Assembly (NCBI GenBank): GCA_003697085.1
Contig: RFFU01000097.1
Coordinates: 1 to 58,390, forward strand
DNA length: 58,390 nucleotides
Reading direction: 5' to 3'
Origin: Candidatus Hydrogenedentota bacterium
GTDB taxonomy: Bacteria > UBA8481 > J006
Below are positions 1 to 58,390 of this stretch, one piece after another. The notes beneath the pieces were generated by a model. That model saw nothing but the letters and a program-made list of their open reading frames with translations, had not been told where the DNA came from and ran no database searches. Numbering within the stretch: position 1 is the first letter of the stretch; every line of letters starts with the position of its first letter. A program made the position numbers and the translations under genes.

Positions 1-186
1 CTCTTCCACCCCGGTAACAGCATCGCCTCCACCCTCGCCAATGAGTTCACGGAGGCGGCGGAACCGCTCTACCTCAGCTCCCTGATGGAATTGGGCCTGA
101 TCCTTCTCTGCATCACCTTCCTGATCCAGGTCCTGGCCAACATCGGAATGGCGCGGATGCGGAAAGCGGAAGGGACCGGGAATTGA
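1..186 (+). CDS. pstC: Phosphate ABC transporter permease PstC (C-terminal part)
   Basis: The open frame enters from the left edge and ends in TGA at 184-186, leaving 61 residues. The visible part is the last periplasmic/cytoplasmic loop, ending in a hydrophobic helix (LMELGLILLCITFLIQVLAN) and a short basic tail, as expected for the end of an inner-membrane permease. The identification rests mainly on context: pstA and pstB follow directly, and the stop overlaps the TTG start of pstA by three bases (TTGA), which suggests translational coupling. PstC pairs with PstA to form the channel for high-affinity phosphate uptake. The rest of the gene, and probably pstS, lie outside the window. Confidence 0.85.
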   Translation, partial: LFHPGNSIASTLANEFTEAAEPLYLSSLMELGLILLCITFLIQVLANIGMARMRKAEGTGN

Positions 187-1034
187 AGAAACGCTCCGTT
201 CTCCTTCGTAAGACCATCGACCTCGGTGTCAATCTGGCCGCCGCCATCGCCGCTTTTTCCGGAATCGTGATTCTCATCTGGATTCTCTCCACGGTGATCG
301 TGAAAGGAGCCTCCGCGATCGACATCGCCTTCTTTCTTCAAACGACTCCGCCGCCGGGGGTGCCGGGAGGTGGAATGGGGAATGCCATCGTCGGGACGCT
401 GATCCTGGTGGTACTTGCGGTCCTGATCGGCGTTCCCGTCGGCCTTCTTTCCGGGGTGTATCTCTCTGAATTCGGAGGCGAGACACGGTTCGGTTCCCTT
501 GTCCGCTTCAGCACCAACGTCTTGATGGGAATTCCGTCCATCGTGATCGGAATGTTCGTCTATGCGCTAGTGGTGGTACCGACGGGCGGATTCTCCGGGT
601 GGGCTGGCGCCCTGGCCCTTGCAATCTTGATACTGCCCATCATCGCCCGCACGACGGAAGATATGCTGGTTATGGTTCCGAACTCGCTTCGAGAAGCGGC
701 GCTTGCTCTCGGGGCTGCACGATGGCGTACGATCCTGAGCGTGGTCTTTCCCGCGGCACGAGCCGGACTTGTAACGGGAGGCTTGCTCGCCGTGGCGCGC
801 ATCGCCGGCGAGACCGCTCCGCTGCTCTTCACCGCCCTCAACAGTCCCTACTTTCCGCATTCCCTGAGCGAACCGACCGCGAATCTGACCGTGACGATAT
901 TCAACTTCGCAATGTCGCCCTACGACGACTGGCAAAGGTTGGCCTGGGGGGCATCGCTTCTGATCACCGTCTCCGTACTCGTTCTCAATATCGGCGCCCG
1001 CCGGCTCGTCCGGGAAAGAGAGCGAAGAAAGTGA
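183..1034 (+). CDS. pstA: Phosphate ABC transporter permease PstA
   Basis: 283 residues, the usual PstA length. It forms the inner-membrane channel with PstC. An N-terminal helix (about residues 15-40) is followed by further hydrophobic segments. The EAA loop that docks on the ATPase is visible in the second half ([14 protein letters not shown]), as in binding-protein-dependent permeases. The start is TTG at 183, inside the pstC stop. The stop at 1032-1034 overlaps the proposed GTG start of pstB (GTGA). These overlaps support one operon. The long frame-shifted ORF on the same strand (from 599) is a shadow of this gene until it merges with pstB. Confidence 0.93.
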
Positions 1035-1918
1035 ATCGGAAAGAGAACGCCGGAGGAAGGGAAGAGGCAGCGGAGAACACGATTTGGAATCCAGCTCATT
1101 CGATGGAAGGCGGAGAAACGGGAAATCCGGCGCCTTCGTCGCCCTCCCCCTCGGACATGTTGAAGAATCCAAGGATCTCCGTGCGAAACCTCCAGTTCTT
1201 CTATGGAGAACAACAGGCGCTCTTCGACAACAACCTCGACATCGCAACGAACCGCATCACCGCCATCATCGGACCGTCGGGGTGCGGAAAGACGACGCAT
1301 CTTCGAACCTACAACCGAATCTACGACCTCTATCGCGGCCACAGGGCGGAGGGTGAAGTGTTGCTCGACGGCAGAAATATTTTGGCTCCGGATACGGACC
1401 TGATCGAACTGCGAAGGAAGGTGGGAATGATCTTCCAGAAACCCGCGCCGTTTCCGATGAGCATTCTCGACAACGTGGCGTACGGACTTCGGCTTCATTA
1501 TAAATTGAGCCGGAGCGAGATTGTCGAGCGGGTCGAGAAGGCCCTGCGTGCGGCGGCCTTGTGGGACGAGGTCAAGGACAAACTCCGAAAACCCGGGTCT
1601 TCCCTCTCCGGCGGACAACAACAGAGGCTCTGTTTGGCGCGCGCCTTGGCGGTCGAGCCGGAGGTGATCCTGATGGACGAGCCGACTTCCGCGATCGATC
1701 CCGTCGCGACGGGAAAGATCGAGGATCTGATGCGTCAACTGCGGGAAAGGTACACGATCGTGATTGTGACGCACAATATGCAGCAAGCCGCCCGCGTCTC
1801 CGATTACACCGCCTTCTTCTACCGCGGCCGGATCGTCGAGTTCGGCCCGACGGAACGGATCTTCACGAACCCGCGGGAGAAGCAGACAGAGGACTACATC
1901 ACCGGCCGCTTCGGTTGA
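1031..1918 (+). CDS. pstB: Phosphate ABC transporter ATP-binding protein PstB
   Basis: ATPase that powers phosphate import through PstC/PstA. From GTG 1031 it has 295 residues: Walker [10 protein letters not shown] at 81-89, the Q-loop ([12 protein letters not shown]), the signature LSGGQQQR, Walker B (VILMDEP), a D-loop with Ile for the usual Leu (SAIDP), and the switch His in VTHNM. E. coli PstB is about 257 residues, so the first 40 or so residues are an unusual polar extension. In-frame ATGs at 1103 and 1157 would give 272 or 254 residues. I chose GTG 1031 because it overlaps the pstA stop, like the pstC/pstA junction, but 1157 is a serious alternative. No phoU follows. Confidence 0.92.
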
Positions 1919-1943
1919 AAAAGGTGTCAAAAAAAGGTGAAAA

Positions 1944-1973
1944 GGTGCCATTCTTCCAATTTGTCAATTTCGG
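1944..1973. repeat. Short repeat, copy A (pair with 4725-4753)
   Basis: About 29 bases beginning ggtgccattcttcc that recur with three or so differences at 4725-4753, just upstream of leuS. Both copies contain TTGTCAATTT, so on the minus strand each carries a perfect TTGACA. The copies flank leuS on both sides. This one lies between convergent pstB and leuS and is preceded by short ggtg-containing units (1923-1949). Confidence 0.6.
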
Positions 1974-1974
1974 C

Positions 1975-2002
1975 GGGGAACCGGAACCGTGCCGGTTTCC
2001 CC
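1975..2002. terminator. Inverted repeat between convergent pstB and leuS
   Basis: ggggaaccgg (1975-1984), a 7-base loop, then ccggtttcccc (1992-2002): a near-perfect stem of about 10 pairs with one bulge. It sits 57 bases after the pstB stop and 186 bases beyond the leuS stop, a position expected for a shared terminator. Neither side has a clear T tract, so factor-independent termination is uncertain. Confidence 0.4.
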
Positions 2003-2187
2003 TCCTCGAAGCCGCCGGAACCTCAATCGGAAAAGAAAAGGAATCCAACGGAACACAGCGCCAAATTTAAGGAAACGGCGGTTCGGAAACGGAAGTCCAA
2101 GCCCTATAACAATCGGGGACGAAAAAAGGCTAAAAGGAAGTCGATTCCGCTGTGACCGTGGGATAATCGTCCGTTTTCACGTTCCGG

Positions 2188-4713
2188 TCAGAGAATCAGG
2201 TTGAGGATTCTTCCCGGCCGATAGATGACGCGTTTCGGCTCTTCGGTGATTCCCAAAGCCGCCGCGGCCGCCGCAACCGCTTCCGGCTCGGGCGCATCCG
2301 GAGCGATCCGAATGCGCGCCCGCAGTTTACCCTTTACTTGAACGGGAACCTCGACCTCCTCGACCTCCAACGCTTTCTCGTCGAGTTCCGGCCACGATTC
2401 TTTGACAAGCAGTGTCGTCTTCCCGAGACGCTCCCATCGATCTTGACAGAGATGGGGAGCGATCGGCGAGAGACATTTGAGAAGAACCTCCATCCCTTCC
2501 ATCGCCGCCGGAGTCACGATTGTCACGGCCTGTAATCGATTGACCAACTCCATCAGCGCGGCAATGGCCGTGTTGAATTGAAACCGTTCTTCAATATCGC
2601 GCGTTACGCGGCGGATCGTGTCATGCGTCTTCCTGCGGATCTCTTTGTCCTGATCGTCGCTGTCCGCCGTTTCGTACTCCCTCCATCGCTCAACAAGATC
2701 ATAAATCCTGCGCAGGAAACGCCAAGCCCCTTCCACCCCCTGGCTCGACCAGATCAACTCGTTTTCCGGAGGTGCCGCGAAGAGTATGAAGGTCCGCGCT
2801 GTATCCGCTCCGTATCGTTCGATGATTTCTCCGGGATCGATCGTATTCTTCTTCGATTTCGACATCTTCTCGACCCGACCGACTGTCACCTTCGATCCGC
2901 ATTTCTGACAACGCCCGTCCTCGTTCTCGGCCGGATAAATGAAACCGTGCTCCGGACAGGAATACGTCTCCAAGGAGACCATCCCTTGGGTCAGGAGATT
3001 GCGGAACGGTTCTTCGGTAGGAACCAGTCCCATATCGTAAAGGACCATGTTGAAGAACCGCGCGTAGATAAGATGCATACAGGCGTGTTCGACACCTCCG
3101 ATGTACTGGTCCACCGGCATCGCGCCGCGGACCGTCTCCGGCGAGAACGGAGCGTCCGTGTTCGAGGGATCGCAGTATCGAAGGAAATACCAAGAAGAAT
3201 CCACAAAGGTATCCATCGTATCCGTTTCACGCCGGGCCGCGCCACCACACTTCGGACAGGTTGTTTCGACGAAGTCGCGCGCCGTCGTAAGTGGATTCCC
3301 CCCTTCCGTAAATCGAACCTCTCGGGGAAGAAGAACCGGCAAATCAGAAGCCGGAACGACACCGCAGGTTTCGCAGTAGAGGACGGGAATCGGTGTTCCC
3401 CAATAACGCTGCCGCGAAATGAGCCAGTCGCGAAGACGGTATTGGACCGTTCGTCGGCCCCATCCCCGCTCTTCGGCTAAGTCCGCAATTCCTTCCCACG
3501 CCCGACGATTTTCCCAGCCGTTGAAGTCTCCCGAATTCGCCATTATACCATCATCCTCATAGGCTTCCGTCATTTCCGCTCCGATGAGCCGTTTCCCCGG
3601 GGGATGTATGACGGGACGAACCGGAAGGCCGTGCGCCCGCGCAAACTCGAAATCGCGCTGGTCATGTGCCGGCACCGCCATGACCGCTCCCGTCCCGTAG
3701 TCCATCAGAGCGTAGTCGGCGACAAAGAGCGGACATTCCTCCCCTGTAAAGGGATTCGTAAAGGTATTTCCTAAGGCGTACCCCTTCTTCTCGCGCGTCC
3801 CGTCGGTGCGTTCCGTCAAAGTCTGACGCGCCACTTCCGCTCGAAAGGACTTCAACCCCTCTTTCTGCTCGGAGGCGACAAGGCGATCAACGAGAGGGTG
3901 TTCCGGCGCTAGAACGAGATATGTGATTCCGTAAACCGTATCCGGTCGCGTCGTGTAGGTTTCAATCACGATCTCCTCTCCCGTCGTGGCATCCCGCGAG
4001 GGAAAGCGCAGGGTGACCCCTTCACTGCGCCCGATCCAGTGCCGCTGCATCTCCTTGACATGGTCGGGCCATCCCTCGAGAGAATCGAGGTTCGCCAGAA
4101 GGCGTTCGGCATAGGCCGTCGTGCGGAAGAACCACTGAGTCAGATCCCGGCGCTCCACAGGCGTCTCCTCGTGCCTCCAACAACATCCCTCATGCACTTG
4201 TTCGTTTGCGAGAACCGTCCGGCATTCCGGGCACCAGTTGACCGGAGCCGCCTTTCGATAAGCGAGACCGCGTTCGAGAAATTTGAGAAAGAAGTATTGG
4301 TTCCACCGGTAATATTCGGGGCGGCAGGTGGCGAAGGTCCGGGTCCAATCGTAGGAGAATCCCATACGGACGAGTTGCGCCGTCATCTCCTCAATCCGCG
4401 CCTCGGTCCACTCCTGGGGCGGAACTCCGCCTTGGATCGCCGCGTTCTCGGCCGGTAGTCCAAAGGCGTCGAATCCCATCGGATAAAGAACACGGCGCCC
4501 ACGCATCCTCTGAAATCGCGCGACCGCATCGCCGATCGCGTAGTTGCGCACGTGCCCCATATGAAGTTTCCCCGAGGGATACGGGAACATTTCAAGGCAA
4601 TAATAGATTTCGTCCTCGGGCTGAATCGGACCCAACTCAAAAACCTTTTCCTTCTTCCAGCGTTGCTGAACGCCGGCTTCCACAACAGCCGGCTCGTACT
4701 TTCTTTCCATCAT
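2188..4713 (-). CDS. leuS: Leucyl-tRNA synthetase
   Basis: 841 residues, typical for bacterial LeuRS; charges tRNA-Leu in the cytoplasm. The class I signatures are HMGH at residues 51-54 (inside PYPSGKLHMGH) and KMSKS at 616-620. Between them lies the CP1 editing domain (TYTTRPDTVYG, then a region ending VPAHDQRDFEFA). Cys pairs resembling zinc ribbons are seen (CPEC, CETC/CPKC, CPEH/CQKC). The C-terminal anticodon-binding domain and a short tail are complete. Two ATGs are adjacent (4713 and 4710). No strong Shine-Dalgarno is present. Instead a good promoter ends six bases before the start (4720-4748), so the message may be leaderless. Confidence 0.98.
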   Translation of the reverse strand: MMERKYEPAVVEAGVQQRWKKEKVFELGPIQPEDEIYYCLEMFPYPSGKLHMGHVRNYAIGDAVARFQRMRGRRVLYPMGFDAFGLPAENAAIQGGVPPQEWTEARIEEMTAQLVRMGFSYDWTRTFATCRPEYYRWNQYFFLKFLERGLAYRKAAPVNWCPECRTVLANEQVHEGCCWRHEETPVERRDLTQWFFRTTAYAERLLANLDSLEGWPDHVKEMQRHWIGRSEGVTLRFPSRDATTGEEIVIETYTTRPDTVYGITYLVLAPEHPLVDRLVASEQKEGLKSFRAEVARQTLTERTDGTREKKGYALGNTFTNPFTGEECPLFVADYALMDYGTGAVMAVPAHDQRDFEFARAHGLPVRPVIHPPGKRLIGAEMTEAYEDDGIMANSGDFNGWENRRAWEGIADLAEERGWGRRTVQYRLRDWLISRQRYWGTPIPVLYCETCGVVPASDLPVLLPREVRFTEGGNPLTTARDFVETTCPKCGGAARRETDTMDTFVDSSWYFLRYCDPSNTDAPFSPETVRGAMPVDQYIGGVEHACMHLIYARFFNMVLYDMGLVPTEEPFRNLLTQGMVSLETYSCPEHGFIYPAENEDGRCQKCGSKVTVGRVEKMSKSKKNTIDPGEIIERYGADTARTFILFAAPPENELIWSSQGVEGAWRFLRRIYDLVERWREYETADSDDQDKEIRRKTHDTIRRVTRDIEERFQFNTAIAALMELVNRLQAVTIVTPAAMEGMEVLLKCLSPIAPHLCQDRWERLGKTTLLVKESWPELDEKALEVEEVEVPVQVKGKLRARIRIAPDAPEPEAVAAAAAALGITEEPKRVIYRPGRILNLIL

Positions 4714-4719
4714 ATCACC

Positions 4720-4748
4720 AGTATGGTGTCATTCTTGCATTTTGTCAA
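4720..4748 (-). promoter_or_regulatory. Predicted sigma70-type promoter of leuS
   Basis: Read on the minus strand: TTGACA (4748-4743), a 17-base spacer, CATACT (4725-4720). The -35 is perfect and the -10 matches at four of six bases with ideal spacing. Only six bases separate the -10 from the leuS ATG at 4713, so transcription would begin at or next to the A of ATG. The -35 lies inside a short repeat also found at 1944-1973. Confidence 0.5.
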
Positions 4749-4753
4749 TTTCG
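4725..4753. repeat. Short repeat, copy B (pair with 1944-1973)
   Basis: ggtgtcattcttgcat plus ttgtcaatttcg matches 1944-1973 at about 26 of 29 positions, in the same orientation. It contributes the -35 box of the predicted leuS promoter. It runs directly into the longer dispersed repeat that fills 4778-4960. Confidence 0.6.
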
Positions 4754-4777
4754 TCCCGGCATGGGGAAGCACGGAGA

Positions 4778-4960
4778 AAAACGGAAACCTTTTGCCGGAT
4801 CATCCTAAGCCCCTCCTGGAGGATAACCCCTCATGATCGGGACGGTCGAAAGGTGATCCTCTCCACTCGTTTTTGCTTTCAAGATTGTTGCCGGCAAGCC
4901 TGCGTTCCCGGGTTTGTATTCTTTGTCTCTTTCTCCCTTCCGCAGGTTGGAGAACCTGCG
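4778..4960 (+). repeat. Dispersed intergenic repeat, copy R1
   Basis: Fills most of the 505-base gene-free stretch between leuS and the zinc-ribbon gene. It shares an ordered series of blocks with 44606-44731: gaaaaacgg/gaaaaatggg, ccttttgccggatc/ccttttttccggatc, then an almost identical core (4832-4876: atgatcggg, gtcgaaaggtg, tcctct, gtttttgc), then gcaagcctgcg and ccc. A perfect 8-base-pair hairpin with a 4-base loop follows (4941-4960, CGCAGGTT/AACCTGCG). I see no coding frame that looks real in 4714-5218. Confidence 0.65.
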
Positions 4961-5218
4961 CTCCACTTTCGGCAGGCAAAATGCGTACACTGCCGGAGAA
5001 CTCGGGCAGGATGGCGAGCGTGGGGGATTCCTCGAGGAGCCTGTCCCGGGCGAAGGCGAGGGACTCGGAATGACATGGGGGGGGCAGGCCAGATGCCTGT
5101 GTTCCCAGGACGGCCTGTTTAGCGAAAATTACCACCGCCCGCAATTCGCCACGCACCCCCGGCCCTGTTCCTTTGCCCGAAAAATGATTTGGATTCCTGA
5201 TATTCCGCCTGCGAGAAA

Positions 5219-5524
5219 TCAACCCTTCCCGAAGAGTTTGTCCAACGCGGAACGCGCCTCACCCAATCGGCCCTGTTTCGGGGCGGACCCATTCGTCTTT
5301 TGCTCTGGTATCTCGGCGGCAACGAAGAAATCGCAAAAATTCGCCTTCTCCTTGTCCGCGGGAACCTCCGCCTTCGGTTCCAAGCATTCCGAGGGAGCCG
5401 CGGGATCGTGGAAGCGACACCCCCGGCAGCACCGCAGATCGCAACGACAGTGAGGACAATCGTCGGAACGAGCCGGCCGTCCGTGAACGCCGGTCAACTT
5501 CCCGCAATTCCAGCATCTCAACAT
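5219..5524 (-). CDS. Conserved small zinc-ribbon-like protein
   Basis: 101 residues, Cys-rich at the N-terminus: CWNCGK near residue 4, then CPHCRCDLRCCRGCRF, then a motif ending DKEKANFCDFF. I recognise a conserved uncharacterised family with the layout CxxCG, CPHCxxDL, CxxCRFxDP, ECxEP, NFCDFF; the function is unknown. The paired Cys suggest one or two structural zinc sites. It lies 94 bases downstream of korB on the same strand, so it could be the last gene of that operon. It also has its own perfect TATAAT five bases before the ATG. The C-terminal 30 residues are low-conservation and charged. Confidence 0.75.
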   Translation of the reverse strand: MLRCWNCGKLTGVHGRPARSDDCPHCRCDLRCCRGCRFHDPAAPSECLEPKAEVPADKEKANFCDFFVAAEIPEQKTNGSAPKQGRLGEARSALDKLFGKG

Positions 5525-5529
5525 CTTAT

Positions 5530-5555
5530 ATTATATGCCTCTCTTCCCTCTTCAA
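5530..5555 (-). promoter_or_regulatory. Possible promoter of the zinc-ribbon gene
   Basis: On the minus strand a consensus TATAAT (5535-5530) lies five bases before the ATG at 5524. The best -35 is TTGAAG (5555-5550), but the spacer is only 14 bases, so the call rests on the -10 box. The nearest purine-rich SD-like bases are about 14 bases before the ATG, too far to serve it. Confidence 0.35.
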
Positions 5556-5618
5556 AGCATCGTCCACCGGATCGGCCCCTTTCCCCCCTTCCGCCCCTCT
5601 TTCCGAAGGTGTTCTTCC

Positions 5619-6635
5619 CTATTCAACCGTCCAGGAGTGGGGACCGCGAAAGAGTTCCGCCAAACCTCCCTTGTTCCGTTCCCGTGCCTGCGAGACACGT
5701 TCGCGCAACAAGGCATCGTACGGAGGATGCTCGACTTTCCGAAAGACTCCGAAGGGAATCGGAAATTCCGGGTAATGCAGGCGCGAGAGAAAGTACGCGT
5801 AGGTAGCGCTGGCCGTCTGCGGCTCGTGAACGAGAAGTTCATCATCATTCTCGGCATTCCACACGATGACCGGACGTGTCTTGTCCATCTTGATACCGTG
5901 TTCCTTGTTCGGGCCGAACCGCAGGGGCTTTCCTTCCTCGAGATAGAGGGCATGTTCCGGACGCTGTTTCTTGTCGGAGACGTGACCGTGCGCTCCGTCG
6001 TTAAAGATGATGCAGTTCTGGTAAACCTCGATAAAAGCGGTGCCGCGATGCGCCGCCGCTTCCGAAAACACCTTCCGCATCGTTGCTCCGTCGGCATCGA
6101 GCACACGGGCCACAAAGGTCGCCTCCGCTCCGATCGCCACCTCGATCGGATGAATCGGATAATCGAGGGCCCCCAAGGGTGACGATTTTGTCTTATGCCC
6201 CACCGGCGTCGTAGGAGAATATTGCCCCTTCGTCAAACCATAGATCCGGTTGTTGAAGAGTATCACTTTCATATTCAGATTTCTCCGGATCGCGTGGACA
6301 AAATGGCCCATTCCGATCGAAAGAGCGTCTCCGTCTCCGGTAATCACCCAGATATCAAGATCCGGATTGACCAAACGAACGCCCGTGGCGATCGCCGGGG
6401 CACGACCGTGAATCCCGTGAAAACCGTAGGTATCCATATAATACGGAAACCGACTGGAGCACCCGATCCCGGAGACGAAAACGACATTCTCCTTCCGAAC
6501 ACCGAGAGTGGGAAGGACGTTCTGAATTTGAGCTAGAATCGCGTAATCGCCACACCCCGGACACCATCGGACCGCTTGGTCCGAGACAAAATCCTTTCTC
6601 GTATAAGCCGGTTTCTCCGGCGCCGTCGTACTCAT
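5619..6635 (-). CDS. korB: 2-oxoacid:ferredoxin oxidoreductase, beta subunit (2-oxoglutarate type)
   Basis: 338 residues. The TPP-binding beta subunit of KorAB, which makes succinyl-CoA from 2-oxoglutarate using ferredoxin and CoA. It carries the family's CPGCGD motif (C25, C28), [12 protein letters not shown], the TPP motif beginning GDGD at 100-103, and [16 protein letters not shown]. The length and motifs fit the 2-oxoglutarate branch, although related 2-oxoacid enzymes are hard to tell apart by eye. Its ATG overlaps the korA stop by four bases (ATGA), so the two subunits are translationally coupled. Confidence 0.93.
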
Positions 6636-8488
6636 TCTTCATCCCTCTCTTCCAGCACGCGCACAATCTCGTCGTGGATCTCCTTGACCTTGAACGGCAA
6701 CCCGCGCACAAGGTTGAACCGTTCGACTTTTCGAAGGAAGGTCGCTTTCAAAAGAAAGGCCAACTGACCTTCGTTGATTTCGGGAACGAGAATCTTTTTG
6801 TAACGCTGCAAAATCTCTCCCACATTTTTCGGAAACGGATTCAGATGCCGGAGTTGAAGGTGCCCCACGCTCCGTCCCTCCCGAAGAGCCCGTTCAACGC
6901 CTCCGCGAATGGCGCCGTAGGTACTTCCCCAGCCCACGACGAGCAGGTCTCCCTGCTGCTCTCCAAAAACTTTCGCTTCAGGAATAAAGTCCGCGAGACG
7001 CTGTATCTTTTCGGATCGGATTCTTGTCATTTTGTGGTGATTCTCCGGACGATAGTTTACGTTTCCCGTAATATCTTCCTTCTCCAGACCTCCAATCCTG
7101 TGTTCCATACCCGGCGTTCCCGGAAGCGCCAACTTCCGCGCCAAGGTTACCGGGTCGCGAGCGTACGGCTGGTAGCCGTCCGGAGGAGGTTCCTTGAGAA
7201 TTCCTGTTTCGATGGGTGGAAGATCATCCAGATCGGGGATCCTCCACGGTTCGGCGCCGTTGGCGATAAAGCCGTCGCTGAGCACGATGACGGGCGCCAT
7301 CGCACGGAAGGCCAAGCGTACCGCTTCGTAAACGGTATCGAAGGCATCCGCGGGGCTTTGGGGAGCCAGGACGATCACGGGGCTCTCCCCGTTGCGCCCG
7401 AAAAGCGCCTGGAGGAGGTCCGCCTGTTCCGTCTTCGTCGGAAGTCCCGTTGAAGGACCGCCCCGCTGAACGTCGATGATGATTACCGGTAATTCCGCCA
7501 TTACGGCCAGACCTATCGCTTCGCTTTTCAAACAGAGTCCGGGCCCGCTCGTTCCCGTCATCGCCACGGCCCCCCCATAAGCGGCTCCGATCGCCGTGCA
7601 CATCGCGGCGATTTCATCCTCCGCCTGAAAAGTATAAACGTTGTATCCGGCCAAACCGGCCAGTGTATGGAGAATATCGCTGGCCGGAGTAATCGGATAA
7701 GAGGCGTACACAAGCGGAAGTTTCGCCGAATGGGCCGCCGCAATCGCTCCATAGGCGCAGGCCTGATTTCCATTAAGCTGTCGGTATGTGCCGGGCGGAA
7801 GATCCGCACGCGGAACGCGATAACGTACCCGAAACATCTGAACAGTGTCACCGTAGGCGAATCCCGCCAAAAGGGCCTTTTTGTTCGCTTGCCCGATCGG
7901 CGATTCCGGGCCGAATTTCTTCTCGATCCACTCGAGGCTCGGATCGATCGGGCGATCGTACAGCCAGTTGACGACCCCAAGAGCAAAGAAGTTCTTGCAT
8001 CGCTCCGCTTCCTTGCGGCCCAAACCGTCGATGTCCGCAACGACGTTGAGCGTCAATGTCGTGATGGGTACCGCATAAAGTTCGTAATCCGACAGCGAAT
8101 CATCCTCGAGAGGATTGGTCTCGTAACCGACCTTTTTGAGGTTTTGCGGCGTAAAGGCATCGCTGTTCGCGATCACGATGCCGCCCTCCACCACCTCGGC
8201 CAACGAAATCTTCAAGGCCGCCGGATTCATCGCAACGAGGCAATCGGCCTTATCTCCGGGTGTATAAATGTCGTGGGCGGCAAGATGGATTTGAAACCCG
8301 CTCACACCGGCCATCGTTCCCGCGGGAGCCCGGATCTCCGCGGGATAATCCGGAAGCGTGCTCACGTCATTCCCGAAGAGCGCTGATGTGTTCGAAAACT
8401 GCGTCCCCGTCAATTGCATCCCGTCGCCGGAATCCCCGGCAAACCGTACCGTAACACTTTCCTTCTCGACAACCTTCGTTTCAGCCAT
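6632..8488 (-). CDS. korA: 2-oxoacid:ferredoxin oxidoreductase, fused gamma-alpha subunit
   Basis: 618 residues. The gamma domain (about 1-195; starts [17 protein letters not shown]) is fused to the alpha pyrimidine-binding domain (from [14 protein letters not shown] at about 235) and a C-terminal transketolase-like domain. This fusion is the usual layout of KorA in aerobic and microaerophilic bacteria. Known role: with KorB, reversible 2-oxoglutarate oxidation linked to ferredoxin. The ATG at 8488 has GAGG seven bases upstream. Together with the PDH operon at 34121-39687 it implies that this organism uses an NAD-linked complex for pyruvate and a ferredoxin enzyme for 2-oxoglutarate. Confidence 0.93.
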
Positions 8489-8859
8489 TCCTTCGCCTCA
8501 CGCCTTTCTTCCCTTTCCGCCGTCGCTCCCCCCCTTCAAGGCAACCCGGAAAGTCATCTTGATCGGCAGCGTTGGTCCACCGGTGCCCTTTCAGCCGGAG
8601 GAGAGTCACGCCAATCATATTATTTTATTCGCACGGCCTTCGAAACACAAGATCAAACACGATCCGGTGTTGCCATTGTTGGCGAATTCGCAGCCGCACA
8701 ATTTCGGGGTTGCGTTCAAGGTGTCGCTCGAACGACGGCCGGGAAGGAGATACGTCCGAAAGCAGCAAAAGAAGGGGACGCTGCTGAAGCGTAACAACCG
8801 CCGAACCGATCACATTTGCGCTCTCCTTTCCTCCGCGACCGCCAGGAACACAGAAAAAG
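8489..8859. other. Gene-free interval between korA and the secreted-protein gene
   Basis: 371 bases. It must hold the korA promoter (leftward) and the end of the 13858-8860 operon. A short AT-rich patch near 8616-8630 (atattattttatt) is the best promoter neighbourhood, but I cannot place -35/-10 boxes with confidence. The short ORFs here lack protein-like composition. Confidence 0.5.
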
Positions 8860-10161
8860 TCAGTCAACGATACCAACGCCGGCATCGATCCAGAGAAGCG
8901 ATCGCGGAGGAATCAGAATCCGCCGAATCTCTCCCCTTCCAACCACTTTCACCACTCCCTCTTCCCCCTCATCGCTGAGCAAATACCCCTTCCGACCCTC
9001 CTCTTCTTCTCCCTTCTCTCCTTCCCACGAAAAATCGATCGCGCGCTCTCCTCCATTCGCCAAAAGCATTCCACCGGTGCCGACGACGGCGGCGGAATTC
9101 CTTTCGGGCCAGACGAACCCCCGTCGGAACTCTCCCAGCGCAGCCACCGCCCGAAGAAGCATCCGATATCCCCTCTCCCCCTCCTCCCTCTTTCCTCCGG
9201 GGTTCTTCCCTCCTCCGCCTCTTCCACCTCCTCTCCCATTTCCGATCTTTTTCCCATCGCCCGACATTTCTTCCGGAAAGGCCACGTTCTCCGCACCCAC
9301 AGCCGCCGCCGCAGCCAAGGCCTCGACAAGAAATCGTGACCGCGCCGAAAACGTCGATGTCTCGCTTTCGAGATCGTACCGTGGCAGAACAAGGATTCCC
9401 GTCACCACATCAGATTCCGTCAGGCGTGCATAACGCCGTCCAAAATCATATTCGCCGTTCAGAAGGAGATAATACCACGCCGCAAAAGAATCATTCCCGT
9501 CATCCGATTTTCCGACCGAGACACCGCCGGCCAACCATTCCCTCCGCCCCTCCCCTCTCGACATCTCCACCTCGATAAACGGGAAGGCGATCACGCCGGT
9601 GCCTCCGGAATTGCCAATCAGAAGCGAGAGACGCCTGGCATCCTGACAGACCCGTTCTCGCAAAGGTTCCGAAAAAACCGCCCCCTCCCGCACCGGAGAG
9701 CCGGTATTCCTCAGAAGAAGAAACCGCGGAGGCCTTCTCTTTTGCCACCGTTTCCAAACCGTCATCTCGTCCTCACGGCTCAAGTCGATAAACTCAACCT
9801 GCGCCGACGCAACAATTCCCACCGCGATTCCGTGCTCCTCCCGAGGCCGAAAGACGAATCCCCCCGGCCCCGTCCCCCTTGCCTGCCGCGCAAAATACTC
9901 CAGCCCCTGCTCGTAGAGACGGTGCAATTGCTTCTCGTCACCTTCCTTCATCGCTCTTTCGATCCGCGAACAGATTTCCCGTCCCTTACCATCCAGAATT
10001 CCCGCCGCGTCGTGACTCCGGCAGGCCTCCCACACCGCATCCCCGTCGGCGCTCAACCCGTCCTGCCCCCGCGAGGCATTCGCCCTTATCGAAACGAAAA
10101 AGACCGCCGCAAGAGAGAGAAAGATGGGAAAAAGGGATTTCCCGAGATTAACTCGTTTCAT
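8860..10161 (-). CDS. Secreted protein of unknown function with a Gly/Glu/Lys-rich insert
   Basis: 433 residues from ATG 10161, preceded by GGAG at good distance; a longer TTG start at 10197 is less likely. A clear signal peptide (SLFPIFLSLAAVFFVSIRANA) indicates export. I do not recognise the family. The middle holds predicted alpha/beta segments and a conserved-looking stretch (SLLIGNSGGTGVIAFPFIEV). Residues about 303-330 are low complexity (Gly/Arg/Lys, then Glu), as is a second Glu-rich stretch near the C-terminus (EGEKGEEEEGRKGY). On the plus strand these appear as long pyrimidine tracts at 8940-9240. It is the last gene of the kinase-ldcA-ykgJ operon, 32 bases after the previous stop. 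Confidence 0.7.
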   Translation of the reverse strand: MKRVNLGKSLFPIFLSLAAVFFVSIRANASRGQDGLSADGDAVWEACRSHDAAGILDGKGREICSRIERAMKEGDEKQLHRLYEQGLEYFARQARGTGPGGFVFRPREEHGIAVGIVASAQVEFIDLSREDEMTVWKRWQKRRPPRFLLLRNTGSPVREGAVFSEPLRERVCQDARRLSLLIGNSGGTGVIAFPFIEVEMSRGEGRREWLAGGVSVGKSDDGNDSFAAWYYLLLNGEYDFGRRYARLTESDVVTGILVLPRYDLESETSTFSARSRFLVEALAAAAAVGAENVAFPEEMSGDGKKIGNGRGGGRGGGGKNPGGKREEGERGYRMLLRAVAALGEFRRGFVWPERNSAAVVGTGGMLLANGGERAIDFSWEGEKGEEEEGRKGYLLSDEGEEGVVKVVGRGEIRRILIPPRSLLWIDAGVGIVD

Positions 10162-10193
10162 TCGAAAAACTCCACACCCTCTTTTTCCGCTCG

Positions 10194-11462
10194 TCAAAAT
10201 CCCGCCACGGAACTGGGAAAGGACGGATGAAAAAGGATCTTTCGAAAGAGACCATGGAGGAACCGGTTGGAGACAGCGGCGCCTTCGAGCGGTCGATGGA
10301 GCAGGAGGTGGTACTCCGCCGCTTCAACCCCCCTCCGCAGGTCTTCCGCGTGCACATTTTCCCGCCCCGCCGCCACCGCCGAGGCGCGGGCATAGAATTT
10401 CACCACGGCATACGCGACGAGAAGAAGCAACCACCCCGTCTCCAAATCCTCGGCCCGTAGCAAGATCTTTCGGCGGAGATGCGACACGATCAAACGGCGC
10501 AGCGGGGTCAAGTCGGGGCGGTCCCGCTTCGGCCAGGAAACGTGTTCCAACTTTTTCAAATCCACGACGGCGTTCAGAGACCTCAAATAGATTCCTCCGA
10601 AGCGAAACCAGATTCTCGTAAAAACAGTCCCATCTTCCAAAGCGCTCCAGAATCTACCGATGCGAGCGCGGCGGCTCTCGATCAGCGTCACCGCCGTCGC
10701 CAAGACATATCTCTGGACCCCGCGCAACTTCATCCGCATAGCGATGGAACGCATAACCAATTCCAGATTCAAGTCCTCGATTTCGGAGCCGTCCCAATTC
10801 GGATCCCCGAATGGCCGACCGTGCAAAGGCGCCGTAAGCGGATCGCCCCAACTTCTCAGAAGAAGGCCTCCCGCTTGGACGGCGTCATCGAGCGGCCAAC
10901 GGGGATCCGAGATCAATTCGACCAGCCGCTCCTCCAACGAGAGATAGTTCCGCCAGGAGAGCGTCTGTCGGCCGGAAAGCGCCACTCGCAAGACGTCCAC
11001 TCCCCGTCCTTTCAAGTGATCACCCAGGGAGCGAACCGCTTCTTCTTCCAAGAGTATTCCTTCCGCTCCGCGGCGATCGTAAACGGTGGGACACATCCGA
11101 GAGAGATGTCCGTAAACGACTCCGTTATACCGTGTTGCAAAGAACGGGAACCGGCGGCACACCGAAGGCTTTGCTTCCACTCCATGTTCGCGGTGAATTC
11201 GACATCCTTCTTTCTCCAAGAAGACACACGCGCCGTCCGAGCGGCGTTTGAGGGAATACCACGTTTCTCCGGAAACGCTCACTTTCTCACCAATGAAGTC
11301 TTGATCAGGATAGAGTTGTTCCAAGCGGAGCCGTTCGGGAAAGGTCAAGCCGATAATCCAGTTTGCGCGACAGCATCGGTTACAACGAGCGCAGGAAAAC
11401 CGATCCCCCTGAGGAAAAGAAATCGATTCTTGAATCTTCGGTCCCGTCGAATTTCGTTTCAT
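10194..11462 (-). CDS. YkgJ-family cysteine-cluster protein
   Basis: 422 residues. The N-terminus has the UPF0153/YkgJ signature CxxCxxCC (C24, C27, C30, C31). Further Cys-containing motifs follow: CVFLEKEGCRIH and CRRFPF. Together these are thought to bind zinc or an Fe-S cluster; the biochemical role of the family is unsettled. The remaining 300 residues are mostly helical and much longer than in minimal YkgJ proteins. It starts three bases after the ldcA stop, so it belongs to the same transcript as the kinase and carboxypeptidase. Confidence 0.8.
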   Translation of the reverse strand: MKRNSTGPKIQESISFPQGDRFSCARCNRCCRANWIIGLTFPERLRLEQLYPDQDFIGEKVSVSGETWYSLKRRSDGACVFLEKEGCRIHREHGVEAKPSVCRRFPFFATRYNGVVYGHLSRMCPTVYDRRGAEGILLEEEAVRSLGDHLKGRGVDVLRVALSGRQTLSWRNYLSLEERLVELISDPRWPLDDAVQAGGLLLRSWGDPLTAPLHGRPFGDPNWDGSEIEDLNLELVMRSIAMRMKLRGVQRYVLATAVTLIESRRARIGRFWSALEDGTVFTRIWFRFGGIYLRSLNAVVDLKKLEHVSWPKRDRPDLTPLRRLIVSHLRRKILLRAEDLETGWLLLLVAYAVVKFYARASAVAAGRENVHAEDLRRGVEAAEYHLLLHRPLEGAAVSNRFLHGLFRKILFHPSFPSSVAGF

Positions 11463-11465
11463 CCT

Positions 11466-12482
11466 TCAAACTCCCAAAATCTTGACGGTAACCATCGGTC
11501 CCTGCTCGACAATCTCGACGCGCTCGTTCAAAGGCAGCGCCAAGTTGCATCGACCGTGACCGAAAGGAAATCCTTTCAAAACTCGACATCCGGAATCGCG
11601 GGCGAACCTTTTCAAGGTTTCGGTGATCGTAAAGGAGCGAGCCGGGCTTTCCGGCACACAGCCTCTCATCGTGCCGAAGACCACCGCGCGCGCTCCCCGA
11701 AAGAATCCGGCACAGCGCAATTGCGTCAGGAGCCGATCCACGCGGTACGGTTCCTCGTTCACTTCCTCGAGAAAGATGACTCTTCCCGTTCCCTCCGGCT
11801 GAAAGGGCGTACCGCAGAGCGAGGCGAAGACGACGAGATTTCCGGCCGAGAGACGCCCCCGCGATATATTTAATTCCCGGGGATGTTTTTGAAGCGAAAA
11901 CGGATTCCGAAAAGAGATCGGCAACGGCCTTCTTCCCTGGAGAAGGTCTCGAAGATGAAGAAGCATCCGCCGGGAGGGGTGCTCGCCAAGGTCGGCCGCC
12001 GGCATCGGAGAATGTATCGCCCGGCCGCCGAATTGAGCGAAGCGCACAAGAAGGGCCGTGATATCCGAGAATCCGGCGAGAATCTTTCCGGAGTCCGCCC
12101 AACGCCTCCAGAGTTTCTCCGAAATACGCTCGAGAAGGCGGGCGCAGCCGAATCCTCCCCGGGCCGCCCACACCACGTCCGCCTCGGATTCTTCAAAAGC
12201 CCATTTCAACTCCCGCAACCGCTCTGAATCGCCGGCCGAAAAATAGCCAAGACGCCGAGAAAGATTCGCCCCACGAAGGAATTCAACCTCTGGAAAGACA
12301 CGCTCGAGGTTCCGCAGCCCGCGTTTTAGACGGACTTCGTCGACGATCCCCGCGGGTGCAACCAGCGCGATGCGCGAAGGGAAATGATCCCGCGCCGAAT
12401 GTTTCAGAGGAAAACACTCTTTCCCACCGGAGGCTTCTCCGAAATTCCCGCTTCCTCGGCGACACCGCTTTCCACGCTTCAA
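11466..12482 (-). CDS. ldcA: LD-carboxypeptidase (peptidase family S66)
   Basis: 338 residues from TTG 12482. Family S66 removes the terminal D-Ala from muropeptide tetrapeptides in the cytoplasm during peptidoglycan recycling. The expected triad is visible: nucleophile Ser139 in GFSDIT, Glu239/240 in FLEEVNEEPYRVD, His309 in FGHGRCNL. The oxyanion-side motif AARGGFGCARLL is also present. The open frame extends upstream to 12623 inside the kinase gene, but the only start codon between the kinase stop and the conserved N-terminus is the TTG overlapping that stop (TTGA), which I take as the start. The first 33 or so residues are basic and unlike the family. Confidence 0.88.
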   Translation of the reverse strand: MKRGKRCRRGSGNFGEASGGKECFPLKHSARDHFPSRIALVAPAGIVDEVRLKRGLRNLERVFPEVEFLRGANLSRRLGYFSAGDSERLRELKWAFEESEADVVWAARGGFGCARLLERISEKLWRRWADSGKILAGFSDITALLVRFAQFGGRAIHSPMPAADLGEHPSRRMLLHLRDLLQGRRPLPISFRNPFSLQKHPRELNISRGRLSAGNLVVFASLCGTPFQPEGTGRVIFLEEVNEEPYRVDRLLTQLRCAGFFRGARAVVFGTMRGCVPESPARSFTITETLKRFARDSGCRVLKGFPFGHGRCNLALPLNERVEIVEQGPMVTVKILGV

Positions 12483-13858
12483 AGAGCCATGGCCTTCTTT
12501 AATTTCGCATATCGATTTCGGAGGGTGTGATTGTTGGGATCGAGTTCCAACGCTCGTTCCCAGGCCTTCCTCGCTCCCGGAAGGTCTCTCAAGGCGAGCC
12601 GGGATTCTCCGAGGCTGATCCACGGTGCGGCAATGGACGGCATCAAACGAAGCGCTTGTTCAAAGGCCCAAACCGCCTCTTCATGACGCCCCTGTTTTTG
12701 GAGAGCCTGCCCCAGATTTTTGGCGGCTTCGTAGAAATCCGGATCGAGTGACAGGGCCTTGGCGAAAGAGCGCGAGGCCTCGGAGAGGGTACCGTTTTTC
12801 AGTTCGAGGGCTCCGCGAAGATTCCAAGCCCGCGGATGTTTCTTCTTCCTATAGAAAACCTCCTCCAGCAGATCCCGGGCGGCTTTGTACTCGCCGATCT
12901 CAAAATGCGCGCGCGCCTTCTGGTAAAGCCGGTCCGCTTCCGCTTCCGGATCGACCACCGGCCGATTCAGAGCCGTATCGTCCCCCGTCCCCATCAAGGC
13001 ATCGATACGCCGAATGACTTCGGTCGCCGACGATGGCCGCTCCTCCGGTCTCTTCGCCAGAAGATCGCGGATCAAAAAGTCCCACTCCCGAGGAACATCA
13101 GGACGCCGTTTTCGCGCGGAGGGGACAGGGGAATGCACCTGCATCTCCAACGTCTTGCGATAATTCTCTCCCTCGAACGGTACGTCTCCGACAAAGAGTT
13201 CATACATAATGATTCCCAAGGAATAAAGATCGGCCCGGGCATCGACACGCAGTCCCAACGCTTGTTCCGGAGCCATATATCGTGGAGTTCCTATGGCCCG
13301 TCCCGTGGCTGACGCCGCGACACCCGCCAGCCCGAAATCCATCACCTTCACATGATCGTTGGCCAGGATCATAACATTGGCCGGCTTCAGGTCGCGGTGA
13401 ACCATACCATTTCCGTGCGATACCTCCAAAGCCTCGCATATCTGACGCAAAATCGGGGCCGCACGGGCGGCACGCATCCGCCCCTCCGCGGCGATCACCT
13501 TCGCCAACGTGTGTCCGGTCAGCAATTCCATAGCGAAGTAGAGCCACCCGCTCTCCTCACCGAATGCATAAACTTGGACGATATTCGGATGATTCAACCT
13601 CGCCAGAGCCTGGGCCTCCGAACGAAAGAGCCCTACGACCTCCGGAGAATCGGCGATTACGGGATTGAGAAACTTCAGAGCGACGGAACGATAAAGTTTT
13701 ATGTCTTGAGCTCGATAGACGACTCCCATAGCGCCGAGCCCGAGTTTCGACTGAATTCGATAGGTTCCCCCCACGATGTAGCCCGGAACGAGTTCCAAAG
13801 CCTCGACGGAACCGCCGAGTCCGGGTTGCAACGTCTCTTCCTCACTTCGTCGAGCCAT
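12479..13858 (-). CDS. Serine/threonine protein kinase with C-terminal TPR domain
   Basis: 459 residues. A PknB-type kinase domain (about 32-290) with glycine loop GLGAMGVVYRA, ATP-anchoring Lys62 (VALKFL), catalytic Asp156 in HRDLKPAN, DFG at 174-176 and the GTPRYMAPEQ activation/P+1 region. All key residues are present, so it should be active. About four TPR-like repeats follow (310-450). I see no transmembrane helix, so it is probably cytoplasmic. The start ATG is preceded by AAGGAG. It is the first gene of a four-gene operon with ldcA, ykgJ and a secreted protein, suggesting a link to envelope control (inference). Confidence 0.94.
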   Translation of the reverse strand: MARRSEEETLQPGLGGSVEALELVPGYIVGGTYRIQSKLGLGAMGVVYRAQDIKLYRSVALKFLNPVIADSPEVVGLFRSEAQALARLNHPNIVQVYAFGEESGWLYFAMELLTGHTLAKVIAAEGRMRAARAAPILRQICEALEVSHGNGMVHRDLKPANVMILANDHVKVMDFGLAGVAASATGRAIGTPRYMAPEQALGLRVDARADLYSLGIIMYELFVGDVPFEGENYRKTLEMQVHSPVPSARKRRPDVPREWDFLIRDLLAKRPEERPSSATEVIRRIDALMGTGDDTALNRPVVDPEAEADRLYQKARAHFEIGEYKAARDLLEEVFYRKKKHPRAWNLRGALELKNGTLSEASRSFAKALSLDPDFYEAAKNLGQALQKQGRHEEAVWAFEQALRLMPSIAAPWISLGESRLALRDLPGARKAWERALELDPNNHTLRNRYAKLKKAMAL

Positions 13859-14242
13859 TCTTCTCCTTTTCCTTTACGTTCTACACCGGCTTCCACGACG
13901 ACGTATCATTTTCTCGCGAAAACCCGCTCACGGGTTTCCCGTCGCCTTTTCAAAAAATATACACGCTTCGCGGGAAATTGGAAACCACAGCGTGAGTTTT
14001 TAGGGTGGCCACCCACGCCAATCCTCGTTTGAGTTGTCGGGGTCTCCGTCACGCTTTCTCCTCTAGGTACCTCGACGTAATTCCGGGTGGACAGACAGGC
14101 TTGGCAGGTACATTTTCGGTAAAAATTAATTATGACTTTTTTCACATAGATAAACCCTTTCCCCACGTGATATGTCAAAGAGTAGAAAGAAAAAGGGGAA
14201 GCAGGCGGCGGGACAAGGGGGAAAAGAAAGGAGTGTGGAGCG
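13859..14242. other. Divergent intergenic region between the kinase and ankyrin genes
   Basis: 384 bases, locally AT-rich at 14110-14160 (aaaattaattatgacttttttc), a plausible site for the promoter of the rightward ankyrin gene. It includes a perfect 12-base palindrome GGGTGGCCACCC at 14003-14014, flanked by further partial complementarity (cgtg ... cacg). That could be an operator or a hairpin. No convincing ORF. Confidence 0.45.
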
Positions 14243-14638
14243 ATGCTGGGAAAAATCTCTGCTTCAAGGGGAGCACGGAAGGCCAACAGACAGAAACTGC
14301 TCGACCACGCCCTCCTCCTGGCCTCTTCGTGTGGAGACCTCGCCTCCGTTAAAGAACTGCTCGCAAACGGAGCAGATCCGAACTGTCGCGATCGTTACGG
14401 CCGAACGCCGCTGATGGTAGCCGCCTTCTTCGGTTTCGATGAAATAGTGGAAGCACTCGTCAAGGCGGGCTCTCGAATCGAAGAACGGGCGGAGCGGGGA
14501 GGAGCAGGCTCGCACTTCGGGTGCTGCGGAACAAATCGGACGCATCCCGATGGATTCACTGCGATCCGTTATGCCGTTTTGGGAGGACGAAGACGTATCG
14601 TGGAACACCTGTTGGACATCGTACGCACGACGGCCTAA
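14243..14638 (+). CDS. Ankyrin-repeat protein
   Basis: 131 residues. Two clear ankyrin repeats and a partial third: HALLLASSCGDLASVKELL with NGADPNCRDRYGRTPLMVAA, then FFGFDEIVEALVKAGS, and near the end DGFTAIRYAVLGGRRRIVEHLL. The middle loop contains a Cys pair (GCCG). There is no signal peptide, so it probably binds a protein partner in the cytoplasm; the partner is unknown. The start ATG has GGAG about 11 bases upstream and a second GGAG closer. It is a single gene with gene-free DNA on both sides. Confidence 0.8.
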   Translation: MLGKISASRGARKANRQKLLDHALLLASSCGDLASVKELLANGADPNCRDRYGRTPLMVAAFFGFDEIVEALVKAGSRIEERAERGGAGSHFGCCGTNRTHPDGFTAIRYAVLGGRRRIVEHLLDIVRTTA

Positions 14639-15368
14639 CCGGCAATCACGTAGCGTTGGGCCCAGTTTTGATTTGTAGGTAGGTTTGGACAGTCGCAAAC
14701 GCCTTGGAACGGGTTCACGAGCCGTTGGAGATGCCCAGGGATGGACCTTGAGGTGTAGGCCTCGGCGGGGTAGAGCGGACGAGGGCATCCGCCCCTCCAT
14801 TGCTGGTCCACCGATGGAGGCGCCGGCGTCCTCGCCGGGACAAGCACGGACGAGAACAAGCGCGGTAGCGTCTTTTTCCGCCCCTACTCCTGCTTTCGCC
14901 GTCGTCCTTGATCCTTCTCCTTTTTGCCGTTGTGCTTGCCCTTGCCCCTGCCCTTGCCCTCCCTGTTACGCTGGCCGGGTGACTACCTACAAAATAAAAT
15001 CGCAGCCGTAGCGTTGCAAGTGGAGGGGTTGCCCCGCCGGTATCTCCTTTTATGGCAGACTCCCATTGTATCGGGCGCCCGGCGAAAAAGGGGTGCATTT
15101 TTCGGACCAAGCTTTGTATCGGTCCGTCGGAAAGTCAATCCACGATCAGGCCGGCGAAAAGGTGAGTCATACAACACTGCTTCTTTTAAGGCACGTTGCC
15201 TGCCCGCCGACAGGCAGGCCCGCGCTTCCAGGAAGGCTTCCTTACCGAGTTTCTCCTCTGCTCATAATCGGTTCGACACCCGTTCCATCTTCCCACTTGA
15301 ATCTCCGTCACGTTTCCGTAGACTTCCCGGCGGGATTAACAAGTAGATTCGGAAAGGAGACATTCGCA
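14639..15368 (+). other. 730-base gene-free stretch with repeats upstream of rpmB
   Basis: No credible coding frame. Contents in order: small hairpins (for example AACGG gttcacgag CCGTT near 14709-14727); a block with ggcggggtagagcgg and gagggcatccgcccctcc (about 14763-14801) that resembles decayed intergenic repeats; a C/T-rich simple repeat of CCTTGC-like units (14935-14962); the dispersed repeat R2 (15070-15235); and finally the rpmB leader with AAGGAG. Confidence 0.5.
15070..15235 (+). repeat. Dispersed intergenic repeat, copy R2
   Basis: Closest to R3 (20570-20735). Shared blocks: cgcccggcgaaaaagggg versus cgtccggcgagaaagggg, and a strong core at 15198-15229 (gcctgcccgccgacaggca, then gcgct, then cc) matching 20692-20723 with about three changes. 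Downstream both continue with ctcctctgctcataatc / ctctccgcccataatc. The core can fold as GCCTG...CAGGC. It lies between the ankyrin gene and rpmB. Confidence 0.65.
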
Positions 15369-15560
15369 ATGCCCACCCCATCGTGCCACGTCTGCGGCAA
15401 GGCCGCCGTAACGGGTCATAACGTGAGCCATTCCAACCGAAAGACAAACCGGAAATGGCGGCCCAACCTCCAAAAGGTTCGTATCCGAGAGAGGGGAAAG
15501 GTTCATACCGTCCTTGTCTGTACTCGTTGCATCAAGAGCAACCGAATCCAAAAGGCCTGA
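15369..15560 (+). CDS. rpmB: Ribosomal protein bL28
   Basis: 63 residues, the normal bL28 length. The sequence has the typical CHVCGKAAVTGHNVSHSNRKT start and the VCTRCIKS tail. Two CxxC pairs are present, so this is the zinc-binding (C+) form. The ATG at 15369 has AAGGAG about ten bases upstream; the longer open frame to 15066 is not used. It is a single gene, not linked to rpmG. The stop TGA (15558-15560) directly abuts the stop of the convergent membrane-protein gene, the two stops forming the palindrome TGATCA. Confidence 0.97.
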   Translation: MPTPSCHVCGKAAVTGHNVSHSNRKTNRKWRPNLQKVRIRERGKVHTVLVCTRCIKSNRIQKA

Positions 15561-17276
15561 TCAGCCGGGAGAAGACGCCGATCGTTCCTTTCGCTCAAAA
15601 ACGACGATACGGGGGGCGGGTGGAGACGGATAGTACCGAAAAAAGGGCTTCCGGAAGTAGGAGGCAACGGTTCTGTATTCCTTTAAAATTCCCATTTTTA
15701 TGAGTTCATTGGGAACGAGATGGGGACCATACTCCATCCAAACATAGTAATCGGGCGGATTGTTTCGATCGAAACGGTCCAAAACCTTGACCCGCCGGAT
15801 ATCGAAAAATGGCGAGTTGAACGGCGCGATGGTTCTGTCGATGAAGACCGTCGCCCCACTCGGAAGATTTTCATTGATCCATTCCCCCGCCGCACAACGC
15901 AATGTTCTGTCGCCGGTATCGTTCCAGAAGTTGACGGTAATCTGAAGGCATCCCAGGAAGTTGTAAAAAAGAAGGAAGGCGAACGCGGCACTCGCGATCT
16001 TCTTTCCGCGGCAACTCCACAACATTTCCGTGACCAGGAGAGCGATCCAGGGGGTAGTGGCAAGCAGATATTTCGCTTCGTACCAATGATAGAGCCGGCG
16101 TGAAACGAGAACCGAAATCGCGACAAAATAAAAGAGCGTCGCGAGCGCCACGGCTCGCGGTTTTCCCGGCCGCCACAGTCCGAAGAGGATCGCTGCCGCG
16201 ATGAGTATTGTTGAAAGAGGCCCTATGGAGTGGATCACCGCACGGGTCGCCAAAAGAAAATCCCGCGACCCGTTGTTGGCAGTCGTTTTTCCCGTGGCAT
16301 CAAATCCGTACCACAGGAACTGTCTTTTGAAATGATAGATCGTCTCCCAAAAATCAGTTATGTAGTAGTGATTGAAGAGAAGAAAGACGATCACTCCGCA
16401 AGCCAGGCCGTGAAGAACTTCGAGGTAAGGGCGGCGTTTCCAAAAGACGAAGAGAGGAAACGCAAAAAGGAGAAGCGCATAGACGGAGGCCGCCGCTGCG
16501 GCGCCAGCGGCGGCGAATGAGAGGCAGGCATAACGCGCTGCGGTCTTCGTTCCACCCACCCTCAGCGATTTTTCCACCGCCAAAACCGAAAGAGTACTGA
16601 AAAGAATCATATACCCGTGAGGTTTGAAGAAATGAAACCAACAATTGACGGAAGGAAGACTCAGTGCGAAAAGAAATCCACCCAACCACGCTCCCGACTT
16701 TTCCCGGAAAACCTTTTCTCCCCCGAATATTCCGAGGAGCAATGTCAACACGAAGACGGCGAAGATAAAGAGGCGTAATATGACAAAGATCCTTCGGAAT
16801 TCCATCGGATGACGGATGTAAAAGGCCACATTCCCCCTCTTCAAAATCCCCGCCCACTGTGCAAGTTTCAGAACGACACCGGCCGGGAGCAGCAAGGCAT
16901 TGCCGTACTCCATGCTGTGCGGATTGAAATCGAGTTTGGAAGGGTTCATTCTGGCCAATCCCAGCAAGACGTAGTGCTCGTCGGGGTGGTGCGTGTAGAG
17001 AATAAACCTTCGAAGCCGCCGCAAATCGTTTTCATTTCCCGCCTGACCAAAGAGACGGTTCGAGGAGATCGGTTTCGATGCCCTCTCCGAAAAGAATCGC
17101 TCGGAGGACAAGCCGATCTCTTCCGCCATTTCCGGAGAATATCCAATGAGTTCGAGTTTGTGGGGAGTCACAAGCCCCCATTGGTTCCCCACCGCCACAA
17201 GAACAGCGAGCACCAACGCCGCCAAATATGCCCCCCCTCTCAAGGCCTGATGCGTGCTCCTACTCTCCACGTTCAA
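15561..17276 (-). CDS. Multi-spanning GT-C-like membrane glycosyltransferase (PMT/ArnT-like)
   Basis: 571 residues with about ten to twelve hydrophobic helices. The first large periplasmic loop has HHPDEHYVLLGLARM. An acidic DE pair in this position is typical of GT-C enzymes that use lipid-linked sugars, such as the Dol-P-Man/ArnT group. A soluble C-terminal part (about 470-571) is also typical. The sugar and acceptor are unknown. The start is uncertain: TTG 17276 gives the frame shown, GTG 17270 is an alternative, and neither has a strong SD. It follows the CsgG-like gene by 39 bases. Its stop abuts that of rpmB with no intergenic base. Confidence 0.75.
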   Translation of the reverse strand: MNVESRSTHQALRGGAYLAALVLAVLVAVGNQWGLVTPHKLELIGYSPEMAEEIGLSSERFFSERASKPISSNRLFGQAGNENDLRRLRRFILYTHHPDEHYVLLGLARMNPSKLDFNPHSMEYGNALLLPAGVVLKLAQWAGILKRGNVAFYIRHPMEFRRIFVILRLFIFAVFVLTLLLGIFGGEKVFREKSGAWLGGFLFALSLPSVNCWFHFFKPHGYMILFSTLSVLAVEKSLRVGGTKTAARYACLSFAAAGAAAAASVYALLLFAFPLFVFWKRRPYLEVLHGLACGVIVFLLFNHYYITDFWETIYHFKRQFLWYGFDATGKTTANNGSRDFLLATRAVIHSIGPLSTILIAAAILFGLWRPGKPRAVALATLFYFVAISVLVSRRLYHWYEAKYLLATTPWIALLVTEMLWSCRGKKIASAAFAFLLFYNFLGCLQITVNFWNDTGDRTLRCAAGEWINENLPSGATVFIDRTIAPFNSPFFDIRRVKVLDRFDRNNPPDYYVWMEYGPHLVPNELIKMGILKEYRTVASYFRKPFFRYYPSPPAPRIVVFERKERSASSPG

Positions 17277-17315
17277 TACACGTCAACGATGCGGGCGAAA
17301 CTTGGAAATTTTCTT

Positions 17316-18344
17316 TTATCTCGTCACGCGATCATTTCTCTGGAAATCGCTTCCGGACAACGCCTTCGCCTCGGCCCACCTCTCCTTCACGGCCGTCACA
17401 ACGATTTCCCCCAACTGGATCGTTTCTTGTCCGAGCACTTCGCCGGTCTCCGGATCCGTCAGTTCTTCGGTAACCCGGCTCACCTTGAAACGATCTCCGA
17501 CGCGGACCCCGTCCGCGCTACCGCGGTTGATCACGATCCGATCAGGGCCGTCCGCCTTCACGACCCGCCCCTCGAAGGCTTCCGACACGAGCACCTCGAT
17601 CGTTCCCGTATCCAGCGTCGAGGTGATATACTTGACCATCTTTCCGATAAGTTGGCGAACGGCTTGACCCAACGGATGATTATCGCTCCCGCCGGCCGAA
17701 AAGGAAAAGTTTCCGACCGTACCGGCCAGATCAGCCCCGGTCGCCTTTACTTCCGCGGCTTGATCGTGCGAAGCAATAATTTCTCCGGTCATCGCATCGA
17801 TCAACCGAATATCCGCCGCGACACGCGCCCGGGCTTCCGTCCATCCGATTCCGACTCCTTTATACCCGAAGCCCATATTCCGATTCCGAACGTTGTAGGA
17901 AAACTCCGTCACCGCGCCTTTGATCAACAACTGAGCCCCCTTGATTCGGCCGATCTTGAGTTGTTGGCCCCGTTGGACCCTGCCGCTATGCGTAAAATCC
18001 TGTTCGCCAAGGATTTCACTCAACGCGGCTCGCTCCAAAACCGTGTACCGTCCCGTCTTCTTCAGCTCGCTGATCAGCATCTCCGCCATTCCCCAGCCGA
18101 TGTCCGACTGCCCATTCGGAACCTTATTTTCGAAATCCAACACCGCCACCCGCAATTTCGGAACGGGTCTTGCCGGAGGAGCCGGCGCCGCCTTGGAAAC
18201 AACGGCCGGATGCGTCGTAAATCCTTTTTCTGAATCATCACCTCCCGACTCGGCACGCAAAGGCACCGTCGCGACCAAAAAGAGAAGCCCGACGATTCCG
18301 ATCCTTCGAACGACCCCTTGCCCAGACAATATACTTCTGTCCAT
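17316..18344 (-). CDS. CsgG/HfaB-like exported protein with FlgT-like C-terminal domain
   Basis: 342 residues. A signal peptide (GIVGLLFLVATVPLRA) lacks a lipobox Cys, unlike true CsgG. The CsgG domain (about 60-240) is clear: VAVLDFENK, GWGMAEMLISELKKTGRYTVLER, then QLKIGRIKGAQLLIKGAVTEF and the family's RLIDAMTGEIIAS. The C-terminal part (about 250-342; RIVINRGSADGVRVGDRF) resembles the FlgT C-terminal domain. CsgG proteins form outer-membrane channels or help assemble surface structures; no curli genes are present here. The ATG has GGAGGAG upstream and lies two bases after the small coiled-coil gene, so the two are co-expressed. Confidence 0.85.
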   Translation of the reverse strand: MDRSILSGQGVVRRIGIVGLLFLVATVPLRAESGGDDSEKGFTTHPAVVSKAAPAPPARPVPKLRVAVLDFENKVPNGQSDIGWGMAEMLISELKKTGRYTVLERAALSEILGEQDFTHSGRVQRGQQLKIGRIKGAQLLIKGAVTEFSYNVRNRNMGFGYKGVGIGWTEARARVAADIRLIDAMTGEIIASHDQAAEVKATGADLAGTVGNFSFSAGGSDNHPLGQAVRQLIGKMVKYITSTLDTGTIEVLVSEAFEGRVVKADGPDRIVINRGSADGVRVGDRFKVSRVTEELTDPETGEVLGQETIQLGEIVVTAVKERWAEAKALSGSDFQRNDRVTR

Positions 18345-18346
18345 CT

Positions 18347-18790
18347 CTATTCTCCTCCGTTCCCTTCGTTTTCCAATTTCGCGATCTTCGCCTCCAACTC
18401 GGCGATCTTCTTTTGCAATTCCGCGATCATCGCTTGAAGCCGCTCCTGACGGGCCAACAACTCCTTCCGTTCACGACTCCACGCCGACCAGCCGCTCGTC
18501 GCAAGATAACTCGTCGCTGCTAATATCCCGGACCGACTCTGTGGCGCCTCTGGATAATAAACACTCGTCGATTCCCGAGGATATCCCGAACCAAAATAGG
18601 CTGGACCGAGCCGCGCATTGTTCAGAGGACGGAACCCCAATGAGGAAACCGTATCGTTTCCGAATACCCCCGTCGCCGTACTTCCCGTATTCACCACGAC
18701 CACGTTGTCCGCGCGGGCCGCCGGCGATACAAGCACGACCAAACCCAAAGACAAAGCCGCCGCGCCGATTCCGAATCGACATCCTCTCAT
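18347..18790 (-). CDS. Small exported protein with C-terminal coiled coil
   Basis: 147 residues from ATG 18790, preceded by AAGGAGG; the longer TTG frame to 18829 ignores this site. A signal peptide ends at PAARA. A Ser/Thr/Gly/Tyr-rich middle follows, then a leucine-zipper-like coiled coil (about 108-142; repeats of the type IAELEAKIAKLE). The family is not recognised. It lies two bases before the CsgG-like gene, which suggests a cargo or partner of that protein (inference). Confidence 0.78.
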   Translation of the reverse strand: MRGCRFGIGAAALSLGLVVLVSPAARADNVVVVNTGSTATGVFGNDTVSSLGFRPLNNARLGPAYFGSGYPRESTSVYYPEAPQSRSGILAATSYLATSGWSAWSRERKELLARQERLQAMIAELQKKIAELEAKIAKLENEGNGGE

Positions 18791-19253
18791 TATCCTGCCT
18801 CCTTCCCTTTCCCGAGTCACTTTAATCAATTTTCCTCCGAAATGCCAACTTCAAACCCGGTCCGGTGTCCAATAAAAATTGGCGTTTTCCGCCAGACCGT
18901 GCCCGGCCTCCCAAAAACGGAATACGAACGAAAACACGATCTGGACACCCAAACCGCGTCCCCCACGAACCCGTTTTCGAAGGCGAGGAGCGTGCCCGCG
19001 CCCGCCGGCCGGCCTGAGTTCCCGGAGAGACTCTCTTATCGTAACCTAACTCTACCAACAACTTCCCATCGACACACCCGGTCTTCCTCGCAAAGCCGTG
19101 AATCTCCAAAATCGATCTCCTCTCCGTCCCTGTACCTTTTTCTTCCGGCATCCCCCTCTCAAAAGACACCGTTGCGAAAGTAATCTCTTCAGAAACATTG
19201 CAAATTTCATACCGCTTCCGTCCAAAGAAGGCAGAAAAATCGTGTGGAATTCT
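18791..19253 (-). other. 463-base gene-free stretch upstream of the CsgG operon
   Basis: It separates the TPR lipoprotein gene from the CsgG-like operon on the same strand, so it should hold a terminator (see 18871-18894) and a promoter. No -35/-10 pair stands out. The ORFs here overlap in all frames without protein-like composition. Confidence 0.45.
18871..18894 (-). terminator. Possible intrinsic terminator (leftward)
   Basis: On the minus strand: TGGCG, loop gaaaa, CGCCA (18894-18880), followed by ATTTTTATT (18879-18871). The stem is short (five pairs) but the T-rich tail is in the right place. It would end transcription from the TPR lipoprotein gene before the CsgG operon. Confidence 0.4.
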
Positions 19254-20546
19254 TCACATTTTGCCATCTCGTCGCAGCCTCTCCGCTAGCCTTCTCGCAA
19301 GGGCGTATTCCACCATCGTCCTCTCCCCTTCCTTTTCGAGACGGCGTACCAGCCGCGCCGCCCCGCTCCGATCGCCCCGAAGAAACCGGAACCACGCGAC
19401 ATACGCCAACGCTTCCGTCAACCGATCGGAGGTTCCGGCGATTCGTAACAAATCCGTCTCCGATATTTCTTTCGCGAAGAATCCGAAGATGGGAAACGGC
19501 CAGGTTCGGTCCTTCAGCCTCGTCAAGGCAAGGTGAAGTATCCGATTCGCATTCGCCTCGTCGCCGACACGAAGGTACTCGAAATAGAGGAGAGTCGCCG
19601 TGTACGGTGACGCGGCCGCCCCCCATCCGCGCCTCGAAAGAAACCCTTTGAGGTAGGAGAGCGCGTCTGTATCGTTCCTGAGAAATTTCACGGCTCCCAA
19701 TAGAAATTCGGCTTCCAGGATCACGGTCGTATCGGCCCGCCGATAAAGGACCGTTCGAAAATACCGTTCCGCCTCGTCGAGGCGACCGAGGTGAAAGAGC
19801 ACGAGGCCCTCGTCAAGCCAAAGGAGCGGATGGTCGGATCCGTTCCTCAAGAGACGCGAAAAATCGGAATCGGCTTCCTCAAATCTCCCCGCCTTCATCA
19901 AGGCGAATGCCCGGCTCACGACGTTGCGAAGGTCATTGCTGTCCTTTTCCAGAGCCTTCGAGAAGAAGGCGATCGCTGTTTCGTATTCTTCCCTCTCCAA
20001 CGCGACGGCTCCCCCCAGGGAATATCCCACCGGGTTTTCCGGGAATTCCTCCCGCACCCGGCGTGCCGTCTCGCCGCCTTCCTTCTCCCTTCCCGCGGCT
20101 ATCTGAACGCGGGCAAGCCCCAAAAGAGATCGTTCCCGATATTCCTTGCTCTTCATCCCTTGGCGGAAATCCGCCGCCGCCTCGTTCCACCGTCCCAGTT
20201 CTTCCAGAACTTCACCGCGCTCAAAGACGGCCGCCCGCAAGCCCGAGTCGAGATGGAGCGCCGCGGAATAAGAGAAGATCGCGTCCGTCAAGCGATTTCG
20301 CCTCCGGTACGCCCGCGCCAGCGACAACCGCAGCGCTGCACTGTCCGGATGCTCTCGGACGAGGCGAATCCAATCGGCAAGAAACATCGGCCGTTGCGCC
20401 GTTTTTGTTCCCTCCCGCACATCGGTCGATGCCCAAGCTGTCAGGCAACCGAGGAGAACGAGAAACGTCAGGACCAACCCCGGAACAGCGAAAGGGGGAA
20501 GGCCTGTGACTCTTCTTCCCACGATGGCACGCGTTTCCCGATTCAT
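19254..20546 (-). CDS. TPR-repeat lipoprotein
   Basis: 430 residues. The N-terminal hydrophobic segment ends in a good lipobox (LLGC, C34), so it is probably membrane-anchored. About six to eight TPR-like repeats span residues 60-330 (for example LTDAIFSYSAALHLDSG, YETAIAFFSKALEKDSN, RLDEAERYFRTVLYRRAD), ending with a helical domain. The role is unknown; such proteins often scaffold envelope machines. A possible GGAG lies about ten bases before the ATG. It is transcribed alone or with genes beyond a repeat-filled gap on its 5' side. Confidence 0.8.
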   Translation of the reverse strand: MNRETRAIVGRRVTGLPPFAVPGLVLTFLVLLGCLTAWASTDVREGTKTAQRPMFLADWIRLVREHPDSAALRLSLARAYRRRNRLTDAIFSYSAALHLDSGLRAAVFERGEVLEELGRWNEAAADFRQGMKSKEYRERSLLGLARVQIAAGREKEGGETARRVREEFPENPVGYSLGGAVALEREEYETAIAFFSKALEKDSNDLRNVVSRAFALMKAGRFEEADSDFSRLLRNGSDHPLLWLDEGLVLFHLGRLDEAERYFRTVLYRRADTTVILEAEFLLGAVKFLRNDTDALSYLKGFLSRRGWGAAASPYTATLLYFEYLRVGDEANANRILHLALTRLKDRTWPFPIFGFFAKEISETDLLRIAGTSDRLTEALAYVAWFRFLRGDRSGAARLVRRLEKEGERTMVEYALARRLAERLRRDGKM

Positions 20547-20569
20547 CCTCTACCCGCTCCGCTGATCGA

Positions 20570-20735
20570 GCGTCCGGCGAGAAAGGGGCTCTTTGGGCCC
20601 GACAAAGCCCGGCGCCTCTTGATCGAAAAATCCAAACACCATCTGCGCGGCAAAAAGGGAGGCCCTAGGAAACCATTGTTGCAGGCAAGAGGCCTGCCCG
20701 CCGACAGGCAAGCCTGCGCTCCCGGGTATGACTCC
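20570..20735 (+). repeat. Dispersed intergenic repeat, copy R3
   Basis: Lies between the divergent TPR lipoprotein and DUF4126 genes (a 345-base interval otherwise without features). It shares tccggcgagaaagggg, the core 20692-20723 and the downstream cccataatc with R2. The stretch gcaagaggcctgc and gcctgcgctcccggg matches the 3' part of R1 and R4 (gcaagcctgcg..cccggg; caagatgcctgcgctcccc). Confidence 0.65.
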
Positions 20736-20891
20736 TTATCGTTTTTTCTCTCCGCCCATAATCTCTTCTGCACCCCACTCATCCTTATCCTTTCCCTGAA
20801 ACACTAATTGGCGTTATACTTCCGTTGACCGTGTCTTTCGATATCGGACGCGAATTGAACCATTATGATGGAACCGAAGGGGGTTCGCCAA

Positions 20892-21494
20892 ATGTTTTCC
20901 TTTGACAACGGTAATCTTGTTTCCCAATTTTCTTCGTTCTTCGAAGCCGTGCCGTTCCTCCCAATCCTCGTCGGAGTGCTTTTAGCGTCAGCGGCGGGGT
21001 TACGCGCATTTTTCCCTCTGTGCGCCCTCGCCTGGGCCGTACATTTTCGCATCGCATCCGTCGGACCCGCCTTTTCCTGGCTCGATTCCCCCTTCTCTCT
21101 TATTGCTTTCACGACCGCCGTCATTCTGGAGGGCATTGGCGACAAGTTTCCGGCCGTCGATCATCTCCTCGATGGAATAGGCGCGTTCATCAAACCCGTT
21201 GCCGGAACGATCCTCGTGGCGGCCCCTCTCGTTCGGCTCGATCCCTTCTGGGCCGTTGTAATCGGAATTATCGGTGGAGCAACCGTCTCGGAAGGAATCC
21301 ATCTTGTCAAGGCCCAGGGCCGCCTTGCCGCCAATCTTTTCTCCTTCGGCTTCGCCGCGCCTGTTCTCTCCTTCCTCGAGGACGGCTTGGCAATCCTTTT
21401 GATCCTCTGCGCCTTCTTCATTCCGTTGGCCGGATTGTTGATCCTGCTCTTTATTCTCGCGCGGAGACGCCGGAAGAAGACGATCCCCACGTAG
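20892..21494 (+). CDS. DUF4126-family membrane protein
   Basis: 200 residues from ATG 20892. About five hydrophobic helices, with the family-typical motifs LASAAGLRAFFPLC near the start and DGIGAFIKPVAGT in the middle. It ends in a basic tail (LARRRRKKTIPT) that should face the cytoplasm. Function unknown. The frame opens at ATG 20865, but only 20892 has a purine-rich SD (AAGGGGG) at suitable distance, so I prefer it. A TATACT at 20815-20820 may be its -10, with a poor -35. Confidence 0.8.
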   Translation: MFSFDNGNLVSQFSSFFEAVPFLPILVGVLLASAAGLRAFFPLCALAWAVHFRIASVGPAFSWLDSPFSLIAFTTAVILEGIGDKFPAVDHLLDGIGAFIKPVAGTILVAAPLVRLDPFWAVVIGIIGGATVSEGIHLVKAQGRLAANLFSFGFAAPVLSFLEDGLAILLILCAFFIPLAGLLILLFILARRRRKKTIPT

Positions 21495-21603
21495 AGGTCT
21501 TCAAAAGAGCGACAGTGATGGTTCGGGCTTCCCGCCAACGTCAATTGACGAGGAAGAAAAGAATTTTTCCGAGGTTTTTTTCGAGTCCATCCGAAAATCC
21601 TGG

Positions 21604-21622
21604 TCGCGCGGAGGCCGCGCGA
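21604..21622. terminator. Strong GC hairpin between convergent genes
   Basis: TCGCGCGG (21604-21611), loop agg, CCGCGCGA (21615-21622): a perfect eight-pair stem with a 3-base loop. It lies 109 bases past the DUF4126 stop and 37 bases past the stop of the leftward PLP enzyme. It has no adjacent T run, although a run of seven T lies at about 21574-21580, so termination is plausible but not certain. Confidence 0.4.
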
Positions 21623-21659
21623 GAAAGCCGCGGTAGAGCAGAGGATTCGGTTTGGACTC

Positions 21660-23123
21660 TTAGACCGACTGGGCGTTCACATCGCGGTTGAACTCCTCGA
21701 TCAGTCGATCGAGTTCCGGGAGCAGCGTGTGAAGTTCCCCCCAGAATTCCTCCCGCCATAATTCGTTCAGTTCTTCCACGCTCTTTCCCTGTTGCTCGAC
21801 CCAGGTGTAATACTTGAGGTTGTGAATCGCCTTTCGATCGTAATACCCGAGTTCCCGCTGGTAATCGATCCCGAGGCCTTGCAGACACCGCGCGTAATCC
21901 TTAGCCGCATCGTCAGCGGAGTACTCGCCGCGCTCTTCCCTCAACTCCCTCAGACGCGAACGGTACAAATCGGAGGAATCGGTCAAGATCGTAAAGACCG
22001 TGTCCCGCGCGCCCAATTCATAGTACTTCGCAAATTTGATGGACGCGACAAGGTTGCAGATTCCCGATATTCCCAAAAGCGGCAACGCCTCCACGAACGC
22101 CTCCGGAACGCCTTCCTTCCGGAGGCGTTCTTTTCCTTCGTCCTCGTTGAAGAGGCGGAGGAGGCTTATGGTAATCTCGTCATCCACGGCGATGATCATA
22201 TCGGTGTTGCGAACATTGTGGATCCATGGAACGTGCTTGTCGCCGATGCCCTCGATGCGATGCCCTCCGAAACCGTTCCACAGAAGCGTGGGGCATTGAA
22301 GAGCCTCCGCGGCGGCGATCTTAAGTTGGGGATGTTTCTCCTTGAGGCGATCGCCGGCTCCGATCGTTCCCGCCGAGCCCGTGGCACTGATGAACCCGGA
22401 AAGCCGATCGTGTTCATTTCGAAGGTCCTCGTACACCTCGAGAATCGCCTCACCGGTCACACCATAATGCCAGAGGTGATTTCCGAATTCGTCGAACTGA
22501 TTGAAGATGATGCAGTCCGGACGCGTTTTCCGGATTTCCCAACATTTGTCGTAGATTTCCTTCACGTTCGATTCGCATCCGGGCGTCGCAATCACCTCCG
22601 CCCCTATCTCCTCCAGCCACTCAAACCGTTCACGACTCATCTCCTCCGGAAGGATCGCGACGGCCTGGCAGCCGAGGAGTTTCGAGTCGAAGGCGCCGCC
22701 GCGACAGTAGTTACCGGTCGAGGGCCAGACCGCGCGGTGGCTCGTCGGATCGAAATGGCCCGTCACCAATCGAGGAACGAGGCATCCGAAAGCCGCTCCC
22801 ACCTTATGCGCGCCCGTGGGAAAGTATTTTCCCACGAGGCCGACGATCCGCGCCGAAACGCCCGTGATCGATTCAGGAAAGACAAGGTAATTTACCTTTC
22901 CAAATTCTCCCGACTCCGGATCGTTCTTCCAGGTGATCCGAAAGAGATTCAAAGGATTCACGTCCCACAATCCGCATCCCCGAACTCGCTCGCGAATCTC
23001 CGCCGGAACCGTCTCGGGATTTCTTTGTTGCGAGAATGTCGGAATAATAATTCCCAGTTCGCGGCAACGCTCCACGGCCCGTTTTCGAAACTCTTCGTCG
23101 ATGGATAAGTCAATGGCCTTCAT
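21660..23123 (-). CDS. Pyridoxal-phosphate-dependent enzyme, fold type II (cysteine synthase-like)
   Basis: 487 residues. Fold II features: the PLP lysine region FPTGAHKVGAAFGC (K107 as Schiff-base candidate), STGNYCRGGAF as the substrate/phosphate loop, LPEEMSRERFEWLEEIGAEVI, and the Gly-rich cofactor phosphate cradle ATGSAGTIGAG. It is longer than CysK (about 320 residues), with an extended N-terminus and a 120-residue C-terminal helical extension. I recall similar long proteins annotated only as PLP-dependent enzyme or cysteine synthase, so the substrate is open. GAGGTG lies seven bases before the ATG. Confidence 0.85.
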   Translation of the reverse strand: MKAIDLSIDEEFRKRAVERCRELGIIIPTFSQQRNPETVPAEIRERVRGCGLWDVNPLNLFRITWKNDPESGEFGKVNYLVFPESITGVSARIVGLVGKYFPTGAHKVGAAFGCLVPRLVTGHFDPTSHRAVWPSTGNYCRGGAFDSKLLGCQAVAILPEEMSRERFEWLEEIGAEVIATPGCESNVKEIYDKCWEIRKTRPDCIIFNQFDEFGNHLWHYGVTGEAILEVYEDLRNEHDRLSGFISATGSAGTIGAGDRLKEKHPQLKIAAAEALQCPTLLWNGFGGHRIEGIGDKHVPWIHNVRNTDMIIAVDDEITISLLRLFNEDEGKERLRKEGVPEAFVEALPLLGISGICNLVASIKFAKYYELGARDTVFTILTDSSDLYRSRLRELREERGEYSADDAAKDYARCLQGLGIDYQRELGYYDRKAIHNLKYYTWVEQQGKSVEELNELWREEFWGELHTLLPELDRLIEEFNRDVNAQSV

Positions 23124-23325
23124 TGCGATTCACCTCGCCTCTTCCTTGTCCCGCTCACGTCCCCCTCTAAAGACCGGAATCAATGTATGATACTTCTACC
23201 GTCGCATTTGTCACCCGGAATATTGGGACGTTTTTCCTTGGTGATTATCCGACTGTTCCACGTCGAGGAGAAAGTACCGAAGAGCCACGGCGACCCGGAT
23301 CCGTTCCGCCGGACGTTGCTGTTTC

Positions 23326-23982
23326 TCAATAGACCAGTTCCGCGGTGTCCCCCGTCTTCAACCCAAAAGCGTTTGCCTCGTCTGTATCGATGTGCAGTTC
23401 AAGTTTATGAATGTCTCCGACACGCACAAGAAGGTTCTCCATGACACCCCCGCGTTCGCCGCCGAACCGCGCACGAATGATCTGCCGATCCCGTAATCCC
23501 AGGACCGCGGCTTCACTCGTGTGACAATGCAGGTGCCGTCCCGCCAGGATCACGCCATGGTCGATGATGACACTTCCCGCCGGGCCGATCAGAACGCATC
23601 CCGGCGAGCCCTCGAGATTTCCCGATTGGCGGATCGGAGGATCCAGCCCCAGGAGAAAGGCATCGGTCCGAGAAATCTCCACTTGGGTATATTTTCGTTC
23701 CGGACCGATCAAGCGCACGTTCGGGATCACCCCTTGCGCCGTGGCGATCGTAATCGTCTCCTTCGAAGCGAATTGATCCGGCTGAAGAAGCGGCCGAAGC
23801 GGGGTCAACCTTCGCCCGGGTCCAAAAAGAATGTCCGAATGTTCCGGAGTAAGGTGAGCGTGACGATTCGAGACGCCGACGCGTACCGTCCGGGACGGCA
23901 TTCCGTGCACGGTTCCTGCCGCGTCGCCGCCCAAGGAATGCAGAACCTCCTCCACGATCCTGCCGATCAATGCCTCGTCCAT
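23326..23982 (-). CDS. pduL: Phosphate propanoyltransferase/acyltransferase PduL
   Basis: 218 residues from ATG 23982, preceded by GGAAGG. PduL converts acyl-CoA and phosphate to acyl-phosphate and CoA. Two zinc-binding motifs are visible: NRHAHL (H41, H43) and RHLHCHTSEA. The short N-terminal helix (MDEALIGRIVEEVLHSLGG) resembles a compartment-targeting peptide, but no microcompartment shell gene occurs in the window, so it may serve as a general phosphotransacylase beside an acetate kinase elsewhere (inference). The upstream extension to 24030 has no support. Confidence 0.9.
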   Translation of the reverse strand: MDEALIGRIVEEVLHSLGGDAAGTVHGMPSRTVRVGVSNRHAHLTPEHSDILFGPGRRLTPLRPLLQPDQFASKETITIATAQGVIPNVRLIGPERKYTQVEISRTDAFLLGLDPPIRQSGNLEGSPGCVLIGPAGSVIIDHGVILAGRHLHCHTSEAAVLGLRDRQIIRARFGGERGGVMENLLVRVGDIHKLELHIDTDEANAFGLKTGDTAELVY

Positions 23983-24472
23983 TCCAGCACCTTCCGAAAA
24001 AAATCCCGTCTTACACGAGCCGACAGCCACGTGCGGGTTGTTGGGTGAAGACTATCGAAGCAGCGGATGATCCGCAAGACTTTCCGCGCATCCGTGCTTT
24101 TTCCGCTTTGAAGGAGACTTTGCCAAGAGATCACCCGACGTCCGTGCTGGAAATCGTCCCGGCGCGCCGCGACGGTTCCGAGGGTCCTAATCAGATTTCT
24201 CCGATCCGCCACACCTGCGGCCGGCTGCGAAGCCTCTTCACCGATTCACCTTCTTCTCGACACGCCGGTTTTTTTTGAACAAACGACGAGGATCGGGATC
24301 CCGGCTTGCCCTTTCCGACGAGCCCGCGCGGGAGGAGGCGCTCCCGCGCTCGCCTTCTCCAAGGCGTTCCCGCTTCCCCCAGACGCGCAAGCCCGTTAGA
24401 ATGACCGAATGACGATGGGGTCGATGGTTCAGTGAAGAAAATTATCGCGCTTTCACGGCGGAAATCCTGCTG
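23983..24472. other. 490-base divergent intergenic region upstream of the cyclase operon
   Basis: It should contain the pduL promoter (leftward) and the cyclase-operon promoter (rightward); neither is clear. It includes a run of eight T at about 24270-24277 and a perfect nine-pair hairpin GCGCGGGAG / CTCCCGCGC with a six-base loop (24326-24349). The latter is 123 bases before the cyclase start, without a T tail. Small ORFs on the minus strand here lack protein-like composition. I tested the region by eye for a tRNA and found none. Confidence 0.45.
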
Positions 24473-27400
24473 ATGGCCGGGCGGCAAAAGGAGAGAGCGG
24501 AATCACGCTCACTTTTTTCGCGGGGGATTCTCCATCGCATCCTGATCGGACTGGCGGCGGGCTCCCTCGTCGGACTCTTCATCGTCAAACTCTCGGACAA
24601 CGCCTATTTCCGCCAATTGGAGCTGATCAGTCTCGATTTTTGCTATACTCATCGACCGCAGCCCTATTTTCGTTCCGATATCGGCTACATCGATTACGAC
24701 GACGAGGCGTTGGCCTTTTACGGTCCCTGGCCATGGCCGCGAAACCGCCAGGTGGCTCTCGTTCGTACCGTTGGAGAATTCGGTGCTCGGGCCGTCGGCT
24801 ACGACGTGTTTTTCCTCGAACACAGCAACGCCGTCTTCCACACGCCGCGTCTGGAGAAGAAGGTTCATGAATTCGAAGAAGAAGCGATCGAAGATCCCGA
24901 CGCGATGGTCAGCGAAATTCTCTCCGCGTTCCGCGACTACGACGCGGAATTCGCCCAGGCCACCGCCGATGCGGGAAATATCTTTTTCGCTCACATTATG
25001 ACAAAACCAAATGCGGACATCGCCCGCGGCGGTTTGAAGGCCATTCTTGAATTTTCGGAAGAGGAAAAGAAGCACTTTTCCGAAGAGAAGCGGCAGGGAA
25101 TCGAATTGGCAAAATCGTTTGCGATCCCAGCGACGGAAACCTTGCGAAAGCACCTCTACAAGGCCGTCGATCTGACTCCGGTCCTTCCTGACCTCGCCTC
25201 CGCCGCCCGCGGCCTCGGCTTCGCCCAGATCATCAAGGACCTCGATCCCACCGTCCGCCTCTACCCCTTCGCGATGTATTACGACAGTATGGTCTTTCCT
25301 TCGATCGCGGTCGTGATGCTCGCCGACCTCTTCCAAATCAAGGTCACGGATGTGCGGATCGTACCGGGAAAATATCTCGAATTTCCCGACGCGGCGGTTC
25401 CGCTTGAAGGGCATGCCTCCGAAACGACGGCGGCGAAACGCAAAACCATCCGCGTCCCCATCAATCAACAGGGACAAATGCTGGTCAACTGGGCCGGTAA
25501 ATTCTACGACCACGGCCTCCACGTCCCCTACCGCCGCCTCTCGGAAATCTATTCCTTGATGCTTGCCAAGGAGGCCGTCCGCTCCCTCGATACCGGCTCG
25601 CTCGATGCCTCTCAAGCCGTGAATGCGGCCCGCGATGCGATCCAACTCGATCGAATCCTGCGCCCGGACGAGGCGGGTTCCCTTGCGGTTCGTGTCACCG
25701 CCGCCGCGCTCGCGGACTCCGTTCTCCGTTCCTCCACCTCCTTCGAAGATGTCCTCACAAACGTCCGGTCCGCGTTCCGCGGCGAAACCGTTTCGGTCGA
25801 GGACGTTCGTGCGGGAGTCGCCAGCGCAGCCGTCGCGTTGCATACACTCGGCGAATCCGTGCCCGTCCCCCCACTCTCCAGCACTTGGCGGGAAGAGATC
25901 GAACGGATGATCCACTTCTCCCAGAGAAAACACCGCCTCGATCGCGCCTTTCCGTTTTACTTTGCACCGAAGGTCACGGTCCCGTGGGGGGGGACCGAAC
26001 GCGCCTTCTCGCCGGCTGATCTCGAAGGAAAAATTCTCATGGTCGGTTTGACAGGCGTCGGAACGATCGACCTCAATCCGACCCCCTTCGAAAAGGCCTG
26101 TCCGATGGTCGCGCTTCACGCCAATGCTCTTAATACCGTCTTGACCCAACAGTTCCTCCGCTTTCCCTCCGAGGCACCGAAGAAGATCGTGATCGTTCTC
26201 GCGGCCCTTTTGCTCGGACTCCTCCTTGCCCCGATGCGGACATCCCGAGGCGCACTCCTTGCGGCCGTGGCGCTTGCGGGTTGGACCGGTTTCGTCTATT
26301 GGGAATGGATCGAACGCGGTCGCTGGATCCCTTGGCTGGGTGTCGTCCTCGTCGTGATCCTTCTCTTCCTTCTCAAGATCTTCGGAGAATTCCTTCTGAC
26401 GATTCGGGAACGAGCGCGCGTGAGAAAACTCTTCGCCGCCATGGTTTCCCCGAAGGTTCTTCGCCTCATGGAAGAAGATCCCAGCCGATTCAGCCTGACC
26501 GGGGAACGCAAGCACGCAACGATGTTCTTCTCTTGGGTTGACGGCTTCTCCGGGGTCACGGCCGGTGTCTCCCCCGACGAACTCAGCGCCATCCTCGCCC
26601 AGTATCTTACCCCGATCTCCGAAATCATCATGGACTATGACGGATATATCGACAAATACGAGGGTCATATCGTCATGGCGGACTTTGGCGTTCCGCTCGA
26701 TGACCCCGATCACCCGTGGAAATGTTGTTTTTCCGCTGTCGAACAACAACAAGATATTGAAGCATTCATCCTTTTCGTCAGTGCGCGATATGGAACCGAT
26801 GTGCATGTTTCGATGGGAATAAATACCGGCTACGTCTCAGCGGGAAACATGGGGTCGGAGCGGAAGATGCAGTACACCGTGATGGGCGACGCCGTCAACG
26901 TGGCCGCGCGTTTCATGCCGGCCAATATGATCTACGGCACGGACATCATCACGGGCGAAGACACGGAACCCTTCGTGCGGGATAGCGTCCAGTTACGGGA
27001 ACTTGACCGGCTTCTCCTGAAAGGAAAAACGACGCCGACCGTCATTTACGAAGTCATGGGATGGCGGAAAGATGCGTATCTGGAGCGTCGCGGAGACCTT
27101 CCCGTTCCCTCCGCTCTCCGTGTCCGCTGGCTCAAGGCTCCCGCCCAAAAGATCTTCGGTTACGCCCGTTTTTGGCGGAAAAGATATGAAACATTCTCCG
27201 TACCAATGGCGTGGGAGATCGCGGAATTCTTCGAGGGGAATCTCGAATTGGCGGAAGGAATCATGAAAAACGCAGGTGTATGGGGGGTGATGATGCTGTG
27301 CCGTTCCATCCGTCAACTCCAGGACCGTCTCGGTATCAGCGACGCTTCGCTTGGTGTCACATCGGGCGGCCGCATCGATTATCAGAAGCGATTGGAGGAG

Positions 27401-27976
27401 CACGAACGGCGGCTCGAAGCCGTTATCGAACGGATCGACGAGGCGATTCGGAAGGGGGAGAAGATCGAGGATGCGGTTCTCGGTTGGCCGGAGCTTCGCC
27501 TGCGGGCCACCTCGTTTCTGGCATCCATTCGCCGCCTGCGGCGCAATCTTCCGAAGAAATCCCGGGAAGGCATCGAGGCCGTGAATCGCACCTTGAAGGC
27601 GATTCGTGAGTGGCTTTCGACGGAGACGGCCGATACGGGTTTTCAGCAGCGTTTGAAGGAACTTTCGGCGGAATATGAACGTCGTGTGCAGGCGTTTTTC
27701 GACGAAATCGCATCGCGGCCGAGGGAATACCACGAAATGATGGCCGTGATCGGCGACCTTTCCTCGGAGGAAATCCGCGTTCGGGATCTCTATCACGAAG
27801 CACTGGCGCTCCATAGAGAGAGAAAATGGAACGAAGCGATTCCCGTACTCGAGAACGCCTTGCGGATTCTGCCGAAGGACCCCCCCTCGAAGGCGCTTCT
27901 CGAGCGGGCGCAAGTTTATCTCGAGCAGCCACCGGGTCCCGAGTGGCAAGGCGAGTTCGTGCAGACAAAGAAGTGA
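24473..27976 (+). CDS. CHASE2-domain class III nucleotide cyclase, C2-like half (no metal-binding Asp)
   Basis: 1167 residues. N-terminal helix (about 19-39); extracytoplasmic CHASE2 sensor (about 45-560) with a helical insert of roughly 155 residues (360-515); three membrane helices (about 570-641); class III cyclase domain (about 680-860); long helical region; one C-terminal TPR-like motif. Compared with active cyclases, both metal Asp are replaced (W688 in FFSWVDGF, H732 in KYEGHIVM) and the phosphate Arg is S780. Retained are K728 and T802 (adenine selection), N809 and R813 (transition state, in GDAVNVAAR) and a KGK motif (850-852). It should therefore be inactive as a homodimer. The next gene, seven bases downstream, has the opposite pattern. 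ATG 24473 has no obvious SD. Confidence 0.93.
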   Translation: MAGRQKERAESRSLFSRGILHRILIGLAAGSLVGLFIVKLSDNAYFRQLELISLDFCYTHRPQPYFRSDIGYIDYDDEALAFYGPWPWPRNRQVALVRTVGEFGARAVGYDVFFLEHSNAVFHTPRLEKKVHEFEEEAIEDPDAMVSEILSAFRDYDAEFAQATADAGNIFFAHIMTKPNADIARGGLKAILEFSEEEKKHFSEEKRQGIELAKSFAIPATETLRKHLYKAVDLTPVLPDLASAARGLGFAQIIKDLDPTVRLYPFAMYYDSMVFPSIAVVMLADLFQIKVTDVRIVPGKYLEFPDAAVPLEGHASETTAAKRKTIRVPINQQGQMLVNWAGKFYDHGLHVPYRRLSEIYSLMLAKEAVRSLDTGSLDASQAVNAARDAIQLDRILRPDEAGSLAVRVTAAALADSVLRSSTSFEDVLTNVRSAFRGETVSVEDVRAGVASAAVALHTLGESVPVPPLSSTWREEIERMIHFSQRKHRLDRAFPFYFAPKVTVPWGGTERAFSPADLEGKILMVGLTGVGTIDLNPTPFEKACPMVALHANALNTVLTQQFLRFPSEAPKKIVIVLAALLLGLLLAPMRTSRGALLAAVALAGWTGFVYWEWIERGRWIPWLGVVLVVILLFLLKIFGEFLLTIRERARVRKLFAAMVSPKVLRLMEEDPSRFSLTGERKHATMFFSWVDGFSGVTAGVSPDELSAILAQYLTPISEIIMDYDGYIDKYEGHIVMADFGVPLDDPDHPWKCCFSAVEQQQDIEAFILFVSARYGTDVHVSMGINTGYVSAGNMGSERKMQYTVMGDAVNVAARFMPANMIYGTDIITGEDTEPFVRDSVQLRELDRLLLKGKTTPTVIYEVMGWRKDAYLERRGDLPVPSALRVRWLKAPAQKIFGYARFWRKRYETFSVPMAWEIAEFFEGNLELAEGIMKNAGVWGVMMLCRSIRQLQDRLGISDASLGVTSGGRIDYQKRLEEHERRLEAVIERIDEAIRKGEKIEDAVLGWPELRLRATSFLASIRRLRRNLPKKSREGIEAVNRTLKAIREWLSTETADTGFQQRLKELSAEYERRVQAFFDEIASRPREYHEMMAVIGDLSSEEIRVRDLYHEALALHRERKWNEAIPVLENALRILPKDPPSKALLERAQVYLEQPPGPEWQGEFVQTKK

Positions 27977-27983
27977 GGAGACG

Positions 27984-30900
27984 ATGATCGAAAAGTTGAC
28001 TTCTTTCTTCGAAGAGGCCGTCCAGCCGGGAAGACGAACCGTTTTTCTGGCGGTGACGGCGGCGCTTTTGGTCGGCCTCCTCCATCTCCTCGGCTTCTTC
28101 TCCAATCTTGAACTCTATCTCGTCGACAAGAGATTCAACTGGCGGTACCGCCTCGGAGACGTCCCGATCGACTCCTCCGTGATCACGGTCGATTGGGACG
28201 AGATGGCGATCCAAACAGTCGGTCGATGGCCGTGGACGTGGGAGAAACACGCCATTCTCTTCGAGACACTGAAGTATTACGGTGCGGCCCGGGCGGCCGT
28301 CGTGAACAATCATTTCTCGAGCGAAGAGTTGCCGGCGTTGGAACCGAATGCTGCGGCGATTCTTCAAACCCGCCTCCTCAACGCCGTCTTCGCCGGCGAC
28401 ACCGAAGCCCTCGCCGCGGCGATTCCGAGATATAATGAACGCTTCGCCCGCAGTCTGGAAGATTTCGGCCACGCTTATCTCGCCGTGAATCTCGCCGTTC
28501 CCGGGGCTGAAGAATCCCTGACCCCCGAACAACTCTTCAAGTGGAAACGCGCCTTAGCGCTTGAACGAAGCTCGGAAGACCGCGAGGCAGTCGAGCGCGT
28601 GCTTCAATTCGGCGTTCCCGCGCGGAAGGGAGGGGCTCCTTACGAAGCAATCGCAGTCCGACCACCGGTCCTTCGGCTCTGCCGTGTCGTGAAGGGCGTC
28701 GGTTTCAACCGCATTATGCACGATCCCGACGGTGTCGTCCGGCGCACCCCCGCGATGATGCGATTCCGCGGCCGTGATTTTCCCGCCATCGGCGTTGTCC
28801 TGGCGGCCGAAGCCTTCGGAGTTCCGCAAAAAAAGGTTATTTATCGGCCGGGACACTACATCGAATTTCCCGGAGCCGTCTATCCCAACGGGCGGAAAGT
28901 GCGCCTGCCCATCGACAAGAACGGTATGGCCGCCGTGAACTGGCCCGGCCCCTACCACGGCACCATCCCCCATCTCCCCTTCAAGATGATCCGAGACGAC
29001 TACCTCTATCGAACCGCGAAATCCGTTCTGAAACACCTCGATCTTTCCGGCGCGCCGGAAGAGCTCAATGCGCTCTACGGAGACGCCGTCAACGCCATTA
29101 TAGGCACAGGGCTCTGCAATGCCGAGGAAGCCCAGGCCATCGCCTCCCAGATCTTCATCGCCCACGTCGCTCAGTTTTACAACGACGCCGGCTCCCCCTT
29201 CTCCGATTTTCTCGATTACACCGGCGGCGAGGACCCCGATGGAACGGTCCGGCTCGTCTGGGATTGCATCCGGATCGGCAAATTGACCGAAAAGGCTTTC
29301 CTGTCGGGAAACACGTCTCCGAAGTATGAAGATCTCCTCGCCGAGGCTGAATTATCCGACACTCCGGAATTCCGCGAAACCGTAGGCCAGGTCCTCTTCG
29401 CCGCGCGGAAGGGTACGCTCGACCTCGTCCGCCCCTTCTTCTTCCCTCCCCCCCTGAGAATCTCACTCCCCGACGGAACGGTCCAGAAACTCTCTCTTCT
29501 TTCCCTCGAGGGAAAGAGCGTCTTCATCGGCCTGACGGCCTCCGCGCTCAACGCGCTCAATCCGACCCCCTTCCAGGAGCGGTACGAAATGCTGGGAATG
29601 CAACCCGCTCTCTACACCACGATTATGACCGGCCGCTTCATCCACTATCCCTCGCTTCCGCTCGTTCTGGGGCTCATCGTCTTCTATTCCTTTCTCACCT
29701 CTTGGCTCGTCTTCCGCAAGGGAACCGCCATCCCTCTCTTCTCCTCCCTCCTTCTTCTAACCGCCCATTTGACGGTCTCCCTGACCGGGTTTTTCCGTCT
29801 CGGATGGGTCATCCCCATCGTTGCTCCATCGCTCGCCATTACCGGAACCTACCTCGGCGGTGTCGGAATCAGCTATCTCCAAGCCCTGCGGGAACGCCGA
29901 CGTGTCCGCGGACTTTTCAGCGCCATGGTCTCGCCTGAAGTGCTCCGAATGATCGAGGCCAACCCCGAACTTCTGGCCCTCTCCGGCGAACGCCGGGACG
30001 CCACGATGTTCTCCTCCGACGTCTCCGGGTTCACGACGATCTCGGAGGGCGTAACGGCGCAGGAACTCGCCGCGATCCTCAACGTCTATCTGACCCCGAT
30101 GTCGAACATCATTATGAAATACGATGGGTACGTCGACAAGTACGAGGGAGATGCCATCAAGGCCTCCTTCGGGATTCCCCTTCCGGACGAACATCATCCC
30201 TGGAAGGGAGTCTGCCAGGCGATGGAACAGCAGGTGGAGTTGGACGTCATTAAGAGAATGATCTTGCTCAAGTATGGCGTCTCGATCTCGGCGCGGATGG
30301 GCGTCAACAGCGGGATCGTCTCGGCGGGAAATATGGGGTCCGAACAGAAGAAACAGTTCTCGGTCTTGGGAGCGGAAGTCGCGATCGCGGAGGAGCTCGA
30401 ACCGATCAACAAACTCTACGATACCTGGATCGCCTTCGGCGAGGAAACCGAGCGGCGGGCCCGGTCCGTCGTCCTCGGTCGTATGCTCGATATCGTCCCC
30501 CTTGGTCCCGCCGAGGAACCCCGCCGAATCTTCGAACCGCTCGGCTGGAACCGCGAAGCGTACCTCGCCTACTGGCGGAACCGCCCCGTTCCCTCGATGA
30601 TTCTCGAGGGATTGAGAAAACTTCCTCCGGAAAAGGCTCTCGGATACCTTCATTACTATGAGAATCACACGCTTCCGGATTCCGCGCTCAAATCCGAAAT
30701 CCTGCAACTTTTCCGTGACCTCAAGGATCCCGCGATGGAAGCGATGAAACAAGAGCACCGCATTGATGTCGGCCGATTCCTCGAGATGCTTACCGCGGTG
30801 GAAAAGCGTCTCCGGGGGTACTCCGCGGCGGTGTCGCCCCCGACCGAATCCTCTCCGGAACGGATCCGGGCTCTTTTTGCAAACTGGCGGGAACGGATCG

Positions 30901-31424
30901 CAACTCTTACACAACGGCTCACAGAGGTTTCCGATCGAATTGGATCTGCGGAACGTGAAGAACTGCTTACAATCCTCGATACGCTCGAAAAGAGAGTCAA
31001 CAGTTTCGAGAAGCGGATTTCGTTTACAGCCGAGGGCGATGCCGTCGGCCTGGAACTCGCACGGAATCTCTCCGGAGTCCTCGAGGCCGCGGGCCGAGGC
31101 GAACGTTTCGATCTGGTTGCGGCGGACCGCGCCTATCGCGGTCATCGGCGCGTGATCCGCACCGCGATGGAGAACTTCGTTGCTCGTTTCGAAGCCCCGG
31201 AAAAGGCGCGGGAATATCACGAATTCATCGCCGATCATTGTCGGCTTCTGGACGAGCACAGGGATTTGAAGACGAGATTCGAGGCGGCGTGGGAACTCTA
31301 CGCGAAGAAGCGTTGGGACGAGGCGGAAGCCGCGTTTCGCGACGTTCTGGAGAACTACCCCGATGATCCTCCGTCACTGAAATACCTCGAGCGAATCGCG
31401 CGGGAACGCGATGCCGCCGCCTGA
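27984..31424 (+). CDS. CHASE2-domain class III nucleotide cyclase, C1-like half (metal site intact)
   Basis: 1146 residues, paralogue of the preceding gene with the same architecture: N-terminal helix, CHASE2 (to about 550), three membrane helices (about 556-630), cyclase domain (about 670-850), helical region and a TPR-like end (YAKKRWDEAEAAF). Metal-binding D679 (SSDVSGFT) and D723 (KYEGDAIK) and phosphate-binding R771 are present. The transition-state Asn and Arg are A800 and E804 (GAEVAIAEELE replaces GDAVNVAARFM), the Thr position is S793 and the KGK motif is lost. Alone it should not cyclise ATP; paired with the upstream protein it would supply exactly the missing half. GAGGAG precedes the ATG. 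A hairpin follows the stop. Confidence 0.93.
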   Translation: MIEKLTSFFEEAVQPGRRTVFLAVTAALLVGLLHLLGFFSNLELYLVDKRFNWRYRLGDVPIDSSVITVDWDEMAIQTVGRWPWTWEKHAILFETLKYYGAARAAVVNNHFSSEELPALEPNAAAILQTRLLNAVFAGDTEALAAAIPRYNERFARSLEDFGHAYLAVNLAVPGAEESLTPEQLFKWKRALALERSSEDREAVERVLQFGVPARKGGAPYEAIAVRPPVLRLCRVVKGVGFNRIMHDPDGVVRRTPAMMRFRGRDFPAIGVVLAAEAFGVPQKKVIYRPGHYIEFPGAVYPNGRKVRLPIDKNGMAAVNWPGPYHGTIPHLPFKMIRDDYLYRTAKSVLKHLDLSGAPEELNALYGDAVNAIIGTGLCNAEEAQAIASQIFIAHVAQFYNDAGSPFSDFLDYTGGEDPDGTVRLVWDCIRIGKLTEKAFLSGNTSPKYEDLLAEAELSDTPEFRETVGQVLFAARKGTLDLVRPFFFPPPLRISLPDGTVQKLSLLSLEGKSVFIGLTASALNALNPTPFQERYEMLGMQPALYTTIMTGRFIHYPSLPLVLGLIVFYSFLTSWLVFRKGTAIPLFSSLLLLTAHLTVSLTGFFRLGWVIPIVAPSLAITGTYLGGVGISYLQALRERRRVRGLFSAMVSPEVLRMIEANPELLALSGERRDATMFSSDVSGFTTISEGVTAQELAAILNVYLTPMSNIIMKYDGYVDKYEGDAIKASFGIPLPDEHHPWKGVCQAMEQQVELDVIKRMILLKYGVSISARMGVNSGIVSAGNMGSEQKKQFSVLGAEVAIAEELEPINKLYDTWIAFGEETERRARSVVLGRMLDIVPLGPAEEPRRIFEPLGWNREAYLAYWRNRPVPSMILEGLRKLPPEKALGYLHYYENHTLPDSALKSEILQLFRDLKDPAMEAMKQEHRIDVGRFLEMLTAVEKRLRGYSAAVSPPTESSPERIRALFANWRERIATLTQRLTEVSDRIGSAEREELLTILDTLEKRVNSFEKRISFTAEGDAVGLELARNLSGVLEAAGRGERFDLVAADRAYRGHRRVIRTAMENFVARFEAPEKAREYHEFIADHCRLLDEHRDLKTRFEAAWELYAKKRWDEAEAAFRDVLENYPDDPPSLKYLERIARERDAAA

Positions 31425-31426
31425 TC

Positions 31427-31453
31427 GAAACGGCCGCACAGTGCGACCGTTTC
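31427..31453 (+). terminator. Hairpin terminator after the cyclase operon
   Basis: GAAACGG (31427-31433) pairs with CCGTTTC (31447-31453). Inside, after a C/A mismatch, CGCA pairs with TGCG around a CAG loop. It begins two bases after the stop and is followed by a T-rich but interrupted stretch (tcttgg, then gtctttttcctttcc). Confidence 0.55.
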
Positions 31454-31544
31454 TCTTGGCATCGAGTCTTTTTCCTTTCCCGCCCTTCCGTTTTCTCCTA
31501 CCTTCCTCCCTTGAGAACATCACCTGCGGCGGGAGGTCTTCACC

Positions 31545-32957
31545 GTGACGGAATTTCTTATCTTCCTCATCGGAGTACTTTTGGGAGGAGCCCTCGGTTA
31601 CTTCGCCGCGTCCCGTGTCCGCGAAAACCTCTCCCGTCGCCTGCGGGAAACAGAGGAAAAAGCAATGACGGCCGAAGGAAGAGCCGCGGGTTTGGAGGCC
31701 ACCATCGCGGAATTACGAACCCAGAATCAAAAGGAGACCGAAGACCTTGCCAGACTACGCGAGGATCTTTCGCTCGAGAAGAATGCGCGCGTCAAGGCCG
31801 AAACCCAACTTGCCGAGGCTCAGGAACGCCTCGCGGAAGAAAGAAAACTCCTCGAGGAAGCGAAGGCCCAACTCTCGGACACCTTTAAGGCTTTGGCTTC
31901 CGACACACTGGATAAGAGCACTTCCGCGTTTCTGAATCTGGCTCGCGAAACCTTCCAAAAGACCCTTGCGGATGCCCGAGGTGATCTCGGCAAGAGACAG
32001 GAAGCGATAGACGGCCTTGTCAAGCCCCTGGCGGAATCGCTCCAGCGTTTTCAAGAACATCTCCGTTCCATCGAAAAGGACCGTCAAGAAGCGTACTCGG
32101 GCCTGACGGAACACCTCAAACTCCTTTCCGAAAGCCAGAGACAACTTCAGCAAGAGACGGCCAATCTCGTAACCGCACTGCGCAAACCGCAGGTCCGAGG
32201 GCGTTGGGGCGAAATAACACTGCGGCGGGTTGTCGAGATCTCAGGAATGTCCAAGCATTGCGATTTTTCGGAGCAGGTTTCCTCCTCGGCGGAAAGCCGA
32301 AGGCTTCGTCCCGATATGATCGTGCATCTCCCCGCCGACCGCGAAATCGTAGTTGATGCAAAGGTTTCCCTTGACGCCTACCTCGAGGCAATCAATGCGA
32401 GGACGGAAGAGGAGCGTGGAGACGCGTTGAAACGCCACGCCGCTCAGACCCGCAACCATATGAACATTCTCGCCGGAAAGGAATATTGGTCTCAGTTCTC
32501 CAAAAGCCCTGAATTCGTCGTAATGTTCATTCCCGGCGAATCCTTTTTCGGAGCCGCCGTGGATTTCGATCAGAAGTTGATCGAGGACGGACTGGAGAAG
32601 CGTGTCGTGATAGCAACGCCGACCACCTTGATCGCACTTCTCCGCGCCGTGGCTTACGGCTGGCGGCAGGAACAGATCGCCCGAAACGCCCAAGAAATCA
32701 GTCGCTTGGGGTGCCAACTCTACGATCGGATGCGTACGTTGACGGAGCACATAAGCGAGATCGGAAAAGGATTGGCAAAAGCCAACGCTTCTTACAACCG
32801 CGCCGTCGGATCGCTCGAGGCGCGGGTTCTACCGGCCGTGCGAAGATTCAAGGATCTCGGAGCCGCCCCTAGCGCCGAGGTCCCGCCCCTCTCCCCCCTC
32901 GATACTCCGGCTCCCCGAGACTTGTCGGAAACCAGCGACTCTCGCCTTACGGGGTGA
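31545..32957 (+). CDS. rmuC: DNA recombination protein RmuC
   Basis: 470 residues. An N-terminal membrane helix ([19 protein letters not shown]), a long coiled coil (about 30-150) and the RmuC nuclease-like core (about 170-400). Core motifs include QVRGRWGE, a stretch with PDMIVHLP and [14 protein letters not shown] (restriction-endonuclease-like DxK region), then [12 protein letters not shown] and [19 protein letters not shown]. The family limits inversions at short inverted repeats in E. coli. The start is GTG 31545 with GGGAGG eight bases upstream. The last 11 bases overlap the end of the convergent lipoprotein gene. Confidence 0.95.
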
Positions 32958-33606
32958 TCTTCTTTACTGCCGTCACGTACATCAGTTCGCAAGATCCATT
33001 CCCCTCGTCCGAACGGCTGGTCGAGGAGTTCCACCAATATTTCTTGGACCCTTTCCTCCCTTGAACCTTGACCAAAAACCCTTCCAAATCCACGGGCTGG
33101 TGCGGCTTGATTTTTTTGATCCGTTTCAGAACTTCATCATTCGCGGGAATGATATGCGTATTGGATGAACGTTTCACAATCCAACGATTATCGTAGGGAA
33201 AGTCGGATCCATAGCTCCAGTAATACCATCGATTCGCTTGCGACCAGGAAAGGCGCCGGTAAAGGCGGTCTTTTGCAAGCCCGCCCCATACCACGGCCAG
33301 GTCCATCGGCGCCAGGTCCCCTCTCCAGTCCGAAAACAATCCTCCGTAACTCTTCGAACTCACAAGAATCCCCCGCAGTCGGTATCGATAAACGGGAACG
33401 AGTGTCCACTCCATTTCATCAATCTTCACGTGGTAGGGCTTCTGATTCTTGACCGGAGTTTGAATCGGACCGTCGAGGAAATTCTTGGATACGGATCGGG
33501 ACGAAATTTCGTCCGAGGCCGATCCGCAGGAACAGAATATTGGAATCAGCAAAACAAGGAGAATGAAAATGCGCCCATCAATTTTTTTCCAAATCCTACA
33601 AAACAT
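32947..33606 (-). CDS. Putative lipoprotein of a conserved uncharacterised family
   Basis: 219 residues. A strongly hydrophobic leader ([18 protein letters not shown]) offers a lipobox Cys at 25 or 27. The mature part is rich in aromatic and basic residues, with [26 protein letters not shown] and [22 protein letters not shown] recall bacterial proteins with a similar NRWYYW plus S-N-HIIPA arrangement and no assigned function. Base composition is visibly lower in GC than its neighbours. It overlaps the 3' end of rmuC tail-to-tail by 11 bases. Confidence 0.75.
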
Positions 33607-34120
33607 ATTTCACTCTCTTTGATCCTAGACGAAAATAGGTTCCCTTTTATAAAAAAACACCGTTTGAGAGGTGGAGGAATCTTCTCTTCGCATTCGAGAA
33701 CTCCGTGATTCTAAATGAAAGTCCATCGATCGGCCACACATCGCAGCGGCTAGAAGCGGTTTCATGAGGCTCCCTTTTCTCCTTGAGATTGTAGGAATTC
33801 CGAGGTCGTAACTGTACTGTTAAAACTGCGTCCAGAAAGCCGCACCCGCTTCGTTTTCGGTTTCCCCCCCGGCGGGCGTGAAGGTATCGGAGGTTCAGCA
33901 ACGCTTCACCGCATCGGAAATTCTTTCTTTAGGTTTTTTTGGAAATTCTTCTCGTCCTACCTCCGGGACGCTTCCGGACCTCTTCCGCCTTCACACCGTT
34001 GCATTTCAGTGGATTGACGGGGTCAACGTTTCCCCAACGGAACACCCCCCGCGAAGACCAAATGGGATTTCCGCTCTACTTACACTTGAAATCGACATAG
34101 AAAGTCTTATTCTACGCTGC
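33607..34120 (+). other. 514-base AT-richer leader region of the pyruvate dehydrogenase operon
   Basis: Composition is lower in GC than the surroundings and continues that of the lipoprotein gene. The aceE frame stays open upstream to ATG 33878 (81 extra codons), but that peptide has no resemblance to AceE and I treat it as leader. It contains the predicted promoter at 34086-34113 and probably any operator for the PDH operon. No regulator gene is adjacent. Confidence 0.45.
34086..34113 (+). promoter_or_regulatory. Possible promoter immediately upstream of aceE
   Basis: TTGAAA (34086-34091), a 16-base spacer, TATTCT (34108-34113), then seven bases to the ATG at 34121. Both boxes match the sigma70 consensus at four to five positions. 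As no SD precedes the ATG, a leaderless message is possible. Confidence 0.35.
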
Positions 34121-36799
34121 ATGGATGATGGCGTAGTCGAAAAACTCTCTCCGGAAGATCAAGAAGAGACCCGCGACTGGCTCGAATCCCTCGATGCCGT
34201 TCTTCAGGAACGAGGGCCTGATCGTGTCAGCCGGCTCATCCACGATCTTCAGATGCATGCTCATGAGCGCGGCGTGCGTCTTCCCTTCTCGGCCAACACT
34301 CCCTATATCAATACGATTCCCCGGGCGAAGGAGCCACCGTATCCGGGGAACCGCGAGATCGAGCGGCGGATCAAAAGCATCATCCGTTGGAACGCGATGG
34401 CGATGGTCGTCCGCGCAAACCGGCTCGAGGACGGAATCGGGGGGCACATTTCGACCTATGCCTCCGTGGCCACGCTCTATGAAGTCGCTTTCAATCATTT
34501 TCTCCGCGGCCGCGAAAACGGAATGCCGGGCGACCTGGTCTATTTTCAAGGTCATGCTTCACCCGGAAACTATGCGCGCAGTTTCCTTGAAGGCCGCCTG
34601 ACGCGGGAGCAACTCGAAAACTTCCGCCGCGAACTCCGCCCCGGCGGAGGCTTAACCTCTTATCCCCATCCTCGCCTGATGCCGGGATACTGGCAGTTCC
34701 CGACCGTATCGATGGGACTGGGGCCGATCATGGCGATCTACCAGGCGAGGTTCGCTCGGTACCTCGTGGACCGGGGCCTCAAACCCGCTGACGATCAGAA
34801 AATCTGGGCCTTCCTCGGCGACGGAGAGACGGACGAGCCGGAGACGTTGGGCGCGATCTCGTTGGCCGCTCGGGAAAAACTCGATAACCTCATCTTTGTC
34901 ATCAATTGTAACCTCCAACGCCTCGATGGACCTGTCCGCGGAAACGGGAAGATCATTCAGGAGCTGGAGGCGATCTTCCGCGGCGCGGGGTGGAACGTAA
35001 TTAAGGTGATCTGGGGCGACTCCTGGGATCCCCTCCTCGATCGCGACCACGAAGGCATCCTCATGCGCCGTATGAACGAGGTTGTAGACGGACAGTATCA
35101 GAAATATACCGTCTCGAGCGGGGCGTATATTCGCGAGCATTTCTTCGGAGTCGATCCCCGACTACGAAAGATGGTCGAGCATCTCAGCGACGAGGCCTTG
35201 GAGCGAATGCGGCGCGGAGGCCACGATCCCGCCAAGGTTTATGCCGCGTATAAAGCCGCCGTGGATCACAAGGGGTCTCCCACCGTCATCCTGGCCAAAA
35301 CGATCAAGGGTTACGGTCTGGGTGAAGCCGGGGAAGGACGCAACGTCACACATCAGCAAAAGAAACTCAACGAAGACGAACTGCGGGCCTTCCGAACCCG
35401 CTTCGGAATTCCGATTTCGGACGAAGAGGTCGCGAAAGCGCCCTTCTACAAACCGCCGGAGGACAGCGAAGAGATGCGGTACCTCCATGAGCGGCGAAAA
35501 GCGCTCGGCGGATACCTTCCCAGCCGCGTAATCGAGGTTGAACCGCTCAAGACACCCTCGGAAGAGCTTCTTGCCGAGTTCGATGCAGGAACGGAAGGAC
35601 GCGCCGTCTCGACGACGATGGCTTATGTCCGGATCCTGGCCAAGCTCCTGCGGGATCCCAACATCGGAAGATTCATTGTGCCGATTGTGCCGGACGAGGC
35701 CCGCACGTTCGGAATGGAAGCCCTCTTTCGGCGCCACGGAATCTATTCCCATGTCGGCCAATTGTATGAGCCGGTCGATTCGGATAGTCTGCTCTACTAC
35801 AAGGAAGTCAAGGATGGTCAGATCCTGGAAGAGGGAATCAACGAAGCCGGGGCGATCTCCTCCTTCATCGCCGCAGGAACCGCCTACGCCAACCACGGCA
35901 TCAACACGATTCCGTTCTTCACCTATTACTCGATGTTTGGCTTTCAGCGTGTCGGAGATCTGATCTGGGCTGCGGGAGATCTGATGGCCAAGGGATTCCT
36001 TGTGGGAGCCACGGCGGGCCGAACGACATTGGCCGGCGAAGGGCTACAGCATCAGGACGGCCAGAGTCACGTCATCGCGCAAGCGGTCCCGAACCTCAGG
36101 GCCTACGATCCCGCCTTCGCCTATGAACTGGCGATTCTGATCCGACACGGCATCAAGGAGATGTACGAGGAACAAAAGGACGTATTTTATTATCTCACTG
36201 TTTACAACGAGAACTACCCGCAACCCCCGCGTCCCTCCGAAGACGTCACCGAAGGGATCATCCGCGGCCTCTACCGCTTCAGCCGGGCTCCCATCGACTC
36301 GGAAAAGCGCGGACACATTTTGGCGGCCGGCCCGATCGTCAACGAAGCGATTAAGGCTCAAAAACTTCTCGCGGAAGAATTCGGTGTCGCGGCCGATGTG
36401 TGGAGCGTGACCAGTTACAAGGCTCTTCGCCTCGATGGTATGGAGACGGAACGCCACAATATGCTCCACCCCGAGGCTCCTCCCCGTATTCCTTACGTCA
36501 CACGCTGTCTGGCCGAGGAAGAGGGAGTCTTCGTCGCCGCAAGCGATTACCTTCGGATCATCCCGGATTCCATCAGCCGCTGGATCCCCAAGCCGCTTCT
36601 TGCTCTCGGGACGGATGGCTATGGGCGCAGCGAGGCACGTTCCGTGCTCCGGGAATACTTCGAGGTGAGCGACCGCTTCCTCGCCCTCGGAATCCTCCAT
36701 CAACTCGCGCGCGACGGAACAATCCCGAACTCCTTCGTCGCCGACGCCATCAAGAAACTCGAAATCGATCCCGAAAAGCCGAATCCTTTGGAGGCCTGA
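34121..36799 (+). CDS. aceE: Pyruvate dehydrogenase E1 component, homodimeric type
   Basis: 892 residues from ATG 34121 (E. coli AceE is 887). It decarboxylates pyruvate with TPP and acetylates the lipoyl arm of E2. Visible: the N-terminal [17 protein letters not shown] segment that binds E2, [49 protein letters not shown], the TPP motif [11 protein letters not shown] with [17 protein letters not shown], and the C-terminal region [11 protein letters not shown]. Upstream in-frame codons to 33878 are excluded because AceE homology begins at this ATG. It is the first gene of aceE-aceF-lpd, with one base before aceF. Confidence 0.97.
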
Positions 36800-36800
36800 T

Positions 36801-38240
36801 ATGGATGCGAATCTCATTACACTTCCTGGATTGGGCGAGGGGGTGACGGAGGCCGAAGTCGTTCGTGTTCTGGTCGAACCGGGCGATCTCATTGAGGCTG
36901 AAACATCCATCCTCGAAGTGGAAACGGGCAAGGCGACCATCGAGGTTCCCTCTCCAAAAGCGGGTAAGGTCATTGAGGTATTCGTTAAACCCGGAGATAA
37001 ACTCGCCGTGGGGGCTCCCATCCTGCGTGTGGAGTCTTCCGATGACAAAAGCAAACCGGATGAAGAAAAAGACGACGCCGGTCCTTCGGAGGATGCTTTG
37101 CGGACGGACACTACCGAAGCGGGAGCCGCGGTCTCCCCCCGGGATCCGTCGAAGGACACTGGTTCCGCCGAAAGCCGCGATGAGGTGGGAGCGCAAGGAC
37201 CGACTTCCATTTCGAAAGGTGATGCAAAGGCTGACATTTCCGCGGCCCCCGCGGAGCACCCGATCGCGGCTCCTCCAAAACCTCCCACCTCGCCCCCCGT
37301 CGATCCTCTTTCCGTTGTGCAGGTTCCCGAAAAAGGCCGGCGGGTTTTGGCGGCTCCCTCCGTGAGGCGATTCGCCCGCGAGATCGGAATCGAGATTTCC
37401 AAGGTTCCCGGCAGCGGAAAGCGGGGACGGATTCTTCTCGAGGATGTCAAGGCCTTTGCGCGAAAACAAAACCGCTCGTCGGCGACCGAGGCGCCCGCCT
37501 CACTCCCTTCCCCCGAACTTCCGGACTTCTCCACCTGGGGGGCTGTCGAAGAGATCGAGATGACGGCGATCCGCCGCATTACGGCCGAAAGGCTCCATCA
37601 AGCCTGGCTCACCGTTCCGCATGTCACCCAGTTCGATAGGGCGGACATCACGGAACTGGAAGCGCTCCGAAAAAAGTACGCCGGGACGCGCGGCGGCGCC
37701 CCGATCAAATTGACGGTTACCGCGATTCTCGTCAAGGTCGCCGCCTCGGCGCTCAAGGCTTTTCCGCAGTTCAATTCCTCGATCGACCCTTCCCGAGGGG
37801 TCATTATTCGAAAACACTACATCCACATCGGTGTCGCCGTCGATACGGAACACGGGTTGCTCGTCCCCGTGATCCGCGATGCCGACCGGAAGAATATCCG
37901 CGAGATCGCTTTGGAACTCTCTGAACTGGCGGACCGGGCACGCAAACGAAAAATCACACCGGACGAACTCTCGGGGGGAACCTTTACCATCACGAATCTC
38001 GGGGGTATCGGAGGAACGGCTTTCACGCCGATCGTAAACCATCCCGAGGTAGCGATTCTCGGCGTTTCCCGATCGTCGATTGAGCCGCTCTATGAAAACG
38101 GAGCCTTCCAACCACGGACACTTTTGCCCCTCTCTCTTTCGTATGACCATCGCGTCATCGATGGTGCGGACGGAGCCCGTTTTCTGAGGTGGATCGTCGA
38201 GGCGCTCGAACAACCCTTCCTGCTCTCGCTGGAAGGATGA
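36801..38240 (+). CDS. aceF: Dihydrolipoamide acetyltransferase (PDH E2)
   Basis: 479 residues. One lipoyl domain (about 1-75; lipoylated Lys44 in ETGKATIE); a long acidic/Ala-Pro linker; the peripheral subunit-binding domain (about 185-225; [20 protein letters not shown]); a second linker; the catalytic domain (about 250-479) with the active-site motif DHRVIDG (H450, D454). Many E2 proteins paired with a homodimeric E1 carry two or three lipoyl domains; this one has a single domain. It forms the core of the complex and transfers acetyl to CoA. The ATG is one base after the aceE stop. Confidence 0.96.
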
Positions 38241-38274
38241 AGCGTGAATTCGCGAAACGTGAAAGGAGAAGAGA

Positions 38275-39687
38275 ATGGCGCCTGAAGAAAAAAGAAAACT
38301 CGTCGTGATCGGAGCCGGTCCGGGCGGCTATGCGGCGGCGTTTCACGCTGCCGACCACGGCCTCGATGTTACGCTTGTGGATCGCGCGCCCAACCCGGGC
38401 GGCGTCTGCCTCTACCGCGGTTGCATTCCTTCGAAAGCCCTGCTTCATATCGCAAAGGTCATCTCCGAAGCACGGGACCTTCGGGCGGGGGGGGTTTACT
38501 TCGAGGAACCACGTATTGAACTCAATGAGTTGCGTGCTTGGAAGGAATCCGTCGTCGGAAAATTGACCGGCGGTCTCGGGCATCTCGCTCGAAAACGTAA
38601 ACTCCGTTATCTTCAAGGGACCGCCCGCTTCACGGCCGCTGATACCGTCTCCGTTATCCGCGGGGATGGAACGGAAGAGATCCTTCGTCTCGATAACGCG
38701 ATCTTGGCGACCGGGTCCGTCCCCGCGCGGATTCCCGGCCTCCCCCAAGATTCTCCTTCCCTTTGGGATTCGACGCGCGCTCTGGAACTTCCCAAGATTC
38801 CGCGGACACTTTTGGTGATCGGAGGAGGTTATATCGGACTCGAACTCGGTTCGGTTTACTCCGCGCTTGGAACCGAAGTCTCCTGTGTCGAGGTGACGAA
38901 AGGCCTCTTACCGGGAGTCGACCGCGACCTCGTGCGACCGCTCGAACAAAGGATCCGAAAGTCCTTTTCCGAAATCCTTCTCGAGACGAAGGTAACGGAG
39001 GTGCGGGAATCCGAAAACGGCTTGGCCGTCACGGTGATCGATCGGAACGGAAAGGCAACCACCCGAGATTTCGAAGCCGTCCTCGTGGCCGTCGGACGCC
39101 GGCCGACAACCGAAGGCCTGGGGTTGGAAACGACTCGCATCCGCCTTACCGATCGGGGGTTCGTTCAGGTTGATGACAAACGCCGAACGACGGAGAAAGG
39201 AATTTTCGCGATCGGAGACATTGCGGGGAATCCGATGCTGGCGCACAAGGCGAGCGCGGAGGCGAAGACGGCCGTCGAGGCGATTCTGGGCGAGCGCGCA
39301 GCCGCCTTCGATCCCAAAGCCATTCCCGCCGTTGTCTTCACGGATCCGGAAATTGCATGGTGCGGTTTGACCGAGACGGAGGCAAAAGCGAAGGAGATCC
39401 CCGTCAAAGTCTGCCGCTTTCCGTGGGCCGCTTCCGGCCGGGCCACCACGATGGGGCGCACCGACGGATTAACGAAACTGATCCTCGATCCGGAAGATGA
39501 GACGGTATTGGGAGTTGGTGTCGTCGGCCCCGGAGCAGGGGAATTAATCTCCGAAGGCGTTCTTGCGATCGAGATGGGGGCGGTCGCCGCCGATCTCAAG
39601 GAAAGTATCCATCCGCATCCAACCCTTTCGGAAACCGTCATGGAAGCCGCGGAATCGTTCTTCGGCCACGCCACGCATCTCTATTGA
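38275..39687 (+). CDS. lpdA: Dihydrolipoamide dehydrogenase (E3)
   Basis: 470 residues. FAD-binding GAGPGGYAAA at 13-22; redox-active Cys45 and Cys50 in GGVCLYRGCIPSKALL; NAD-binding GGGYIGLELGS; second FAD motif FAIGDIAGNPMLAHKA; catalytic His448 and Glu453 in HPHPTLSE. It reoxidises the lipoyl arms of E2, producing NADH. The ATG has AAGGAG eight bases upstream, 34 bases after aceF. It probably serves every lipoyl enzyme in the cell, as no other lpd is seen. Confidence 0.97.
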   Translation: MAPEEKRKLVVIGAGPGGYAAAFHAADHGLDVTLVDRAPNPGGVCLYRGCIPSKALLHIAKVISEARDLRAGGVYFEEPRIELNELRAWKESVVGKLTGGLGHLARKRKLRYLQGTARFTAADTVSVIRGDGTEEILRLDNAILATGSVPARIPGLPQDSPSLWDSTRALELPKIPRTLLVIGGGYIGLELGSVYSALGTEVSCVEVTKGLLPGVDRDLVRPLEQRIRKSFSEILLETKVTEVRESENGLAVTVIDRNGKATTRDFEAVLVAVGRRPTTEGLGLETTRIRLTDRGFVQVDDKRRTTEKGIFAIGDIAGNPMLAHKASAEAKTAVEAILGERAAAFDPKAIPAVVFTDPEIAWCGLTETEAKAKEIPVKVCRFPWAASGRATTMGRTDGLTKLILDPEDETVLGVGVVGPGAGELISEGVLAIEMGAVAADLKESIHPHPTLSETVMEAAESFFGHATHLY

Positions 39688-39744
39688 GGGGATACGAGGC
39701 TCGCCACGGAAAACGGGATGAATTCGAACTTTGTCTTCTCTCCC

Positions 39745-40191
39745 CTACCCGAACCAAAAGGAAAAAGTGTCTCTTTTGTCGGAAACACTGCGAAAACGAG
39801 AATCCACCTGTTCGATGATTCCCTCGTAGAGGGCAAATACGAGATCAGGACGGGATTTTTTCAGCGAATCGAGCCGTGAACGATCCACCATTAGGATTTC
39901 ACTTTTCTCCTTAGCCACCAGAGTCGCATTCCGTTCAAACTTTCCGATCAAACCCGTTTCCCCCGCGATCTCACCGACGCCGAGACGCGCAACGACGTCG
40001 TATTCGTTCTCCTTTCTCTTCTCCCGTCTCACCTCGAGTTCCCCCGAAAGAACGATATACATCTCCTTTCCCTGTTCGCCCTGCCTGCAGAGCGTCTCAC
40101 CGGGATCCAACGCCTTCTTCACGAAGGCCTTCTCCAGTTCGCTTCTATCCAACGCGCTGAAACGGTCTAAAATCCCCGCCGACTCCGCCAC
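39745..40191 (-). CDS. Stand-alone cyclic-nucleotide-binding domain protein
   Basis: 148 residues from GTG 40191. The frame opens at 40314, but an excellent SD (GGAGGTG) precedes the GTG and homology starts there. It is a CRP-type beta barrel (about 8-115). The phosphate-binding cassette shows GEIAGETGLIG (G73, E74) followed by R87-N-A-T90, so the residues that hold cAMP or cGMP are present. No DNA-binding domain follows, only a helix and a tail. It may sense cAMP made by the cyclases in this window and regulate a protein partner (inference). It is transcribed convergently with lpdA. Confidence 0.85.
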   Translation of the reverse strand: MAESAGILDRFSALDRSELEKAFVKKALDPGETLCRQGEQGKEMYIVLSGELEVRREKRKENEYDVVARLGVGEIAGETGLIGKFERNATLVAKEKSEILMVDRSRLDSLKKSRPDLVFALYEGIIEQVDSRFRSVSDKRDTFSFWFG

Positions 40192-40403
40192 GATCCACCT
40201 CCAAAAAACAACACACCTTCGGATTTCATCCCGCCATCCTAACGTTCTTTTCGGCTGATGAAAAGCACGCCAATCCAAAATTTGCCGGTGTCTTGAAACA
40301 TTCCACGCTTCCAAGAGACGGGACCGGCCCCCTTCGCCGCGCCTTCCGAAAGACGACTTGTGTCAACCTCCGGCTCCGCCTGTTGAAGACTCCATGCCTC
40401 TCT

Positions 40404-42359
40404 TCAAATTTTCCGTCCGTTCTCGACCTCGGCTTCGAACTCTGTTTCCTCCAATAACGCCCCCATCCCTTCGGCCAACCGCTTCCTTCCGGAATTCTTC
40501 GCCCACGCGCGCGCCCTTTCGAGAAGGCAAACCGCCTCCTCCCTCGATTCGGGAACGTTCAGTGTCGCACGGATTTCGCCCAAAAAGGCATCTCCTCGAA
40601 GTTCTTCTCCGACTCCCGGGGGAAGAACCTTTCCAAACTCCTCATAGGACTGATCAAAACGCCCCGCCCAATACAAAACGCGGGACAGACTCAAACGCGC
40701 CGAACGGACGTTTCCGGATTCAGCAGCGCGGCGAAAATATTCCGCGGCTTCGTCGAATCGACCTGCATCGGCCAAAAGTTTCCCCATCCGATCCACCAAC
40801 CACGGTTGGACGGTTTCCTTCTCCATCCACTTTCTCCAATAGGCGATCGCCGCATCCCTACCTCCGTTTCCGACCATCAGGCGAGTCAAATGGTCGGCCG
40901 CCGGCCGAAAATTCGGAACGCTTCTCAACGCCGCTTCGTAATCCCGTACCGCCGCCGTATCCCTGCCCATAGCCTCCAGAAGTTCGCCGCGTTCGATACG
41001 AATGACGGGACGATCGGGAAGCATCCGGACGAGGCAATCCATCGCGGCAAGGGATTCCTTGAGACGCCCCTGCCTCATCATTTCCTTCGCCAGCACGCGT
41101 TCCATGAAATAGTTATCCTTCGTAACGGAGAGCGAATGTCGAGCCAACGTTTCCGTGTCTCTCCAGTAACCGATTTGCTCCCGTGTCCCCCTAGCCAGAA
41201 GAAATCCTACCAGCACCGTCGCGGAAACGAAGACGGCCGGGCGAAGAGAAAACCGCTGTCCCAACCGCCTTAGGCTCCAGAGGGCCCCCAATAAAATTCC
41301 GATTCCAGACCAATAGGTGAACCGATCCGCAGCGAGTTGATGCGTCAATCCGGCCGTCGGAAGGATTCCTAAAAGAAACCAGAACCAACCGGCAAAGAGA
41401 AAGGGATTCCGATTCCTCTGGAGGATCACGCCGGCCGTGAGCAAAAGAACTCCCGCCCAAGCCCCGAAAATGTTTCCCGCGGAAAAACCTCCCAGGGGAA
41501 CCGGATAGAAATGCGCCAAATTGATGGGAAAGAGATAATGTTTCAACTGAACGAGAACGCGGACTCCCAGTATTTCCCATCCGCTCTGCTCCTGCCAGGA
41601 GACAAAGGGGGGTTCGGCGCCGAGTATGGTAATTGCAGCGGAGAGGCCGGCCGCCGCAAGGAGGACCGACAACAACGGGGTTATCTCAGGCCACCGAGGG
41701 TCGCCCCCCGCCCCCCCTTCCTTTCTCGCCAGAGCCCAATGCACGAAGAGCAGCTGAAATGGAAAGGGGATTCCCAGCGGCTTGCTCAAAAGGCTCAAAA
41801 GATAAAACGCCGCGCAGCCAGCCCCCCATTCCCTCCTCCGGCTGCGGCGGTACCGGAGGAACGCAAGGAGGGAAAGAAGAAGAAAGAAAGTCGCCAGAAC
41901 ATCCTTCCGCTCCGTGATCCACGCGACGGATTCGACGTTTCCTGGGTGAAGTCCGAAGAGAATCGCCGTTACGAAAGCCAACGTCGAGAGGCCGCTCATC
42001 TCGAAAACCACGAAAAAGAGGAGAACCATGTTCGCGGAATGAAGAAGGACATTGTGCAAGTGATGGCCTCGCGGATCGAATCCGAAGAGTTCTACGTCGA
42101 GCATCCGGGACAGAACCGTCATGGGTTGATAATAGTCGACGTGCTCGGACGGCTCCGTCAGATCCGCTCGAAAAGCCCACCGAATTCCCGCCCACGACAG
42201 GCCCTTCGAGAGGTACGGATTTTCGAGAATAAAGGTCGGGTCATCGATCGCGATAAATCCGCATTCCAATGCTCCCCGAAAGACAAACGCCGTCCCGAGA
42301 AACAGAACCGCGGCGGCCAGAAAGCGACGCAAAATCTTCGGAGAAGACAAGCGGGCCAT
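40404..42359 (-). CDS. Multi-spanning membrane protein with C-terminal TPR repeats
   Basis: 651 residues from ATG 42359; a TTG start at 42392 would add 11. About ten membrane helices (to about 390) are followed by some five TPR repeats (430-640; for example AAVRDYEAALRSVPNFRPA, RFDEAAEYFRRAAES). The first loop contains AIDDPTFILENPYLS, then YYQPMTVLSRMLD and a region with GHHLHNVLLHSANMVLLF. HPGNVESVAWITERKDVLATFF is characteristic of TMTC-like/O-mannosyltransferase-related proteins with TPRs. It is probably a GT-C enzyme or relative; the substrate is unknown. It lies downstream of ktrA on the same strand. No good SD is seen for either start. Confidence 0.8.
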   Translation of the reverse strand: MARLSSPKILRRFLAAAVLFLGTAFVFRGALECGFIAIDDPTFILENPYLSKGLSWAGIRWAFRADLTEPSEHVDYYQPMTVLSRMLDVELFGFDPRGHHLHNVLLHSANMVLLFFVVFEMSGLSTLAFVTAILFGLHPGNVESVAWITERKDVLATFFLLLSLLAFLRYRRSRRREWGAGCAAFYLLSLLSKPLGIPFPFQLLFVHWALARKEGGAGGDPRWPEITPLLSVLLAAAGLSAAITILGAEPPFVSWQEQSGWEILGVRVLVQLKHYLFPINLAHFYPVPLGGFSAGNIFGAWAGVLLLTAGVILQRNRNPFLFAGWFWFLLGILPTAGLTHQLAADRFTYWSGIGILLGALWSLRRLGQRFSLRPAVFVSATVLVGFLLARGTREQIGYWRDTETLARHSLSVTKDNYFMERVLAKEMMRQGRLKESLAAMDCLVRMLPDRPVIRIERGELLEAMGRDTAAVRDYEAALRSVPNFRPAADHLTRLMVGNGGRDAAIAYWRKWMEKETVQPWLVDRMGKLLADAGRFDEAAEYFRRAAESGNVRSARLSLSRVLYWAGRFDQSYEEFGKVLPPGVGEELRGDAFLGEIRATLNVPESREEAVCLLERARAWAKNSGRKRLAEGMGALLEETEFEAEVENGRKI

Positions 42360-42422
42360 TAGGAAGGCCGCCACGAGGGGCTTTGCTCGCAAGAGCCGGG
42401 AACCGTTGCGATCACGAAACTT

Positions 42423-43073
42423 TCATTTCATAACCTTCTCGAGGTTCTCTTGTTCGCCGAGCAGAACCATAATATCGGATTCCTTGAAGACGAAATCCGG
42501 TGAGGGCACGGCGATGAAAGCCTCGGGAATCGTCTGTTTGACCGCCACGAGATTGACCTCGTATTCCTGGCGGAGCCGAAGGTCGCGGAGGGTTTTTCCG
42601 ACGAACTTCTTCGGAACATAGATCTCCACTATCGCGTAACGGTCCGTCAGATTCAACATATCCTCCATCTGTGGTTGAACAAGCCCGGTGGCGAGCCGCT
42701 TCGCCATATCCGCCTCCGGAAAGACAACCTCACTCGCCCCGATCATCTCCAAAACCCGCCCTTCATCCGTGCCATTCGCCTTTACGACGATCTTCTTTAT
42801 CCCGAGTTGGTTCAGGAAATAGGTGATCATCACGCTGCGTTCGATGCTCTCTCCGAGCGAAATGACGGCGGCGTCCACGTTGCTTCGGATGATCTTGGCC
42901 AGGGTCTGCTTGTCGGTCGCATCGGCGATGACCGCGCGCGTGACAAAATTCTTTATCTCCTGAACCTTCTCCTTGTCCTGATCGATTACCAGGACATTCG
43001 CGCCCCTCTCGTAGAGTTCCCGCGCCAAAACCTCTCCGAACGTGGACAAACCGATCACTACGAAATCAGCCAT
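42423..43073 (-). CDS. ktrA: Potassium uptake regulator KtrA (TrkA-N/RCK)
   Basis: 216 residues. An RCK N-domain Rossmann fold (VVIGLSTFGEVLARELYERG, VLVIDQDKEKV, AVIADATD, AAVISLGESIE) that binds ATP/ADP or NAD(H), and an RCK C-domain (about 140-216). In KtrAB systems the octameric ring gates the KtrB channel from the cytoplasm, and the C-domain may bind c-di-AMP in some phyla. GGAGG lies about 12 bases before the ATG. It follows ktrB by 104 bases and is probably co-transcribed. Confidence 0.95.
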   Translation of the reverse strand: MADFVVIGLSTFGEVLARELYERGANVLVIDQDKEKVQEIKNFVTRAVIADATDKQTLAKIIRSNVDAAVISLGESIERSVMITYFLNQLGIKKIVVKANGTDEGRVLEMIGASEVVFPEADMAKRLATGLVQPQMEDMLNLTDRYAIVEIYVPKKFVGKTLRDLRLRQEYEVNLVAVKQTIPEAFIAVPSPDFVFKESDIMVLLGEQENLEKVMK

Positions 43074-43177
43074 GGATGCTCTTGCCTCCTCTCCCTTTTT
43101 CTTCCGTCTCTAACGCTCTTCCGGCGAACGGATTTGCTCCTCCTTGACCTCGTGGCACGGGTCCTTCCACGATGCCC

Positions 43178-44527
43178 TCATCCTATTATGATATCTTCCT
43201 CAGGATATTCATACTGATATTCCCTCCGTCCCGAGGAAATCAAGACGGCTAATGTCAGAGGCCCCGTGCGTCCGAGAAACATCAAAACGCAGAGAATGAT
43301 TTTTCCGGCCGTCGTCAGATGGGGTGTAATCCCGGTGGAGAGCCCCACTGTGCCAAAAGCGCTGAATGCTTCGAAACAGAGAGCCAGAAAGGAACGTGGA
43401 TGCGCGACGATCGCGGGATTGGCCGCTTCCGTTATCGTCAAGGAAAAGATGCTCACAGCCAAAACCAGGCTCGCCCCGGCCAGAAGCGTCAACAACCGTT
43501 CCATCGTCCCATAGGACACCGTTCTTGAAAGAATCTCAGGACGTTTTCGATTTCGAAAACGGGAAACGACGAGTGCAATGAAGACGGCGAAGGACGTCGT
43601 CTTGACACCTCCCGCCGTCGAACCTGGAGATCCTCCGATGAACATCAACATCATCAAGAGAAAGAGCGTTGCATTCGAAAAGAGGTCGATCGGGATGGTC
43701 GAAAACCCCGCCGTTCGACTCGTCACGCTCTGAAAAAACGCCGCCAAGATCCGTTCGGGCACGGAGAGATGCCGGAACCCCCCCCCATGCTCGACCAAAA
43801 GCACCAAAAGAGTGCCGCCGATCAAGAGAATACCCGTGGTCCCCAGTACGACGCGGGAATGAAAAGAAAGCGCGCGAAGGCCGCTCTTTTCCGTCATCGC
43901 CTTTTGAATCTCCTCGATCACGACAAATCCGATCCCACCAAGAATAATCAGAAAGATGACGGCAAGGTTGACGCCCCAATGGGTGGTGTACCCCTCGAGG
44001 CTGTTGGAGAAGAGTGAGAAGCCGGCGTTGCAGAAGGCGGAAACGGAATGAAAAAAACCCAGCGCCATAGCGCGCAACCAGGAGTGGTCTTGCGCAAAAA
44101 GAACCGTAAGAACGGCCCCTCCCGCCGCCTCGGCCGTCAAGACGAAAGCAAGCGTTCGGCGGAGAAACGCTCCAAAATCCGTGATGAAATCTTGCGTCAT
44201 CGTGTCCTCGAGTACCGATGCCCCTCGAATCCCGAGCCGTCCTGTGATCGCACTGATGAAGAAGGCTGAAAAGGTCAGGATGCCAAGCCCTCCCACCTGG
44301 ATCAGAAATAGAATCACCACCTGGCCCTGAGGCGTGAAATCGACCGCCGTGTCCTTGACGATCAAACCCGTTACGCATGTCGCGGACACCGCAGTGAAGA
44401 AGGCATCGATGCCGGACAACGGCGTAACCGTCGAGCCCGGAAGCAGAAGCAAACCTGTCCCCACCAGGATAACGGCAAGAAAGGAGGCACAGACGAGAAA
44501 CGCCGGGTTGTTGATCCATTGTTTCAT
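43178..44527 (-). CDS. ktrB: Potassium/sodium transporter KtrB (TrkH family)
   Basis: 449 residues with the fourfold M1-P-M2 layout. The four selectivity-filter segments are visible, each with its Gly: ATCVTGL, AFCNAGF, SRTAGF and FGTVGL. It forms the membrane channel for K+ uptake, gated by KtrA. The ATG at 44527 is preceded by GGAGGAG. Upstream lies repeat copy R4 and a divergent GspN-like gene. Confidence 0.95.
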   Translation of the reverse strand: MKQWINNPAFLVCASFLAVILVGTGLLLLPGSTVTPLSGIDAFFTAVSATCVTGLIVKDTAVDFTPQGQVVILFLIQVGGLGILTFSAFFISAITGRLGIRGASVLEDTMTQDFITDFGAFLRRTLAFVLTAEAAGGAVLTVLFAQDHSWLRAMALGFFHSVSAFCNAGFSLFSNSLEGYTTHWGVNLAVIFLIILGGIGFVVIEEIQKAMTEKSGLRALSFHSRVVLGTTGILLIGGTLLVLLVEHGGGFRHLSVPERILAAFFQSVTSRTAGFSTIPIDLFSNATLFLLMMLMFIGGSPGSTAGGVKTTSFAVFIALVVSRFRNRKRPEILSRTVSYGTMERLLTLLAGASLVLAVSIFSLTITEAANPAIVAHPRSFLALCFEAFSAFGTVGLSTGITPHLTTAGKIILCVLMFLGRTGPLTLAVLISSGRREYQYEYPEEDIIIG

Positions 44528-44605
44528 TTCTTCTCCTCCATCCTACCGAATCACGCCTCCGAATTCCATTCCGCTTTCCTCCTCCGATACCGGGTGCATG
44601 GCGAA

Positions 44606-44731
44606 AAATGGGCACCTTTTTTCCGGATCGTGTCAGTCCATTCCTGGGCGAAACCCCGCATATGATCGGAGAGGTCGAAAGGTGGTCCTCTACGAACCCG
44701 TTTTTGCAGACAAGATGCCTGCGCTCCCCGG
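44606..44731 (+). repeat. Dispersed intergenic repeat, copy R4
   Basis: Best match to R1 (4778-4960). Blocks in the same order: gaaaaatggg, cctttt..ccggatc, core 44661-44707 (tatgatcgg, ggtcgaaaggtgg, tcctct, ccgtttttgc), then gacaagatgcctgcgctcccc. The sequence continues with ggattggagaaccgg and ggcgggacgcctgcg (to about 44815), which also look like repeat remains. It occupies most of the 375-base gap between divergent ktrB and the GspN-like gene. Confidence 0.65.
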
Positions 44732-44867
44732 AGGTTTCCGCGGATTGGAGAACCGGTGCCGGATCCGCAGACTGGAGAGACCGCACACCATCATAGGCGG
44801 GACGCCTGCGCAACCATCGGAGTTGACTTTCTGCAGGCTTTCTCCATTCCAATACCAACTTGTAACT

Positions 44868-44895
44868 TTGCGCTTTTCCTCCGTCCGGTTATGAT
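44868..44895 (+). promoter_or_regulatory. Possible promoter of the GspN-like/cyclase operon
   Basis: TATGAT (44890-44895) matches the -10 consensus at five of six bases. A weak -35 (TTGCGC, 44868-44873) lies 16 bases upstream. The ATG at 44903 is seven bases after the -10, and neither candidate ATG has an SD, so a leaderless start is possible. Confidence 0.3.
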
Positions 44896-44902
44896 CGGAC
44901 CT

Positions 44903-45745
44903 ATGTCGTACAAGAACTTTTTGCTCGGATGCGCGCTCTTCGTGATCTCCTTTCTCGGAGGCACGCTTGCGTGGTTTCCCTACACCCGTCTCGTGAATGG
45001 TTGGGTGGCGGAAAATTTGCGGGAGAAAGCCGGGATCGAGGTTTCCTGCACGAAGGCGGCCTATCAATTCCCGCTCACGTGGACCGTGCGAGGCCTGCTT
45101 CTCTCATCAAAATCCCGCCCAGAACTCCGGCAGGCTCTCTCCTCGGCGGAATTGACTCCTCGATTCTCGACCTTTCTCGGCAACCCCTCCGCGAAAGTCC
45201 GCTTGAAGTTCGCCGAAGGAACGCTCGAATCCGAAATCTCCTCTCGACATTTCAAGACGAAGGCCGACGGAATCCACCTCGAAAAGACATTCCTCGCCGC
45301 CGCTTTGAATCCTCTCCAGGTCTCCGGAACTCTCCGAGGCGAAGGTGAAGTGACGATTTCCGACGGCAAGGATAATCTCGATGGTGAATTCAAAGGAACG
45401 ATTCGAAGCGTGAAGGTGAAACACTTTCGGCTTTCCGGCCTTGAATTTCCCGAACTTGACCTCGCTTCTCTAACAGGTCGAATCCTTCTCACCGGATCAA
45501 CACTCCAGTTTGAAGAGATAAAGGGAAAGCCGGGCAACCTCTCCCTTTCTGGATCCGGCACTCTTCTCCTGAAACGTCCGTTCTTCTCCAGCAGACCGAA
45601 CCTCACCCTCAAAGCGCGTTTCACTCCACAATTTGAGGAAAAGATCGGCGGAGGTGCCGGGCTCTTGAAGCCTCTTCAGGACGCCTCGGGCAATATCACG
45701 ATTCGTTTGGGGGGAACACTGGGGAGCCCCGCGTGGTCATTCTGA
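44903..45745 (+). CDS. GspN-like type II secretion/AsmA-like envelope protein
   Basis: 280 residues from ATG 44903 (ATG 44891 would add four). A single N-terminal membrane helix (FLLGCALFVISFLGGTLAWF) is followed by a periplasmic beta-rich domain. This includes the family-like opening GIEVSCTKAAYQFPLTWTVRG and a repeated strand pattern typical of GspN/AsmA proteins (TLRGEGEVTISDG, LDLASLTGRILLTGSTLQFEEIKG). In type II secretion GspN is an accessory inner-membrane component; no other gsp genes occur here. The stop is one base before the class I cyclase gene, so they are co-transcribed. Confidence 0.65.
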   Translation: MSYKNFLLGCALFVISFLGGTLAWFPYTRLVNGWVAENLREKAGIEVSCTKAAYQFPLTWTVRGLLLSSKSRPELRQALSSAELTPRFSTFLGNPSAKVRLKFAEGTLESEISSRHFKTKADGIHLEKTFLAAALNPLQVSGTLRGEGEVTISDGKDNLDGEFKGTIRSVKVKHFRLSGLEFPELDLASLTGRILLTGSTLQFEEIKGKPGNLSLSGSGTLLLKRPFFSSRPNLTLKARFTPQFEEKIGGGAGLLKPLQDASGNITIRLGGTLGSPAWSF

Positions 45746-45746
45746 A

Positions 45747-48230
45747 ATGACGACAGCCGTTTCGGATCCCTTCCGCAAGCAGAACGAATCTCGGCTCGAT
45801 ATGCTGAAAAAGACGGTCACGACGCTGAAGTGGAAGGTCTTCAACGCCATTCCGATTCTGATCCATTATCCCTTGGCGGGTCTTCCAGGAAGCGAGCCGG
45901 CGGGGGCGCCGGCGGGATTGGCGCCGGCCCGATTCCGGGCGACGGCCCGGGAAGCCGCGCGGGAACTTTTTCCCGAACTGCGGGGTTATTCCGCGCCCGC
46001 GCGCCGAGCCGATTTCCTCTCCCTCTTCGCGATGGGCTCCGTCGGAACCTCCTGCTTCACCTCGGAATCCGACATCGATTTCTGGCTCATCTACCGCCCG
46101 GGTAAGCTCGATTCCTACGCCCGCCACATCGCTCTGGAGCGGTTGAAAAATATCGAGGAATGGGCAGAACGGAAGGCCGGTCTCGAAATCCATTTCTACT
46201 TGCACGATCTGGAGGAGATACAGAAGGCCACCTTTTCTTACGACAAGGAGAACGCCGGAACCTTTGGCCCTATCCTGAAGGAGGAATTTCTTCGAACGGC
46301 GGTTTATGTCGCCGGAGCGGAGCCTTCCTTCTGGCCGTCCGCGTCGGAACCGACCACGGACTTCGGCCCGCTTCAAAAATTGACAAGCGAACAGTACCTG
46401 GCCGCCTGCCTCCAACAACTCGAAAAGGCCATCGACAAGCCCTTCAAATCCGCAATCAAGGTCGCCCTCCTGAGAAATCTCGCCGCCAATCCGGAGCGGC
46501 CGACACCCGCCGAGATCGTCCGGGATCGCATCCGCGAAGGAAAGAGGGTCGATCCGTATATCCTTCTCGTTGAGTATCTCTGGGAATACTTCCGTTCCAC
46601 GGGGCAGGAAAAGGATTTCCGATTCCTAAAAACGGTCCTCTATCTCAAGATCGTTTCCGAAGAGACGTCTCAAGGACGGCTGATCCGCACGCAAGAACAT
46701 CTCCTGAAGGCCGGCTTCCAGGGGATCGGCCCCTCGATCGATCTCGCTCATCTTTCCCGCTTCTTCTCCTGGCCTTTCTCGGAACGCCGAAAATTCGCCG
46801 AGGAGATCACGGCGTATATTCACCGTTCGATCCGCGAGATCAGTATGTTTCACCGCTCCGATTCCTCCACCGCCGACTGGCTCCGCCTCCTCACCAAAAA
46901 GTTCGGCCTGCGCCGCTTCACGCAGGACACGATCGAGAGTTTGACCTTCTCCGATGTTCCCTCACGGGGAGAAAAGAATCTCTCCTTCATCCTTCATCCC
47001 GAAACCGGTACCTGGCACCTCTCCCTGCAACTTTTTGTCGGCCGGCCTGATCCCGAACGAATTCACAGTATCTTTCATTCTCCATCGCCGATCGTCCTCC
47101 TCGCCTTCGCGCTCAAGAACAATCTCTGGAGGGACCGAACGACGGAGATCCGGGCCTATCCCTCAGATGAATTTCCCAAACGCCATGGTATCTTCCTTCG
47201 TGAACTCTCTCGTCTTTTCGACCACCATTTCCCCTTGGAGAATCTCGATCGCAAGGAAAAACCGATCTTCCACCTCCTCGCGGGAGAAATGCGTCACGGG
47301 GTGCGCGAAACCTTCAAGCGGATAACTCTCTTCACCGTCACGAGTTGGGGACTTGTCCGCTACAAAATTTTCACCGGACCCGATTCGCTCTCGACCACCG
47401 TGCGGGAAATCATCGGCGGCGTTCCCGCTCGGGAGGGCGTGCGGGTCGTCACCGATTCTCCCTCGAAGGGACTCGAGTCCGAGATCGAACGAATTTTCCG
47501 GCGGGCCTCCGCCGATCCCGATCACGCCTTCCTCGCCGGTGATTCCTCCCATCTGCTTGTTATCGATCCTCCCGACGTCTTCGTTGCCTCCTCCTTCCGG
47601 GAACTAGTTCGGAACCTTTCCTCCCGTCCCAAACCGACCCTCTTTACACCGAACCCGCAGGGGGAGGATGAAACCTTCCTCAAAACGATCTTCACGCCGG
47701 AACGGGACGAGATCCGCGTCTATCGTTGGACGGAAAAGAATGAAACCCTTCTGATTATAATGGATCCCGCGGGACGCCTCTATTCGTGGAGTCGCAACAG
47801 GACCGATGCCGATTTTTCACTCCCCGAAGATCTGAGATACGTCGCGGAATTTTCGGAGGGCGTTTCCCTCCAGTGTTTCGAGATTGAACACCGACCGGGG
47901 TTTCCCATCCCCTGGGCCGTCAGCACCGTCCACGTTCCCAACCGACGGACTCCGAATCCGGAAAGGGAGATTCACGTCTTTCTCGAAGCCGCCGGCATTC
48001 TTCGCGCCTCGATCGGACACCGTACGCTCGGCCCCGCCTCCCCCGAGGAGGTCTATCGGCGGATTGCCGAAGTGGTCCGCGAGGCACGCCGGGGACGAAA
48101 ATCCTATCCGGTCCATATTACATCCTTGCGCTTCCCCGCCTATATCCATCAGCGCGTCTCCCCCGTCGATGCCTTGCGGAAGAAACACGAAATGGAGGAT
48201 CGCATCACCCGCCTGCTCGAAAATCTCTGA
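45747..48230 (+). CDS. cyaA: Class I adenylate cyclase (CyaA family)
   Basis: 827 residues, close to E. coli CyaA (848). A nucleotidyltransferase-type site is seen in MGSVGTSCFTSESDIDFW: the G97-S98 loop and carboxylates D109 and D111. The family-typical stretches follow: GLEIHFYLHDLEEIQ, KEEFLRTAVYVAG and PFKSAIKVALLRN, then the large C-terminal regulatory region (about 450-827). It makes cAMP from ATP in the cytoplasm. Class I cyclases are best known from Gammaproteobacteria, which this organism does not appear to be. It begins one base after the GspN-like gene. An Ala/Gly/Pro-rich patch (50-61) sits near the N-terminus. Confidence 0.9.
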   Translation: MTTAVSDPFRKQNESRLDMLKKTVTTLKWKVFNAIPILIHYPLAGLPGSEPAGAPAGLAPARFRATAREAARELFPELRGYSAPARRADFLSLFAMGSVGTSCFTSESDIDFWLIYRPGKLDSYARHIALERLKNIEEWAERKAGLEIHFYLHDLEEIQKATFSYDKENAGTFGPILKEEFLRTAVYVAGAEPSFWPSASEPTTDFGPLQKLTSEQYLAACLQQLEKAIDKPFKSAIKVALLRNLAANPERPTPAEIVRDRIREGKRVDPYILLVEYLWEYFRSTGQEKDFRFLKTVLYLKIVSEETSQGRLIRTQEHLLKAGFQGIGPSIDLAHLSRFFSWPFSERRKFAEEITAYIHRSIREISMFHRSDSSTADWLRLLTKKFGLRRFTQDTIESLTFSDVPSRGEKNLSFILHPETGTWHLSLQLFVGRPDPERIHSIFHSPSPIVLLAFALKNNLWRDRTTEIRAYPSDEFPKRHGIFLRELSRLFDHHFPLENLDRKEKPIFHLLAGEMRHGVRETFKRITLFTVTSWGLVRYKIFTGPDSLSTTVREIIGGVPAREGVRVVTDSPSKGLESEIERIFRRASADPDHAFLAGDSSHLLVIDPPDVFVASSFRELVRNLSSRPKPTLFTPNPQGEDETFLKTIFTPERDEIRVYRWTEKNETLLIIMDPAGRLYSWSRNRTDADFSLPEDLRYVAEFSEGVSLQCFEIEHRPGFPIPWAVSTVHVPNRRTPNPEREIHVFLEAAGILRASIGHRTLGPASPEEVYRRIAEVVREARRGRKSYPVHITSLRFPAYIHQRVSPVDALRKKHEMEDRITRLLENL

Positions 48231-48321
48231 TTCTCCGATGCAACTAGAGAAATAGAGAAAAGAGGAGGGGCAAGGGCATGGGTGTGGAAAAAGGCAAAAG
48301 GCTGCAGAAATCTATTGTTTT

Positions 48322-49755
48322 TTATCGTTCCCAACCTTCTCCGTTCGGATAACGTTGCTCGAGGTCTTTCAGATATTTTCCGATTGCGTCGGCCAGGGCC
48401 TTCGCGACCCGTTCCTGCCACTCCGGATCCGCCAAACGCCGTTCCTCTCGAGGATTGGAGATAAAACCGAGTTCGACAAGGATCGAAGGGATATTCGAGA
48501 CGACTCCGTAATAGAGGACATAGAACCGCGCGCTTTTGACACCGCGGTTCGGCACATCGACCCGCGCCGGTACCACCGAAGCAACCACTTTCGCCAATTT
48601 ATGCGACTCCACCACGTTTCCGGTGACCATCAGATTCCAGAGAATGGGATCGATTCCCACGCTTTCGGGAGAAAAGGCTCCGCCTTCCAATTTCTCCGCC
48701 AGACGCGCCGCTTCGTCCGAGGGCTCGGAAAAGAAATAGACTTCCATCCCCGAAGCCGCTCGCCCCGTCGCTCCCCCGGCGGAATTGGAATGGATCGAGA
48801 TGAAAAGATCGGCTTTTTTTTCACGGGCAACGGCCACGCGACGGCTCAACTCCAGAAAACGGTCATCCTTTCTCGTCAACCACACCTTTCCCGCGGCGAT
48901 TTGTTCGAGAAAGCGAGCCAATTTCAGAGCGACGGCAAGATTGACGTCCTTCTCAAGCGTACCGCCGGGTCCGATCGCCCCGGCATCCTGATCGCCGTGC
49001 CCGGCATCGATCACGATATTGCGAATGAACGGCGCCAGTTTCCGCTTCGGAACTTCCCGCGGAAACGCCGTCGGCGTCCCCGCCTTCCTACCGTCCGACC
49101 TCGGTTCCTCGGACTTCGCTTCCGTTTCTCTCCCCTTCCCTTCAGCGCTTCCCGCTCCACGGGATGCCCCTGCAACGTTTTCTTTTTTAAGGGAAGGAGG
49201 CGGATTCAAAAGGACTCCTCGTCCCCCCAAAAACTTCTTCACTGATGTACCGGTCAAATAGAGCCGCCCCTTTTTGAGCAAAGGTGGATCGTCCAGTTCG
49301 CCGAGTGTGATCTTTCCGGAAGGGGCGATCCGCGAATAGAGAAGGGAGTCAAGAAGAAAACGCCAGCGGTTTCCTCCCGTCTCGAACAAAATCTCTCCGG
49401 ATGCCGGATTGAAAGAGAAGGTTCCGTCGAGAGCACGGCAGAGTTCATCGAGGGGGACGGCCGGAATCACCTTTTCCCCAGCCGGCATCGGTACTGTCGT
49501 CACTTCGTGATATCCATCCGCGGTTTCGATCCGCAAAACTCCGGCGCTGACGGCGGTAGAGAGGATCAGGACGGAGAAAGCAATCCCAAGAAAGCCGACG
49601 ATCCAGTAGAGAATCGCTTGTCGCGGGGTGAGACGCGGTGCGGGCGCGCGCTTCCCGTCCAAAAGTGTAAGCCGCGCCGACGCCGCCTCCCGCGCCGGGA
49701 AAGGGAAGAGGGGTTCTTCTTCGAGCGGAATCTTCTGGGGAACCGGAGGAACCAT
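48322..49755 (-). CDS. N-acetylmuramoyl-L-alanine amidase (Amidase_3)
   Basis: 477 residues. A cytoplasmic, Pro-rich N-terminus; one membrane helix (about 46-70); a periplasmic domain (75-190) resembling copper-amine-oxidase-N/AMIN-like modules; a low-complexity linker (190-235); the zinc amidase domain (about 240-465). Zinc and catalytic motifs: IDAGHGDQDAGAIG, FISIHSNSA, and VELGFISNPREE for the catalytic Glu. It cleaves peptide stems from glycan strands during cell separation. Its ATG directly follows the pilT stop (TAGATG), so it is the last gene of the ftsA-ftsZ-pilT transcript. Confidence 0.93.
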   Translation of the reverse strand: MVPPVPQKIPLEEEPLFPFPAREAASARLTLLDGKRAPAPRLTPRQAILYWIVGFLGIAFSVLILSTAVSAGVLRIETADGYHEVTTVPMPAGEKVIPAVPLDELCRALDGTFSFNPASGEILFETGGNRWRFLLDSLLYSRIAPSGKITLGELDDPPLLKKGRLYLTGTSVKKFLGGRGVLLNPPPSLKKENVAGASRGAGSAEGKGRETEAKSEEPRSDGRKAGTPTAFPREVPKRKLAPFIRNIVIDAGHGDQDAGAIGPGGTLEKDVNLAVALKLARFLEQIAAGKVWLTRKDDRFLELSRRVAVAREKKADLFISIHSNSAGGATGRAASGMEVYFFSEPSDEAARLAEKLEGGAFSPESVGIDPILWNLMVTGNVVESHKLAKVVASVVPARVDVPNRGVKSARFYVLYYGVVSNIPSILVELGFISNPREERRLADPEWQERVAKALADAIGKYLKDLEQRYPNGEGWER

Positions 49756-50856
49756 CTATTCCAGAATCCCCTGAATGATGTCGGGAAAGAAGCCCTGGCA
49801 GAACATTCCAAAGGAGTCGGGATTGGAGCAGGCCGCTTGGCCGGCCTCGAAACTGATCAGCCCCGCATTGTAGAGACTCACCAGATGCTGGTCGAACGTC
49901 TGCATCCCCTCATTGGCCGCGGCGTGAATGACCGACTTCAGAAGACCGATCTTGTCCTCGACGATCATCTTCCTCACGAGAGCATTCATCAGCATCACTT
50001 CGACCGCGGGAAGCATTCCGGTGCCGTCCAGTCGCGGAACCAACCGCTGAGCGATGACCCCGCGAAGATGGAAAGCCAATTGCTGGCGGATGACCGTCTG
50101 CTGCTCCTCGCTGAAATACTCGAGAATCCGCTTCACCGTCTGGGGCGCCGTCGTCGTGTGAAGCGTGGACATAACGAGATGGCCGGTTTCGGCGGCGGTG
50201 ATCGCGGATCGGATCGTTTCCTCATCCCGCATCTCGCCGATCAGAATCACGTCGGGATCCTGGCGCATCGCGGACCGCAACGCCTTGGCGAAATCCTTCG
50301 TATCTTGTCCGATCTCGCGTTGCGTCACAATGCTGTTCTTGTCGTGATAAAGATATTCGATGGGATCCTCAAGCGTCACAATATGGCAACGCCGGTTCTC
50401 GTTGATGATATCAATCATCGCAGCCAGTGTTGTGGACTTACCGCTTCCGGTCATTCCGACGACCAGAATCAGGCCCGTATGGAATCGGGTGAGGTACTCG
50501 ACGGCGGGGGGAAGCCCCAATTCCTGATATCCCAAAATCGTCGTGTTGACTCGTCGCAATACCATACCGTTCGTCCCGCGCTGCCGAAAGACGTTGACAC
50601 GAAAGCGTCCGACCCCCGGAACGGGAAAACTCGTGTCGATCTCCTCCCCTTCCTCGAACTCCTGGCGCTGGTTCGGACGGATCACTTCCAGAGCCATCGC
50701 CGAGATCTTGTCCGGTGTCAATTTCTCGAAGTTTTCGAGCGTCCTGAGTTCTCCGGCGATACGGACGATCGGGGGAGAACCGACGTGGAAGTGAATATCG
50801 GAAGCCTGGAGTTGCGCCGCCGTCTCCAGGATCGAACGCAACTCCTCAGCAACCAT
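49756..50856 (-). CDS. pilT: Type IV pilus retraction ATPase PilT
   Basis: 366 residues. An N-terminal PAS-like domain (ASDIHFHVGSPPIVRI), Walker A GMTGSGKS at 134-141, Asp box (VTLEDPIEY), Walker B (DVILIGEMRD), His box (HLVMSTLHT) and the PilT-typical AIRNLI-like region near residue 315 (ALVRKMIVEDK). It is a hexameric cytoplasmic ATPase that depolymerises pili. AGGAGG lies before the ATG. No other pilus gene is in the window; it sits between ftsZ and an amidase gene. Confidence 0.96.
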   Translation of the reverse strand: MVAEELRSILETAAQLQASDIHFHVGSPPIVRIAGELRTLENFEKLTPDKISAMALEVIRPNQRQEFEEGEEIDTSFPVPGVGRFRVNVFRQRGTNGMVLRRVNTTILGYQELGLPPAVEYLTRFHTGLILVVGMTGSGKSTTLAAMIDIINENRRCHIVTLEDPIEYLYHDKNSIVTQREIGQDTKDFAKALRSAMRQDPDVILIGEMRDEETIRSAITAAETGHLVMSTLHTTTAPQTVKRILEYFSEEQQTVIRQQLAFHLRGVIAQRLVPRLDGTGMLPAVEVMLMNALVRKMIVEDKIGLLKSVIHAAANEGMQTFDQHLVSLYNAGLISFEAGQAACSNPDSFGMFCQGFFPDIIQGILE

Positions 50857-51007
50857 GATGCCGCCTCCTGATCACATCCCGTTCCGTCTCAGAAAGAATA
50901 ATGCGGGGCCCGACTTCACTCTCCTCGAAAATCAGAAAGTCGAAAGGAACGCCGTTCCCCTTCTTCCTCTCACCGCTCCCGAAGAACGCCGAAAAGAAAG
51001 AATCCAT
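50846..51007 (-). CDS. Possible 53-residue protein between ftsZ and pilT
   Basis: An ORF of 53 codons begins 25 bases after the ftsZ stop and ends in a TGA overlapping the first codons of pilT by 11 bases. The product begins MDSFFSAFFGSGERKK and continues with VPFDFLIFEESEVGPRIIL and SETERDVIRR: hydrophobic, then acidic, then basic, which looks protein-like rather than random. There is no strong SD (GAAGAG adjoins the ATG), and I recognise no family. It could be a translational bridge to pilT or simply a chance frame. Confidence 0.3.
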   Translation of the reverse strand: MDSFFSAFFGSGERKKGNGVPFDFLIFEESEVGPRIILSETERDVIRRRHHGC

Positions 51008-51032
51008 CTCTTCGCGAAAATCGTTTTCGGAA

Positions 51033-52214
51033 TCAGTTGTATCCTTGCTCCGCCAATCTCCGCCTCAAGAACGCCGGGGCCTCATAGTCCTGCTCCGCCA
51101 GCGCCGCCGGTTCCACGACCTCTTCCACGATTCCTTCCGTGTCGCGAATCTGCTGACGGTTCTTCCAGGCCGTGCGGGATTCCCAATAGCCGCCGGTTGC
51201 CGCCTTCACCGTATTGGGATATTGGAAGGTTTGCGCCTTCGACGCCTTGGTGTTGAATCCCGTGGCGATTACCGTAATTCGACATTCATCCGTCATCGAA
51301 TCGTCGATTACCTGACCATAGATGATGTTGCACTCCTCGTCGCAAGCCTCCGTGATGATCTCCATCGCGTCTGAAACCTCCATCAGGGAAAGATCCGGAC
51401 CACCGGTGATATTGACCAGAAGGCCCGTGGCACCAGAGATCGAGATATCATCGAGGAGAGGGGAATGAATCGCCTGACGCGCGGCGTCCGTCGCCCGCTT
51501 GTCTCCTTGCCCGATGCCCATTCCCATCAAGGCGTCACCGCGCTCCTGCATAATCGTGCGAACATCGGCAAAATCAACGTTGATCTCTCCGGGAACGATA
51601 ATGATGTCGGAAATTCCCTGAACACCCTTTCGGAGGACGTCATCGGCCATCTTGAAGGCTTCGCGAAGCCCGGTTCGGCGGTCGGCAATTTGAAGAAGTT
51701 TTTCGTTCGGGATCACGATGAGGGTGTCCACGTTCGCCCTGAGGTTCTCGAGAGCCTCTTCAGCCTGTTGCTTCCGTTTCTTTCCCTCAAACTCGAAGGG
51801 CTTCGTCACCACGCCGACAGTAAGCGCTCCCAACTCCCGAGCGACGGATGCGACCAAAGGACTCGCACCGCTGCCTGTTCCGCCCCCCATTCCGGCCGTA
51901 ATGAAGACCATATCCGCGCCCGCCAAGGCTTGTTGGATCAATTCCCGATCCTCCTCGGCGGCTTGGCGTCCGATCTCCGGCCGCGCACCGGCTCCCATCC
52001 CTTCCGTCAACTGCTGCCCGATCGGAACCTTGTGCTGGGCGACCGAAGCCTGCAACGACTGCTTGTCCGTGTTCGTAACGATGAAATCCACGCCGCGCAT
52101 TCGGCTTTGGATCATCCTGTTCACGGCATTGCACCCGCCGCCGCCGACGCCGATCACCTTGATCACCGTCGCCCGTGTCGCCCCTTCGTCCGCTACATCG
52201 AATGAAAACGCCAT
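51033..52214 (-). CDS. ftsZ: Cell division protein FtsZ
   Basis: 393 residues. The GTP-binding tubulin fold is complete: [14 protein letters not shown], the tubulin signature GGGTGSG at 110-116, and the T7 catalytic loop ([11 protein letters not shown]). A short linker leads to the conserved C-terminal peptide APAFLRRRL, which binds FtsA and other partners. It polymerises into the Z ring. GGGAGGG lies before the ATG. It is separated from ftsA by 202 bases. Confidence 0.98.
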
Positions 52215-52416
52215 TGCTTCTTCCCTCCCGTGTTCCTTTCAACGTTCCTTCGGCTCGAAAGCCGGATTCTTCAATACCCTGTCACCGATCGCCGACCGCC
52301 CGTCCTAGTTCCGCTCGCCCCACCCTCCTTTCCCACGAGTCCTCCTCGAGAAAACGGACCGGCCCCTCGTCGGCTCCGAATCCGTTTCCGACGCTGGGAA
52401 GACCCCGTTCCCGCCG

Positions 52417-53661
52417 TCAGTCACCGAAAACCTCCTTCGCCCAACTCTTCATCCTGTTCATCACGCTGCGGAATACGTCCCCGCCTCCGCCGATCGTCGG
52501 CCGTTCGTCCGCCCCCTCGCGCGCTCCGTAAAGAACCAATCCCACCCCCGTTGAGAAACTGGGCGAATTCACGACGTCCACAAGACCCGAAATTCCCTTG
52601 GGCGCACCGATGCGCACCGGCAACTCCAACACCCGTTCGGCCAGTTCCTGCACACCGGGCATCGCCGAAGCACCGCCTGTCAAAACAACTCCGCCGGGAA
52701 TCATATTCTCGTAGCCTTTCTTCCGGATCTCCCGCGCCAAAAGTACGAATATCTCCTCCATCCTCGGCTCGATGATCTCGACGAGGATCTTTCTTGGAAG
52801 TCGCTTGGCGCGACGCCCGCCGACGGAAGGCACCTCGATCTCCTCGTCGGCGGAAACCAGTTCCGAGAACGCGGCCCCGTGTTTCAACTTGATCTGCTCC
52901 GCCTCCCGGATCGGTGTCCGTAACCCCACGGAAATGTCGTGAGTGACATTGACTCCCCCCAGGGAAAGAACCTCCGTCTGCCAAATCGCCCCCTCCACGA
53001 ACAACGCCATATCGCAGGTTCCCCCGCCGAAGTCGATCAACGCTACCCCCAACTCCTTCTCGTCTTCCGTCAGAACAGCAAAGGAGGAAGCAAACGGAGC
53101 CAACACGATGTCGTCCACCTCGAAGCCCGCTCGGTTAACCGCTCGCACGATGTTCTGTGCCGACGTGATCGCCCCCGTCACGATGTGTACTTCCGCTTCC
53201 AGACGAACCCCCGACATACCCACCGGATCCTTGATACCATCCTGATCGTCCACGATGAATTCCTGCGGAAGGACGTGTATGACCTCACGGTCCATCGGAA
53301 TCGAAACCGCCCGTGCCGCATCGATCACCCGCTGGACATCCGATTCAACGATCTCCCGATCCTCACGCCCTACCGCGATGACACCACGCGAATTGATTCC
53401 CTTGATATGGCCGCCGGCGATTCCGACATAAACGGAAGCAACCTCCACCCCCGACATCAACTCCGCTTCCTCGACGGCTTTTGCTATCGAACGAACCGTC
53501 GCCTCGAGATTGACGACGACCCCCTTGCGCAAACCTTCGGAAGGCGATTGCCCCACCCCGACAATGTCGACAACCCCGCCCTCGCTCAATTCGCCAACAA
53601 TCGCACAGACCTTCGTTGTTCCAATATCCAACCCCACAACGGTTCGGGGCGCGTCATTCAT
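52417..53661 (-). CDS. ftsA: Cell division protein FtsA
   Basis: 414 residues. Actin-fold motifs: phosphate 1 (VGLDIGTTKVCAIVG), phosphate 2 (IDFGGGTCDMALF) and the adenosine motif (VVLTGGASAMPGV). It ends in an amphipathic helix (VMNRMKSWAKEVFGD), the membrane-targeting sequence that tethers FtsZ to the inner membrane. GGAGGG lies before the ATG. The usual upstream ftsQ/ddl/mur genes are not here: the next gene upstream is a PorV-like barrel beyond a 537-base gap. Confidence 0.97.
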   Translation of the reverse strand: MNDAPRTVVGLDIGTTKVCAIVGELSEGGVVDIVGVGQSPSEGLRKGVVVNLEATVRSIAKAVEEAELMSGVEVASVYVGIAGGHIKGINSRGVIAVGREDREIVESDVQRVIDAARAVSIPMDREVIHVLPQEFIVDDQDGIKDPVGMSGVRLEAEVHIVTGAITSAQNIVRAVNRAGFEVDDIVLAPFASSFAVLTEDEKELGVALIDFGGGTCDMALFVEGAIWQTEVLSLGGVNVTHDISVGLRTPIREAEQIKLKHGAAFSELVSADEEIEVPSVGGRRAKRLPRKILVEIIEPRMEEIFVLLAREIRKKGYENMIPGGVVLTGGASAMPGVQELAERVLELPVRIGAPKGISGLVDVVNSPSFSTGVGLVLYGAREGADERPTIGGGGDVFRSVMNRMKSWAKEVFGD

Positions 53662-54198
53662 CCCTTCTTACCCTCCTTCATTCCGTGCCACATAGCCCGC
53701 TACGTTCTTTACTACAACCTCCCTGTGCTTTCAAACTCTTTCAATTCTCTAAAAAAGTCAAATGAGATTCGACAAAAACCGCCTAATTTCTTCCACCGGT
53801 TTTCCACAGGCGCCCCGCGTGCGCCGGAGCCGCCCGTCGTGCCCACGTCTCACCAACCGGCTCCGCTCGAATTGGTTTATGAAGAAAATATCACGGAATT
53901 CGAGAAGAAGGAAAAGCGACAAAACGGAGAAGCAAGAGGAAGCGGGAAACGGAAGGAAAAATCCTCCAAAGATCTCCGCACCCCCGGACACTCGGGATCC
54001 CACCTCAGCCGACGCCCCTCCCTTCACTCGGACTTTCTCCCCCGTGGAGCGAGCGAGCCTCCGTAACCGGGTTCATTCGCGCACTGGAGAGGTTGCGCTT
54101 CACTTCCCTCAAGGAACGCACGCGGCAGGCGGTTGCCGGAAGATTCACGTTCGACCGATTCTTTCGAAAGCCGTCTCCCGTTCCCGCCATTCTCCGAT
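53662..54198. other. 537-base gene-free stretch upstream of ftsA
   Basis: It should hold the promoter of the ftsA-ftsZ-pilT-amidase transcript. The best guess on the minus strand is TTGAAA with a 17-base spacer to TAAAGA (about 53714-53742), which is weak. ORFs exist in several frames (for example 53758-54027 minus, 53762-54235 plus) but are Arg- or Ser-rich and unconvincing. I see no ftsQ, ftsL or divIC remnant. Confidence 0.4.
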
Positions 54199-55179
54199 TC
54201 AGGGGCGGCGCGTGCGGATCGGCCCGAAACGATAGCGCAGCCCCACGCGATGGTTGTTCCCAAGAACTCCGTACGGGATGAAGGCATAATCGAAGTCGAG
54301 GTCGCCGAAGTGGGCACCGAGTCCCGCCGTCCAGCCGTTTTGTATTTCGTTCCGATCGTCGAAGCCGGCACGAAGGTCAAGGAATCGGACGACACGATAC
54401 TCGACTCCCATCAAGATGGCGGCCTGTTCCTTCGATGCCTTCTCGACCTCGAGATTCACCAACATTTTATCATCAAAAAGCCGAAACGACGCGCCGGCCC
54501 TTCCCAAAAGCGGCAGTGACTCCTTCTTCACGTCAAACTGCATCTTTGTTCCAAAGTTCTTGAGTGTCGCGCCGACCGTCACGGGATAATCCTCAAAGGC
54601 CCACTGAAGTCCGAAGTCTCCCGCAAGGACCGTTGCGCTGGCGTCATCCAATTTCGATGTCACCAGTTTTATATTCGCTCCCACGGCCAGGTTCCCGAAG
54701 GCTCGCCCGTAACCCAGAGAGGCGGCAAGGTCGTGCGCCCCGAAATCGCCGACCCGTTGCCCCGAGACGAAAAGCCCGGCGGTGGTCAGAGTGTTCCGTT
54801 CGATCGTCCCGTAATCGATGAACTTCACCTCCGCACTCATCGCTCCCGCTGTTCGAAAAGGATGGACGAAGACGAGATCGCCGTAATTGATATCGAGAAC
54901 GAGGTTTTGATAAGACGCCGCCGCTTCGTTTCTCACGGTCCATGCCAACCCGGCCGGGTTGTAGTGAGGAGCCTGGACCCCTGTGGCCGCCGCCGTCATC
55001 GCATCCCCCATCGCCGCACCGTAAGCGCCTGTTCCAAGACGCAAAAACTCCGCCGAATAAGAGCCTCCCGTGCCAGGACGAGCGGCCGCCGGAGGCGCCG
55101 TAAGAAGCAATACCATTAATCCCGACACAAAACCGAGTCGTTGAATCCGGTTCCGTTTCAAAGCAGCGGAGAGTTTCAC
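54199..55179 (-). CDS. PorV/PorQ (UPF0164)-like outer-membrane beta-barrel protein
   Basis: 326 residues. A signal peptide (SGLMVLLLTAPPAAA) is followed by the family opening AEFLRLGTGAYGAAMGDA and HYNPAGLAW. Alternating beta strands then follow, ending in a barrel closing strand (HRVGLRYRFGP). PorV takes part in type IX secretion in Bacteroidota; similar proteins occur across FCB and several candidate phyla. The start is GTG 55179, overlapping the stop of the upstream cargo-like gene (GTGA), a direct link between the putative secretion partner and its substrate. Confidence 0.85.
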   Translation of the reverse strand: MKLSAALKRNRIQRLGFVSGLMVLLLTAPPAAARPGTGGSYSAEFLRLGTGAYGAAMGDAMTAAATGVQAPHYNPAGLAWTVRNEAAASYQNLVLDINYGDLVFVHPFRTAGAMSAEVKFIDYGTIERNTLTTAGLFVSGQRVGDFGAHDLAASLGYGRAFGNLAVGANIKLVTSKLDDASATVLAGDFGLQWAFEDYPVTVGATLKNFGTKMQFDVKKESLPLLGRAGASFRLFDDKMLVNLEVEKASKEQAAILMGVEYRVVRFLDLRAGFDDRNEIQNGWTAGLGAHFGDLDFDYAFIPYGVLGNNHRVGLRYRFGPIRTRRP

Positions 55180-57617
55180 CGGATCACCACCAGTTTTCCG
55201 GTCTTTTTATTGCCGGTCCCAAGGTCCTCGACAACGTAGATATAAACCCCGCTGGCGATCGGTTGTCCGACCTCATTCGTTACATCCCACTGCACCTGGC
55301 CCGTTGAGTTGTTCGTCTGAAAATCGAAGACCTTTCGCCCCGCCACCGTGAAGACCCGGATGCGTACCTTGAGCGGAAGATTGAGGAAATAGATTCCCGT
55401 CCCCGGTGCTCCGGTGAAGTTTCTCCCTGTCGCATCAACACCGTCGTTGGGACGGAACGGATTTGGAGCCACCATAAAGGTGCTTAGGTTGGGAGACGCC
55501 GCGACGCCGACGAGACGAAAGATCGAGAAATGCGCCGTGATCGTCTCCAGAAACCCCGGCGTGTCCGCCGTCGGGTCTTGACTCGCCGTCGTCGGCATCT
55601 CTTCCCATGCGTCTCCGGGAATCCCGGAATGCCTCATGATCTTGAGCGTATTCCATCGGACGAACGTCCCATCAACGAAGCCGTCCTGGTTGTCATCGCG
55701 GAACGTCAAGTGGACCGTCGCCGTCTTGTTGCCCGCCATCTCCGTATCTCCGCTCGAAACGCTCACCTCCAAGGCATCCCAAACGGGGCGTGCCGTTACG
55801 GAAGTGAGGTCGGTATCGAAGCCCGCCTTCGAGCGAATCGAGACGGACAGGAAGATGCCGGCCGTATCCTGCGCCACAGGAAATGCGCCGTCCGGAAGCA
55901 CGACATACCCACCTTGGGTATCCGTGCCGTTGACGATCGGGAAGGTCTCCGTACGGTTAGCGCTGAAGACCCTGTCCACCTTCAGTCCGTCCCTCAGAAC
56001 CGTGGTTTGAATGGAAGGCGAATCGATCGCCGGATCGACGATCAATGTCGAGACGCTGGCCGCCGTCAGCCAACTCGATTCCCCCTGATCGTCGTTCACA
56101 ATCACGCGTATCTCGTAGGTATCGGCGGCAAGACCCGACAAGTCCCAGACGAACCGATAATTTCCGATATCCGTCTTTGCCTTCGCAACCGCAATCGGGT
56201 TTGCGTTCTCTGATGCTACTGTGGAGGGCGACATATCCGTCCAGGCTCCGTTGGGGAAGAGGCGATATTGGAGGAGGAAGGAGACGGCCGAATCGATCTG
56301 TTGGGAGGTCCCATCGAGCGTGAAGAAGATCGGCAAGGCCGAATCGCCTTCCCTGATCTTCGTCCCCGCTTCCGGGAATTCCATCACGCCGTTGGCGACG
56401 GTGGGAGCCGAGGTCCGGGCGATGACGCTTCCGAAGACCGCCGGCCCCTGGTTTCCATTCGTGTCCTGAGCGACAACCTGAAAACGATATTCCTTTCCGT
56501 TCGTCAGCATGGTGGTCAAAAATCTCAGAAATTCGGACGTATCCTGTCCGACCACCGCCAGCAAGGTATCCGCCGCCGTCCCGCGCCCTTCATCCCAGGA
56601 GAGATTGTATTGGACGACATCGAGCGAGGGGGAACGTTGCCAGGTGATGAGAATGGCACCCGTGTCCAACGCGGTCAGCGTGAATCCGCGGACAGCCAAC
56701 GGCGCCATCGTTTCCGCTGGAGCAAGACGAACGATGGTTTCCGCCGCGGTCCAGGAACTGAAATTCCCCAGAGCGTCCCGCGTTCGCATACGCCAGTAGA
56801 ACGTGTCTACAGCCGTGAAGAGATACAACGGCCGCGTCTCGCTCGTCCCGAAATTATGGAAGAAATCGAGGATCGGCGTATCGAAGGCGGTATCGTTGGC
56901 GACTTGGAATTGATAATCCGTGATGCTCGGTCCCGTCGTTGTTCCGTCGATCCAGTCGAAGAGAAACGACGTCGCGGTCGTCTCGACGCCCCCGACGGGA
57001 TAGACAAGAGTCGGCGGCGTCAACGTATAGATCCGCAGGAGCGAATCACCGACCGTACGACTGTTTCCGCGGATGTCCGAGGCGACGATCCGCCAAAAGT
57101 ATGTATCGTTCGGAGCGACGGCCACGCGCAAGAACGAGGTCTCCGCCACCGTTGAATCCACCACGTAATTGCCCGCCATATCCGTGTCCACGATCAAACG
57201 ATAGGAGATCGGATGCGACGAATCCTCTGCCTCCGTCCAACGAAACGTGATCCAGTTTTCGTTCGTGTCGATGTCGTCCACCGGATTCAATAACGTGAAT
57301 TCCGTCGGGGGGGTGGTGTCATGAGTGCCGAGCCAGTATTGCGTCAGTCCCGCCAAAATGCGGCGCGCCGGAATGACCACTTCTCCCGTCGCCGGTCCCC
57401 CGTTAGTAAAGTAACTCACTTTTCCTCCCACATACAACGTGGAACCGCCGCCACTGCTGATGACCGCTCTCACGGTATAGGTGTCGTTCCGCATAAATCC
57501 CGATGTCGCCGCAGCGGCTTTCGGAAGGACTCCAAGAAGTAAGAGCACCGTCAGAAAGAAGGAACGCAGGCATCGCCCCACGTCGACTCTCACGGGAACC
57601 ACTTCTTGTCTTCTCAC
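55176..57617 (-). CDS. Secreted multi-domain protein with T9SS/FlgD-like C-terminal domain
   Basis: 813 residues from GTG 57617, preceded by GGGAG. A signal peptide (FFLTVLLLLGVLPKAAA) is followed by four or five fibronectin/Ig-like beta domains, each with a YxWR(I/M) strand or similar (for example NDTYFWRIVASD, VDTFYWRMRTRD). The C-terminal 90 residues have VAPNPFRPN, then KVRIRVFTVAGRKVFDF and GVYIYVVE: the type IX sorting/FlgD-Ig-like pattern. It is probably exported to the surface and anchored or released. The function of the Ig array is unknown. It overlaps the PorV-like gene by four bases. Confidence 0.82.
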   Translation of the reverse strand: MRRQEVVPVRVDVGRCLRSFFLTVLLLLGVLPKAAAATSGFMRNDTYTVRAVISSGGGSTLYVGGKVSYFTNGGPATGEVVIPARRILAGLTQYWLGTHDTTPPTEFTLLNPVDDIDTNENWITFRWTEAEDSSHPISYRLIVDTDMAGNYVVDSTVAETSFLRVAVAPNDTYFWRIVASDIRGNSRTVGDSLLRIYTLTPPTLVYPVGGVETTATSFLFDWIDGTTTGPSITDYQFQVANDTAFDTPILDFFHNFGTSETRPLYLFTAVDTFYWRMRTRDALGNFSSWTAAETIVRLAPAETMAPLAVRGFTLTALDTGAILITWQRSPSLDVVQYNLSWDEGRGTAADTLLAVVGQDTSEFLRFLTTMLTNGKEYRFQVVAQDTNGNQGPAVFGSVIARTSAPTVANGVMEFPEAGTKIREGDSALPIFFTLDGTSQQIDSAVSFLLQYRLFPNGAWTDMSPSTVASENANPIAVAKAKTDIGNYRFVWDLSGLAADTYEIRVIVNDDQGESSWLTAASVSTLIVDPAIDSPSIQTTVLRDGLKVDRVFSANRTETFPIVNGTDTQGGYVVLPDGAFPVAQDTAGIFLSVSIRSKAGFDTDLTSVTARPVWDALEVSVSSGDTEMAGNKTATVHLTFRDDNQDGFVDGTFVRWNTLKIMRHSGIPGDAWEEMPTTASQDPTADTPGFLETITAHFSIFRLVGVAASPNLSTFMVAPNPFRPNDGVDATGRNFTGAPGTGIYFLNLPLKVRIRVFTVAGRKVFDFQTNNSTGQVQWDVTNEVGQPIASGVYIYVVEDLGTGNKKTGKLVVIR

Positions 57618-57680
57618 CGTGGAACTCCCGTTCGCCCTCTCCGGCTCTCTCTCATCCCGGCGCCCTCGCTTCTCTCCGTC

Positions 57681-58390
57681 CTACCGTGTCTCTCCCCCGA
57701 TGCGCTCCTCCATTCGGCTCATTCTCTCCTCTAAAAGCCGAACCCGTTCGCGAAGTTCCTCGTTCTCGGAAACCAGCCTTCTCAAAATCTCCACCGCCGT
57801 TTCGTGATATCTCCGGAAATTCTCGAGCCCCTCCGGATCACTGACCGGTTGGTTCTTCAGACCGGCGACATACACGAGTTTCTCCCCGCTCAGGCGCTCC
57901 AAAACTCTGATCGCCTTCAACATATCGACATTGATCTTCTTTCCGAGTTCGGGATTCTCGCTGTAGAACGACCAGGCCATGTCCTCGCTTCGCGGCGAGA
58001 GGCTGAAGTTGTGGGGGGAGAGAGTCGTAATATTCCCCGCTCCGTCCATCACTCTCAGTTCGAAGGTTCCCAATACGTTCTCGGACCACAAGATGGCACC
58101 GTTCGCGACGGGCCCCGCCGGCGTCGAGCCGTTGGAAAGAACCAACCGGCCCGTGTTGATATGAAGACTGTCGGCCGGAGCATTGGAACCGATACCGATG
58201 GAATGATTAGCCGTGTCGATCACCAGTGTCGGAGTATCGATTCCACCGGCCGCAATCAGATCGGCCGGGAGTTTCCCCGCGACACTGTCCGGAAGCACCA
58301 CCTTGCCCACAAGCGTCTGAACCCGCACGCTCGTGATCGTGTCCATCGTTATCCCGCCCACGATGTCCTTCGCACGCACCGACTGGATGC
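57681..58390 (-). CDS. Fibre-like surface protein, C-terminal part (runs off window)
   Basis: The frame is open to the right edge; a GTG at 58379 is not necessarily the start. The visible 236 residues contain tail-fibre-like beta segments (LVIDTANHSIGIGSNAPADSL; a stretch with GRLVLSNGSTPAGPVANGAI) like those in Bacteroidota or phage-type fibres before an endosialidase chaperone domain. A region with MLKAIRVLERLSGEKLV follows, then a C-terminal coiled coil (about the last 45 residues, ENEELRERVRLLEERMSRME). It lies 63 bases upstream of the sorting-domain protein and is probably part of the same surface-protein operon. Confidence 0.7.
   Translation of the reverse strand, partial: IQSVRAKDIVGGITMDTITSVRVQTLVGKVVLPDSVAGKLPADLIAAGGIDTPTLVIDTANHSIGIGSNAPADSLHINTGRLVLSNGSTPAGPVANGAILWSENVLGTFELRVMDGAGNITTLSPHNFSLSPRSEDMAWSFYSENPELGKKINVDMLKAIRVLERLSGEKLVYVAGLKNQPVSDPEGLENFRRYHETAVEILRRLVSENEELRERVRLLEERMSRMEERIGGETR

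Follow-up and report, generated by a model that had tools for sequence, protein, structure and literature searches.

What can two adjacent receptor cyclases do when neither of them carries a complete active site? This question is raised by a two-gene locus from a Candidatus Hydrogenedentota bacterium, which lies in a window (the whole stretch of DNA analyzed here) of 58,390 nucleotides (contig RFFU01000097.1 of assembly GCA_003697085.1, positions 1 to 58,390, forward strand). In class III cyclases, Asp, Asp, and Arg are contributed by monomer A and Asn, Arg, and Lys by monomer B (PMC2576301). Bacterial members of the class are described as homodimers whose two sites are equal (PMC9552081), and a bacterial homodimer structure has been reported (PMC9433096). 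The first-pass annotation of this locus proposed that its two proteins, here called P1 and P2, divide the catalytic residues between them and function as an obligate heterodimer. The roles that it gave to the residues of the two halves are in line with the published division. The locus is laid out as follows.

24473..27976, + strand: P1, CHASE2 plus class III cyclase, candidate C2-like half-site subunit (1167-aa open reading frame; Pfam; orthologs in six other genomes)
24587..25549, + strand: P1 CHASE2 sensor domain, aa 39-359, best stretch (Pfam PF05226)
26408..27064, + strand: P1 cyclase domain, aa 646-864 (gap-free alignment with P2)
27065..27973, + strand: P1 C-terminal helical/TPR-like extension, homologous to that of P2 (weak TPR Pfam hits; P2-type proteins match lengthwise)
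27977..27983, + strand: gap of 7 bases from P1 stop to P2 ATG (GAGGAG-like ribosome-binding site overlapping the P1 stop)
27984..31424, + strand: P2, CHASE2 plus class III cyclase, candidate C1-like half-site subunit (1146-aa open reading frame; Pfam)
28062..28991, + strand: P2 CHASE2 sensor domain, aa 27-336, best stretch (Pfam PF05226)
29892..30548, + strand: P2 cyclase domain, aa 637-855 (gap-free alignment with P1)
30549..31421, + strand: P2 C-terminal helical/TPR-like extension (weak TPR Pfam hits)

The proposed tandem of CHASE2 cyclases and the 7-base spacing between them both hold, the former by Pfam matches to CHASE2 and Guanylate_cyc that all exceed the cut-off in both proteins and the latter by the open reading frame coordinates. 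The CHASE2 domain lies N-terminal of the cyclase (P1, E = 6e-35 and 121.5 bits; P2, E = 4e-28 and 99.2 bits; cut-off, 26.3), and Guanylate_cyc matches with E values of 2e-11 (P1) and 5e-11 (P2), the PF00211 catalytic domain scoring 44.5 and 42.9 bits against a curated cut-off of 21.9. No NCBIfam model matching P1 or P2 was found. In a sequence search of the PDB, bacterial CyaB/CyaC-type cyclases were nearest to both cyclase domains, and C1 and C2 were not clearly discriminated. AlphaFold2 models of the full-length proteins, made from four-row alignments, reached a mean pLDDT of 45 to 46 for P1 and P2, with the cyclase domains below 50. No conserved neighbor gene was seen across the window and two other main loci.

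Both cyclase domains are 219 aa long and align without gaps at the constant offset of nine that had been described, which allows the catalytic positions to be compared one by one.

26534..26536, + strand: P1 W688 at the metal Asp 1 position (W/A/S/A/A/M/M across seven orthologs)
26654..26656, + strand: P1 K728, adenine-pocket Lys (retained 7/7)
26666..26668, + strand: P1 H732 at the metal Asp 2 position (His in all seven orthologs)
26810..26812, + strand: P1 S780 at the triphosphate Arg position (S/T/A/T/A/T/M across seven orthologs)
26876..26911, + strand: P1 T802, N809, and R813, the base-pocket Thr, ribose Asn, and transition-state Arg (invariant 7/7)
27020..27028, + strand: P1 KGK (850-852), triphosphate Lys motif (invariant 7/7)
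30018..30020, + strand: P2 D679, metal Asp 1, within ATMFSSDVSGFTTISEGVTAQELA (invariant among orthologs)
30150..30152, + strand: P2 D723, metal Asp 2 (invariant 7/7)
30294..30296, + strand: P2 R771, triphosphate Arg (invariant 7/7)
30381..30383, + strand: P2 A800 at the ribose Asn position (Ala or Thr in the orthologs)
30393..30395, + strand: P2 E804 at the transition-state Arg position (Glu 7/7; Glu or Asp in the independent B proteins described below)

Checked by position, P1 has indeed lost the metal half (W688, H732, S780) and kept K728, T802, N809, R813, and KGK, and P2 has kept D679, D723, and R771, all as first described. The claim that P2 lacks the other half stands in part. Ala 800, Glu 804, and GPA in place of KGK agree with it, but the base-pocket Lys (K719) and a near-equivalent of the Thr (S793) are still there, so P2 has lost the Asn/Arg/KGK part of the C2-type half and not the whole of it. 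A complete catalytic set, as in the homodimeric type, is absent from P1 and absent from P2 as single chains. The two proteins together hold one: D679, D723, and R771 of P2 with K728, T802, N809, R813, and KGK of P1.

The comparison with relatives that the first-pass annotation had suggested was run, and the same split was found in 7 of 7 orthologous adjacent pairs. These come from seven genomes in three phylum-level groups: G000 and G001 from the phylum of the window, G030, G098, and G099 from a second phylum, and G676 and G809 from a third group. The pair is present in both genomes searched from the window's phylum and in all three from the second. A scan of contigs with P1 as query had turned up one relative; the search across genomes found far more. 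Ten columns were scored, in the order metal 1, base Lys, metal 2, triphosphate Arg, base Thr, ribose Asn, transition-state Arg, and KGK. The code of the seven P1 proteins is [W/A/S/A/A/M/M] K H [S/T/A/T/A/T/M] T N R KGK; that of the seven P2 proteins is D K D R [S/T] [A/T] E, without a KGK. In one of the seven P2 proteins the contig stops short of the KGK column; a separate contig of that genome, G098, carries a C-terminal fragment of P2 type (L063), which has GVA there. In 245 genomes of the phylum of G055, nothing matched with P1/P2 strength in a profile search at 1e-60; the members inspected are complete single-gene cyclases that form the sister group of the P1/P2 pair.

Conservation within the two proteins follows the same division. 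Across five pairs, metal loop 1 has 19 of 22 invariant columns in P2 versus 7 of 22 in P1, the base/transition-state helix has 17 of 21 in P1 versus 10 of 21 in P2, and the KGK segment has 12 of 20 in P1 versus 4 of 20 in P2. The conserved half is the retained half, reciprocally in P1 and P2. Compared pairwise within one family, the cyclase domains gave dN/dS values, rough ones since synonymous sites are fairly diverged, of 0.12 to 0.16 for P1 and 0.11 to 0.21 for P2, which indicates that neither domain is decaying; the N-terminal (CHASE2) part gave 0.25 to 0.36, above the cyclase domains.

How such a pair could have arisen was addressed with maximum-likelihood trees of the cyclase domains alone, one of 71 domains and a second of 51 domains with the catalytic columns removed. 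The P1 clade (100/100) and the P2 clade (100/98) are sisters (100/99) and stand beside complete single-gene CHASE2 cyclases. This topology points to one duplication of a complete, presumably homodimeric CHASE2 receptor, followed by reciprocal loss. Duplication and loss would predate either the parting of the three groups or a transfer of the pair among them, and the trees fit both.

A similar arrangement occurs in another phylum. G018 encodes two neighboring cyclases 12 bases apart, A (scored columns SKENTNRKGK) and B (DKDGTIE, KGK absent), whose N-terminal parts resemble those of CHASE2 receptors. When 296 genomes of that phylum were searched, the A/B pair turned up in five (G018, G382, G359, G371, and G444), and the relatives inspected there are complete cyclases. 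The triphosphate-Arg column was left unscored for A/B, as it is Gly in complete relatives, and metal Asp 2 is still present in A of G371 and G444, where the separation is less complete. A (100/98) and B (100/99) are sister clades (96/83) distant from P1 and P2, and AU tests rejected the grouping of A with P1 (p = 2e-108), of B with P2 (3e-72), and of all four together (4e-10). The separate clades and these rejections imply that the split arose at least twice. Both origins share the gene order and an acidic residue at the position of the catalytic Arg. In all 12 pairs (7 orthologous and 5 independent), the genes are adjacent, with the C2-like gene first and gaps of 2 to 27 bases, and the complementary half-sites lie on separate chains (7/7 and 5/5). 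When 386 genomes were searched with a P2/B-type profile, the known pairs came out on top and a third origin was absent among the matches inspected.

The pattern is set against a background of complete enzymes. Among 122 distinct full-code cyclase domains, a sample drawn by similarity and not at random, 94 are complete, the 12 pairs account for 24, a fused protein resembling soluble adenylyl cyclase (sAC) for 2, and non-complementary neighbors for 2; a lone half-site CHASE2 cyclase was not among the 122. The non-complementary neighbors, adjacent cyclases at L093 in G025 (VTDKTDHGPY and DEDGTNRKGI), indicate that tandem cyclase pairs are not automatically of the split-site type. If positions were lost at random, an exact reciprocal split would be expected with a probability of 0.006 for P1/P2 and 0.014 for A/B, order-of-magnitude values for positions that we chose ourselves. 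This estimate is a guide only and is outweighed by the ortholog and recurrence evidence: that the split goes beyond chance is carried by the 7 orthologous and 5 independent pairs, found while 94 of the 98 homologous domains outside the 12 pairs are complete.

Other readings of the locus have to be weighed against these results. Both cyclase domains could be dead pseudo-enzymes, retained for a role as scaffolds or in the dominant regulation of the cell's other cyclases, since essential residues are missing from each domain alone and complete cyclases are encoded elsewhere in the genome. Yet each retains precisely the half that its partner is missing, in 12 pairs of two origins and under strong purifying selection, and KGK with Asn and Arg in one protein and both Asp residues in the other would be unexpected in dead scaffolds; we regard this explanation as unlikely. 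Still less probable, in our judgment, is that P2 by itself forms a homodimer that is active through an altered mechanism, with P1 as its inhibitory or regulatory partner. P2 does have both metal Asp residues, the triphosphate Arg, and the base-pocket Lys, but its transition-state Arg is replaced by Glu in 7/7 and its ribose Asn is gone in 7/7, while the invariant Asn, Arg, and KGK of P1 would be needless in an inhibitor.

P1 and P2 might instead each partner other cyclases of the genome, which encodes cyclases of related type (C77 and C106). Against this stand 12/12 pairs in which the two genes co-occur, strictly adjacent and in one order, and a partner that has both halves would exert no selection for the reciprocal pattern, which makes such an arrangement highly improbable. 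To an artifact of alignment, assembly, or pseudogene formation we assign next to no weight: the genomes are draft assemblies of many contigs, but the frames are open and stop-free, the same pattern recurs in independent genomes with dN/dS well below 1, and the orthologs exclude an artifact at the sequence level. Some observations count against the heterodimer reading itself. The presence of K719 and S/T793 in P2 means that its C2-type half was not cleanly lost, metal Asp 2 persists in A of G371 and G444, and the complete cyclases C77, C106, and C121 of the window's genome (G000) are conceivable partners of P1 or P2.

On balance, we consider it very probable (roughly 0.87) that P1 and P2 make up a single membrane-bound CHASE2-sensor adenylyl cyclase, of which they are the two subunits and which works as an obligate heterodimer. 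The original proposal of a heterodimer by complementary half-sites is strongly supported on comparative grounds, namely the retention of the split, adjacency and gene order, reciprocal conservation, purifying selection, and the second origin. In the proposed heterodimer, the live composite site would take the two metal Asp residues and the triphosphate Arg from P2, and the adenine-pocket Lys and Thr, the ribose Asn, the transition-state Arg, and the Lys residues of KGK from P1. The second site (W688 and H732 of P1 with A800 and E804 of P2) would be dead on both sides. Either homodimer would be without an essential half at both sites and is expected to be inactive. The two genes are probably cotranscribed, and one mRNA with a 7-base gap would deliver both chains together. 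An adenylyl-type base pocket (Lys plus Thr or Asp) is present in P1 as K728 and T802, invariant in 7/7, and the Lys/Thr pocket suggests, as judged from sequence, that the product is cAMP. Possible receivers would be the proteins behind the genome's cNMP-binding-domain matches. There are 21 of these matches, 1 of them inside the window.

In this model two different CHASE2 domains govern a single active site, and two inputs, conceivably two ligands, could be integrated by the pair. Beyond this, we offer as a tentative and rather doubtful extension that the enzyme is a coincidence detector, in which two diverged CHASE2 receptors share one composite site and the dead site has become a pocket dedicated to allostery, the bacterial counterpart of a forskolin-type pseudo-site, with at least two separate origins. 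At the putative dead site, Glu occupies the catalytic Arg position of P2 in 7/7 (Glu or Asp in the five independent pairs), opposite the invariant His of P1. A regulatory role for this site is guessed at from the analogy of the forskolin site in mammalian cyclases (PMC8815786), and the invariant His/Glu is the sole help to this guess.

How do these pairs relate to known cyclases? Mammalian membrane adenylyl cyclases (ADCY1-9) have the metal Asp pair on C1 and the Asn, Arg, Lys, and adenine pocket on C2, with one live and one degenerate site. The residue split of this C1/C2 pseudoheterodimer is identical to that of P1/P2, but ADCY1-9 are single fused polypeptides with two 6-TM units, whereas P1 and P2 are two CHASE2 receptors encoded by two genes with a stop and 7 bases between them. 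A mammalian-type membrane adenylyl cyclase was ruled out because the catalytic domains are not fused in one chain. The published origin of the eukaryotic membrane enzyme is duplication and fusion within eukaryotes (PMC9552081); P1/P2 would represent a bacterial event independent of that form and without fusion. sAC (ADCY10)-like tandem cyclases also combine C1-like and C2-like half-sites, but with the C1-like one first, in one soluble-type polypeptide with a P-loop ATPase-like part and a repeat-rich C terminus and without CHASE2. The genome of the window encodes such a fused protein, L006, with the same split (DKDKVER and NRLRTNRKGK). P1 and P2 themselves, each with one cyclase domain per chain and a CHASE2 domain, were ruled out as members of that type.

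Soluble guanylate cyclase has H-NOX/PAS sensors, is soluble, and makes cGMP. H-NOX/PAS is absent from the Pfam matches of P1/P2 and the base pocket is of the Lys/Thr type, and this identity was rejected as well. Its alpha and beta chains are separate homologous subunits of a heterodimeric cyclase, as proposed here for P1/P2 (PMC3591389). The chytrid rhodopsin guanylyl cyclases RGC/NeoR are obligate heterodimers of two membrane receptors with different sensors, in which RGC1/2 hold all cyclization-relevant residues and the need for a partner is thought to lie outside the site (PMC8815786). They resemble P1/P2 in being two membrane receptors that act as a heterodimer and differ in being eukaryotic and guanylyl, with complete sites in RGC1/2. 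Among bacteria, the sensor of P1/P2 is shared with the CHASE2 cyclases CyaD1, CyaD2, and CyaK of Sinorhizobium (PMC13001267), and Rv1625c/Cya and other bacterial cyclases have the same class III fold but are described as homodimers, unlike the proposed P1/P2. We found no report of a two-gene bacterial receptor cyclase pair in the open-access literature, which omits most subscription papers. The claim of novelty made in the first-pass annotation is narrowed by the fused split-site protein L006 in the same genome: it holds for the two-gene, two-receptor form and not for a split site as such.

Eukaryotic membrane cyclases are held to owe their asymmetry to duplication and fusion of a bacterial homodimer. 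Duplication with complementary loss in bacteria, at least twice and without fusion, would be an intermediate that the standard account skips, and since the bacterial split is unfused, this intermediate can be expressed and dissected. The pairs offer natural, separately addressable C1-type and C2-type subunits, and they allow one to ask why the C2-like gene comes first and why the catalytic Arg became Glu or Asp in both lineages.

The transition-state Arg is replaced by Glu or Asp within an EEL-like motif in both independent origins, that is, in P2 and in the C1-like B proteins of the tandem pair from another phylum (L092, L140, L141, L134 and L135), and the charge at this position was thus reversed convergently in the two lineages instead of decaying at random. 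All seven P1 proteins carry His in place of the second metal Asp, invariant within KYEGH[VI][IV]MAD, and this His may serve some function at the dead site, the second composite site of the proposed P1:P2 dimer.

30393-30395: P2 E804, at the transition-state Arg position
26666-26668: P1 H732, at the second metal Asp position

Other cyclases were compared by residue code (scored columns, metal Asp 1 to KGK).

G000:C17, 1-3760, - strand (L006/L047): sAC-like fused protein
G025:C13, 2293-6838 (L093): two adjacent, overlapping cyclases
G000:C77, 9113-10165 (L046/L103): cyclase, P1 homologue, code DKDRTNRVGR
G000:C77, 8383-8643 (L046/L103): small ORF, cNMP-binding
Window 39859-40116 (ORF 39745-40314), - strand: cNMP-binding-domain protein

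The same genome as P1/P2 encodes the sAC-like protein, with both cyclase domains on a single chain (DKDKVER and NRLRTNRKGK) and an ATPase-like, repeat-rich C-terminus; its half-site split is identical to that of P1/P2, but it is fused, with the C1-like domain first. The half-sites of the L093 pair are not complementary: the first cyclase is largely degenerate (VTDKTDHGPY), and the second (DEDGTNRKGI), with Glu in place of the base Lys, is perhaps a guanylyl cyclase.

The small cNMP-binding ORF directly adjoins the P1-homologous cyclase. The genome holds 21 cNMP-binding-domain matches, including that in the window, which constitute a candidate cAMP receiver set.
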